The notes under the pieces were generated by a model. The model saw only the letters and a list, made by a program, of their open reading frames with translations. It had not been told where the DNA came from and searched no databases. This document shows, piece by piece, positions 1 through 43,926 of a DNA stretch of 43,926 nucleotides. The first letter of the stretch is position 1, and the number at the start of each line of letters is the position of its first letter. The translations under genes were made by a program, and so were the position numbers. Origin of the DNA: Clostridiaceae bacterium (GTDB taxonomy: Bacteria > Bacillota > Clostridia > Peptostreptococcales > T1SED10-28); assembly GCA_003553525.1 (NCBI GenBank), contig PWEO01000055.1:1-43926 (forward strand). The letters run 5' to 3'.

Positions 1-588
1 GAGAACATCTCCTTTGAAAAGGGAAAGATTTTCAGTAAAAAGGGAAAAGAAATTTCCTTAGAGGCGTTCTCGAAAAAAATCACCTACTCCATGATTCATC
101 AACAGCTCACCGCCACGGGCTCCTTTGTGCCCAAAAAAGCAGCCCCTCCTTATATGGCGGGATTTGCGGAGGTGGAGGTAGACCTGGACACGGGGAAAGT
201 GGACCTTCTGGACTTTGTAGGAACCGTGGACTGCGGTACCGCCATCAATCCCATGCTGGCCCGGGTTCAAGCCGAGGGAGGAATCGTCCAGGGCATCGGG
301 ATGGCCTTATATGAAGAAGTAAAAGTTAATCCTAAAGGAAAGTTAAAGTCCAATACCTTTATGGAGTATAAAATTCCTACCAGAAAAGATGTGCATACTA
401 TTCAAGTGGAGCTGATCGAGGGCCATGATGACACGGGACCCTACGGAGCCAAATCCATCGGTGAGGTTGTGATCAACACCGTGCCCCCGGCAATTATGGA
501 GGCCATTTATCAGGCTGTGGGCGTAAGAATCCGCAGCCTGCCCGCAACCCCCGAGAAGGTTTGGCGGGCCATGAATACTGAAAAATAA
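1..588 (+). CDS. Molybdenum hydroxylase (xanthine dehydrogenase family) large subunit, C-terminal fragment
   Basis: The frame is open from base 1, so only the last 195 codons are in the window. The visible part matches the C-terminal substrate/molybdopterin domain of the xanthine dehydrogenase/aldehyde oxidoreductase family: a GTVDCGTAINP segment, VQAEGGIVQGIGMALYEE, and a GAKSIGE motif whose glutamate sits where the catalytic Glu of the family (GxGE) lies. These enzymes hydroxylate purines or other heterocycles, or aldehydes, using Mo-pterin and pass electrons to FeS and FAD subunits, usually encoded next door (outside the window). The substrate cannot be told from this fragment. The gene ends TAA and is followed by a large hairpin. 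Family assignment is firm; the exact enzyme is not. Confidence 0.85.
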   Translation, partial: ENISFEKGKIFSKKGKEISLEAFSKKITYSMIHQQLTATGSFVPKKAAPPYMAGFAEVEVDLDTGKVDLLDFVGTVDCGTAINPMLARVQAEGGIVQGIGMALYEEVKVNPKGKLKSNTFMEYKIPTRKDVHTIQVELIEGHDDTGPYGAKSIGEVVINTVPPAIMEAIYQAVGVRIRSLPATPEKVWRAMNTEK

Positions 589-615
589 GTTTTTAAACCT
601 TTAGTAACATTAAGA

Positions 616-708
616 AGACACAAAAGTCACTTTCATAGAAGGACCTCGGAAGATTAGATTCCAGTTCTAAGATTTCGGGGCTCCTTCAAGGGGTGGCTTT
701 TTTGTGCT
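616..708 (+). terminator. Long imperfect hairpin, likely terminator of the molybdenum hydroxylase operon
   Basis: Arms of about 42 nt (616-657 and 667-708) pair imperfectly around a 9-nt loop: GAAGGA (638-643) pairs with TCCTTC (682-687), and ACACAAAA (618-625) with TTTTTTGTG (698-706). A T6 tract lies in the 3' arm. Much longer than an ordinary terminator, so it could also be a decayed repeat. Confidence 0.5.
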
Positions 709-891
709 GCGAATCGGCAAACAAAAATGCGCTGTATGAAAAAATGTGCTGTATGTAAAAATTCGACACAGTCTATAAATATAACGACGCTGTAGATAAG
801 AAAAAAACCTGTGTATATGTGTAGGAATTGTGTATAAAAGCCAGGAAAATTCTGGTCAAAACCATAAAACTATCCACAGGTAAGAAAATAT

Positions 892-918
892 TGCTTTTAT
901 TTCCCGGCTTCGGGTATA
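892..918 (+). promoter_or_regulatory. Candidate SigB-like promoter for glycosyltransferase operon
   Basis: TGCTT (892-896), 15-bp spacer, GGGTATA (912-918), 38 bp before the ATG at 957. It resembles the GGGTAT-type -10 of general stress sigma factors. The -35 is a 4/5 match to the WGWTT form. Confidence 0.35.
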
Positions 919-956
919 AGTAAAGAAATTAGCACATAGGAAGGAAGGGTTATAAA

Positions 957-2810
957 ATGAATACACAGGAATTTTTAACGCAAATTTCAGCGGCCTCTGA
1001 GGAAAGAAAAATTTTAGAGATCATTTCTTCCTCCGGTCCTTTAAAAAAACTGGAAGGGCTCTATGATACGCCCCTGGATCTGCTGGGGTCTTCTTATTTG
1101 GATAATCCATACCTTCGCAACGCCCTTCTTCAGGACCTCTCAAAGGATCATTTTTCCTTTCGATCCTATGTAAAAGCATTAAAGGGGTTGGATCCTGAGG
1201 ATCCGAAAGGATTGTCCATATTATCCTTTATGATGGCGCTGTCCATCGAGGTGGAAGAACCTTTGGTCCAAAGAAACATATTATACCCCTTTCGAAATCA
1301 CTTCTTAGAAAACAGGGAAGAGAGCTTCGGACTATACTGTTATCTGTTATATTTTGCCCTTCCCTTCGAGGATTATCCTGTTTTGAAAAATTATAAAACA
1401 TACACGAAGCAGATCCAAGAGGCCGCCCCCATAGAACATTTCCCCGAGCAGTTTTCCCTGATGCAGTTTTTGTTTCAAGGAAATCCCTTGCAAATTGGAA
1501 AAGGCAATAGCGGCGGACTCAGCACCTTTTTATTGCAGCTGGGAAAAGCTTTGACCAATTCCATGGAAATCAGTCAGGTATTTACCCTGTCCTTAAGGGA
1601 TATTTCCCAAGAGCGGAGTACATATCATTTGATACAAGCCTTCGAGCCCAATCATTATTCAATATCCATTCCCTTTCATCCGGGAAAAGACCCGAATTTT
1701 ATCAATAACCACAGTTTTTTAAAGGCCATGGTTTCCGTGGTACTAGAGAAACTGAAACTGAACCCAAACATTTATCATGTCCGCTACTTAAATGATGCCT
1801 CTTTAGCCATGGCAAAGCTCGCTCAGGAAAAGAAACGTTCCCTGGTATTGACCCTGACCCCGGACCCCCACCGATCTATGGTTCGGGAAGATAACTTAAG
1901 GGTAATCGGCCACGGGTATCAGGAAGGGATAGAAAAAATTCATAAAATTGAAGTGGGAAAAAAACTCCTGGAGATAACCCAGGGAGTTATCGGTATTGGG
2001 GGAGAAAAAGCGAAGGAACGACTGCTTCACTACTTTCCTGAATTAAACTTAATGCCTCGGAACAAACCCTTTCAAATGATCAGTGAAGGCATTGATATAC
2101 ATTTGCCGATTAAGCAGAGGATGGACATTGAAAAGGTACTCCTTTCCTCTAAGCACCGGTTTTCAATTGATCCGAAGAACTTGACAAAACCCTGTATATT
2201 AAATGTGGGAAGACTGCATCCTCTGAAAGGGCAGCAAAGGCTGTTGGAGGCCTTTTACCAGTCGGGAGCTTATGAAAAATATAACTTAGTGGTTATAGGG
2301 GGTAATTTTCAAACACCCAATGAAGCGGAGGCGGATTTTTTAAACTTTGAACAGAAATACCTAAAGGCCCATCCCGAACTACGGGGAAATTATCTCCATA
2401 TACCGGGGATTCCCAATAACACCGTTCGTTTAATCGAGCGAAAAATCAACGGGTTGGACAATTCTGATTTTCCGAATATCTATTTTTGTTCCAGTGAGAA
2501 AGAGGAGTTCGGCATTGCAATTCTGGAAGCCATGGTGGAAGGGTTTATCGCCATCGGTCCGAAAGTGGGAGGGGTTTCCACCTATATTGAACATGGCGTA
2601 AACGGCTTTTTAGGAGATAGTCAAAAGGTATCGGATCTGGAAAAAAGTCTTAGGGAAATCATAAGTTTTTCCCAAGGGGATCCTGAAAGGATTGGAGTTC
2701 TGAAAAAGAACAGCAGAAAAACCATTGAAGAAAATTACTCCATGGAGGCAATATCCTTAAAATTTGCAGAATTCTATCGGGGGGTTTTAGATTATGAAAA
2801 GAGAAAATAA
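957..2810 (+). CDS. GT4-family glycosyltransferase with long N-terminal extension
   Basis: 617 aa. The C-terminal two-thirds is a GT-B fold glycosyltransferase of family GT4: GNSGGLSTF near residue 183 (nucleotide-sugar/acceptor glycine loop), LNVGRLHPLKG near 413, and EEFGIAILEAM near 516, the E-x7-E donor-sugar motif of retaining enzymes, followed by GGVSTYIEHGVNGFL. The first 180 residues are a helix-rich extension that I do not recognise; the sucrose-synthase/sucrose-phosphate-synthase branch of GT4 also carries long N-terminal regions, but the product here is unknown. There is no signal peptide or membrane segment, so it should act in the cytosol. The start ATG follows AGGAAGGAAGGG. The next gene overlaps its end by 17 bp, so the two are co-translated and probably act on one glycoside or glycolipid. 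Confidence 0.85.
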   Translation: MNTQEFLTQISAASEERKILEIISSSGPLKKLEGLYDTPLDLLGSSYLDNPYLRNALLQDLSKDHFSFRSYVKALKGLDPEDPKGLSILSFMMALSIEVEEPLVQRNILYPFRNHFLENREESFGLYCYLLYFALPFEDYPVLKNYKTYTKQIQEAAPIEHFPEQFSLMQFLFQGNPLQIGKGNSGGLSTFLLQLGKALTNSMEISQVFTLSLRDISQERSTYHLIQAFEPNHYSISIPFHPGKDPNFINNHSFLKAMVSVVLEKLKLNPNIYHVRYLNDASLAMAKLAQEKKRSLVLTLTPDPHRSMVREDNLRVIGHGYQEGIEKIHKIEVGKKLLEITQGVIGIGGEKAKERLLHYFPELNLMPRNKPFQMISEGIDIHLPIKQRMDIEKVLLSSKHRFSIDPKNLTKPCILNVGRLHPLKGQQRLLEAFYQSGAYEKYNLVVIGGNFQTPNEAEADFLNFEQKYLKAHPELRGNYLHIPGIPNNTVRLIERKINGLDNSDFPNIYFCSSEKEEFGIAILEAMVEGFIAIGPKVGGVSTYIEHGVNGFLGDSQKVSDLEKSLREIISFSQGDPERIGVLKKNSRKTIEENYSMEAISLKFAEFYRGVLDYEKRK

Positions 2811-4128
2811 AAAAATAGTTGTATTAAGTCCCCCATTTTACTCTCATTTTCAACCGTTAAAAACCTTGGCAAAGGCTTTAAAAACCCTGGGAGCCCAGGT
2901 AACGATTGCCTGCAGTGGGGATTTTCAAGAAGAGATAGACGATGCAGGGTTGGATTTTCACCTTTTGAATATCAATAAAAACCAAAACACGGGGATTGCT
3001 AAAAATACACAGCAGGACCGGGAAGAGAAAAAACGGCTGGAGGAATTTTTTCAAGCCACCTACGAAGGGCCGGTGAAAACCCTAATTACCCAAGGGGACC
3101 ATCGAATCAGGGATATGTTTTCCAATCCCGGGGAGTTGATTGATGGAATTCGACAGTTAAATCAAAAACATCTGCCGGATCTTATGATTGTGGATCAACT
3201 TTCCTATGGTGCTACCCTTGCCTTAATCGGACTGGAGATTCCCTTTGTCACCTTCTGTCCTCCCCATCCCGAAACCATAGAGTCCAAAGAGGAAAGTGGA
3301 GGCTTGACGGAATTCTGGCCACGGGCATTGGAACCTTCAAAAAGAGAAAAGCACTTGTTGGGGCAAAAGCAGAAGGAAGTAAATAATAAGTTCGCAGAAG
3401 CGTTTAAAGAAGTTTTTACCACTCATTTTCCTAATAGCCCGGTGGATAAGTATTCTTTAAACAATCCTTTTTCCCTAACCTCTTCCCTGGGCGTGTTTTT
3501 TAATTATCCGAAGTTTTCGAATCGATCTTCAAAATCCCTTTCCAATGGAACAGCGACCTATTATTCCCATTACTGCTTTGAGCCAGAAAAATTAGAAGGA
3601 GTGCTCAAATCCCAGGTACTGAAAGAAAAAAGACGAAAGGTTTTAATATCCTTCGGCACCTTTCTCTCGGAGCGAAGAGATGTTATCGAAGCCCTCATTC
3701 AAGGTTTTATAACCCATAAAGATTCCTGGCACATTTATGTTGCCACGGGAGGCAATGAAGAGTTTTTTATACAGTTGTCCGCGGATCAGGTCACCCGGGC
3801 CGCCTTTTTACCTCAAAAAGCGTTGCTTCCCTATATGGATTTGGTTGTACATCATGGAGGGGCCAACAGTTTTACCGAGACCCTTTATTATGGAAAACCG
3901 ATGATTATTCTGCCCTTTTCCAGTGATCAATTTGCCATTGCCTATGATGTGGAAAGAAATCAAATCGGTGAAGTCTTGGATCCGAATCAGCTTACAAAGG
4001 AAGACCTTCATCGAGCCATTGAAAAAACCGGTTCCGAGGACCTTCGAAAAAGTCTTCGGTACTGGAAGGATAAAAGTCAAGAAAAAGGGCCCCTAAAGGG
4101 AGCCCGGTGGATTATGGATCTGGAGTAA
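2794..4128 (+). CDS. GT1-family (UGT/MGT-like) glycosyltransferase
   Basis: 444 aa, GT-B fold family 1. The N-terminus KIVVLSPPFYSHFQPL is the acceptor-side strand and loop of macrolide/UDP-glucuronosyl-type transferases. The C-terminal donor-binding signature is HHGGANSFTETLYYGKP near residue 353, followed by PFSSDQ, where D-Q contact the donor sugar. No signal or membrane segment. The ATG lies inside the upstream GT4 gene (17-bp overlap), a typical translational coupling. Family enzymes transfer sugar from UDP- or dTDP-sugars to lipids, macrolides or other small hydrophobic acceptors. Together with the GT4 partner it may build a two-sugar glycolipid or glycoside; that step is inference. No export gene or aglycone-biosynthesis gene is adjacent. 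Confidence 0.85.
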   Translation: MKRENKKIVVLSPPFYSHFQPLKTLAKALKTLGAQVTIACSGDFQEEIDDAGLDFHLLNINKNQNTGIAKNTQQDREEKKRLEEFFQATYEGPVKTLITQGDHRIRDMFSNPGELIDGIRQLNQKHLPDLMIVDQLSYGATLALIGLEIPFVTFCPPHPETIESKEESGGLTEFWPRALEPSKREKHLLGQKQKEVNNKFAEAFKEVFTTHFPNSPVDKYSLNNPFSLTSSLGVFFNYPKFSNRSSKSLSNGTATYYSHYCFEPEKLEGVLKSQVLKEKRRKVLISFGTFLSERRDVIEALIQGFITHKDSWHIYVATGGNEEFFIQLSADQVTRAAFLPQKALLPYMDLVVHHGGANSFTETLYYGKPMIILPFSSDQFAIAYDVERNQIGEVLDPNQLTKEDLHRAIEKTGSEDLRKSLRYWKDKSQEKGPLKGARWIMDLE

Positions 4129-4167
4129 TAAAATAAGCGGTACAAAAAACCCACGCAAATCTTTGTT

Positions 4168-4995
4168 TTAGTCTGCAAATTCAATGGTATCCATAATACT
4201 CGTTACTTGATCTATCATATCTTCATATTGCTCTGGATCACTAAAGAAATAAACCCGGAAAACAAGATTTTCCTTTGCGACGATACTGATTTTTTGCCGT
4301 TGTTGAATGGGGGTATCTTCCATAAGGTAAACCTGTAAATTTTCCAAATGGGCCCGTGCGATGCTTAAGGATTGCTCGGGGTCCTCATTTGCATCTTCCA
4401 GGTTTCCAAGAAGTTCATAGAGACCTTCTTGAAATTCCTCATTATGGGTAATCTCCTCTGTAAAGGATTTTGGATCATCCTGGGCGGACAGATAATCCTG
4501 AATCTCATCATGTTGGGTTAAATCCTCTGATAGGACACCGTACAGAACTTCAGCAGTGCCCTGTAAAAGCGCTATTTCCAGCTGAAGGGATTTTCCCGCA
4601 TAACCGTCGATTAGAACGTCTTCAAAGGAAATTTTGGTAATATAATCTTCTTTTTCCGCAGAGGCAAGACCTTGGGTAAACTCTTCGGCTATTTGGGCGT
4701 CAAAATCCTTCTGTTCATCAAGACTGTTCACCGTTTCCGCTTCAAGAACAAAATCATAACCGGATCCTTTTTCGATGATTACCAAGCTGATGCCGGGAGA
4801 TCCTGAGCCGCTGACCAGCCACTCTGCAGGATGTTGAAAGGTTATGTAGTCATCTTCGTAGGTGATGTACGCCTGCTCTGATGGACCATTATTGCCGGTG
4901 TTTTCCTCTGTGATACCGGGATCTTCATCGGTACAACCAACGATCAAGCTTAGAAGGAACACTGTGAGAAATAGGATCATGAGTTTTTTTATCAT
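4168..4995 (-). CDS. Predicted lipoprotein of unknown function
   Basis: 275 aa. It has a clear type II signal peptide: MIKK, a hydrophobic stretch of residues 5-19, and lipobox LIVGC with the acylated Cys at 21, then an acidic, N/G/E-rich linker to about residue 45. The mature domain begins YEDDYITFQHPAEWLV, a pattern seen in PsbP-like and other small surface lipoprotein domains; YFFSDPEQYEDMIDQVTSIMDTIEF at the C-terminus fits the same fold class. It should be anchored on the outer face of the membrane. ATG follows TAAGGAGG at good spacing. It is a single gene, convergent with the glycosyltransferase operon and divergent from deoD. No specific function can be given. Confidence 0.75.
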   Translation of the reverse strand: MIKKLMILFLTVFLLSLIVGCTDEDPGITEENTGNNGPSEQAYITYEDDYITFQHPAEWLVSGSGSPGISLVIIEKGSGYDFVLEAETVNSLDEQKDFDAQIAEEFTQGLASAEKEDYITKISFEDVLIDGYAGKSLQLEIALLQGTAEVLYGVLSEDLTQHDEIQDYLSAQDDPKSFTEEITHNEEFQEGLYELLGNLEDANEDPEQSLSIARAHLENLQVYLMEDTPIQQRQKISIVAKENLVFRVYFFSDPEQYEDMIDQVTSIMDTIEFAD

Positions 4996-5030
4996 AAGTA
5001 ATGCCTCCTTAGTATTAGTACATATACCTT

Positions 5031-5059
5031 ATTGTATCCTAAGCCACAGGGCATGTCTA
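5031..5059 (-). promoter_or_regulatory. SigmaA-type promoter of the lipoprotein gene
   Basis: On the minus strand, TAGACA (5059-5054), 17-bp spacer, TACAAT (5036-5031), 36 bp before the start codon. Both hexamers are 5/6 matches to the vegetative consensus. Confidence 0.6.
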
Positions 5060-5158
5060 GAAAACATCGAAAGACCCTTAGAGAAGGATTTTTTTCAGTA
5101 ATCTTTGAGCAGCGGATGCTTAAAAGTAAAAGGATTGCTCTTATGCAATAAAAAAAAT

Positions 5159-5198
5159 AGTTATAAAGGTTATAAAAATGGGGTATATACGATATAAT
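5159..5198 (+). promoter_or_regulatory. deoD promoter region: GGGTATA element overlapping a TATAAT
   Basis: AGTTA (5159-5163), 17-bp spacer, GGGTATA (5181-5187), then a vegetative-looking TATAAT at 5193-5198 with a poor -35. Two overlapping promoters are possible. Confidence 0.4.
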
Positions 5199-5229
5199 GA
5201 CAAAGTAAATAGATAAAAGGAGGATTTAT

Positions 5230-5943
5230 ATGATACCAACACCCCATATTGAAGCGAAAGATCAAAGTGAAATTGCTAAAACCGTACTGATGCCGGGCGA
5301 CCCCCTGCGGGCAAAATTTATTGCCGATACCTTTTTAGAAGATGTGGTACAGTTTAACGAAGTGCGTAATATGTTGGGATATACCGGAACCTATAAAGGT
5401 CGTAAAATTTCGGTGATGGCCAGCGGTATGGGTATGCCAAGCATTGGGATATACTCCTATGAGCTTTACGAGTTTTACGGTGTGGAAAACATCATTCGAA
5501 TCGGGTCCTGTGGAGGATATACAGAGAATGTTAAGCTTTATGATGTAATCCTTGCAAAGGATGCCTGGAGTGAATCCAGTTACGCCAAGGTTCAGGGCGG
5601 ATATGATAAGGAGATCATTGAAAGCACGGAAAGTTTAAATGTAAAACTTACGAAGTATGCCAAGGACCTAAATATCCCTATGCATACCGAAAGAATTCAC
5701 TCTTCCGATGTATTTTATCGGGAAAACTTTGAGGAGTATAAGGAAATTTATCAGAAGCATGGTTGTGTAGGCGTGGAAATGGAAGCTTTTGCTTTGTTTC
5801 ATAATGCCAAGATTCTAGGAAAAAAAGCAGCCTGCTTACTGACCGTATCCGATAACCTGGCCACTAAGGAAGCCACCACTTCCGAAGAACGGCAAAATGC
5901 TTTTACCAACATGATGAAGATCGCCCTGGAAATGGCGGAATAG
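5230..5943 (+). CDS. deoD: Purine nucleoside phosphorylase, DeoD type
   Basis: 237 aa, the normal length of the hexameric high-molecular-mass bacterial purine nucleoside phosphorylases. It cleaves purine (deoxy)ribonucleosides with phosphate to the free base and (deoxy)ribose-1-phosphate in the cytosol. Visible signatures are GDPLRAK (residues 23-29, phosphate site), GSCGG (92-96), VEMEAFAL (182-189, ribose site Met/Glu) and SDN (207-209, whose Asp protonates the purine). ATG follows AAAAGGAGG. It is monocistronic: preceded by its own promoter and followed by a terminator at 5967-6022. It could feed purine salvage together with the purine-type molybdenum hydroxylase at the window start, but the two are 4.6 kb apart and not in one operon. 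Confidence 0.95.
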   Translation: MIPTPHIEAKDQSEIAKTVLMPGDPLRAKFIADTFLEDVVQFNEVRNMLGYTGTYKGRKISVMASGMGMPSIGIYSYELYEFYGVENIIRIGSCGGYTENVKLYDVILAKDAWSESSYAKVQGGYDKEIIESTESLNVKLTKYAKDLNIPMHTERIHSSDVFYRENFEEYKEIYQKHGCVGVEMEAFALFHNAKILGKKAACLLTVSDNLATKEATTSEERQNAFTNMMKIALEMAE

Positions 5944-5966
5944 TTTGAAGATCAAAACAAAAGATG

Positions 5967-6022
5967 ACTTCCCTTCAGGTAGAAAGATTTAGATAAATCT
6001 TATATACTGAAGGGGAGTTTTT
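5967..6022 (+). terminator. Rho-independent terminator of deoD
   Basis: ACTTCCCTTCAG (5967-5978) pairs with CTGAAGGGGAGT (6007-6018); an inner AGATTT/AAATCT pair closes the loop; T-run follows. Confidence 0.8.
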
Positions 6023-6061
6023 CTAGTATAAGCTTTTTTTCTTACTCAATAAAATTTTAAC

Positions 6062-6086
6062 GGATTTTCAGATAGTTTTGGGTATA
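6062..6086 (+). promoter_or_regulatory. Candidate SigB-like promoter upstream of methyltransferase gene
   Basis: GGATT (6062-6066), 13-bp spacer, GGGTATA (6080-6086). It lies 120 bp before the ATG at 6207, so a long leader would result; weak call. Confidence 0.25.
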
Positions 6087-6206
6087 AGATTAAAATGGGA
6101 TAGGTTTAGAACCGTTATTATTGTGATATTAAAATTTTCTTGCTAGATATCTCCTCTCAAGGGTGATACAATAGGGAGGTATTTATACGGAAAGGACGGT
6201 AGACAA

Positions 6207-6836
6207 ATGAGTGATGTAGAGAAAACCTTAGATCAATGCCGTAAACCCCAAGGAGATAAGGGAAAAGAAATCGTAGAAAAAATGAATAAAAATCATTATG
6301 AGGTTACCGGTTGGGGACTTCAAATGTTAACCTTAGAAGATGATTCCCAAGTAATTGATCTTGGCTGTGGAGGCGGAAAGACCGTGCAGCGACTGGCAAT
6401 TCACACTCCTGAAGGGAAAGTTTTTGGCCTTGATTATTCAGAGGACTGTGTAGACTGGGCCAATGAGTTAAATCACCGGGCGGTTGAGGAGGGACATGTA
6501 GTCATTATCCGCGGAGAGGTGGACAACACCCCCTTTGAAGATGAAAATTTCGACGCTGCCACCGCAGTGGAAACGATTTATTTCTGGCCGGATATTCAAA
6601 AGTCCTTTAAAGAGGTTCATCGGATTTTAAAAGCCGGGGGCCAATTTTTAGTCATTAATGAAGCCTACCCCGATGATAACAACAAGGAAAAAAACAAAGT
6701 TTATGAAGAAGTGGGGAACATGGTGGTACCCTCTCCCGAGGAATTAACCTCTTGGCTGGAGGAAGCGGGATTTAAGGATGTTATAATAGAGCTTGAAGAA
6801 GAAAAAAACTGGTTGAGAGCACTGGCTCGGAAGTAA
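6207..6836 (+). CDS. Class I SAM-dependent methyltransferase
   Basis: 209 aa. The Rossmann-fold motif I VIDLGCGGGKT is at residues 49-59, the acidic end of strand 2 is GLDYSEDCVDWA near 75-86, motif II FDAATAVETIYFWPD is near 117-131, and ILKAGGQFLVINE is near 143-155. This is the Methyltransf_11 (UbiE/sarcosine-methyltransferase-like) type acting on small molecules, but the substrate cannot be read from the sequence. The N-terminus lacks a signal peptide; cytosolic. ATG follows a GGAAAGGACGG site. It is single and convergent with the thiamin operon, separated from it by the palindrome at 6847-6909. Confidence 0.85.
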   Translation: MSDVEKTLDQCRKPQGDKGKEIVEKMNKNHYEVTGWGLQMLTLEDDSQVIDLGCGGGKTVQRLAIHTPEGKVFGLDYSEDCVDWANELNHRAVEEGHVVIIRGEVDNTPFEDENFDAATAVETIYFWPDIQKSFKEVHRILKAGGQFLVINEAYPDDNNKEKNKVYEEVGNMVVPSPEELTSWLEEAGFKDVIIELEEEKNWLRALARK

Positions 6837-6846
6837 GGATATAAGG

Positions 6847-6909
6847 AGCACAAAGGGGACGGAGGTTTTTGTGTCATCGTGACACAAAAACCTCCGTCCC
6901 CTTTGTGCT
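6847..6909. repeat. Perfect 30-bp-arm palindrome (REP-like element), probable bidirectional terminator
   Basis: Arms 6847-6876 and 6880-6909 are exact reverse complements separated by only TCG. Each arm reads AGCACAAAGGGGACGGAGG then T5-GTGTCA. The GGGGACGGAGG core with flanking ACA/TGT recurs, to my knowledge, in many bacterial genomes as an intergenic palindromic repeat. It fills the gap between two convergent genes (ending at 6836 and 6920). A direct repeat TGTGCTATG flanks its right end (6905 and 6917). Confidence 0.85.
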
Positions 6910-6919
6910 ATGCTCTGTG

Positions 6920-8296
6920 CTATGATTTTTGCCCATACCAAGTGCCTAACAATGTAACCACAGCAGAGATCAGAATCGGAAGGGTAAAGCTGATTAAAAG
7001 TTGATTTGCCATAAAGAAGGGAATCCCGGAGGCAATCCCTAAAAGCGACGCCAGCACGGCGGTATTTTCCGTGACTTTTTTATTGAACAGTCCGTAGAAC
7101 AAGGGAAAAACCACTCCGGCGCATAGCAAATCCGCCACTAAGAATAAATACAGCACGCTATAGCCTTGGGCAGCAATCAGGGCTGCAGGGATAATAATGA
7201 CCAAGGTCAATACCCTTGCAAAGCCAAGGAGGGATTTACTATCCATGTTTTTCAGGATCCCTCTGGTATTCCCGCTAAAGGTGGCAACCATACCGTTTAA
7301 AAGGGTATCCACCGTACTCATAACCAGGACCAAGGCAAGCATAAAAACCATGATAATGAGTCCTATGGGAAAGATTCCGTAAACCAGGGAAAAAAGAGCA
7401 ACGGAAGGATTCTCAGCATAACCGAGCCCCGTGGAGACGATTCCTAAAACCCCGGTCAGCATCATAATGGGAAGGGCGATGATAATACAAAAGATCAGGG
7501 ATTTTTTAATGGCTTTATCATTTTTCCCGGAATAAATCCGCTGCCAATAGCCCTGGTGAAATAAGTTCGCAACAAACACGGCAATTCCAAGGGTCAGTCC
7601 AAACTCGATCCCTCCGGTATTGCTAAAGCTGAAGAGTTCCGGCGCATTTTCTCTGCTTAGGGATAGAATATTGCCAATCCCTCCGAGATAATAAACGACA
7701 CCGATACCGGTAATCAGCAGAAATACAAGGACAAACACCATTTGTATCATATCCGTAAACATGGAGGCCCTGAGGCCTCCGTAGGCTATGTAAATCATGG
7801 TACCCAGACCAATAAGCAGTGCGGTGAAAAGAAGGGGAATGCCTGCAAGCTCATAGGCCACAAAGGCAATCGCCGTAAGCTCCGCCACCAGGTGAACAAA
7901 CATATAAAATATGGAGAGCAGAAGAATTAATCCATACATCTTCTTTCCGTATCGTTTTCTTGCAAAGTCGTTTAGGGTACTTCCCTGAGGCAAATAGCTT
8001 CGGATTTTCGGACTGAGGATGATAAAGGCAAAATAAAGCCCGCCTAACCCCAGGGCATAGCCGATAACCGTGGTAATCCCGCCGATGGACCCGGCTTCCG
8101 GAGGCGTAAATAGAATAAATACTCCTAAAAAAGATGCCAGGAAAGTGGTGGAAAGCATCTTTGTACCGGCGGTTCCCCGGGCGGTGATAAAATCGTCAAG
8201 GGTATCAAATTTTCCCCGACTATAGATAATTCCCACAGCGGTAAAAGCGATAACGGTAAAAATCAGCAGTGCATAAACGTTGGCAGATGAGATCAT
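6920..8296 (-). CDS. Sodium:solute symporter (SSS family), candidate thiamin-precursor transporter
   Basis: 458 aa, about 12-13 hydrophobic segments from residue 5 to the end, and no soluble domain, as in the SSS/PanF-PutP family. The motifs [22 protein letters not shown]-like region (residues 35-55) and [13 protein letters not shown] near 170-185 are typical of the core LeuT-fold repeats. Its ATG overlaps the thiE stop by 4 bp (ATGA), so it is the last gene of the TPP-riboswitch operon. That context points to uptake of a thiamin precursor, for instance HMP, since ThiW in the same operon is expected to serve the thiazole. Symporters of this family have been predicted before to be thiamin-regulated (named ThiV in comparative work, from memory). 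Pantothenate or proline specificity is not excluded. Confidence 0.8.
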
Positions 8297-8979
8297 GAAT
8301 GATTACCTCCTGAAGTTAAGAAAAATTTTGTAAGATTTTTTGCGGCTCGTTGAATATCCTCTTTGCCAAGAATGGCTGAGACCACGGCGACTCCGTCAAC
8401 ACCGGTATGGATAATAGACTCGAGGTTGTGCTGGGAAATTCCTCCAATACCCACGACGGGAATGGAGACGCTGTCTTTAATCAGTTTCAGCTGATCCAGG
8501 GAAACCCTTCGGGTATTACTTTTCGTTTCCGTTGGAAATAATGCTCCGACACCGATATAATCCGCTCCCTCCGCCTCCGCTTTTTCAGCTTCCTTAAGGG
8601 TCGCGGTGGAAGCACCGAGGATTTTTCCGGGGCCGATCAGTCCCCGGGCCACACTCACCGGCAGGTCCTGTTGTCCCAGATGAACCCCCTCGGCATCCAC
8701 GGCTAAAGCAATGTCAATTCGATCATTAATTATTAAGGGGATTTGGTACTTTTCCGTGAGCTTTTTTACTTCCAGAGCCCTTTGGTAAAATTCCTTAGAA
8801 GAAGCCTCCTTATCCCGAAGCTGAAGGACCGTGACGCCCCCTCTAATTGCCTGTTCCAGGCTCTCGATAAAACTCCGTCCCTTTAAAGCCTTTTGATCGG
8901 ATACCAAATATAGACGATAGGAGATTTTTTCCTTGGAATTACGGCTAGGCATACTGCTTTCAGACTGTTTAAATTTCAT
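8293..8979 (-). CDS. thiE: Thiamin-phosphate synthase
   Basis: 228 aa from the ATG at 8979. ThiE joins HMP-pyrophosphate and hydroxyethylthiazole phosphate to give thiamin phosphate. Visible: YLVSDQ near the N-terminus, TVLQLRDK (pyrophosphate site), [53 protein letters not shown], and VVGIGGIS near the C-terminus, all canonical for the TIM-barrel family. An in-frame ATG further up (9102) would overlap thiM by over 130 bp; the start at 8979 overlaps it by only 11 bp and follows an AAAGGGG site, so I chose it. The protein still has about 22 residues before the usual ThiE start. The stop overlaps the symporter ATG. Confidence 0.93.
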
Positions 8980-9790
8980 AAATTTTTCCCCTTTCCAGAT
9001 AATCCTGTAGGATAAAGCCGCTAAGGGCATCGAAAAGATGGACTTTGAAACTGCCAAGCCCTTCTTTGAATTCTTGTTCAAGGTGCGTCGCTGCAATTTC
9101 ACCGGAGATTCCCATTATACTAAGACCCAGCAGAGCCCCATAAAGGGGAGACTCTCCTGTGGCGCAGCAAAGTCCGATGATGGAAGTACTCATGCAGCCA
9201 GTGCCGGTAATCTTTGAGAGGAATTCATGGCCGTTATGAATTCGATAAGTTTTTTTGCCATCGGAGATCACATCAACTTTTCCGGTTATGGCAATGATGC
9301 ACTGAAACCGCTTCGCAAGGGCCTTTGCCATCTCCTCGCCGCCATTTTCCGTACCTTCAGAAGATTCAACCCCTTTGGTTATCACGGAGGTGCCATGGAC
9401 ATTTAAAATCTCCGACATGTTTCCCCGGATGACGGTAAGATCAATTTTCGCTAAAATCTCTGTAATGAGCTTTCGTCGAAGGTCGGTCGTTCCAAGTCCT
9501 ACGGGATCAAGGATTACGGGAATCCCTAATTCATTGGCTTTTTTTCCGGCTAACAGGAAGGATCTTAGGGTTCGCTGGCTGAGGGTTCCGATGTTTAACA
9601 CCAGGGCCGAGGACAAAGCCACCATTTCCTCCACTTCTTTTTCATCATCGGCCATAACAGGACTGCCCCCCAATGCCAAAATAGTGTTTGCGCAGTCGTT
9701 AGCGGTTACATAATTGGTAATATGGTGGATTAATGGAGACTGTGATTGGATTTCTTCTAAAATCGATTGGAATTCTTCCTGTAAAGTCAA
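8969..9790 (-). CDS. thiM: Hydroxyethylthiazole kinase
   Basis: 273 aa from a TTG start at 9790. It phosphorylates 4-methyl-5-(beta-hydroxyethyl)thiazole for salvage into thiamin. Motifs: [14 protein letters not shown] near the N-terminus, [38 protein letters not shown], and [13 protein letters not shown] near the C-terminus, whose GTGC contains the catalytic cysteine. A TTG at 9835 is also in frame, but the TTG at 9790 is preceded by a perfect ACAGGAGGT at 6-nt spacing and gives the usual N-terminus. It starts 41 bp after the thiD stop and overlaps thiE by 11 bp. Confidence 0.93.
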
Positions 9791-9831
9791 TATAAAACCT
9801 CCTGTTTCAAGCTTGTTGAACGATTCACCGG

Positions 9832-10626
9832 TCAAGAGTCCTGCCGGTAAAGCTCATAAAAATGATGCACCGGGCCGGGCCCCTTACCGATTGCAAAAGA
9901 GTGCTCTATGACGGTGGTAATATAGGCTTTGGCGGATTCAACCGCCGTGTGAACCTCCATGCCGTTGCCAAGATTCGCGGCGATGGCCGAGGACAGGGTG
10001 CATCCGGTGCCGTGGGTGTTTTTCGTCTCAATACGCTTGCTTGTATAATTTTTACAAATCGTACCGTCAAACAGGATATCCACCGCATCTCCATCGAGAT
10101 GACCGCCTTTGACTAAAACGTACTGTGGACCCATTAAATGGATTTTTTTTGCGGCGATTTTCATATCGCAGAGGCTTTGAATCTTCATCCCGGTAATTTC
10201 TTCCGCCTCGGGAAGGTTGGGCGTGACAATGGTTGCCATGGGAAGAAGGTATTCAATCAGCGCCGCCTTTGCATCGGGTTGCAGTAGATCAAAACCGCTT
10301 TTGGAGATCATCACGGGATCCACCACTAAATTATTATGGGGATACTGTTTTAGGGTCTTTGCAATAATTTTGATGGTTTCGGTTTTTGAAACCATACCGA
10401 TTTTAATTCCGTGTACGGGGATGTCTTCAAATACCGCTTCAATTTGCTTTTTGATGATCTCCGGATCAATGTCCTGTACTGCAAATACGCCTTGGGTACT
10501 TTGGGCGGTTACTGCGGTAATGACACTCATTCCGAAGACTTTGTGGGCGGAGAAGGTTTTTAAATCCGCTTGAATTCCCGCCCCTCCCGAGCTGTCGGAC
10601 CCTGCAATGGTTAAAAGATTTTTCAT
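9832..10626 (-). CDS. thiD: Hydroxymethylpyrimidine (phospho)kinase
   Basis: 264 aa, usual length for ThiD. It phosphorylates HMP and HMP-phosphate to HMP-pyrophosphate. The start TIAGSDSSGGAGIQAD (residues 6-21), the strand VVDPVMISKSG (101-111), the VTPNLPEAEEI motif (134-144), LVKGGH (171-176) and the anion hole GTGC (206-209, Cys209) identify it. Its ATG overlaps the thiW stop (ATGA), and the AAGGAGGAGGG just upstream inside thiW is its ribosome binding site. Second gene of the TPP-regulated operon. Confidence 0.95.
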   Translation of the reverse strand: MKNLLTIAGSDSSGGAGIQADLKTFSAHKVFGMSVITAVTAQSTQGVFAVQDIDPEIIKKQIEAVFEDIPVHGIKIGMVSKTETIKIIAKTLKQYPHNNLVVDPVMISKSGFDLLQPDAKAALIEYLLPMATIVTPNLPEAEEITGMKIQSLCDMKIAAKKIHLMGPQYVLVKGGHLDGDAVDILFDGTICKNYTSKRIETKNTHGTGCTLSSAIAANLGNGMEVHTAVESAKAYITTVIEHSFAIGKGPGPVHHFYELYRQDS

Positions 10627-11132
10627 GACTGCCCTCCTCCTTGTCGATGATAAAATTTTATTACCCCGGATTTATCCATCAGTTTAAAGATGATGTAGCC
10701 GATGATGGCTCCTACGATAGAGCTTAAGGCAAAGGGGCCGATAAAGAAAAACAAGGCAACCTCTGAACCCAGCAGGTACCGGGCGATAGGGAAAGCCACC
10801 AAAGCCCCGAGGATTCCCGTGCCGAAAACCTCACCTGCGAGGGCAAAGGGGGCTTTGCCGCTTGCCTTAAAAAATACTCCCGCAAGGAAGGCTCCGAACA
10901 TACTGCCGGGAAAAGCCAGCAAGGAACCGGTACCTAAAATATTTCGAAGCAAAGAGGTCAAAAAGGCTACGACTACGGCGTAATAGGGCCCAAAGAGTAC
11001 TGCGGCTAAAACGTTGATGGCATGCTGTACGGGGAATACTCGGGATACGCCGATGGGAATGGATATTAAATGGGAACTGAGAACCCCTACCGTAATAAGA
11101 AGTGCTGCGGTGGTTAATTTTTTTGTATTCAT
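10623..11132 (-). CDS. thiW: ThiW, ECF-type S component for thiazole uptake
   Basis: 169 aa with five to six hydrophobic segments. The sequence after the first helix, SIPIGVSRVFPVQHAINVLAAV, followed by GPYYAVVVAFLTSLLRN, GTGSLLAFPGSMFGA and FKASGK, is the hallmark of the ThiW family of energy-coupling-factor S components, predicted by gene context to bind hydroxyethylthiazole. It would need the shared EcfA/EcfT module, which is not in this window. First gene after the TPP riboswitch, with an AGAAAGGAAG site before ATG. Together with ThiM it forms a thiazole salvage route. Confidence 0.9.
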   Translation of the reverse strand: MNTKKLTTAALLITVGVLSSHLISIPIGVSRVFPVQHAINVLAAVLFGPYYAVVVAFLTSLLRNILGTGSLLAFPGSMFGAFLAGVFFKASGKAPFALAGEVFGTGILGALVAFPIARYLLGSEVALFFFIGPFALSSIVGAIIGYIIFKLMDKSGVIKFYHRQGGGQS

Positions 11133-11206
11133 TTCGTATCTTCCTTTCTAATTGTAATGGTGCTCATCACGACACTAATCGACTGGAGACTGATTTGCTT
11201 GTTGAT

Positions 11207-11244
11207 AAAAAAAAAAGCACAAATCCAGTCATAGGATTTGTGCT
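11207..11244 (-). terminator. Riboswitch-controlled terminator of the thi operon leader
   Basis: Minus strand: AGCACAAATCC (11244-11234), 7-nt loop, GGATTTGTGCT (11226-11216), then a T run (11216-11207). It lies between the TPP aptamer and thiW, so ligand binding should cause premature termination. Confidence 0.9.
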
Positions 11245-11277
11245 TGAATACACAGAAGTATTCGTCTAATAAATATA

Positions 11278-11385
11278 GACGCACTTTCCTACGCTGGTAT
11301 GATCCAGATCAGGTAATAAGGATTAAAGACTTTAACGGGTCTTATTCTCAGCTGGCCTATCCAGCGCTCCCAGTGATTCGTATGC
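11278..11385 (-). ncRNA. TPP riboswitch (THI element)
   Basis: Read on the minus strand it has the conserved THI-box blocks in order: ACTGGGAG (11374-11367), CAGCTGAGA (pyrimidine-sensing region, near 11353), and ACCTGATCTGG followed by ATACCAGCGTAGGAAAGTG (near 11313-11283). It precedes a terminator and the thiW-thiD-thiM-thiE-symporter operon. TPP binding should switch the operon off by transcription termination. Confidence 0.97.
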
Positions 11386-11697
11386 TCTTTGTTTATATAA
11401 AATCAGCATAGCATAAAATAAATTATTAAGCAAATGCAAAAATGGATGATTTAGAAATCCAAAAGCAGTACCGAAAAAAATCAGGTGCAGTGAACACAAA
11501 GACTGATTGATTCAAGTGTTAAGTTTTCTTAACATCGTTGACAAACCCGGGGGGGGTGCCGTACAATTCAAGTATAATCATTCTCACTCATATATCCTGA
11601 TTGCCAGAATGAATACAGCGGAAATGATTTCTAACTAAAACTTGCAACTAAGAATTTTCAAAGAAGGATAAATCATTTACTATTAGGAGGAATTAGA
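11386..11697. other. Intergenic region between thi leader and arsC-like gene
   Basis: A/T-rich start (no gene), then a palindrome, a vegetative promoter and a 125-nt leader before the arsC-like gene. In the leader AAATGATTT (near 11622) and AAATCATTT (near 11671) form a distant inverted repeat. Confidence 0.6.
11518..11586 (+). promoter_or_regulatory. Promoter and operator-like palindromes of the arsC-like gene
   Basis: TTGACA (11538-11543), 18-bp spacer containing a G8 run, TACAAT (11562-11567). A perfect inverted repeat GTTAAG-TTTT-CTTAAC (11518-11533) abuts the -35. Just after the -10, GTATAATCATTCTCA (11572-11586) matches 11 of 14 positions of both the Fur (TGATAATnATTATCA) and PerR (TTATAATnATTATAA) 7-1-7 patterns. 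Confidence 0.6.
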
Positions 11698-12099
11698 ATG
11701 AAGAAAAAAGTGGCTTTTGTATGCGTTCATAACTCCTGCCGATCTCAAATGGCAGAGGGTTGGGCTAAAAAACTGGGGGCCCATGTGCTGGAGGTATACT
11801 CTGCAGGAACCGAGGAATATCCGGAAGTTAAACCCAAGGCCGTGGAGGTTATGGAAGAGGCAGACATTGATATGAGTAAGCAGTACCCCAAACTTCTTAC
11901 GGATATCCCTGAGGAATTAGACATATTAATTACCATGGGCTGCAATGTGGTATGCCCCTTTGTACCGAACAGTCATAGTGAAGACTGGGGTCTTGAGGAT
12001 CCATCCGGCGGACCCATAGAAGGTTTTAGAGAGACGCGGGATCTGATTAAAAGCAAAGTGGAGGATTTAATCAAACGAGTGGAAAGTGGAGAAATCTAA
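11698..12099 (+). CDS. arsC: ArsC-type arsenate reductase / low-MW phosphatase-like protein
   Basis: 133 aa. The N-terminal P-loop VCVHNSCRSQ has the nucleophile Cys9 and Arg15 of the low-molecular-weight phosphatase fold; ITMGCNVVCP carries Cys82 and Cys86, the redox pair used by thioredoxin-coupled arsenate reductases; and WGLEDPSGG carries the general-acid Asp. The family reduces arsenate to arsenite in the cytosol with thioredoxin. No arsenite efflux pump, ArsR or ArsA lies next to it, so it may serve another anion or a tyrosine phosphatase role. ATG follows TTAGGAGG. It has its own strong promoter and a terminator at 12180-12238. Confidence 0.85.
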   Translation: MKKKVAFVCVHNSCRSQMAEGWAKKLGAHVLEVYSAGTEEYPEVKPKAVEVMEEADIDMSKQYPKLLTDIPEELDILITMGCNVVCPFVPNSHSEDWGLEDPSGGPIEGFRETRDLIKSKVEDLIKRVESGEI

Positions 12100-12179
12100 T
12101 CACTATCCCCCCATGATTTAATTTGCCGGTACTTTAAAGATAGGGAACAAAAATATCAAACAAGTTAGTTTGAATCATG

Positions 12180-12238
12180 AACTCTCTTATTAATATAAAT
12201 CCCATAATAGGGGCTGAATATTATCAAGAGAGTTTTTT
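12180..12238 (+). terminator. Terminator of the arsC-like gene
   Basis: AACTCTCTT (12180-12188) pairs with AAGAGAGTT (12226-12234), followed by T6; the inner ATTAATAT/ATATTAT and CCC/GGG also pair, giving a long stem. A weak TTTAAT-N17-TATAAT promoter for the next gene lies further downstream (TATAAT near 12286). Confidence 0.8.
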
Positions 12239-12322
12239 CTTTGTTTTTGAGAAAAGAGGGCTTTAATTTCCACCGGATTTCCGTTATAATCAATGCTAGT
12301 GAGTAAAGAAAGGAAGTAGAAA

Positions 12323-13879
12323 ATGAGTATTTTAACGGTTAAAAATTTAAGTCATGGTTTCGGAGACCGGGCGATCTTTCATGAGGTATCCTTCCGGTTA
12401 CTGAAGGGCGAGCATATCGGCCTGATCGGTGCCAACGGAGAAGGAAAGTCCAGTTTTATGAATATAGTCACGGGAAAACTACAGCCCGATGAAGGAGAAA
12501 TTCAGTGGGCAAAAAAAGTCCGGGTGGGTTATCTTGATCAGCATACGGTGCTGGAAAAGGGAAAGAGCATCCGTGAGGTGTTAAAAGAGGCTTTTCAATA
12601 CCTGCTTGATATGGAAAGAGAAATGAACGAAATCTGCGATAAGATGGCAAAGGCCTCCCCGGAGGAATTGGAAACCTTAATGGAGGACATGGGAAACATT
12701 CAGGATACCTTAACCAATAATGATTTTTACGTCATCGACGGAAAAGTGGAAGAGGTGGCAAAGGGACTGGGTCTTAGTGACGTAGGACTGGAAAAGGATG
12801 TGGACGATCTCAGCGGAGGACAACGGACCAAGGTGCTTTTGGCCAAACTGCTGTTGGAAAAACCGGATATTCTGCTCCTGGATGAGCCCACCAACTTTTT
12901 GGATGAAGAGCATATCCAGTGGCTGACACGATTTTTACAGGACTACGAGAATGCCTTTATATTAATATCTCATGATATTCCCTTCTTAAACAGTGTAATA
13001 AATCTGATCTACCATATGGAAAATCAGAAGCTGAATCGTTATGTGGGAGACTATGAAGAATTTCAAAAAGTGTATGAAGCTAAAAAACAACAGTTGGAAG
13101 CGGCTTATAAAAAGCAGCAGCAGGAGATTGACGGACTAAAGGATTTTGTTGCAAGAAATAAGGCCCGGGTAGCCACAAGAAACATGGCCATGTCCCGTCA
13201 AAAGAAGCTGGATAAAATGGAAAAAATCGAACTTCCCCAGGAAAAACCCAAGCCGGAATTTCATTTTAAATTGGGAAGAACCTCGGGTAAGAAGTTGTTT
13301 CAAACGAAGGATCTGGTAATCGGCTACGATGAACCCTTAACGAAGCCCTTAAATCTTCGAATGGAAAGAGGAGAAAAAGTTGCCCTGACCGGTGCCAACG
13401 GACTGGGGAAAACTACCCTTCTTCGAAGTATTTTAGGAGAAATTTCTCCCGTGAAAGGTTCGGTGGAAAAGGGAGAACATCTGGCAATCGGATATTTCGA
13501 ACAGGAAACGAAGGAAGCGAATTACAATACCTGCATTGAAGAGATTTGGAGCGAGTTTCCCTCGCTGAATCAACACGAGGTGCGCTCGGCCCTGGCGAAA
13601 TGCGGTTTGACCACAAAACATATTGAAAGCAAAATGGTAGTGCTTAGCGGTGGAGAAAACGCAAAAGTCCGCTTATGCAAACTGCTTAATCGGGAAACCA
13701 ATCTTTTAATCCTTGATGAGCCCACCAACCATTTGGACGTGGACGCCAAGGAAGAGTTGAAACGGGCCCTTAAGGCTTATAAGGGCAGTGTGCTTTTGAT
13801 TTCCCATGAACCGGAGTTTTACAAAGAGGTTGTAACAGATATTTGGAACTGTGAGGATTGGTCCACAAAGATTGCGTAG
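12323..13879 (+). CDS. yfmM: ABC-F family ATPase (YfmM-like)
   Basis: 518 aa, two ABC ATPase domains in one chain and no membrane segment, as in ABC-F translation factors. Domain 1 has Walker A GANGEGKSS (near residue 36), signature LSGGQRTKV (near 163), and Walker B LLLDEPTNFLD. The charged linker spans about 240-320. Domain 2 has GANGLGKTT (near 357), LSGGENAKV (near 440) and LILDEPTNHLD. The N-terminus MSILTVKNLSHGFGDRAIF is close to Bacillus YfmM as I remember it. ABC-F proteins bind the ribosomal E site and act on stalled or drug-bound ribosomes; whether this one gives resistance is unknown. ATG follows AAAGGAAG. It has a terminator at 13892-13938. Confidence 0.92.
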   Translation: MSILTVKNLSHGFGDRAIFHEVSFRLLKGEHIGLIGANGEGKSSFMNIVTGKLQPDEGEIQWAKKVRVGYLDQHTVLEKGKSIREVLKEAFQYLLDMEREMNEICDKMAKASPEELETLMEDMGNIQDTLTNNDFYVIDGKVEEVAKGLGLSDVGLEKDVDDLSGGQRTKVLLAKLLLEKPDILLLDEPTNFLDEEHIQWLTRFLQDYENAFILISHDIPFLNSVINLIYHMENQKLNRYVGDYEEFQKVYEAKKQQLEAAYKKQQQEIDGLKDFVARNKARVATRNMAMSRQKKLDKMEKIELPQEKPKPEFHFKLGRTSGKKLFQTKDLVIGYDEPLTKPLNLRMERGEKVALTGANGLGKTTLLRSILGEISPVKGSVEKGEHLAIGYFEQETKEANYNTCIEEIWSEFPSLNQHEVRSALAKCGLTTKHIESKMVVLSGGENAKVRLCKLLNRETNLLILDEPTNHLDVDAKEELKRALKAYKGSVLLISHEPEFYKEVVTDIWNCEDWSTKIA

Positions 13880-13891
13880 GAATATCCCCGG

Positions 13892-13938
13892 AGACGTCCG
13901 TGCTAGGAATTGATTCTTAGACAGCGACGTCTTTTTTT
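13892..13938 (+). terminator. Terminator of the ABC-F gene
   Basis: AGACGTC (13892-13898) pairs with GACGTCT (13926-13932), with CTAGGAAT/ATTCTTAG pairing inside, followed by T7. Confidence 0.85.
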
Positions 13939-13947
13939 GAGGGGCGT

Positions 13948-13974
13948 TAAAGAAATCGAAAGGCAAGCCGATAA
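13948..13974 (+). promoter_or_regulatory. Flagellar sigma-28 (SigD/FliA) promoter of the chemoreceptor gene
   Basis: TAAA (13948-13951), exactly 15 bp, then GCCGATAA (13967-13974): a perfect match to the sigma-28 consensus. It ties the receptor to the flagellar/chemotaxis regulon and implies a motile organism. Confidence 0.93.
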
Positions 13975-14026
13975 TATAAAGGGAAGAGTACATAGTAATA
14001 GGATTGATAAATAATTATCAACTTCG

Positions 14027-14078
14027 GGACTATATATAGTCCAAAAAAACAGTTAAAGGAGGGAAGCTGATTAATCAG
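14027..14078 (+). promoter_or_regulatory. Two palindromes in the chemoreceptor leader, one separating RBS from start
   Basis: GGACTATATATAGTCC (14027-14042) is a perfect 16-bp palindrome. AAAGGAGGG (14056-14064) is a strong ribosome binding site but lies about 22 nt before the ATG; CTGATTAATCAG (14067-14078), a perfect 12-bp palindrome, fills the gap. No closer in-frame standard start exists (TGA at 14068). Confidence 0.6.
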
Positions 14079-14085
14079 CGTAAAA

Positions 14086-16083
14086 ATGAAAAGCATTCGT
14101 ATGAAATTAATTATTTATTTTTCAGCAGTCATTTTAATAATCTCGATAGCTTTTAGTGGAGCTTCAATTTTCACTACGAGCAACATTATTCAACAGGAAG
14201 CTGAAAGGGCTTTGGAAACTCAATCCCAAGAAATCGGAGAGTTATTTGCCAGTGAACTGAGGGGAAATCTGAACATCTTAGACGCCGTAAGTGACAGTAG
14301 CGGAATGGGGACCATGACTTGGTTTACCCAACGGCAAATTTTGGAAAGGTACGTGGAAACCTCAGACTTTTTAGGCTTAGGGGTGGTAAGTCCCGACGGT
14401 ACAACCCAGTATGCAGATGGATCGACAGCAGAACTGGGAGATCGGGACTATGTTATAAGAGCCTTTGAAGGAGAAGCGAATGTTTCTGATGTAATTATCA
14501 GTAGAGTAACGAACTCTCCGGTAGTAATGATGGCGACCCCGATAGAAAATCGGGGGTCCGTGGTGGGAGTGCTGATAGGTCGATTGGAGGGAGAATTCCT
14601 AAGTGAGCTATTAGAGGGCAAAGGATATGGGGATCATGGTTATGCTTATATCATTAATGAAGAGGGAACCGTTCAGGCCCATATAAACCGGGAGATGGTA
14701 ATGGATAGTTTTAACCCTATTGAAGCCTCGACAGAAGACCAATCTCTGGCACCGGTAGCAGAAGTTTTTCAATTAATGCTGCAAGAAACCACCGGGGTGG
14801 AGAACTATCATTATCAAGGGAGTGACCTTTATGCAGGGTTTGCTCCCATTGAAGGCACCCAGTGGCGCATGGTGGTTACCGCAGAGCAAGGAGAGGTATT
14901 AAGTGCTTTGCCGGCCATGCAGCGCAATGTAATTTTGATGACGCTGATTGTACTAGCTGTAGGAGTTGCTATTGCTTATATAATTGGAAGTGCTTTTTCA
15001 AAACCCATTGTGGCGGCCTCCGACGTTGTCAAAAAACTTTCCAATTATGATTTAACCTATGATGAAAAACATCCTGCGGTAAAATATCTGGACCAAAAAG
15101 ATGAAGTAGGTGTAATGATTCGGGGAATCGCAAAAATGCAGGAGAATTTTGTAGCTCTTCTAAAAGGGGTTTCCAATGATGCTCAAGAGGTGGCCTCCTC
15201 TTCCGAAGAATTGACGGCCACCAGTCAGGAATCCTCCAAGGCGGCGGATGAAGTGGCAAAAACCATTGAGGAGATGGCGAAAAGTGCCAGTGAACAAGCC
15301 CAGGAGACGGAAACCGGAGCTGAGAACGTAAATGTTTTAGGGACTTTTATTGAAAAAGACCAGGAACATGTGAAACAATTAAACCTTTCAGCGGAGACGA
15401 TTGATAATTTAAAAGAAGAGGGAAATATTATACTGGCAGATCTGGTTGAAAAAACCGAAGCCAGCAGTCAAGCGGCAGGAGAGGTGCAAAAAGTAATCGG
15501 TGAGACCAATGAAAGTGCTAAGCGAATAGAAAGTGCCAGCGGAATGATTCGAAGCATTTCGGAACAAACCAATCTGTTAGCCTTGAATGCAGCGATCGAA
15601 GCTGCCCGGGCGGGAGAAGCGGGACGAGGATTTGCCGTGGTAGCAGAGGAAATTCGAAAACTTGCAGAGCAATCCGAATCCTTTACTCAGGAGATTGATG
15701 AGGTGATTCGAGATCTTAGTGAAAAAACCCTCAGCACGGTAAACATCATGAATGAGGCGGGAACCATCGTTCAAAAGCAGACCCGGGGAGTGGAAGATAC
15801 AAAAGAGAAGTTTGATGGAATTAACATAGCTATCGAAGAGATGAAAGATGTTTTAAGAGCCGTAAACAATTCCGCAGTGGAAATGGCTAAGAAGAAAGAC
15901 GAAATCATCGGTGTCATAGAGAATCTATCTGCTTCCTCGGAAGAAAATGCTGCAGCGACGGAGGAGATTTCCGCTTCCGTAGAAGAGCAAACCGCAGCTA
16001 TGGAAGAAATAGCAAATGCCAGTGAAGCCTTAGCAGAGCTTTCGGAAAAAATGCAGGAAAATATTAATCAGTTTAAAATATAA
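14086..16083 (+). CDS. Methyl-accepting chemotaxis protein, Cache-type sensor
   Basis: 665 aa. A first membrane helix (about residues 8-30), an extracytoplasmic double-Cache-like domain (about 35-280; [19 protein letters not shown] and [13 protein letters not shown] are typical Cache segments), a second membrane helix (about 283-305), a HAMP region (about 305-360), then the coiled-coil signalling domain with the conserved hairpin tip [19 protein letters not shown] near residue 493. The C-terminus has no CheR-binding pentapeptide. It should sense a small molecule outside the cell and control CheA. Ligand unknown. Transcribed from the sigma-28 promoter at 13948; single gene with terminator at 16164. 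Confidence 0.93.
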
Positions 16084-16163
16084 AAGGCGCCATCCGTAAT
16101 GTGTTCGCACTGTTGGAACGGTAATTTTCAAAAAGATCTAGAGGGAAAAATCAGTCTTGGAAT

Positions 16164-16205
16164 AAAATAAGAAAAACCCATGATTTCATGGGTTTTTCTT
16201 ATTTT
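16164..16205. terminator. Bidirectional terminator, perfect 20-bp stem
   Basis: Arms 16164-16183 and 16186-16205 are exact reverse complements (AAAATAAGAAAAACCCATGA) with a 2-nt centre; runs of A and T on both sides allow termination from both strands, between the chemoreceptor and the convergent pyc gene. Confidence 0.9.
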
Positions 16206-16300
16206 ACAGATTGATAAGTTTTACTTAATTATAATAGGATCCAAGAAACGGAACTCACCTTAACATATTAAGGTTTGGATTTTCAAGAGCAACAGCACCG

Positions 16301-19300
16301 CTATTCAATATTCATCAATAATTGACCGGCAACAACCATTTCCGAATCCTTCACCAAAACCTTCGATACGGTGCCGCTAATCGGGGAGTTGATCTCCAGT
16401 TCCATTTTCATCGCTTCAAGGATCAATAGGGGTTGCCCGAGGGTTACGGGATCTCCTTGTTTCACGTGAACCTTTAAAACGTTTCCGGGAATGTTGGCAC
16501 CAATTTGGTTGGGATCTTCCTCGTCCTTCATTTCCACCGGGCTCACCGACTCTTTTTTCACAGCTTTTTTGTCCTTAATATGAAGCTCTCTGCGATTTCC
16601 GTCCACTTCAAAAACTACGGTTCTAAGGCCGTCGGGGCCTACTTTCCCGATTTCTGCCAAGGTGATGACTAAGACCCGACCCTCTTTGACCGTAATCTCA
16701 CAGGTTTCCCCTTCCTTTAATCCATGGAAATAAATATCCGATCCCATTTCTGAAAAGTTCCCGGTATTTTGGATATATTCCAGGTATTCCTTGAAAACCT
16801 TAGGGTACAGGGCGTAGCTGATAAGCTCAGAGGTATCAAAGGATCGATTATGGTTTTTCTCTAAGGTTTTACCGATGGCTTCAAAATCCTCATCGGGAAG
16901 AAGGCTCCCCGGTCGAACAGTAATGGGCTCTTCATCCTTAAGAATAATTTTTTGAAGGTCCTTGGGAAAGCCTCCTTCCGGCTGGCCCATCATCCCTTTG
17001 AAATAGGATACTACGCTGTCGGGGTAGGTAAGGTCTTTCCCTTTACGCAAAATATTATCCGGTGTCAAATCATTTTGCACCATGAAAATCGCCATATCCC
17101 CCACGGCTTTAGACGAGGGGGTGACCTTTACGATATCGCCCCACATTTCGTTTACGGTTCGAAACATTTCCTTTACTTCCGTGAAGCGGTGTCCCAAACC
17201 AAAACTTTCCACTTGGGGTTTTAGATTGGAGTACTGTCCCCCGGGGATTTCATACTTATAAATTTCCGCCGTGCTTGACTTCAGGTCGGACTCGTAACCT
17301 TCGTAGACGGGACGTACATTAGCCCAGTAATCACTGATTTTTTGTAATCCGTCCACATTAATCCCTGTATCCCGAGAGGTGTTTGTAAGAGCCGCTACCA
17401 CACTGTTCATGGCAGGTTGACTGGTGAGTCCGCTCATACTGTTAATGGCGGTATCCACGATATCGGCGCCGGCTTCAGCAGCCATTAACATACTGGCCAC
17501 CCCATTTCCCGTGGTATCATGGGTATGCATATGCAAGGGAAGATCCACGGCATTTTTTAGTGCCCTTACAAGTTTTGAGGCCGCATGGGGTTTTAGGAGA
17601 CCGGCCATATCCTTAATGGCGAGGATATGAATGCCCCGCTTTTCCAGTTCTTTAGCCTTTTTGACATAGTAATCCAAGGAATATTTATCCCGGGAGGAAT
17701 CCAAGATATCCCCGGTGTAACAAATGGTCCCCTCGGCGATTTTTCCTGTTTTTAAGACTTCCTCAATGGCGACCTCCATACCCTCAATCCAGTTTAAGGA
17801 ATCGAAAATACGAAAGACATCGACCCCCCTTAGGGCAGACTCTTGGATCAGTTCTCGAATCACGTTGTCGGGATAGTTTTTATACCCCACCCCGTTGGAT
17901 CCCCGAAGCAGCATTTGAAGCAGCAAATTTGGAACCCGGCGTCGAAGTTCATCCAGTCGCTCCCATGGGGATTCTTTCAAGAACCGGTAGGATACATCAA
18001 AGGTGGCGCCGCCCCACACTTCCAGGGAAAAGAAATCCTTTTGAAAATGGGCGGTGGCTTCCGCGATCTTTTTCATATCCTTCGTACGCATCCTGGTAGC
18101 AATCAAGGATTGGTGGGCATCCCGCATGGTGGTGTCGGTTAAAAGGAGCTTCTTCTGATCCTTAATCCACTGGACGAGCCCCTGGGCCCCCTTCGTATCA
18201 AGTATTTGCTTTGTACCGTATAAAGAGGCGATAGAAGGTACTTCCGGGACTACAGGAACATCAAAATCGCGTTTGTTTCCTCCGGTTTCATTCACCACTT
18301 TCTCTGCGATGAAGTTCAAGGTCTGCAGTTCCGGGCTTTTTTTCAGGGTCAGATCGAAAAGGTCCGGTTGGTTGCTGATAAAGTTCGTATCACAATCACC
18401 TTTTCGAAAAACCGGATGATTCAGGACATTAATTAAAAAGTCCGTATTGGTTTTCACCCCTTCAATTTTAAGCTCTTTAATGGCTCGGATATTTTTATTG
18501 ACCGCATCATTAAAATGTCGTGACCAGGAAGTGGATTTCACCAGTAGAGAGTCGAAATACGGACTGATTACCGCACCGGTAAAGCCGTTTCCTCCATCCA
18601 AGCGAATTCCGAAACCCGAGCCTGAGCGGTACACATCAATCCGACCCGTATCAGGCATAAAATCATTTTGAGGATCTTCCGTGGTGATTCTGCACTGAAT
18701 GGCATATCCCCGAGGTTGAATATCTGCCTGAGACCCTATCCCGATACTTTCCGAAGATAATTTATGTCCCTGGGCAATTAAGATTTGAGCCTGTACGATA
18801 TCAATACCCGTGGTCATTTCCGTAACGGTGTGTTCCACTTGAATCCTTGGGTTCATTTCTATAAAATAATGATTCTGTTCCTTATCAACCAAAAATTCCA
18901 CCGTACCGGCGCTTCGGTAATTCACCGAGGCTGCAATTTTCAGGGCATCCTGACAAATGGCTTCCCGCTGTTTGTTGCTTAAAGAAAAGGCCGGAGTAAA
19001 CTCAATGATTTTTTGATGGCGCCGCTGAATAGAGCAGTCCCGTTCGTAGAGATGCACCAGGTTACCGAATTGATCTCCTAATACCTGGACTTCGATGTGT
19101 TTGGGACTTTCTAAATATTTCTCAATAAAGATTTCCTCACTGCCGAAGGCTTTCATGGCCTCGCTTCGGGCATGACCATAAGCGGACAGTAGTTCCGATG
19201 CGTCTAGTACAATACGCATGCCCCGACCGCCGCCACCGGCGGCGGCTTTTAACATAACAGGGTAACCGCAGTGATCCGCAAAGTCTTTGGCTTCCTGGTC

Positions 19301-19729
19301 ATTGGTAATGGATTCGGTAACCCCGGGGATCGTTTGGACTCCCACGGTTTCCGCCACTTTCTTTGAAGATATTTTATCTCCCAGGGACTGCATCATATCA
19401 GAGGTAGGCCCGATGAAGATAATACCGGCCTCCTCACATTTTCGAACAAAGTCGGGATTTTCCGATAAAAATCCGTACCCGGGATGGATGGCATCCACCC
19501 CTTTGTTTTTGGCCAGTTGGATAATTTCTTCGATGTTTAAATAAGCGGCAACCGCCCCGGAGTTTTTACCGATTTCGTAAGCTTCGTCGGCTTTGGTTCT
19601 AAAAAGAGCGTTTCGATCCTCGGCGGAGTAAATCGCCACGGAACGAATCCCCAATTCTTTACATGCACGAAAAACACGAATAGCGATTTCGCCGCGATTG
19701 GCCACAAGAACTCGTTTGAATTTTTTCAT
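16301..19729 (-). CDS. pyc: Pyruvate carboxylase
   Basis: 1142 aa, full length for the single-chain enzyme that makes oxaloacetate from pyruvate, bicarbonate and ATP. Domain order: biotin carboxylase (1 to about 455; FKRVLVANRGEIAIRVFRA, HPGYGFLSEN, ATP-grasp KAAAGGGGRGMR), carboxyltransferase TIM barrel (about 530-810; LLTDTTMRDAHQSLIATRM with the metal Asp, and HMHTHDTTGNG), a PYC/OADA tetramerisation region (about 830-1000), and a C-terminal biotinyl domain with EAMKME whose lysine is residue 1108. ATG follows ACGGAGG. Single gene; anaplerotic role. No biotin ligase or regulator is adjacent. Confidence 0.97.
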   Translation of the reverse strand: MKKFKRVLVANRGEIAIRVFRACKELGIRSVAIYSAEDRNALFRTKADEAYEIGKNSGAVAAYLNIEEIIQLAKNKGVDAIHPGYGFLSENPDFVRKCEEAGIIFIGPTSDMMQSLGDKISSKKVAETVGVQTIPGVTESITNDQEAKDFADHCGYPVMLKAAAGGGGRGMRIVLDASELLSAYGHARSEAMKAFGSEEIFIEKYLESPKHIEVQVLGDQFGNLVHLYERDCSIQRRHQKIIEFTPAFSLSNKQREAICQDALKIAASVNYRSAGTVEFLVDKEQNHYFIEMNPRIQVEHTVTEMTTGIDIVQAQILIAQGHKLSSESIGIGSQADIQPRGYAIQCRITTEDPQNDFMPDTGRIDVYRSGSGFGIRLDGGNGFTGAVISPYFDSLLVKSTSWSRHFNDAVNKNIRAIKELKIEGVKTNTDFLINVLNHPVFRKGDCDTNFISNQPDLFDLTLKKSPELQTLNFIAEKVVNETGGNKRDFDVPVVPEVPSIASLYGTKQILDTKGAQGLVQWIKDQKKLLLTDTTMRDAHQSLIATRMRTKDMKKIAEATAHFQKDFFSLEVWGGATFDVSYRFLKESPWERLDELRRRVPNLLLQMLLRGSNGVGYKNYPDNVIRELIQESALRGVDVFRIFDSLNWIEGMEVAIEEVLKTGKIAEGTICYTGDILDSSRDKYSLDYYVKKAKELEKRGIHILAIKDMAGLLKPHAASKLVRALKNAVDLPLHMHTHDTTGNGVASMLMAAEAGADIVDTAINSMSGLTSQPAMNSVVAALTNTSRDTGINVDGLQKISDYWANVRPVYEGYESDLKSSTAEIYKYEIPGGQYSNLKPQVESFGLGHRFTEVKEMFRTVNEMWGDIVKVTPSSKAVGDMAIFMVQNDLTPDNILRKGKDLTYPDSVVSYFKGMMGQPEGGFPKDLQKIILKDEEPITVRPGSLLPDEDFEAIGKTLEKNHNRSFDTSELISYALYPKVFKEYLEYIQNTGNFSEMGSDIYFHGLKEGETCEITVKEGRVLVITLAEIGKVGPDGLRTVVFEVDGNRRELHIKDKKAVKKESVSPVEMKDEEDPNQIGANIPGNVLKVHVKQGDPVTLGQPLLILEAMKMELEINSPISGTVSKVLVKDSEMVVAGQLLMNIE

Positions 19730-20018
19730 CCTATGTTCCTCCGTTTCTAATTTGTTTAAACAGTTTTAAAAATATAATATTACTACTATATCAAAGCAAG
19801 AATAATTATACAATAATATAAATTATTTTATTCATGTAAATTATATATCCAGTGGCGTGTAATTTCAGGAATATAATCGGTGTATGATTGGTTGCATTCA
19901 GGGGGGAGTGGAGTTATAATATACACAATAAAACATATAAATACACAGCTGGCTCTTGTACTGAGGATGCATGGATTTTGCGTTCTTCGAAATTATTGTA
20001 AATAAACATTCAGTTGAA
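19730..20018. other. A/T-rich intergenic region between pyc and usp
   Basis: Divergent promoter space. GTTTAAAC (near 19755) is a short palindrome within the pyc leader. A GGGGGGAG run lies near 19902 before TTATAAT-like sequence. I see no gene or RNA family. Confidence 0.5.
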
Positions 20019-20045
20019 TGATTTAGGCAGGAATCCCGGGGTAAA
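20019..20045 (+). promoter_or_regulatory. Candidate SigB-like promoter of usp gene
   Basis: TGATT (20019-20023), 15-bp spacer, GGGTAAA (20039-20045). This fully matches the WGWTT-N13-17-KGGTAWA form that I recall for Clostridioides SigB. It ends 10 bp before the ribosome binding site, so the leader would be short. Confidence 0.45.
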
Positions 20046-20072
20046 TGAATAATAAAAGGAGGAATGATCAAA

Positions 20073-20522
20073 GTGAAAATACTTGTCTGTTATGATGGTT
20101 CGGAATCAAGTCTTCGAGCCGTGGGAAAAGCCCATCATTTAGTTAAAGACTGCGGGATTCATGAGGTTACCCTTATGCATGCCTATACGGAGCACTCAAG
20201 AGAAGCGATTGCAAAGGATAAGTTTGCTACTCCCTCATCTTTACTGGATAAACTAAAAGAAGAAGAGAAGAAAAAGTGGCTTGAGCAGCAAGAGATCCTG
20301 GAAGAAATCGCCGAGAAATTTGAAAGAAGCGGTGCGAAAACCAATATACGAATTGAACATGGTCATCCTGCTAAAACCATCATCAAGGAAGCAGAGGGCG
20401 GAGATTATGATATTGTGATATTAGGCAGAAGAGGCCGCGGAGGTCTAAAGGATATAGTCTTGGGAAGTGTCAGTAACTCCGTTATTCAAGGAACCAATGC
20501 AAGTGTTTTGATTGTTAAATAA
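20073..20522 (+). CDS. Universal stress protein (UspA family)
   Basis: 149 aa. Start KILVCYDGSESSLRAVGKA and end VILGRRGRGGLKDIVLGSVSNSVIQ: the G-x2-G-x9-G-S/T-V nucleotide-binding motif of ATP-binding Usp proteins is present, then VLIVK. I place the start at the GTG (20073), 10 nt after AAAGGAGG; the ATG at 20064 is only 1 nt from that site. Cytosolic, role in stress survival by family knowledge. A paralogue lies at 27403. Transcription ends at a hairpin (20553-20597). Confidence 0.92.
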   Translation: MKILVCYDGSESSLRAVGKAHHLVKDCGIHEVTLMHAYTEHSREAIAKDKFATPSSLLDKLKEEEKKKWLEQQEILEEIAEKFERSGAKTNIRIEHGHPAKTIIKEAEGGDYDIVILGRRGRGGLKDIVLGSVSNSVIQGTNASVLIVK

Positions 20523-20552
20523 TTCGAACCGGGTACTCTGAACAACATAATC

Positions 20553-20597
20553 AAAGCCTCCGGAACCATGGGTTGGTAACAGCGGGGGCTTTTTTTC
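20553..20597 (+). terminator. Terminator of usp gene
   Basis: AAAGCC-T-CCG pairs with CGG-G-GGCTTT, with GGAACC/GGTTGG pairing inside, then T7. Confidence 0.75.
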
Positions 20598-20670
20598 ATG
20601 AATATAAATAAGCGCAGTACCGAAGGAAGTATTGGCAAATAAACGGATTTTATTAAAAGGATGGGTACCG

Positions 20671-21999
20671 ATGAATAAAAAAAGAAAAAACTTACGAAGA
20701 GAGTACATAAAAGGCGGGGCATTCGGGATCTTCGGCATGTTGGGAATATCCGTGTACATTTTAGCAGACACCTATTTTATTGCTACGGGAATCGGAAATG
20801 AAGCCTTGGCCTCCTTAAATATTGCAATACCCATATACGGACTGTTAACGGGAATCGGTCTGATGTTGGGTATCGGCGGGGCCACAAGATTTACAATTCT
20901 CAGGGCGAAAAAAAAATATGATGATTCCAAGAAGGTTTTCACAAACACCTTGATTTTGGGGGGAGGACTATCCATTATAATGACTTTGATCGGGGTGTTT
21001 TTTGCTGAGGAGTTTACCCGTTTATTGGGTGCTGATGAAGCCATATTTCAAACCACTAAAATCTATCTTCAAACCGTGTTGTTATTTTCCGTTTTTTTTA
21101 TTATGAACAATATTTTTGTAGCCTTTGTTCGAAATGACAACAATCCGAAAATAGCCATGCTGGGGATGATCATCGGAAGCTTTGGAAATATTGTGTTGGA
21201 CTATATATTCATATTCCCGCTGCAGATGGGGATGTTGGGTGCCGCCTTGGCAACGGTTACGGCTCCTGCAGTGGGTTTATCATTAATGGTTTATTACTGG
21301 CTGAGGCATTCAAAAACTTTAAAAATCAAAAGGCCCACGGTGTTTATAAAAGAATGGGGAGAAATTTTCAGTCTTGGGTCATCCGCATTTATTACGGATT
21401 TTTCTAACGGTTTGGTGATTCTTCTTTTTAATCTTACGATTGTGAGAATTTCCGGTAATATTGGGGTGGCCGCTTATGGAGTGGTGGCGAATATCGCTTT
21501 GGTTATCGTGGCGGTGTATATCGGCATGGGCCAAGGGATTCAGCCTTTAATCAGTGAAAGTTTCGGAAAAAACCGAGAAGAGGATTTAAAGAGGATTTTG
21601 AGATGGACGGTGTTCCTGACCTTTGGAATGGGGGTTATCACCTATGGCTTAGGCTTTGCTTTTGCTCCGGGTATTATGGAAATCTTTAATAGTGAAGGGG
21701 ATCCTACCATGAGTCGGTTAGGCATTGCAGGGATTAGAATTTATTTTGCAGCTTTCATTTTTATGGGGATCAATATTACCATGGGCGCGTTCTTTGCGGC
21801 GGTGTCCCTGGCAAAACCGGCCATAAGAATCTCATTGCTGAGAGGGATTTTCCTGATTATCCCCATGATTTTGATATTACCCCGGTGGATGGACATGTTT
21901 GGAGTCTGGTTGGCGGTACCGGTTGTTGAACTGATTACGTTAATTTTTGTAATTGGCTATTTGAGGTATTTTTTTAGCAGAACTATGATAAAATACTAG
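20671..21999 (+). CDS. MATE family efflux transporter
   Basis: 442 aa with about 12 hydrophobic segments in two similar halves, as in the DinF/NorM multidrug and toxin extrusion superfamily (drug/cation antiport). Typical features are FGMLGISVYILADTYFIATGIG at the first helix, AMLGMIIGSFGNIVLDYIFIFPLQMGMLGAALAT in the middle, and GIRIYFAAFIFMGIN in the second half. The start at 20671 follows AAAGGATGGG at good spacing; an upstream in-frame TTG at 20632 has no such site. Substrate unknown. Single gene downstream of the usp terminator. A second, dissimilar MATE gene lies at 29486. Confidence 0.9.
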   Translation: MNKKRKNLRREYIKGGAFGIFGMLGISVYILADTYFIATGIGNEALASLNIAIPIYGLLTGIGLMLGIGGATRFTILRAKKKYDDSKKVFTNTLILGGGLSIIMTLIGVFFAEEFTRLLGADEAIFQTTKIYLQTVLLFSVFFIMNNIFVAFVRNDNNPKIAMLGMIIGSFGNIVLDYIFIFPLQMGMLGAALATVTAPAVGLSLMVYYWLRHSKTLKIKRPTVFIKEWGEIFSLGSSAFITDFSNGLVILLFNLTIVRISGNIGVAAYGVVANIALVIVAVYIGMGQGIQPLISESFGKNREEDLKRILRWTVFLTFGMGVITYGLGFAFAPGIMEIFNSEGDPTMSRLGIAGIRIYFAAFIFMGINITMGAFFAAVSLAKPAIRISLLRGIFLIIPMILILPRWMDMFGVWLAVPVVELITLIFVIGYLRYFFSRTMIKY

Positions 22000-22070
22000 G
22001 GTAGGCTTAATAAGCGTCAGAGCGTAAAAGATGAGTAGTTTACAAAAAAATAATAGCAGGAGGACACAAA

Positions 22071-22706
22071 ATGCCGATTTTAATTATTATACTTTTATTG
22101 GTTACCGCAATTATTTTTCCTAAGCTGATACAATATAATCGATCTCAGTATAGAGAAGAAAGCGGGAATGAGTTTATTCCAACCATATCTAAGAAAAAGA
22201 AATTTGGAGAATTTTTAGCCTTTACCTATTTGGAGGAGTACGAGATTTATCGAAAACTTATAACGAACCGAAAGCTCTTAAGGGGCGACCAAAGTGCCGT
22301 AACCCTGGAACTGGTTATGATTAATGAAGGTGGGGTTTATATTTTTGATGTAAATAATTATAAAGGAATCATTGAGGGCGATGAAGCAGAGGAGTCTTGG
22401 AAACATACTTATAAAAACAAGGAACAGAAGCTAAAGAATCCCTTTCGGGTGAATGAAGAAAGGATTCAATTACTTAAGAAAATATTTCCTGAAATCCATG
22501 AATCCCGGATGAAATCCTTTGTTTTGTTTAATAATGACTGCACCCTGGAAATTGAGCAAAGAGACTTTGAAGGCGGAGTAATGCTAAAAATGAAGGAATT
22601 GATTAAGTATTTTAACGAGGAGTTCCTAAATTCCGAGAAGATCTTTACAAAGAAAGAAATCGATAATCTATATGAGGTTATAAAAAAACAGACGGTACAG
22701 GGTTGA
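22071..22706 (+). CDS. Membrane-anchored NERD-domain-like protein, catalytic residues altered
   Basis: 211 aa. One N-terminal membrane helix (residues 2-17), a charged stretch, then a domain that follows the nuclease-related NERD pattern: KKFGEFLAFTYLE, VMINEGGVYIFDVNNYKGIIEGD, then WKHTYKNKEQKLKNPFRVNEERIQLL. In the usual pattern (ID-x-vvv...vviE-x-KN-x-G) the Asp, Glu and Lys belong to the presumed nuclease site; here they read L/E, D and N, so cleavage is doubtful. The C-terminal third is helical. ATG follows GCAGGAGGA. Single gene between MATE and CDGSH genes. I recognise the domain with moderate confidence only. Confidence 0.7.
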   Translation: MPILIIILLLVTAIIFPKLIQYNRSQYREESGNEFIPTISKKKKFGEFLAFTYLEEYEIYRKLITNRKLLRGDQSAVTLELVMINEGGVYIFDVNNYKGIIEGDEAEESWKHTYKNKEQKLKNPFRVNEERIQLLKKIFPEIHESRMKSFVLFNNDCTLEIEQRDFEGGVMLKMKELIKYFNEEFLNSEKIFTKKEIDNLYEVIKKQTVQG

Positions 22707-22724
22707 AAAAAATGAGTTCTACGT

Positions 22725-22755
22725 AAAGAAGCCTCCAAAAGCTGGAGGCTTCTTT
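22725..22755. terminator. Bidirectional terminator
   Basis: AAAGAAGCCTCC (22725-22736) and GGAGGCTTCTTT (22744-22755) are perfect 12-bp arms with a 7-nt loop, between two convergent genes. Confidence 0.88.
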
Positions 22756-22769
22756 GATTTTGAGATTCT

Positions 22770-23420
22770 TTAATCCGCTTCAAAACCGTTATCAAGATGA
22801 TCCCCGTCGCAGAAGGGTTTATTATGGGAACCGCCGCATCGGCAAAGGGTATAATGTTCTTTGCACTCCGGCTGACATCCGCCGTCATCCTTAAGCAGAA
22901 CACCACCGGTAACTTTCAAAGGGCCGTCCTTGGACGTTGTAATGGCAGGGGTGTCTTGTCCCCACTCCTGATAGCGGCGCTCGCCAAAACCGTAGCTGAG
23001 GGCACCGGAAGGACAGTGTTCGATGGTTTTGATGATTTCGGTGACGCTTGCGGCATCGGGTTTAATCCAGGGCTTGCGATCTTTATCAAAAACCGCCGGC
23101 AGCCTATCGACACAACTTCCGTCATGACTGCAGACGCCGCGATTGTCATAAATGATGATATCCTCCCCGGGGTAGGTTTTCACCTTATCGGGAACCCGGT
23201 CCTTTTTCTTTACTTCATTTAGTCCCTCTTCATTGTGGGTGCCGTCACAGTAGGGTTTCATTTTTGATCCTCCGCACCGACAGAGACCGGTAACCGGATG
23301 GGTGTCAAGCTTTTCTCCATCGGACTTTTGTAGCGTTTCAAGATCCGTCACCAGATAGTTGTTGTACTTCGAAACCACGATAGCCGGTGTAGTTTGGTCG
23401 TTCTTTTTCTTGTTGGACAT
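22770..23420 (-). CDS. CDGSH-ferredoxin-CDGSH multidomain iron-sulfur protein
   Basis: 216 aa in three modules. First a CDGSH [2Fe-2S] motif CRCGGSKMKPYCDGTH (residues 47-62, complete 3Cys-1His ligand set). Then a divergent 4Fe-4S domain (Fer4_19 type): IIYDNRGVCSHDGSCVDRLP to EHCPSGALSYG (about 92-150). Then a second CDGSH motif CRCGGSHNKPFCDGDH near 193-208, also complete. CDGSH proteins are redox-active, acid-labile cluster carriers; the fusion to a ferredoxin-like domain suggests electron transfer, partner unknown. ATG follows AAGGAGGAG. Minus strand, opposite in direction to a small CDGSH gene 300 bp away (23717). Confidence 0.9.
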   Translation of the reverse strand: MSNKKKNDQTTPAIVVSKYNNYLVTDLETLQKSDGEKLDTHPVTGLCRCGGSKMKPYCDGTHNEEGLNEVKKKDRVPDKVKTYPGEDIIIYDNRGVCSHDGSCVDRLPAVFDKDRKPWIKPDAASVTEIIKTIEHCPSGALSYGFGERRYQEWGQDTPAITTSKDGPLKVTGGVLLKDDGGCQPECKEHYTLCRCGGSHNKPFCDGDHLDNGFEAD

Positions 23421-23634
23421 AAAATTCTCCTCCTTTTTATTATTCAGAAAATTCCATCTTGTAGTAATTATAACATAATAAGAAATTTACGTCAGCACCA
23501 AAAAAGTTGATCTGAAGTATTCCCCTAGACAATATAAAAGGATTGGAAAGTCAGGATTGAAAGAATAAAAAGACCGCTCTTTCAGTCCTTGAGGTAAGAT
23601 TCGCCGGAATTATTACGGAAGACTTTTTGAACAA

Positions 23635-23662
23635 TGTTTAAGACAGAGAGAAAATAGGTATA
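23635..23662 (+). promoter_or_regulatory. Candidate SigB-like promoter of small CDGSH gene
   Basis: GTTTAA (23636-23641), 14-bp spacer, AGGTAT (23656-23661). This is a 6/6 and 5/6 match to the Bacillus SigB consensus GTTTAA-N12-15-GGGTAT. Confidence 0.5.
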
Positions 23663-23716
23663 AGTAAGATGTAAAGCAATCAGAATTTTCTAAAGACTAA
23701 CAAAGGAGTGGATCAA

Positions 23717-23968
23717 ATGGGAAAAGAAAGAGAAAAGGGAATAGTAGCAGGGAAAGAACCGATTGATGTAGATGTAAAAAAAGGGGAAACTTATGTATGG
23801 TGCAGTTGCGGAAGAAGTAAAAATCAACCTTTTTGTGATGGTTCCGACGAAGGATTTTCCTTTGAGCCCGTAGCATTTACGGCAAGAAAAACCGAAACCG
23901 TAAAACTTTGCACTTGTAAGCAGACCGACACGCCGCCTTATTGTGACTGCGCTCACGAAAATCTTTAA
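23717..23968 (+). CDS. Small tandem CDGSH iron-sulfur protein with altered ligands
   Basis: 83 aa, two CDGSH-type motifs. The first is C29-x-C31-x8-C40-D-G-S-D44 (CSCGRSKNQPFCDGSD): the fourth ligand, normally His, is Asp. The second is C65-x-C67-x8-C76-D-C-A-H80 (CTCKQTDTPPYCDCAH): the Gly after CD is a Cys (C78), and the His is kept. Tandem CDGSH proteins of this size bind two [2Fe-2S] clusters in one pseudo-symmetric fold. The start is the ATG at 23717 with CAAAGGAG at 9-nt spacing; a GTG at 23708 overlaps that site. Single gene, terminator at 24002-24036. Confidence 0.88.
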   Translation: MGKEREKGIVAGKEPIDVDVKKGETYVWCSCGRSKNQPFCDGSDEGFSFEPVAFTARKTETVKLCTCKQTDTPPYCDCAHENL

Positions 23969-24001
23969 CCCTAAAGATATACAGGTACTTTATTACTTAA
24001 A

Positions 24002-24036
24002 GAAGAAAAAGCCACCTTTTTGTCGGTGGCTTCTTC
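24002..24036 (+). terminator. Terminator of small CDGSH gene
   Basis: AGCCACC (24010-24016) pairs with GGTGGCT (24025-24031), extended by GAAGAA/TTCTTC, after which a few Ts follow. Confidence 0.7.
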
Positions 24037-24157
24037 GATGAAAGAAGACTGCATGGGTGATCTGGAAAAAAAGTTAGGCTGTAGAGCTTTTGCCAAGGAT
24101 AAATAATCGGAGCAGTACTCATAAACTTTGTTTTTACAAAAGAGAGGATGTTAAAAT

Positions 24158-24637
24158 ATGGCTATTCATGTTAAAGTACCCTGGGGAGAGAAATATATTA
24201 TTCAAAATGTGGTCTTTGATCTTAACGGAACCCTGGCTACCAACGGTGAGATTGCAAAAACCACGGAGGAGTTACTAAAAGAGTTGGCTCAAAACACGAA
24301 GATTTATATTATTACAGCAGATACCCACAACACCGCAGAGAAGTTAAAAGAAGAAATAGGCGAGCTTTGCGAGATCATTGTGTTAACAAGCGATGAACAT
24401 GATTTGGAAAAAGCTCGGTTTGTTCATTCTCTCGGTTTTAGAGAAACCGTGACCCTGGGCAACGGAGCGAACGATTTAAAAATGGTGCAGGAAGGGGTTT
24501 TATCCTTTGGTGTAATTGGAGGGGAAGGAGCCTATGGTCCCTTGCTGACAAAGGTGGATATTGTAGTGAACAATATTGATCATGCCATTAAAATGTTACT
24601 GAATCCCATGAAAATCGTAGCCACAATCCGGACGTAA
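24158..24637 (+). CDS. HAD-superfamily soluble P-type-ATPase-like protein
   Basis: 159 aa. FDLNGTLA (residues 20-27) supplies the HAD nucleophile Asp21 but has Asn23 in place of the usual second Asp, and IITADTHN is motif II. GNGANDLKMVQEG near 103-115 is motif IV with Asn for the first Asp. This pattern fits the group described as soluble P-type ATPases (COG4087-like), which resemble the phosphorylation domain of P-type ATPases without membrane helices. Whether it is a phosphatase, and on what, is unknown. ATG at 24158 follows AGAGAGGATG; single gene with a terminator at 24662-24691. Confidence 0.82.
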   Translation: MAIHVKVPWGEKYIIQNVVFDLNGTLATNGEIAKTTEELLKELAQNTKIYIITADTHNTAEKLKEEIGELCEIIVLTSDEHDLEKARFVHSLGFRETVTLGNGANDLKMVQEGVLSFGVIGGEGAYGPLLTKVDIVVNNIDHAIKMLLNPMKIVATIRT

Positions 24638-24661
24638 TAATAAAGACAAAAACAAAGCAAA

Positions 24662-24691
24662 AACAAGCCACCGATTAAAGGTGGCTTTGTT
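24662..24691. terminator. Bidirectional terminator
   Basis: AACAAGCCACC (24662-24672) and GGTGGCTTTGTT (24680-24691) pair, with A-rich sequence on the left giving a T run for the minus strand; it lies between convergent genes. Confidence 0.8.
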
Positions 24692-24714
24692 GCGGATAAA
24701 ATAAGATGTTTTTG

Positions 24715-25443
24715 TTATGCTCGGAGGACTTTGCTTAGAAAATCCCGGGTTCTGGAATGCTTAGGATCATTAAAAACTTCTCCGGGCAGTCCCGTTTCCA
24801 GAATGTTTCCTTGATCCATAAAAAGCACCCGGTCGCCCATCTCCTTGGCAAAACCCATCTCGTGGGTAACAACGATCATCGTCATGCCCTTTACCGCCAG
24901 TTTTTTCATTACTTCTAAAACTTCCCCGACCATTTCCGGATCCAAAGCGGAGGTGGGCTCATCAAAAAGCATGACTTCCGGAAACATGGCCAGGGCCCGG
25001 GCGATGGCCACCCGTTGCTTCTGGCCGCCGGAGAGCTTAGCGGGATAGACATAGGCTTTGTCTTTTAGACCGACGGTTTCCAGTAGTTCCATCCCAGTTT
25101 CTTTAGCTTTTTCCGGGGAAGTGTTTTTAACTTTCACAGGGGCTAAGGTAATGTTTTCCAGCACCGTCAGGTGCGGAAAAAGATTAAAATGCTGAAACAC
25201 CATGCCCATATGTTCCCGATGCTCATTAATATTGCTTGATTTATCCATGATATTAGAACTCTTAAAATATATTTTGCCGTCACTGGGTTCTTCCAGACGA
25301 TTCAGGCAACGAAGCAGCGTGCTTTTTCCCGAACCGCTGGGTCCGATAATCACAACCACTTCTCCTTTATGAAACTCTTCATTGATGCCCTTTAAGACAT
25401 GAAGATCCTTGAAATTTTTATGGAGATTTTCCACTTTAATCAC
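24715..25443 (-). CDS. Polar amino-acid ABC transporter, ATP-binding protein
   Basis: 242 aa, GlnQ/HisP type. Walker [13 protein letters not shown] (near residue 33), Q-loop [16 protein letters not shown], signature [15 protein letters not shown], Walker [13 protein letters not shown], switch VVTHEMGFA. It energises uptake of an amino acid with the permease (25436) and the binding protein (26113). Its GTG/ATG region overlaps the permease end by 8 bp; last gene of the three-gene minus-strand operon. The length is normal for the family. Confidence 0.95.
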
Positions 25444-26089
25444 TGATCCGCATCCTCCTTTCTGCGATACCCATCAGGTTTGACAGGCCAAAGGTAATAA
25501 TAAAATAAATGATGGCAACAATAATGAGGGGTTCAAAGGGACGGTAGGTATTGCCCCGAATGATGTTTCCGCTATACATAATATCGTAGATTCCAATAAT
25601 GGAAACAATGGCGGATTCTTTGATTACAACAATAAATTCATTTCCCAGGGCGGGTAAAATATTTTTGAAAGCCTGGGGGATGATAATGTATCGCATAGAT
25701 AGAGTATGACTCATCCCTAAGGAACGTACCGCTTCCATTTGCCCGGCATCCACCGAGAGGATGCCGGCTCTGATAATTTCAGCAATATATGCGGAACTGT
25801 TGACGGTCAGCGCGATAATGCCTGCAAAGAAGCTTGGGAACCGCATACCGGTTACTTGGGGGAGGCCGTAGTATACGATATATAGCTGAACCAACAGGGG
25901 AGTTCCGCGGATAAATTCAATATAAGATGAAGCAAAGCCCTTTAAAATCGGGTTTTTTGATAAACGCATCAGGGCTAATACAATGCCGAAGACCACACCT
26001 AATAGCAAAGTGAAGAAGGCTAGGGCCAGGGTATTTAAGGTTCCCGTAATATACATCGGGTAATATCGTGATAAAAAGCTGAAATCCAT
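25436..26089 (-). CDS. Polar amino-acid ABC transporter, permease
   Basis: 217 aa, HisM/GlnP type, with five predicted membrane helices. The conserved sequence [20 protein letters not shown] near residues 57-76, and the EAA loop [34 protein letters not shown] near 120-155, which contacts the ATPase, are clear. The operon is binding protein, permease, ATPase, with one permease gene, so it likely works as a homodimer. It starts 23 bp after the binding-protein stop, at a GAAAGGAAG site. Confidence 0.95.
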
Positions 26090-26112
26090 GGTTGCACTTC
26101 CTTTCAGTAAAA

Positions 26113-26946
26113 CTATTCCTGATTCTGTTGATCTGCCAGAATTACAGCGTCTTCGATAAACTGATCAATACTGCCGTCGGCGATTAATCCCTCCAGGGTT
26201 TGGTTGACCGAGGCTAGGAATTCCTCGTGTCCCTTTGCAACCGCAGCGGCAACCCCGTCTTCCTTACCGAAGCTGATTTGAGAAAGGGCAAGATTTTCAT
26301 TGTTTTGGGCATAGGCCATGGCAACGGTATCCACAAGAATTATGGCATCGATGTTTCCGTAATTCAATTCAAGAACCAGATCGCTGATTTTTCCGAGAGA
26401 CTTGATCTCTTTCGCATTAGACACCTGTTCGTGGGCAATCCCCTCCTGCACGGTAGCCATTTGAACCCCGATTCTATGATCTTCCAGATCACTGATACTT
26501 TGGAACTTCTCATAATCTTCTTTCCGAACCAGCATGGTTTGTTCCGCTTCGTAGTAGGAAGTGGAAAAATCCACACTTTCTTTTCTTTCTTCCGTAGCGG
26601 CCATTCCTGCAACGATAATGTCAATGTTGTCCGCAACCAAAGCCGCCAGTAAACCGTCAAACTGCATATCCACAATTTCCAGTTCTACGCCGATATCCTT
26701 GGCTATTTCCTTTGCGATATCAATATCGAAGCCCACGATTTCTAATTTTCCGTCAATTTCCGCATAAAATTCATAGGGCGGATAATCGGCAGAGGTTCCA
26801 AGGACCAGTTTTCCCGAAGATTGAATCTCTTCGAGCTTGTTTGCAGGCTGTGCATCTCCTGCGGTGGCGGAGCATCCTACCGCGGTAATAAGTAAAGTAA
26901 TAATGAATAATGAAAAGATAAGTAGGTTTTTCTTTGATAGTTTCAT
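26113..26946 (-). CDS. Amino-acid ABC transporter substrate-binding lipoprotein
   Basis: 277 aa from the ATG at 26946, which follows TAGGAGGAATATT; an in-frame upstream ATG (27006) lies within the promoter. The type II signal is MKLSKKNLLIFSLFIITLLITAVGC with Cys25 to be acylated (lipobox TAVGC). The mature SBP_bac_3 domain has LVLGTSADYPPYEF, GFDIDIAKEIAK, FDGLLAALVADNIDIIVAGMAATEER and VDFSTSYYEAEQTMLV, all family signatures for binding polar amino acids. The ligand class is not resolved further. First gene of the operon. Confidence 0.93.
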   Translation of the reverse strand: MKLSKKNLLIFSLFIITLLITAVGCSATAGDAQPANKLEEIQSSGKLVLGTSADYPPYEFYAEIDGKLEIVGFDIDIAKEIAKDIGVELEIVDMQFDGLLAALVADNIDIIVAGMAATEERKESVDFSTSYYEAEQTMLVRKEDYEKFQSISDLEDHRIGVQMATVQEGIAHEQVSNAKEIKSLGKISDLVLELNYGNIDAIILVDTVAMAYAQNNENLALSQISFGKEDGVAAAVAKGHEEFLASVNQTLEGLIADGSIDQFIEDAVILADQQNQE

Positions 26947-27324
26947 AATATTCCTCCTAAATAGATTTTGGTTTGGATATATCCTATGGAGAGTTATTAT
27001 ACACACATGTGATTAATTATGCAAGTGTTTTTTTGATTTTTCATCTCGATATTTTTTTAATATCACCTGAAGAAGAAATAAATAAGTGTTTGCCCGTAAA
27101 ACATATCTACCTGAACATTGAAACAACAAAGAAGGCGGCGGGATCGAGTAGGGGTTTCTGAAACAGCTAGGGGTTGTGTCTTTGGAGAAAAAAAGAGGAG
27201 TTATTAATCAGTTTGTATTTTAATACATTTAAAAAACTTTTCCATGAAACGGATTTTATAAATAATGTGAAAGCAGATCAGAGCTTGCTTGAAATCAATA
27301 TATAAAAAGAAATGGGAAAAGATA
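26947..27324. other. Intergenic region between amino-acid importer and second usp gene
   Basis: Divergent control region. It contains the importer promoter (26996-27024, minus). The middle part (about 27030-27320) is A/T-rich; I see no gene or structured RNA in it. Confidence 0.5.
26996..27024 (-). promoter_or_regulatory. SigmaA promoter of the amino-acid importer operon
   Basis: Minus strand TTGCAT (27024-27019), 17-bp spacer, TATAAT (27001-26996); near-consensus vegetative promoter 50 bp before the start. Confidence 0.85.
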
Positions 27325-27353
27325 AGTATTTAACAAAAACGTTTTGGGGTATA
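27325..27353 (+). promoter_or_regulatory. Candidate SigB-like promoter of second usp gene
   Basis: AGTAT (27325-27329), 17-bp spacer, GGGTATA (27347-27353), 49 bp before the start at 27403. Confidence 0.45.
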
Positions 27354-27402
27354 TATGCATTAACTGTTCTGGAAGAAGTGAGATCTAAATGGGAGGGATA
27401 AG

Positions 27403-27861
27403 ATGAAATTACTAGTATGTTTTGACGGTTCCACACAAAGTTATAAAGCTGCAGGAGAAGCAAAAAAATTAGCTCAGATCTTTGGAGAAAAAGAAGTCAC
27501 ATTGATCCATGTGTACCCTGATAAAGATGCCCTATATTGGGATACAGTTAATCAAAAGAAGGCACAGGAATCACCCAAAGGGCTTTCGGAAAGTGAACGG
27601 GCTCAAGTTGATAAATTTATGAGGATAAAAAAAATGGCCAGAGCAGTGGAGGAGGACTTTGAAAGCTCAAATATCAACGTGAATAAGCGAATCATAAAAG
27701 GAGATCCCGTTGTAAAAATCACGGAAATCGCTGCAAATGAGAAGTATGATATGATTGTGATCGGCAATCGGGGCTTGGGCGGTTTGAAAAAAATGATGTT
27801 GGGAAGTATAAGCAATGGCGTTATACAGCAGTCCAAAGTGAATGTACTGGTAGTAAAGTGA
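27403..27861 (+). CDS. Universal stress protein (UspA family), second copy
   Basis: 152 aa. KLLVCFDGSTQSYKAAGEA at the N-terminus, VKITEIAANEKYDMIVIGNRGLGGLKKMMLGSISNGVIQ at the end: the ATP-binding G-x2-G-x9-G-S motif is present, then VNVLVVK. It is clearly related to the protein at 20073 (same frame of motifs and length) but not a recent duplicate. The ATG follows GGGAGGGAT. Convergent with the selenoprotein peroxiredoxin gene. A GGGTATA element precedes it. Confidence 0.93.
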   Translation: MKLLVCFDGSTQSYKAAGEAKKLAQIFGEKEVTLIHVYPDKDALYWDTVNQKKAQESPKGLSESERAQVDKFMRIKKMARAVEEDFESSNINVNKRIIKGDPVVKITEIAANEKYDMIVIGNRGLGGLKKMMLGSISNGVIQQSKVNVLVVK

Positions 27862-27942
27862 ACCTCTCATAACTAAAGGATTAAGTATTATTGCAATTTG
27901 GATAATAAAAGATATTTATAAATTTGAAGAAGCAAAAATATG

Positions 27943-27979
27943 TAAAAACTGCCTCTTATCCACAGGATAGGAGGCAGTT
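27943..27979 (-). terminator. Terminator of the peroxiredoxin gene
   Basis: AACTGCCTC-CTATCC pairs with GGATAAGAGGCAGTT on the minus strand, followed by T4-5 (27946-27943). Confidence 0.8.
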
Positions 27980-28016
27980 ATATTTGAAAAATAGTTAATT
28001 ACAGGGGCATAGAAGT

Positions 28017-28616
28017 CTATCGATTTTTCGGAGTCCATTCCCGCCATACATTTCCGGCTAAGTCCGGTCCGGGCTTTAAGGTCTTCATCCCCTTTGTCCA
28101 ACCGGCAGGGGTAACTTCTCCCGTGGTTCGAACATGCTGAAAGGCTTCAATCTGTCTTATGAGCTCGTCCACATTTCGGCCTACGGGAGGCGTCATAACC
28201 TCCATGGCTTGAACGACGCCGTCGGGATCGATTAAAAAACGTCCTCGAATATTTACCCCGCCGTTTTCGTCATAGACCCCGTATAACTTTCCAATACTGC
28301 CATTGGAATCGGATACCATGGGATAGGGAAATCCTCCCTCTACCATTTTGCTAAGTTCCGTTTCCTGCCAAATTTTATGGGAAAAATGGCTGTCGGTACT
28401 GATGGATAATACATTCACATCCAAACGATCAAAATCTTCTTTACGATCAGCAACTGCTGATAATTCTGTAGGTCAGACAAAGGTAAAGTCTCCGGGATAA
28501 AAGCAGAGAATCGTCCACTTATCCGTAAAATCTGATAAACTCACTTCTGAAAAGTCTCCGTTTTGATAAGCCATTGCTTGAAAATCCGGAGCTTTCCCGC
28601 CAACTTGTGCGATCAT
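28017..28616 (-). CDS. prxU: Selenocysteine-containing peroxiredoxin (PrxU-like)
   Basis: 199 aa if the TGA at 28475-28473 is read as selenocysteine. The sequence is ...FYPGDFTFV-U-PTELSAV..., so Sec48 is exactly the peroxidatic Cys of the AhpC/Prx1-type motif PGDFTFVCPTE; the frame stays open on both sides. A hairpin with a G-U loop follows the UGA. The usual resolving-Cys motif EVCPAGW reads EVTPAGW (Thr169), and no Cys follows the Sec, so this looks like a one-Sec enzyme. Peroxiredoxins reduce H2O2 and organic peroxides. Two starts are possible: ATG 28616 (AAGGAGG, 8-nt spacing, normal family N-terminus) which I chose, or TTG 28721 (AAGGAGGT, 7 nt), adding 35 residues. Standard annotation would split or discard the gene at the TGA. 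Confidence 0.93.
28446..28461 (-). promoter_or_regulatory. Putative bacterial SECIS element
   Basis: On the minus strand, 11 nt after the UGA, ATCAGC-AGTT-GCTGAT forms a perfect 6-bp stem with a loop containing G-U (19-20 nt after the UGA). This position and loop fit the bacterial SECIS bound by SelB. It lies inside the coding sequence. Confidence 0.8.
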
Positions 28617-28721
28617 TTGCATTGCCTCCTTAGGTATTTTGGGTACTTGTTCTTCTTCCCCTTGAGATTTATTCAGAGGTGAAGGATTTGATGAAACACA
28701 GGATATGGATTTCTTTGACAA

Positions 28722-29036
28722 AATATCGACCTCCTTGATTTATATATAGATAAAATTTTTTCTTAATAAATAAATTATTAAGATGATCTATGGTATATAT
28801 ACACTACTGGAAATGGTTTAAACAAAAAAACGGGTAAAAAATTCAGGAAAGAATAGATTCAAACATTGCAATATTAGGATTTAAACATATTCAAGATGAG
28901 GGAATTCTGGGAAAAAAAAAGAAAAGAAGATGCCAAAAATGGGAAATTAATACATAAAAAGAACCCTCCTCTATTCTTAGAGAAGGGTTAAATAAAAGCA
29001 GTTGCAAGAACGAGAACAGCGGTAAGGAATAAATAT
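28722..29036. other. Intergenic region upstream of the peroxiredoxin gene
   Basis: Contains AAGGAGGT for the possible TTG start, an inverted repeat CTTAATAA-N5-TTATTAAG (28762-28782), the palindrome GTATATATAC (28793-28802), and the terminator at 28955-28989. The repeats suit a repressor operator, e.g. PerR, but match its pattern only loosely. No gene seen. Confidence 0.5.
28955..28989 (-). terminator. Terminator of the DUF1292 gene
   Basis: Minus strand AACCCTTCTCTA pairs with TAGAGGAGGGTT (one mismatch), followed by CTTTTT. Confidence 0.8.
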
Positions 29037-29405
29037 TTATACCTCCTGACGGTCCATAAATACCTTGGAAGCGCCCTTATATTCCTCATCGTCCTCGATA
29101 TTTCTTAGTTGGGGGCCTTCATCATCTTCAATAAATCCATAGAGCAATGCGGTTTCAGAACCCGAAGGGAGTAACGCAATGTAGCTTTCCTTTTGGACTT
29201 CAAAGATATCCAGCACATCACACTCCAGTTTGTTTCCATCGGTCAAAGTTAAATAGATTTTTCGAGGCTCCTCATGCTCATGTTCATGATCATGGTCACA
29301 ACCACAACCCGGTTGTTCATGAGTATGCTCATGGTCGCAACTGCAGTTTGGATCCTGTTGATCTGTAGGATTGGTGCAATCACAATCCTTAGTATTTTCA
29401 CTCAT
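29037..29405 (-). CDS. DUF1292 protein with His/Cys-rich N-terminus
   Basis: 122 aa from the ATG at 29405, preceded by AAAGGAGGAG; an upstream in-frame ATG (29429) overlaps that site. Residues 1-48 are packed with Cys and His: CDC, CSCDHEHTHE, CGCDHDHEHEHEE. The rest is a DUF1292 domain: IYLTLTDGNKLECDVLDIFEVQKESYIALLPS and FIEDDEGPQLRNIEDDEEY. DUF1292 proteins are common in Clostridia and of unknown function. The added N-terminal module looks like a metal (Zn, Ni or Cu) binding or storage tail. A TTGTGC-N17-TATACT promoter lies just upstream on the minus strand (about 29440-29470). Confidence 0.85.
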   Translation of the reverse strand: MSENTKDCDCTNPTDQQDPNCSCDHEHTHEQPGCGCDHDHEHEHEEPRKIYLTLTDGNKLECDVLDIFEVQKESYIALLPSGSETALLYGFIEDDEGPQLRNIEDDEEYKGASKVFMDRQEV

Positions 29406-29485
29406 CAAATCTCCTCCTTTAATTTCCATCTGTCTTTAGTATACCGTGATTAATTGGAATGCACAATCGTTGCAGGAAAGCTTTA

Positions 29486-30868
29486 TTATACCCGGGTGAT
29501 TCGCCAGGTTCCTTTTCGATAATAATAATAAATGATGCACATGCTGATGAACTCCGTAAGTAGAAAAGCCACTAAGACCCCGTGGATGGTGAGGTTAAAC
29601 ACATAGGTGGAAAGGGTGGCTAAAGGAACCAGGATCAGCCAGCGGGAAAGAATGCTGGAGATTAAAAAAGGGCGGTTGTATCCGGAACCGGAAAAGGCGG
29701 TACCGAAACCAAACATGATGGCGAGAAAAAGCATACTGGGGGTGACGAACTTTAGTATGGTAGAGCCCACTTCAATAACCTCCGAGTCCCTGGTAAAAAT
29801 CCACATAAGCTGTTCCCCTGCAAAAAACACCGCAATGTTCACTAAAATCATAATTCCCGCTCCCAGCTTTACGGTGGCGGTAATGGTTTTATCGGCCCGG
29901 GGAATATTTTTAGCGCCTAAATTCTGACCCACAATACTGCTTCCTCCCATATTCAGGCCGAAGAGCGGCATAAACCCCATCTCCATCAGTCTAAGAACAA
30001 TTCCGTAAGCGGCCACCACCTCCACTCCGTAAAAGGCGATCATTTTAAACAAAATAAAGTTTGCCAGGTTGCGATTAAGGCCTTCAAGACCATTGGGAAG
30101 TCCGATGGTCATTAGGCGTTTATCAATAGCGGGGTCCAAGCGGAAAAGGCGTTTGGGTTTGATTCGGATATAGGTTCTGCCGGAGAGCAGTATCCAAAAG
30201 GCCAGTAAAAAAGCAAAGGTGGAACTGACCACGGTGGCCAGGGCAGCACCGAAGACCCCAAGTCCAAGACCGGGGATATTTAAGCCGAGAATGGAAATAT
30301 TATCGAACATAAAAAGAGGGTCTAAAATAATATTTAAGATAGCAGACATGATCATGATATAAAGAGGACTCCTAGAATCACCGATGCATCGCATCGCCGT
30401 ATTGACCGTATAGGAGGAGAACATGATGGGTAAAAAAAATGTCCGTATGTAACCGTAGTCCAGAGCGGCTTCCCGGGTAGCGGGATCATCGGTAAAAAAA
30501 CTGATCAGGGGCTCGAGCATTAAGACCATCAACAGCCCTGCGGCTAATGCCACGATGCCTTTGAAAATAATGGTTTGTTCTATGATTTTGGAAGTCTGAT
30601 CATAGTTTTTTTCACCATAACTCTGAGAAATCATGGATATGGAACTGGTCCCGATAATATCGTTGAAAATGTAGACAAGAGCAAAAATGGTACCGTAAAT
30701 CGTCACTCCGGCGATGGCTTCGGGAGAGATCATACCGATATAAATCATATCCACAATACTGAAAAAGGTTTGGGCAAAAAAACCGAACATGGTGGGAAGG
30801 GCCATGGATAATAAATTTCCATAAACGGAGCCCCGGGTTAAATCTCTATGACGGGATTTGGTTTCCAT
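29486..30868 (-). CDS. MATE family efflux transporter, second copy
   Basis: 460 aa, 12 predicted membrane helices. The N-terminus TRGSVYGNLLSMALPTMFGFFAQTFFSIVDMIYIGMISPEAIAGVTI is typical of the NorM/VmrA-like MATE proteins of Firmicutes; MFSSYTVNTAMRCIGDSRSPLYIM and the second-half LNMGGSSIVGQNLGAKNIPRADK are also family motifs. Proton- or sodium-driven export of drugs or cations, substrate unknown. It begins at ATG 30868 with a weak GAGG site. Divergent from glnA; DUF1292 gene follows after 80 bp with its own promoter. Confidence 0.92.
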   Translation of the reverse strand: METKSRHRDLTRGSVYGNLLSMALPTMFGFFAQTFFSIVDMIYIGMISPEAIAGVTIYGTIFALVYIFNDIIGTSSISMISQSYGEKNYDQTSKIIEQTIIFKGIVALAAGLLMVLMLEPLISFFTDDPATREAALDYGYIRTFFLPIMFSSYTVNTAMRCIGDSRSPLYIMIMSAILNIILDPLFMFDNISILGLNIPGLGLGVFGAALATVVSSTFAFLLAFWILLSGRTYIRIKPKRLFRLDPAIDKRLMTIGLPNGLEGLNRNLANFILFKMIAFYGVEVVAAYGIVLRLMEMGFMPLFGLNMGGSSIVGQNLGAKNIPRADKTITATVKLGAGIMILVNIAVFFAGEQLMWIFTRDSEVIEVGSTILKFVTPSMLFLAIMFGFGTAFSGSGYNRPFLISSILSRWLILVPLATLSTYVFNLTIHGVLVAFLLTEFISMCIIYYYYRKGTWRITRV

Positions 30869-30955
30869 ATGTACCTCGCATTTTGTTTTATTTATATTTT
30901 ACCACGGTTCTCCAAAGGGAGGGGATTTATTTTTGCAAAAACAGAAGAGATAATT

Positions 30956-30985
30956 TGCTTAATAAAAAACTTCGGTTAGGGTATA
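30956..30985 (+). promoter_or_regulatory. Candidate SigB-like promoter of glnA
   Basis: TGCTT (30956-30960), 18-bp spacer, GGGTATA (30979-30985), 46 bp before the start. A weak vegetative reading of the same region (TATATT) is possible. Confidence 0.35.
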
Positions 30986-31031
30986 TATTAATATGATCAA
31001 TGTTTAAATTAAAAGGGCGGAGGGATACAAT

Positions 31032-32471
31032 ATGAAATCGTTTAAAAGTATCAAAGGGGTTCAGGCATATATTCTGGAACAGGAGATTCGCATGGTGGAT
31101 TTTAAAATCATTGATATGATGGGAAGATGGAATCATCTGACCATACCGGCGGAACGGTTAAATGAAGAGATCATGTTCTCGGGAATCGGCTTTGACGGAT
31201 CGAGCTATGGGTTTTTAACCGTGGAAAAATCCGATATGGTTTTTATTCCCGATCTCACTACGGGGTTTATTGATCCCTTTGCGGAAATGAGAACCATGGT
31301 TTTTATTGCAAATATCTATCGAATAGAGGATGGAAAAAGAATTCGGTTTGAGGATGACCCCCGGTATGTGGCTGAGAAAGCCGAGGGATATATCAAGGAA
31401 ATAGGGATCGCGGATGAAGCCTTGTTCGGACCGGAGTTTGAGTTCTATGTATTGGATCATATCTCCTATCAAATCGAGAATCATCATATGGAAGTGAAAA
31501 TCGACTCCAAGCAAGCCCAGTGGAATGTGGGAAAGTCTGATGAAAGAAATCTTGGAAACAAAGTAAAAAGTCATGGAGGATACCATGTGGATCTGCCCTA
31601 TGATTCCAGCTATAATTTCAGAAATGAAACCGTGGCCCTATTAGAGGCTAAAGGGGTTCCCGTAAAATATCATCATGCAGAGAACGGCGGTCCCGGACAA
31701 GTGGAAATTGAAGTGGAGTTCGGAACCCTAAGGGAAATGGGAGATCGGACCCAAAAGCTGAAGTACATTTTGAAAAATAATGCTTTGAAAAATGGTCTTA
31801 CCACAACGTTTATGCCAAAGCCCTTTAGCGATGAATGCGGAAACGGTATGCATATTCACATGCATTTATTTCATAAAGGGGAGTCTTTGTTCTATAAAGA
31901 GGGGGGATATAGTAATTTAAGTGAAACAGCACTGTACGCCATTGGAGGGATATTAAAACATGCCCCGGCGCTGATGGTATTTACCAACCCCAGTACCAAT
32001 TCCTATAAGCGATTGGTACCGGGATTTGAAGCCCCGGTAAGGATATGTTACGGCACGGCAAATCGCAGCGCCGTAATTCGCATCCCCGGCTATGCCACAG
32101 AGCCTAAGACGAAACGTTTTGAGCTCCGGTCCCCGGATGGAACAGCAAATCCCTATTTGGCCTATACGGCCATGCTGCTTGCTGCGGCCGACGGTATAGA
32201 TAATAGAATTGATCCTCAAAAAGAAGGATTCGGTCCCTATGATGTAAATGTATATACCTTGAAGGAATCGGAACGAAATAAAATAAAAGGTCTTCCCTCA
32301 AGTCTGCTGGAAGCCTGCGAAGCATTGGAAAAAGATCATCAGTTTTTATTAAAAGGGGGTATTTTCTCGGAAAACTTAATTCAAAACCAAATACAGCGTT
32401 TGAAAAAAGAACATTACCATATTCATAAGCTTCCCCATCCCGAAGAATTTCGTATGTACTATGACTTATAA
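31032..32471 (+). CDS. glnA: Glutamine synthetase, type I
   Basis: 479 aa. It makes glutamine from glutamate, ammonia and ATP in the cytosol. FSGIGFDGSSYGF is the N-terminal beta-Grasp signature, FGPEFEFYVLD holds metal-binding Glu residues, GPGQVEIEVEFGTLREMGDR and TTTFMPKPFSDECGNGMHIH the ATP and metal sites, and NPSTNSYKRLVPGFEAP plus NRSAVIRIPGY the ammonia/glutamate sites. The usual GQHEI reads GQVEI. The adenylylation motif of the GSI-beta type is missing, so control, if any, is by feedback or transcription. ATG follows GGCGGAGGG. Single gene, terminator 32506-32531. No GlnR-type operator was recognised. Confidence 0.93.
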   Translation: MKSFKSIKGVQAYILEQEIRMVDFKIIDMMGRWNHLTIPAERLNEEIMFSGIGFDGSSYGFLTVEKSDMVFIPDLTTGFIDPFAEMRTMVFIANIYRIEDGKRIRFEDDPRYVAEKAEGYIKEIGIADEALFGPEFEFYVLDHISYQIENHHMEVKIDSKQAQWNVGKSDERNLGNKVKSHGGYHVDLPYDSSYNFRNETVALLEAKGVPVKYHHAENGGPGQVEIEVEFGTLREMGDRTQKLKYILKNNALKNGLTTTFMPKPFSDECGNGMHIHMHLFHKGESLFYKEGGYSNLSETALYAIGGILKHAPALMVFTNPSTNSYKRLVPGFEAPVRICYGTANRSAVIRIPGYATEPKTKRFELRSPDGTANPYLAYTAMLLAAADGIDNRIDPQKEGFGPYDVNVYTLKESERNKIKGLPSSLLEACEALEKDHQFLLKGGIFSENLIQNQIQRLKKEHYHIHKLPHPEEFRMYYDL

Positions 32472-32505
32472 GGGTATTTATGGCAAGTGAATTTCCTATC
32501 AATAA

Positions 32506-32531
32506 AAAAACCGCCGGAATCCGCGGTTTTT
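32506..32531. terminator. Bidirectional terminator after glnA
   Basis: AAAAACCGC (32506-32514) and GCGGTTTTT (32523-32531) are perfect arms with an 8-nt loop; it serves glnA (+) and the small gene at 32575 (-). Confidence 0.9.
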
Positions 32532-32574
32532 AAACATATTTTCTTTTGTAGACCTACAAAAGTTGTCCGTAATC

Positions 32575-32748
32575 TCAAAAAACCTTTGCACGCTCCAAGT
32601 CTTTCTCGAAGGCTTGAACATGTTTCGCTTTTTCTTCTCTGGGAGTTTTGTCGCTTTTGCTTCTTCTATAAAAAAAACCGCGATCACGTTCATTTTTTTT
32701 AGAAGAGGGTGAAGAGATTTTTTTGTCCTTAGTAAACCACATTACCAT
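32575..32748 (-). CDS. Small basic protein of 57 residues, unknown function
   Basis: ATG at 32748 follows AACAAGGAGGG (7-nt spacing) and runs to TGA at 32575. The protein begins MVMWFTKDKKISS, has a very basic middle (KKNERDRGFFYRRSKSDK) and a helical C-terminus (EEKAKHVQAFEKDLERAKVF). There is no membrane segment or cysteine. A GGGTATA promoter-like element (32779-32785) and a shared terminator (32506-32531) frame it as a complete transcription unit. A reading frame in another register, 32499-32693, lacks such a start site. No family recognised; the composition suggests nucleic-acid or ribosome binding, which is inference. Confidence 0.65.
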   Translation of the reverse strand: MVMWFTKDKKISSPSSKKNERDRGFFYRRSKSDKTPREEKAKHVQAFEKDLERAKVF

Positions 32749-32778
32749 AGAAAGCCCTCCTTGTTATAGTGATTAATA

Positions 32779-32805
32779 TATACCCTGAAATGAAAAAGAT
32801 AACCA
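32779..32805 (-). promoter_or_regulatory. Candidate SigB-like promoter of the small basic gene
   Basis: Minus strand TGGTT (32805-32801), 15-bp spacer, GGGTATA (32785-32779), 31 bp before the start at 32748. Confidence 0.45.
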
Positions 32806-32818
32806 AAGAGGCCCGGGG

Positions 32819-33451
32819 TTACCGGTGATCGTCAATAAAAGGCACAAAAGCAAATCCGGGATAGTAGCTTTTTTTGTAATCATCTTCCCCCAGTTTTTCC
32901 AGTAATAACAGGTTTCCTCTAGAATCCTGAAGAGGAATGAGCAGTTTTCCCCCGAGGGCTAATTGGGAAATTAGTGCATCGGGTGGAGCCGTGGCTGCGG
33001 CACTGATTAAAATTCGGTCAAAGGGAGCTTTTTCCGGACAGCCTTTTGCTGCATTTCCCTGAATAAATACCGCATTTTGGTACTTGGTTTTTGCGTAATT
33101 TTGTTCTCCAAAGTCCTTGATGGAATCTAAGAGTTCCATGGCAATGACTTCTCCGTTGGAGCCTACAAGATGGGATAATAGGGCGGTGGTCCATCCGGAT
33201 CCCGAGCCTCCGTCCAGGACACTGTGACCCTTTTGCACATCAAGGAGTTCTAACATAAACACCACCGTAGAGGGCTGGGAAATGGTCTGGCCTTTTCCGA
33301 TAGGCAGGGGTCGATCAACGTAGGCATAGTCAATATGTTTAGGCAATACAAAATCCTTTCGGTCAATTGCCGACAGGGCTTCTTTTATCGAGGGGTTTGT
33401 TAAAATCCCTGCGTTTTCCATTTTTTTAATCAATAAAGAGCGTTCATCCAT
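32819..33451 (-). CDS. pcm: Protein-L-isoaspartate O-methyltransferase
   Basis: 210 aa. It methylates isoaspartyl residues in damaged proteins using SAM to start their repair. DRPLPIGKGQTISQPSTVVFM (residues 46-66) is the family signature with the substrate-binding loop, VLDGGSGSGW (78-87) is SAM motif I in slightly unusual form (usual VLEIGTGSGY), and FDRILISAAATAPPDALISQLALGGKLLIPL matches the later motifs. The C-terminal region ends VPFIDDHR, shorter than the usual LVPLxGxxG. ATG follows AAAAGGAGG. Single gene with the small basic gene 70 bp downstream on the same strand. Confidence 0.92.
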   Translation of the reverse strand: MDERSLLIKKMENAGILTNPSIKEALSAIDRKDFVLPKHIDYAYVDRPLPIGKGQTISQPSTVVFMLELLDVQKGHSVLDGGSGSGWTTALLSHLVGSNGEVIAMELLDSIKDFGEQNYAKTKYQNAVFIQGNAAKGCPEKAPFDRILISAAATAPPDALISQLALGGKLLIPLQDSRGNLLLLEKLGEDDYKKSYYPGFAFVPFIDDHR

Positions 33452-33759
33452 GGTAAAAGCCTCCTTTTTAATAGCGCTGCATAAACCATAACAGAAAGAT
33501 AATAATCAACCTTTTTTTTCATTATAACCCCTGAAGCCATGGGTTGCAATGGTAACAAAACAAGAATTCGGAATGTTCGGATAAAGCCATGCAAGTGTTT
33601 TCAACAAAAAAATATTAGGGGATAATTGTTTTGAATAGTGATAATAATGGGTAAAACTATAGAACAGATTAACCGATGCTTAGGATAAGGGTTGAGAAAT
33701 AAAGCCAATAGGCATTGACAGTATAATAAAAAAATAAGGATTTGAAAGAAGGTGGAACA
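33452..33759. other. 308-bp divergent intergenic region
   Basis: A/T-rich region between pcm and a small gene. It contains a SigB-like element: TGTTT (33627-33631), 17-bp spacer, GGGTAAA (33649-33655), and TTGACAGTATAAT near 33716, in which -35-like and -10-like words are fused and cannot act as one promoter. No gene seen. Confidence 0.4.
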
Positions 33760-33948
33760 GTGAAAACCCGTATTGTAACTGAGGATCTTGTTTATACAAT
33801 TGACAAGGAGCCAAAAGACTTTTTAAAGGAATTTTTGGATGAGGAAAACAGCATCAAAAGAGATTTTGTTGAAATTACCACAGAAAGAGAACGAAATATA
33901 TTTATCAACGTACGCCATATTATCAGAGTAGAGGCGGTGTCCCGCTAA
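33760..33948 (+). CDS. Small conserved-looking hypothetical protein
   Basis: 62 aa from GTG at 33760, which follows AGAAGGTGG; an in-frame TTG at 33742 lacks a site. The sequence MKTRIVTEDLVYTIDKEPKDFL... ends ITTERERNIFINVRHIIRVEAV, an alternation of short strands that suggests a small beta-barrel (the final NVRHIIRVEAV is similar in style to Sm-like or CsrA-like small folds, but no motif proves it). It lies 42 bp upstream of selO on the same strand and may be co-transcribed. Not recognised. Confidence 0.65.
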   Translation: MKTRIVTEDLVYTIDKEPKDFLKEFLDEENSIKRDFVEITTERERNIFINVRHIIRVEAVSR

Positions 33949-33990
33949 TAGCAGAAGGTAAAGAAAGCTAAAGCGTCAGGAGGCGATGAA

Positions 33991-35520
33991 ATGTCTGTGG
34001 ATCTTATAAAACCTGTAATAGAAGTACAAGGGTGGAATTTAAAAGCCGGTTACCGACAGTTACCGAATAAACTATTCAGTGAAATTTCCCCTAGCCCTGT
34101 AAAGGACCCTGAGATTGTTATCTACAATAAAGCTGTAGAAAATCTCCTGGGGATGAATTCAAGAGATTCGGAAGGAGCGGAGGGGACAGAAATTTTGTCC
34201 GGAAATGAAATACCCAAGGGGGCACAGCCCATAGCCCAGGCCTATGCCGGTCACCAATTCGGACATTTTACGATGTTGGGAGATGGCCGGGCAATCATTC
34301 TGGGAGAGCAAATCACACCGAAGGGTGAGCGATACGATATTCAACTAAAAGGGGCGGGACCCACGCCTTATTCCCGAAGGGGAGACGGCCGGGCAGCTTT
34401 GGGAGCCATGCTTCGAGAGTATATTATCAGCGAAGGGATGTATGGGCTAGGGATCCCAAGTACCCGTTCTCTAGCCGTTGTTTCAACGGGAGAGAGCATT
34501 CTTCGTGAAAAAGAGCTGCCGGGAGCCGTTCTGACAAGGATTGCCGCCAGTCATATTAGAGTCGGAACCTTTGAGTATATCAGCCAATTTGGAAACATCG
34601 AAGAATTAAAGGCTCTGGCGGATTACACGATTGAGCGGCACTTTCCGAACATTATGGAAGACTCCCTGGAAGAGGCCCGTGGTCCTGAGCAAGAGATTCA
34701 TTCTCAAAACCCGAAATACCTGAAATTTTTTGAGGAGGTCATGAACAAACAGGCCTCATTAATTGCAAAATGGCAGCTTGCCGGATTTATCCACGGGGTG
34801 ATGAATACGGATAATATGGCGATTAGCGGCGAGACCATTGACTACGGGCCCTGCGCTTTCATGAATACCTATGATCCTGAAACGGTGTTCAGTTCCATTG
34901 ACCGTGGAAGCCGTTACGCCTATAAAAACCAACCACCCATTGCACAGTGGAATCTAGCAAGGTTTGCAGAAACCCTGCTTCCTTTGATTCATAAGGATCA
35001 GACCCAGGGAGTTAAGCTAATTGAAAAGCATTTACGGCAGTTCCCTGCTCTACACCATAAATATTGGCTGTCGGGTATGGGGAAAAAGCTGGGTATTTTC
35101 CAAGCATCAAAAGAAGACGAAAATCTTATTGATGAGCTTCTTGAAATAATGAAAGAGGAAAGTTTGGATTTTACCAATACGTTTCTGGCATTAACCTACG
35201 GAAATAAGGAAGTACTGGAAATCCGGGAGAGTCAGGGATTTACGGACTGGCGGGGTAAATGGAAAAGACGCCTGGGTGAACAAACCGAATCGGAAGAAGC
35301 GGTAAAACAGCTGATGAAAGCCTCCAATCCCACGGTAATTCCCCGCAATCATCAAGTGGAAAAAGCCCTGGCTGCAGCGGTGGATAACAAGGATTACAGT
35401 GTGATCCGTGAGCTATTAAAAGTGCTTCGAAATCCCTACGATTACAGGGAGGAATATGAGCCTTACCAAAAACCTCCCGGTCCTTTGGATAAACCCTATG
35501 TAACTTATTGCGGCACTTAG
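33991..35520 (+). CDS. selO: Protein adenylyltransferase SelO (YdiU/UPF0061 family)
   Basis: 509 aa pseudokinase-fold enzyme that transfers AMP from ATP to Ser/Thr/Tyr of other proteins, linked to oxidative stress. [51 protein letters not shown] (from about residue 119) and [29 protein letters not shown] (near 268-296, catalytic Asp and metal-binding Asn/Asp) are all the family's signatures. The C-terminus ends VTYCGT before TAG; the Cys sits where some eukaryotic members have Sec, but here it is TGC. ATG follows AGGAGGCG. Probably with the small gene at 33760 in one transcript. Confidence 0.95.
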
Positions 35521-35697
35521 ACCTCTTGTGAATAGAATTTAGGTGGCTGTCCATTTTGTCATAATGGATAAGCCTTCCCGGTCTGGATCTGAAAAGTAGA
35601 ATAATTCACGGGAGATGTTTAAAAATGTTGGTAAATGGGATATAATGATAAAGAAAAAATCAGATTCGTGAAAAAATTTCAAATGGAGGGTTACTTT

Positions 35698-36546
35698 ATG
35701 GCAAAAGTGATTAAAGGAAAACCGGTTGCAGATAAGATTACAGAAGAATTATCCGAAGAAATCGAAATAATCCGTGAACAGGGGGGGGCACCTAAACTTG
35801 CAACACTCCGGGTAGGAGAGCGGGGAGATGATATTGCTTATGAACGGGGAGCCACCAACCGCGCAAAAAAAATCGGGATTGAGGTTCAGTCCGTAGTACT
35901 TCCTCAGGATATAACACAGGATGACTTTATTGTGGAACTGGAAAAGCTAAACAATGATACCACCGTACACGGTATTTTGATTTTCAGACCCTTGCCGAAG
36001 CAAATAGATGAAAGCGTGATTAAATATATCATTGCCGCAGAAAAGGATATTGACTGTTTCAGCCCGGTGAATTTCGGGAAATTGGCCGAGGGAGATCCTA
36101 CGGGATTTAACCCCTGTACCCCCACGGCGGTTATGGAAATTTTGGATTTCTACGGGGTGAAAATCAAAGGGGCGGATGCTTCGGTAATCGGTTCATCCAT
36201 GGTTGTGGGAAAGCCTGCGGCTATGCTTTTACTCAATAAAAAGGCCACGGTTACGGTGGCTCACTCAAAAACAAAGGATACGGCCCAAGTTGCCAGGAAC
36301 GGAGAAATTGTTGTGGTTGGCGTGGGAGTACCGAAGCTGGTAAAAGAAGACTGGATCTCTGAAGGGGCAGTGGTGATTGATGTAGGTATTAATGTGGATG
36401 AAGAGGGAAATATTTGTGGAGATGTAGACTTTGAAAAGGTACAGGAAAAAGCATCCATGATCACTCCGGTTCCCGGCGGCGTAGGTTCCGTTACAACGAC
36501 AATTTTAGCAAAACATGTAGTAAAAGCTTATAAACAGCAAAAGTAA
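35698..36546 (+). CDS. folD: FolD-like methylenetetrahydrofolate dehydrogenase/cyclohydrolase, atypical active site
   Basis: 282 aa from ATG 35698 (GGAGGG at 7 nt); an in-frame ATG at 35635 has no site. FolD interconverts methylene-, methenyl- and formyl-tetrahydrofolate. Kept motifs: GFNPCTPTAVME, GSSMVVGKPAAMLLLNKKATVTVAHSKT, VIDVGINV and TPVPGGVGSVTT. But the catalytic helix, usually S-x2-Y-V-x2-K-x-K, reads AYERGATNRAKKIGI: Tyr kept, and the cyclohydrolase Lys replaced by Ala; QLPLP reads FRPLP. This resembles a clostridial sub-clade rather than a broken gene. Followed by terminator 36598-36652. Confidence 0.9.
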   Translation: MAKVIKGKPVADKITEELSEEIEIIREQGGAPKLATLRVGERGDDIAYERGATNRAKKIGIEVQSVVLPQDITQDDFIVELEKLNNDTTVHGILIFRPLPKQIDESVIKYIIAAEKDIDCFSPVNFGKLAEGDPTGFNPCTPTAVMEILDFYGVKIKGADASVIGSSMVVGKPAAMLLLNKKATVTVAHSKTKDTAQVARNGEIVVVGVGVPKLVKEDWISEGAVVIDVGINVDEEGNICGDVDFEKVQEKASMITPVPGGVGSVTTTILAKHVVKAYKQQK

Positions 36547-36597
36547 GGGATTCAAGAGGTTTTAAGCCGGGGTTAACCGTTAAAGAAACAATTAAAG

Positions 36598-36652
36598 CTC
36601 TCTTTGCCGTTCATCCTATGAAATATTGGGGACCGTAAGGAGAGTGTTTTTT
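36598..36652 (+). terminator. Terminator after folD
   Basis: CTCTCTT (36598-36604) pairs with AAGGAGAG (36637-36644), with a large loop that partly pairs (TTCATCC near 36610), then T6. Confidence 0.6.
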
Positions 36653-36664
36653 ATGGAAAAAATT

Positions 36665-36691
36665 AGTTTCAGCTATCAAATATGGTATAAT
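36665..36691 (+). promoter_or_regulatory. Promoter of the VanZ-RDD gene
   Basis: Extended -10 TGGTATAAT (36683-36691). The same DNA also fits the SigB-like form AGTTT-N13-TGGTATA (36665-36689). Confidence 0.5.
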
Positions 36692-36736
36692 ATTTATACA
36701 ATAATCAAGAAATAATAACCATCCGGAGGCTAGAGA

Positions 36737-37846
36737 ATGATTAGACAGTATTTATCGCCCATAGCCATGAGTGTAGGGGCTTCCCTATTAATTGTATTAT
36801 TATCCGCGGTGCCCTATGCCATATATAATTACCGCAAGCGAGGGCAGGTTCCGGTGAAAAGAACCTTAGTCGGTTATTCTTTTATCTGGTATTTGGTTGC
36901 GGCTTACTTTTTAGTAATCCTTCCCCTTCCGTCAAGGGAATCGGTGGAAGCCTTAAATACTCCATTTTACAATCTAGAACCCTTTATTTTTGTGGAACAC
37001 TTTTTACGTTACTCCGGGATCGATTTTTCGGATCCGAGGACCTTTCCCGCGGCTTTTTTACAGCCCACGGCTTATACCGTTTACTTCAATTTGATTTTAA
37101 CCATTCCCTTAGGGGTGTATCTTCGTAAATACTTCGGGTTTAATTTCTTTAAAACTCTTCTGGCAGGATTTTTGTTGAGTCTGTTTTTTGAGCTTACCCA
37201 ACTTACGGGACTATATGGGGTGTACCCCAGACCCTATCGAATATTTAACGTGGATGATTTGATAATTAACACTATAGGTGCTGTGGTAGGATTTTTTGTT
37301 GCTCCGCTTTTTAAGGGGTGGACTCCGGAAATGGAAAAAGAGGAGATTTTTGAAGAGATAAAAGAAGTGACGATTCCAAGGCGTTTGCTCGCTTTTGGCG
37401 TGGATGTTGTAATTATCACAGGACTATTTTTCCCGGCTCGTATTCTGATGGAGTTTCTTTTCCTCGGGAACCTGGGTGGCGGCGGTTTCAGTTTCACCAT
37501 AGCCTTTCTACTCAGTGCCGTATACTTTATAGGGACGACCCTTGCACTTAAAAAACAAACCCTAGGCATGGCCTTGGTAAAGATCAATGTTTATCCCTCG
37601 GAAGGGAAGCCCTTTTCCCGAGGCAGAATGATTTTTCGCCATCTCTTATTTCTTCTATGGTTTCCGGGACCCTTAGCGCTGCTGGAGGTAACCGGTGCGG
37701 GGGAACCCTATATATCCTTTCTTTTTTTAGGAGTATTTGTAATCATGGGAACCGGCGCTCTTCATATAGGATTGTCTTTGACTCGAAGAGAACGAAGACT
37801 TTTTTACGAGAGGATCAGTAAGACCTGTGTAAAAAGTCTTAATTAG
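36737..37846 (+). CDS. VanZ-RDD fusion membrane protein
   Basis: 369 aa, with about seven to eight membrane helices in two domains. Residues 1 to about 195 match the VanZ family: RTLVGYSFIWYLVAAYFLVILPLPS, NLILTIPLGVYLRKYFGF, and LFFELTQLTGLYGVYPRPYRIFNVDDLIINTIGAVVGF, the signature of VanZ-like proteins (VanZ gives teicoplanin resistance). Residues about 210-360 are an RDD domain: RRLLAFGVDVVIITGLFF, KKQTLGMALVKINV, with the R-D-D pattern kept. Both are of uncertain biochemical role; an envelope or osmotic function is likely. ATG follows CCGGAGG. Single gene. Confidence 0.88.
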   Translation: MIRQYLSPIAMSVGASLLIVLLSAVPYAIYNYRKRGQVPVKRTLVGYSFIWYLVAAYFLVILPLPSRESVEALNTPFYNLEPFIFVEHFLRYSGIDFSDPRTFPAAFLQPTAYTVYFNLILTIPLGVYLRKYFGFNFFKTLLAGFLLSLFFELTQLTGLYGVYPRPYRIFNVDDLIINTIGAVVGFFVAPLFKGWTPEMEKEEIFEEIKEVTIPRRLLAFGVDVVIITGLFFPARILMEFLFLGNLGGGGFSFTIAFLLSAVYFIGTTLALKKQTLGMALVKINVYPSEGKPFSRGRMIFRHLLFLLWFPGPLALLEVTGAGEPYISFLFLGVFVIMGTGALHIGLSLTRRERRLFYERISKTCVKSLN

Positions 37847-37864
37847 TTTTACAAAACACTGATG

Positions 37865-37911
37865 GATATCAATAAATATCATAAATATCATTAAACATCA
37901 TTAAATATCAA
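37865..37911 (+). repeat. About five copies of a 10-bp A/T-rich repeat
   Basis: Degenerate units of the form (A/T)TAAATATCA follow each other: GGATATCA, ATAAATATCA, TAAATATCA, TTAAACATCA, TTAAATATCA. They sit between two + strand genes, about 55 bp before the start at 37964; the 10-bp period is near one helical turn. Confidence 0.75.
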
Positions 37912-37963
37912 CAGAATTTATGTTAGGCTGGATAGAGTAGAAGAAATTAAGCGAGGTGATTTT

Positions 37964-38632
37964 ATGAAAGCATATCGAATTACGATACAGTTACAAGAGG
38001 TACATCCTTTAATGTGGAGAGAGGTGATGATTCCTGCTGCGGCAACCTTTGAAAATCTCCATGAAGTGATTCAAAAGGTTTCGAATTTTAAGGGGTGGGC
38101 TCTGGATGAAGCGGGACAAATGTATGAGTTTAATCTGCCCGAAGAGAATCTTCGGATTACCAATGACGAGGAAGCCTATTTAGAACACCGGATGTATAAA
38201 GAAAACCGGGAAGACGTGGTAAAGAGGCATGGAGATTCCCCGGAAGAATTTCAGGCCTTTAATGAATCCCGGCTAAAGGACTTGGAAACCGAGATAAAAA
38301 AACCGGATGAGCTTCATATCGGATATTATTTGGAAAAATATCAAAGTATGGAATACGTGTACGATTATGAAGAAAAATGGCAGTTTATTATTGGTTATGT
38401 CGAGACGGTGGAAAATCATGCGAAAGAGCATCCGGTATTAATAGACGGCGGGGAGGCGGCTCCCATTGAAAATCTGGGAGGAGCCCAGGGATACAACGAA
38501 TTTTTAAAGGTTTACAATGATTCTGAACATCCCGGGCATAAAGACTTAAAAGAGTGGGCGGAGAAACAGGGCTACAAAGAGTATGATAGAGAAATGATTA
38601 ATGAGAAGTTAAAAGAAGTAAAAATACAATAA
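37964..38632 (+). CDS. Plasmid pRiA4b ORF-3-like (IS1096 TnpR-type) domain protein
   Basis: 222 aa. The first 60 residues follow the PRiA4_ORF3 family: AYRITIQLQEVHPLMWREVMIPAAATFENLHEVIQKVSNFKGWALDEAG...MYEF, and YVYDYEEKWQFIIGYVE (near 130-146) is its second conserved block (YxYDxGDxW in most members, here YVYDYEEKW). The C-terminal part has IDGGEAAPIENLGGAQGYNEFL, also a family motif. The name comes from plasmid and transposon passengers, but the family is common on chromosomes; function unknown. ATG follows GCGAGGTG. No transposase nearby. Confidence 0.85.
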   Translation: MKAYRITIQLQEVHPLMWREVMIPAAATFENLHEVIQKVSNFKGWALDEAGQMYEFNLPEENLRITNDEEAYLEHRMYKENREDVVKRHGDSPEEFQAFNESRLKDLETEIKKPDELHIGYYLEKYQSMEYVYDYEEKWQFIIGYVETVENHAKEHPVLIDGGEAAPIENLGGAQGYNEFLKVYNDSEHPGHKDLKEWAEKQGYKEYDREMINEKLKEVKIQ

Positions 38633-38670
38633 AAAAACTAAAAAGCAGACAAATAAGCGGAGGCATCACA

Positions 38671-38715
38671 ATGAGTTCCAAGAGGGGTTCCCTGGAAAAG
38701 GAGGAGATCAAATGA
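38671..38715 (+). CDS. 14-codon leader ORF overlapping the MFS gene start
   Basis: ATG at 38671 follows AAGCGGAGG (7-nt spacing) and encodes MSSKRGSLEKEEIK, ending at TGA (38713-38715). That stop overlaps the MFS start ATG at 38712 (ATGA). The MFS gene's own ribosome site AAAAGGAGGAG lies inside this ORF. This looks like translational coupling by a leader peptide. The short length makes chance possible. Confidence 0.5.
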   Translation: MSSKRGSLEKEEIK

Positions 38716-39956
38716 AAGTTTCAATTTCCAATCCAGACATAAGTCGGCGATGGATGATTCTTCTGGGCGGGTTCCTGCTTTCTTTAATGGGAGGCATGAG
38801 CTATGCTTGGGGTTCTTTTGTGGTTCCCTTGGTTATGGATTGGGGCTGGACGGCTACCCAGGCCACACTGCCTTTTACGATTATGATTATCGTATTTTCC
38901 ATAACCATGATTCCCGCGGGGTGGATTCAAGATAAGATTGGTCCCCGAAAAGTTGCCACATGGGGGGCGGTGCTGTTTTTTGTTGGTTATGCCCTGTCGG
39001 GGCTGCTTCGGTGGATCCCTTCTCCCCGTTGGCTGGTTTTTTCCTACGGTATTCTCGTCGGGATGGCTTGTGGTCTTACCTACGCATGCATTGCGCCCAC
39101 CGCCCGTAAATGGTACGGGGATCGACCGGGATTTGCAGTTTCCACCGCTGTAATGGGTTTCGGTCTGGCCGCGGTTGTGTTTTCACCCCTTAAACGTCAA
39201 ATGATTGATTGGTGGGGGGTCGATGGAACCTTTATCGTACTTTCCATATTTATTGCGGTGGTTGCATTAATTGGGGCGCGACTTCTCAAAAATCCTCCCG
39301 AGGGTTACCGGGCTCCTCAACGAAAAGAAACCGTAAAAAGCAAGGGCGTTAAATCAGCGGAAATGCTAAAAGATATTTCACCTAAGGATTTTGTGAAAAC
39401 AAAGGTATTTTATATTCTATGGTTAGCCCTGGCCATGGTGATCGGCGGGGGATTAACCGCCATCGGGCTAATCCCTGCCTATGGAGAAATTGTATTACAG
39501 CTGGAACCTGCCATTGCAGCGACGGCTATTTCTGCCTATGCGCTCACCAACGGTCTGGGCCGTCCGTTTGTGGGCCATTTATCCGATCGGTATGGCACGC
39601 TTCAGGTTATGATCATTGTGTATATCATGCAGGCCATGGTATTCTTTGCCCTCCCCTTAATCGCTGTAAACTACGGACTGCTTCTTCTATGTACGCTGTT
39701 TTTAGGGATTGGGTATGCCACAACCTTTGCGCTTTTTCCGGTGCTGGTAGCCGCGGGCTTTGGCACAAAATATTTAGGGTTGAATTACGGCTTAGTATTC
39801 AGCGCTTTTGGGATAGGGGCCCTTACAAGTTTGCTTGGGTCGAGACTCCTGGATGTGACCAGTTCCTTTACGCCGGCATTTCTTCTGGCAGGGAGCACCA
39901 CGGTTTTGGGACTTGCCCTCTTGCTGATATTTCGCAGGGAGATCGAAGGGCCATGA
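38712..39956 (+). CDS. MFS transporter of the oxalate/formate antiporter (OFA) type
   Basis: 414 aa with 12 membrane helices. The opening RRWMILLGGFLLSLMGGMSYAWGSFVVPL, then PAGWIQDKIGPRKVATWGAVLF (loop 2-3, typical D-x3-GPR), YGILVGMACGLTYACIAPTARKWYGDRPGFAVSTAVMGFGLAAVVFSPL are family features, as is GRPFVGHLSDRYG in the second half. Family members exchange oxalate/formate or other carboxylates; this substrate is unknown. ATG follows AAAAGGAGGAG and overlaps the leader ORF. Ends with a perfect hairpin terminator. Confidence 0.92.
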   Translation: MKVSISNPDISRRWMILLGGFLLSLMGGMSYAWGSFVVPLVMDWGWTATQATLPFTIMIIVFSITMIPAGWIQDKIGPRKVATWGAVLFFVGYALSGLLRWIPSPRWLVFSYGILVGMACGLTYACIAPTARKWYGDRPGFAVSTAVMGFGLAAVVFSPLKRQMIDWWGVDGTFIVLSIFIAVVALIGARLLKNPPEGYRAPQRKETVKSKGVKSAEMLKDISPKDFVKTKVFYILWLALAMVIGGGLTAIGLIPAYGEIVLQLEPAIAATAISAYALTNGLGRPFVGHLSDRYGTLQVMIIVYIMQAMVFFALPLIAVNYGLLLLCTLFLGIGYATTFALFPVLVAAGFGTKYLGLNYGLVFSAFGIGALTSLLGSRLLDVTSSFTPAFLLAGSTTVLGLALLLIFRREIEGP

Positions 39957-39970
39957 AATGAAAACAGAGG

Positions 39971-40002
39971 AAAAAGTACAATGAAGATCCATTGTACTTT
40001 TT
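39971..40002 (+). terminator. Terminator of the MFS gene
   Basis: AAAAAGTACAATG (39971-39983) and CATTGTACTTTTT (39990-40002) are perfect arms with a 6-nt loop; may act both ways between convergent genes. Confidence 0.9.
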
Positions 40003-40041
40003 ATATGAGGACATACCTGGTGTTAAAAGGAAAGCACAGGT

Positions 40042-41040
40042 TTATTTATTGATCTTATGAAGCAAAGATTTTTTCAGTCCCTCCAGATGATAGCATTCAA
40101 AGAGTTCATGACAGGTGTAGGTAAACTTTATGGTATGCACATCCTTAGAAGAAGCGCCCTTTTCAATCAATTCCGGCCACGAGCGTAGCACCGGCTCATG
40201 AACCGGCTTCGGAAAGGCAATGCCATCGATGGTCAATAAGTGGGTAATAACCGCCGTGGTGTAAATGTCCAATGCGTTGCTGAAATCCTTAAAATACTCT
40301 TTTAATACCAGCATGGCATGGAGGCCCGTAATACAGTGAAGGGCTACGATGCTTTTCGTGTGCTCAAAGGCAGGAAGACAGATGTCCAAAAGGCCTAGAA
40401 CCTTATCGTCGACCGTACCCTCGATTAAAAATCCCTTATCCAGATAATCGGGGCTTTGGTATAGTTTTTTCATGGTTTTTCCCAGAGAATCATTTTCACA
40501 GAGGATTTTATCAACCGCAGAAGTTTTCATTAACTGCTTTATGTTTTCCAAGGCCTGATCCCGGGGAATTTTTCGAAAAAACGGGGTTACTTCTCGGTAT
40601 GCAGTTACATAATAAGAAAGGGCCCGGATGATCTCTTCTGTAAGAGCCTCATCGTAAGAAACCGCTTCCCTTGCGTAGGCCAGCCGTATGGTAACGTGGA
40701 AAAGCCCGGAAGACAGGCCCAGGGGGTAGGTGTTCAGAATTTTCTCGATCATGGCATTCGCCCCGTGGGTTTGTACTTCTTCTGTCATTAAGTGCAGACA
40801 AGCCTCATATTCCTCTCTTTTCCCGAGACATTCAACAAGGGAAGTTGCCGGGGTATAATTCTTTGAGACGGGATCAACATTAAAACGTTCATTATAAAAA
40901 TCGGTATAGGATGCCACCCTTTCCAGGTCCTTCGTGAGCTGATACAGAGCGAGTTGTCCCATGGGAAGATGATTGACCAGCCCTTCCATATAGGGGGATT
41001 GCTGTCTTCCCTGTTCATTGATCAGTTGGCTTAATTTCAT
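40042..41040 (-). CDS. Questin-oxidase-like family protein
   Basis: 332 aa. NHLPMGQLALYQLTKDLERVASYTDFYNERF (residues 23-53) has the NHLPH-x3-ALY pattern of the questin oxidase/DUF4243 family, SSGLFHVTIRLAYAREAVSYDEALTEEIIRALSYYVTAY (near 114-152) its GLFHPLI-x-LGY block, and TKSIVALHCITGLHAMLVLKEY (near 228-250) its H-x-x-T-x-x-H-A block. Fungal members open the anthraquinone questin; in bacteria the role is unknown. The His residues that could bind a metal are kept. ATG follows CAAAGGAGGA. No membrane segment. Divergent from the TSUP gene. Confidence 0.75.
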   Translation of the reverse strand: MKLSQLINEQGRQQSPYMEGLVNHLPMGQLALYQLTKDLERVASYTDFYNERFNVDPVSKNYTPATSLVECLGKREEYEACLHLMTEEVQTHGANAMIEKILNTYPLGLSSGLFHVTIRLAYAREAVSYDEALTEEIIRALSYYVTAYREVTPFFRKIPRDQALENIKQLMKTSAVDKILCENDSLGKTMKKLYQSPDYLDKGFLIEGTVDDKVLGLLDICLPAFEHTKSIVALHCITGLHAMLVLKEYFKDFSNALDIYTTAVITHLLTIDGIAFPKPVHEPVLRSWPELIEKGASSKDVHTIKFTYTCHELFECYHLEGLKKSLLHKINK

Positions 41041-41100
41041 AACCTTTCCTCCTTTGTAAACCTTTTTAAAAATCTCCGGTTATTCGCCGAACAAAGCTTT

Positions 41101-41130
41101 CATACCCTATATTTATCCAATTTTTAAAGA
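41101..41130 (-). promoter_or_regulatory. Candidate SigB-like promoter of the questin-oxidase-like gene
   Basis: Minus strand TCTTT (41130-41126), 18-bp spacer, GGGTATG (41107-41101), 60 bp before the start; weak. Confidence 0.3.
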
Positions 41131-41226
41131 GGTAAACCTATCCAGCTAAAATATAAAGCTTTTTCTTATTATGTTATAATAACGAGAAAGAACCGCCGGA
41201 AGTACATAAAACAGGAGGCAATTATT

Positions 41227-41961
41227 ATGGACATAATGATACAGCAAATTCTCTTTGGAATCCTAGTAATATTTATAGCGGCCATGACCCAGGGGGCCAC
41301 CAGTTTCGGATTTTCATTAATTGCGGTGCCTCTGTTGGGAATCATGTTTCCCTTGCAGGTTGCGGTGCCCATATTAATGATTTACAGTTTAATACTAAAC
41401 AGTGTCATTCTTTACCATATCCGGGAGCATGTTCAACTAAAGAAGATCATCGTGCTGGTTGTTTCCGGAATGGCAGGCACCCCCTTTGGGGGGTATCTTT
41501 TGAAAGCTTTGGAGGAGAACACCCTGAAGCTGGTGGTCGGCATTATTATTGTCATTGTGGCCGGGGTAAATATTTCCGGTTATCATATTAAAATGAAAAA
41601 CAGCAAACGATCCTTTATTCCCGTAGGTTTTGTCAGCGGGCTGTTAAACGGCAGTGTTTCCCTGGGAGGCCCTCCCATTGTACTGTTTCTAAACAACCAA
41701 AAGGTGGAAAAGCAAATTTTTCGGAGCAATTTAACCCTGTACTTTTGGATGATTAATCTCTTTTCCATCCCTACCTATTTTTTCAGCGGACTGATCACGA
41801 CGGAAGTTGTCAGCTACTCTTTATATCTTTTCCCCGGACTGATGATCGGAACCTTAATCGGAATACGTATGGGAAATCAAGTCAATGAGCGGCTTTTTAA
41901 AAGAATCAGCATGGGTTTGATTATGGGGATGGGAATACTGTCGATTTGGTCGGGATTGTAA
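41227..41961 (+). CDS. TSUP (TauE/SafE) family permease
   Basis: 244 aa with about eight membrane helices in two repeats. MTQGATSFGFSLIAVPLLGIMFPLQVAVPI in the first half and GFVSGLLNGSVSLGGPPIVLFLNNQ in the second carry the family's G-x-x-x-GGP-type pattern. TSUP proteins move sulfite, sulfonates or other C-S and C2 compounds across the membrane. Substrate unknown. ATG follows CAGGAGG. It sits upstream of the VOC and flavin-reductase genes but 135 bp away from them. Confidence 0.88.
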   Translation: MDIMIQQILFGILVIFIAAMTQGATSFGFSLIAVPLLGIMFPLQVAVPILMIYSLILNSVILYHIREHVQLKKIIVLVVSGMAGTPFGGYLLKALEENTLKLVVGIIIVIVAGVNISGYHIKMKNSKRSFIPVGFVSGLLNGSVSLGGPPIVLFLNNQKVEKQIFRSNLTLYFWMINLFSIPTYFFSGLITTEVVSYSLYLFPGLMIGTLIGIRMGNQVNERLFKRISMGLIMGMGILSIWSGL

Positions 41962-42000
41962 CGTCGGGAAAGAAATAAAAAACAGGGAATGCCTCCTTTA

Positions 42001-42064
42001 AGATTTAATCCGGTGGAAAATGGGTATCATAAATAAGAATCGTTATCAATGATTCCCGTATAAT
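42001..42064 (+). promoter_or_regulatory. Control region of the VOC-flavin reductase operon
   Basis: A SigB-like AGATT (42001-42005), 16-bp spacer, GGGTATC (42022-42028). Then TATAAT (42059-42064) without a good -35, and in its spacer region an inverted repeat GAATC-N9-GATTC (42037-42055), whose site suits a repressor. Its reverse strand also matches a Fur-like 7-1-7 pattern at 11 of 14 positions. Confidence 0.4.
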
Positions 42065-42096
42065 CCATCGGAAAAATCGAGAAAGGAGTAAAAACA

Positions 42097-43038
42097 ATGA
42101 AATTAATCAATAAAGGCATTCACCATATAACCTCCGTTGTAGGAGATCCCCAGGAAAATCTGGACTTTTACGGCGGGGTGTTGGGACTTCGAATGATCAA
42201 AAAAACCGTAAATTTTGATGCGCCGGAAACCTATCATTTATACTTCGGAGACTATCAGGGTACGCCGGGTACGGTCATTACCTTCTTTCCATGGCTCGAT
42301 GCCCCTAAAGGGAAAATCGGAGGGGGCCAGGTAGGCGTCACCGCCTATGGGGTGCCGGAAGATTCCCTGCAGTACTGGAAGGAACGGCTGACTAAATACC
42401 ATATAGACTTTAGGGAAGAAAGCCGTTTCGGGGAAGAATATGTAGGTTTTGAAGATCCCCATGGACTGCAAATAGAGTTAACGGAGCGAAAATCCGGACC
42501 CTTAAGCAACTACAGCTTTGGCGGGGTTTCGGAGGAGAAGGGGATAAAAGGCTTTGCCGGGGCTACGTTGTATTCAACAGATCCTGAAAATACCGGAAAG
42601 CTTTTGGAAAACCTTTTCGGATTTGAAAAAATCGGAGAGGACCAGGGACTGATCCGCTACCAAGGTTCTCAGGATCTCGGAAACATCATTGATCTTAAAA
42701 AAACCTCGGAAGATCCCGGCACCACCGGTGTGGGAACGGTGCATCACATTGCTTTCAGAGCGTCCAATGATCAGGAACAGCTGGCCTGGAAAAAACTCCT
42801 GGAAGATAAGGGATACCGCGTAACCAAGGTTCGGGACCGGAACTATTTTAAATCCATTTACTTCAACGAAAATGGGGGAATTCTTTTCGAAATTGCCACG
42901 GAGGGTCCGGGCTTTGATGTGGATGAATCCTTGGAAAATCTGGGTTCTGAACTAATGCTTCCCAAGCAGTATCAGTCCATGCGGGAAAAATTGGAACAGA
43001 AACTGCCGAAGATCGAATTAAAAGAACCGAAAAAATAG
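42097..43038 (+). CDS. VOC family ring-cleaving dioxygenase-like protein (MhqO/MhqE type)
   Basis: 313 aa, two repeated vicinal-oxygen-chelate modules. GIHHITSVVGDPQENLDFYGGVLGLRMIKKTVNFDAP at the N-terminus and VGTVHHIAFRASNDQEQLAWKKLLEDKGYRVTKVRDRNYFKSIYFNENGGILFEIATE in the C-terminal half give the metal-binding H, H and E positions (His8/9, His near 217, Glu near 267). Bacillus relatives (MhqA/E/O) act on quinones and hydroquinones under MhqR control. The same job is likely here. ATG follows GAAAGGAG. The flavin reductase gene starts 1 nt after its stop. Confidence 0.9.
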   Translation: MKLINKGIHHITSVVGDPQENLDFYGGVLGLRMIKKTVNFDAPETYHLYFGDYQGTPGTVITFFPWLDAPKGKIGGGQVGVTAYGVPEDSLQYWKERLTKYHIDFREESRFGEEYVGFEDPHGLQIELTERKSGPLSNYSFGGVSEEKGIKGFAGATLYSTDPENTGKLLENLFGFEKIGEDQGLIRYQGSQDLGNIIDLKKTSEDPGTTGVGTVHHIAFRASNDQEQLAWKKLLEDKGYRVTKVRDRNYFKSIYFNENGGILFEIATEGPGFDVDESLENLGSELMLPKQYQSMREKLEQKLPKIELKEPKK

Positions 43039-43090
43039 AATGAATGAATCGAAAAAAATAGAATCAACGAACCGAAAAATAGAAATGAAG
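43022..43090 (+). repeat. Three degenerate tandem repeats at the gene junction
   Basis: GAACCGAAAAAATAGAATG, GAATCGAAAAAAATAGAATC and GAACCGAAAAATAGAAATG follow each other at about 23-26 bp. The first holds the stop of the VOC gene; the others form the first codons of the flavin reductase frame. They look like slippage duplications of the gene end. Confidence 0.7.
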
Positions 43091-43720
43091 GGAATGAAAA
43101 CCATCGAAACCATGAAAACCATCAATCCTATGGATTTAACGGCTCAGGAAAACTACTTTTTCCTAACGGGATCGGTAATTCCAAGACCCGTAGCCTTTAC
43201 TACCACCCTGTCGGATAAAGGGGTTTTAAACGGCGCCCCATTCAGCTACTTTAATATTGTAACTTCCAATCCGCCGATGCTCTCGATTTCCGTGCAGCGG
43301 GACCGCGGGGAAATGAAGGATACGGCAAGGAATGCCATGGAAACGGGAGACTTTGTGATCCATATTACCGACGAATCCTATATTGAAAAGATCAATGAAA
43401 CCTCCATCGCCTTTCCTCCCACAAGAAGCGAAGTGGAATACACCGGCCTAACACCCGTTGACAGTACCGAAATTAAGACCCCGGGGGTAAAAGAAGCCAG
43501 TATTCGAATGGAATGCGTACTGGAAAAAATCATTCCCCTGGGAGGCACGGAAAAGGCGCCGGCCTGCGACTTAGTCATTGGCCGGGTGGTAAAGTATCAT
43601 GTTCGGGATACCGTGCTTCAGCAGGGAAGAATTGATCCCCGAATCCTCCGGCCCGTCAGCCGACTGGCAGGAACCAGCTACGAAAAGCTTGGGGAAATCT
43701 TTAAACTGGAAAGACCCTAA
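43040..43720 (+). CDS. Flavin reductase family protein (FMN-binding split barrel)
   Basis: 226 aa from ATG 43040. NYFFLTGSVIPRPVAFTTTLSDKGVLNGAPFSYFNIVTSNPPMLSIS (near 38-85) is the N-terminal FMN-binding part of the DIM6/NtaB-type flavin reductases, and IGRVVKYHVRDTVLQQGRIDPRILRPVSRLAGTSYEKLGEIFKL the C-terminal part. It uses NAD(P)H to reduce flavin or quinone-like substrates. Codons 1-24 arise from the tandem repeat and have no family match; translation may instead start at an inner ATG (43085, 43094 or 43112), but none has a well-spaced ribosome site, so coupling from the VOC stop 1 nt upstream is likely. Confidence 0.88.
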   Translation: MNESKKIESTNRKIEMKGMKTIETMKTINPMDLTAQENYFFLTGSVIPRPVAFTTTLSDKGVLNGAPFSYFNIVTSNPPMLSISVQRDRGEMKDTARNAMETGDFVIHITDESYIEKINETSIAFPPTRSEVEYTGLTPVDSTEIKTPGVKEASIRMECVLEKIIPLGGTEKAPACDLVIGRVVKYHVRDTVLQQGRIDPRILRPVSRLAGTSYEKLGEIFKLERP

Positions 43721-43926
43721 TATACTATGTCGATTGAAACCGATCACCGCTTGATGAAACCAACCATAAACCCGCTATAACCCATGAACCGGTCTTAGGG
43801 GGTTTTCTTACGGCGAAAGATAATTAAAGATTTATAACGAAATTTTCCCGAAATATGGTAGGATAAGAGAAGAAAGCATTTAAGAAGAAGGCGAAAAAAA
43901 GAAGTGGAAAGACTGAAGTGATAAGA
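43721..43926. other. Intergenic tail of the window
   Basis: Holds a weak terminator-like AAACCC (43769) with GGGTTTT (43798-43804), then A/T- and purine-rich DNA that may be the leader of a gene beyond the window. No gene seen. Confidence 0.4.

Follow-up and report, generated by a model that had tools for sequence, protein, structure and literature searches.

A minus-strand gene in the DNA analysed here (43,926 nucleotides, one contig of a Clostridiaceae bacterium; hereafter the window) is, we conclude with high confidence from its sequence, prxU, encoding a selenocysteine (Sec) peroxiredoxin of the Prx1/AhpC type. Comparison with its relatives makes it probable, with some room for doubt, that prxU genes in several phyla carry, where an N-terminal arm meets the peroxiredoxin core, an internal ribosome-binding site with a start codon, which would yield two forms of the selenoenzyme, one with and one without the arm thiol. 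Few selenoenzymes have received as little study as the Sec peroxiredoxins, and since these lack the usual resolving Cys, the route by which their oxidised selenium is reduced is puzzling. If true, an arm Cys combined with two starts offers a direct, testable answer to this question, and single-start constructs or annotations would miss part of the enzyme. Apart from these two features, the gene is an ordinary, good member of a curated family.

The minus-strand frame contains a sole internal stop, TGA at codon 83, and is open to its TAG at 28019-28017.

28017..28721, minus strand: prxU long reading frame, TTG start, TAG stop, 234 aa with Sec83
28473..28475, minus strand: TGA at the peroxidatic position, predicted selenocysteine (Sec83 in the long form, Sec48 in the short one)
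27944..27979, minus strand: probable intrinsic terminator (AACTGCCTC...GAGGCAGTTTTT) 3' of prxU, -21.0 kcal/mol folded with its flanks

The terminator is absent from the output of a terminator scan limited to loops of 3-8, and a scan upstream of prxU for a sigma-70-like promoter found none. The TGA falls within the motif PGDFTFV-U-PTE, and comparison with solved structures aligns it with the peroxidatic Cys of Prx1/AhpC. An earlier note on this DNA had placed the TGA (28475-28473) at exactly that Cys of an AhpC/Prx1 motif, with the frame open on both sides, and this placement holds.

The read-through protein scores 363 bits against the NCBIfam PrxU model (NF040737, cut-off 270), and the match is full-length and includes the N-terminal arm (model positions 4-232 of 233). 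This score bears out the PrxU-type assignment of the earlier note. The protein falls below the AhpC equivalog (198 vs 272) and contains the Pfam domains AhpC-TSA and 1-cysPrx_C. An AlphaFold2 model gives a peroxiredoxin core with pLDDT >90 and disordered residues 1-34, and Foldseek matches the predicted model to Prx1-4 and AhpC in the PDB, with a TM of about 0.9 to the target. The note had also expected automatic annotation to cut the gene at the TGA; a curated model, NF040737, now exists, so current annotation need not do so.

The machinery for Sec insertion was found in the same genome, which is 99% complete. Contig C122 carries a cluster of selA (609 bits), selB (377 bits) and the gene for tRNA-Sec, whose anticodon is UCA, and contig C143 carries selD. 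The absence of selB or selC had been named in the earlier note as grounds for abandoning the Sec assignment, and the full system it called for is there. The selD gene itself (G000 C143:5063-5983) contains one in-frame TGA, and therefore the selenophosphate synthetase of this genome is probably a selenoprotein too. GrdA of glycine reductase likewise has an in-frame TGA in this genome.

Genomes with a PrxU match above the cut-off number 32 of 98 in a survey of the order and 49 of 398 in a sample of the phylum, the window's genome being included in both counts. Across the two surveys there are 80 distinct matches above the cut-off, all of them with the in-frame TGA. PrxU also occurs in Chloroflexi, Zixibacteria, Calditrichota, Planctomycetes, Deltaproteobacteria and Thauera, and the view of these proteins as uncommon and confined to a few anaerobic Clostridia proved too narrow. 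In the literature, 12 Sec peroxiredoxins were counted in 2006 (PMC1794560), they are abundant in Sargasso Sea data (PMC1088965), and those with a TxxU motif are listed as experimentally verified, with the 2001 work on Eubacterium acidaminophilum cited (PMC13188914). The window gene adds one member to an already known enzyme family.

Should the TGA instead be a real stop, the gene would be either a decayed peroxiredoxin or a product of a sequencing error for TGC or TGT. TGA is one base away from the Cys codons, which is what gives this explanation its appeal. We regard it as close to untenable: TGA stands at this codon in every full family member above the cut-off, in several phyla and assemblies, the frame downstream of it is conserved, silent sites beside it covary, and the genome has complete Sec machinery. 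The possibility of a base error, raised in the earlier note, is met by separate assemblies (L022, L023, L077 and L080) of the genus or family to which this genome belongs and by relatives across many phyla, all with TGA at the same codon. Sequencing error and pseudogene were accordingly rejected. Reassignment of UGA was rejected as well, since TGA terminates 6 of the 37 window genes; it is an ordinary stop elsewhere in the window and no general sense codon here.

A SECIS-like hairpin follows the UGA.

28446..28461 (loop 28455-28452), minus strand: SECIS apical hairpin AUCAGC-AGUU-GCUGAU, 17 nt past the UGA (model PMC13188914)

The bacterial SECIS model has a loop of 3-9 nt with G in the first two positions, a stem of 4-16 bp, a distance of 16-37 nt from the UGA and an energy of -7.5 kcal/mol or lower (PMC13188914). 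The window hairpin, at positions 15-30 counted after the U of the UGA, has this geometry, with the loop AGUU, a 6 bp stem and a distance of 17 nt. Its loop has G in the first two positions followed by U, and its first and last loop bases can pair, as the model describes (PMC13188914). The energy is -7.0 kcal/mol for 40 nt and -10.5 for 60 nt, against the model limit of -7.5. It is the family comparison that supports the hairpin: folded as a single sequence, the window stretch does no better than synonymous recodings (not significant). Compared with synonymous recodings, the stretch gives more stable folds in 55 relatives taken together, with a mean z of -1.43 (control stretches, +0.15 to -0.53). 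The third-codon-position pairs 5-8, 4-9 and 6-7 rank 1-3 of the 171 tested for covariation in these 55 sequences, and a second set, made up of 48 further genes, places them at ranks 1, 2 and 4. The covarying pairs occur as A-U, G-C and U-A, and as their sites are silent, constraint on the protein does not account for them. In a sub-branch of short (armless) genes, another hairpin loop, CATA or TATA, follows the UGA.

The gene offers two plausible starts, the TTG at 28721-28719 and an ATG at 28616-28614. AAGGAGG occurs twice, each time 8 nt upstream of one of these codons.

28730..28736, minus strand: long-form Shine-Dalgarno (SD), AAGGAGG, 8 nt upstream of the TTG, -13.8 kcal/mol
28719..28721, minus strand: TTG start of the long form, from the sequence
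28617..28721, minus strand: N-terminal arm, residues 1-35, predicted disordered (pLDDT <50 at residues 1-34)
28698..28700, minus strand: Cys8, the invariant arm Cys, from family comparison
28625..28631, minus strand: internal SD AAGGAGG, within codons K31-E32-A33 and 8 nt upstream of the Met36 ATG
28614..28616, minus strand: internal ATG of Met36, where the 199-aa short form is proposed to begin, from the sequence

At the core Met of 51 relatives, the mean SD energy is -10.9 kcal/mol, compared with -6.1 for synonymous recodings and -4.4 for other Mets. A replicate set of 44 further loci included 23 long genes, with -12.2 against -6.4 for recodings, and 15 armless genes, with -11.8 at the core Met, which is likely the true start in armless genes. 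A start codon stands at the core border in 75 of 76 long genes (ATG in 71, GTG in 3 and TTG in 1), the sole exception being a member with a signal peptide; L108, which has a longer arm and lies outside the 76, likewise has no internal start codon. SD energies of -11 kcal/mol or lower were found at 56 of 76 internal starts and at 1 of 334 other Met codons in the same genes, counts from related sequences that are not independent events. Among in-frame ATGs of other window genes the figure is 1 of 310, the background rate of internal SDs being that of the window only. No earlier report of an internal prxU start, or of internal initiation in peroxiredoxins, was found in the largely open-access literature covered.

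Two ribosome-binding sites and two in-frame start codons, the internal one conserved, are thus present, and we infer, as the simplest reading, a maintained second start. Its main rival is an armless ancestor: only the long form would be made, and the internal SD would either be left over from an ancestral short gene or result incidentally from the amino acids of the linker. Armless genes do have their start at the core Met, behind an SD of the same strength, so the arm could be a later addition, and the tree needs about six long/short changes with an unsettled root state. The SD sits in a K/E-rich linker, and the amino acids contribute to its strength. A relic would be expected to decay, yet the signal is retained across phyla beyond synonymous expectation. 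It is coded in several registers (Lys-Glu, Gly-Gly/Gly-Glu and Arg-Arg), and 13 of about 74 genes have it in another register, which disfavours amino-acid choice alone; GTG or TTG is in place where ATG has been lost. Even an unselected site would be expected to initiate some translation. On this evidence we rate production of the long form only as rather unlikely.

The converse, with only a short form made and the arm region an untranslated leader, appears very improbable. It draws on the upstream start codon, which is TTG in the window and, in 25 of the 75 long genes, TTG or GTG. Against it, the arm stays in frame with an invariant Cys in G/S-C-x-x-P in many phyla, and the SD of the arm start itself averages -12.8. 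The Clostridium sticklandii Sec peroxiredoxin CLOST_2406 is also recorded with an arm, as Sec84 in 240 aa (PMC3091704); compared by Sec position and length, it agrees with the window long form (Sec83 in 234 aa).

The first Sec peroxiredoxin to be described was reportedly the E. acidaminophilum PrxU of Sohling et al. in 2001, with U replacing the peroxidatic Cys; it is said to have 203 aa, Sec47 and Ala for the second Cys. It may belong to a subfamily other than that of the window gene, because related genomes contain another Sec subfamily, marked by GSDFTFVU and by Ala at the second-Cys site. Equating the short form with the E. acidaminophilum protein was considered and dropped: the window short form has Sec48 (47 in most relatives), and the identity was judged unsafe owing to the Ala-type subfamily. 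Members of this second subfamily in related genomes (L135, L136 and L145-L149) have the motif FFYGSDFTFVU-PTELAAVAD and an N-terminus rich in Tyr, carry Ala or a similar residue at the C-terminal resolving position, and score below the PrxU cut-off. A third Sec form (L150-L152, also in related genomes) is AhpC-like, with TGA at the peroxidatic codon, Phe at -10 and the canonical C-terminal Cys. The genes L105-L129 are armless PrxU genes.

Compared with the PrxU of NF040737, the window protein shares the full-length match with arm and the Sec at the peroxidatic site. It differs in its branch: the window U-PTE branch groups with Anaerolineae members (SH-aLRT 93, not starred), apart from the main clostridial U-ATE branch. 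A transfer of the gene is possible. With the typical 2-Cys peroxiredoxins (AhpC, Prx1-4) it shares the fold, the T-x-x-C/U motif and the catalytic Arg, at 40% identity. It differs from them in having Sec for Cys and an extra arm, in lacking the C-terminal resolving Cys, and in a Cys that replaces Phe ten residues ahead of the active site.

28503..28505, minus strand: Cys73, ten residues before Sec, PrxU-typical (Phe in 10/10 Cys peroxiredoxins compared)
28110..28112, minus strand: Thr204 at the C-terminal resolving Cys site (EV-T-PAGW), from alignment

The resolving Cys (VCP) that defines a typical 2-Cys peroxiredoxin is thus replaced by Thr204, and among 76 long genes this site is Thr in 62 and Cys in 12. 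Of 101 members, 98 have Cys at Sec -10, against Phe in all ten Cys peroxiredoxins from related genomes. Every arm-bearing member has one Cys in the arm, mostly in the context G/S-C-x-x-P. In L028, a periplasmic-looking member that retains the arm Cys, a signal peptide precedes the arm, which would place the arm in the mature protein there.

That Cys8 resolves Sec83 is a tentative assignment. It is quite possible, if short of probable, that Cys8 instead links subunits or docks a partner and has no resolving role. The arm is predicted to be disordered and is far from Sec in sequence, and the closest folds found by Foldseek include Prx4, which has Cys51 near its N-terminus; linking subunits is the presumed role of the extra N-terminal Cys in human Prx4. 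The few members that retain the C-terminal Cys have the arm Cys as well, and Cys8 is therefore not just a substitute. Weighing against a linker without resolving function, 62 of 76 long members have Thr for the C-terminal Cys, which would otherwise leave only Cys73 as a resolver.

The sequences show where the UGA lies, which family the protein belongs to, that the Sec machinery is present, that the SECIS covaries and that Cys8 and the internal start signal are conserved; from these we infer selenium insertion, dual translation and roles for Cys8 and Cys73. In the proposed mechanism, SelB and tRNA-Sec would insert Sec at UGA codon 83 under the guidance of the hairpin directly 3' of that codon. 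The attack on the hydroperoxide would come from Sec83 together with Thr80 and the conserved Arg (RGRF), and the resulting selenenic acid would then be reduced by a thiol. Initiation at TTG 28721 would give a long form with a flexible Cys8 arm, and initiation at ATG 28616, with its own Shine-Dalgarno, a short form without it. In the long form, Sec may be resolved by Cys8, or Cys8 may cross-link subunits; the short form would depend on an outside thiol or Cys73.

Other features of the window were recorded in passing. A SelO/YdiU protein adenylyltransferase gene (33991-35520, plus strand) has an ordinary frame with no in-frame TGA. A TPP riboswitch (11269-11381, minus strand) lies ahead of a thiamine cluster at 8293-11132 on the minus strand (ThiW, ThiD, ThiM and ThiE), and the gene at 22770-23420 (minus strand) encodes a divergent 4Fe-4S domain fused to CDGSH iron-sulfur domains.
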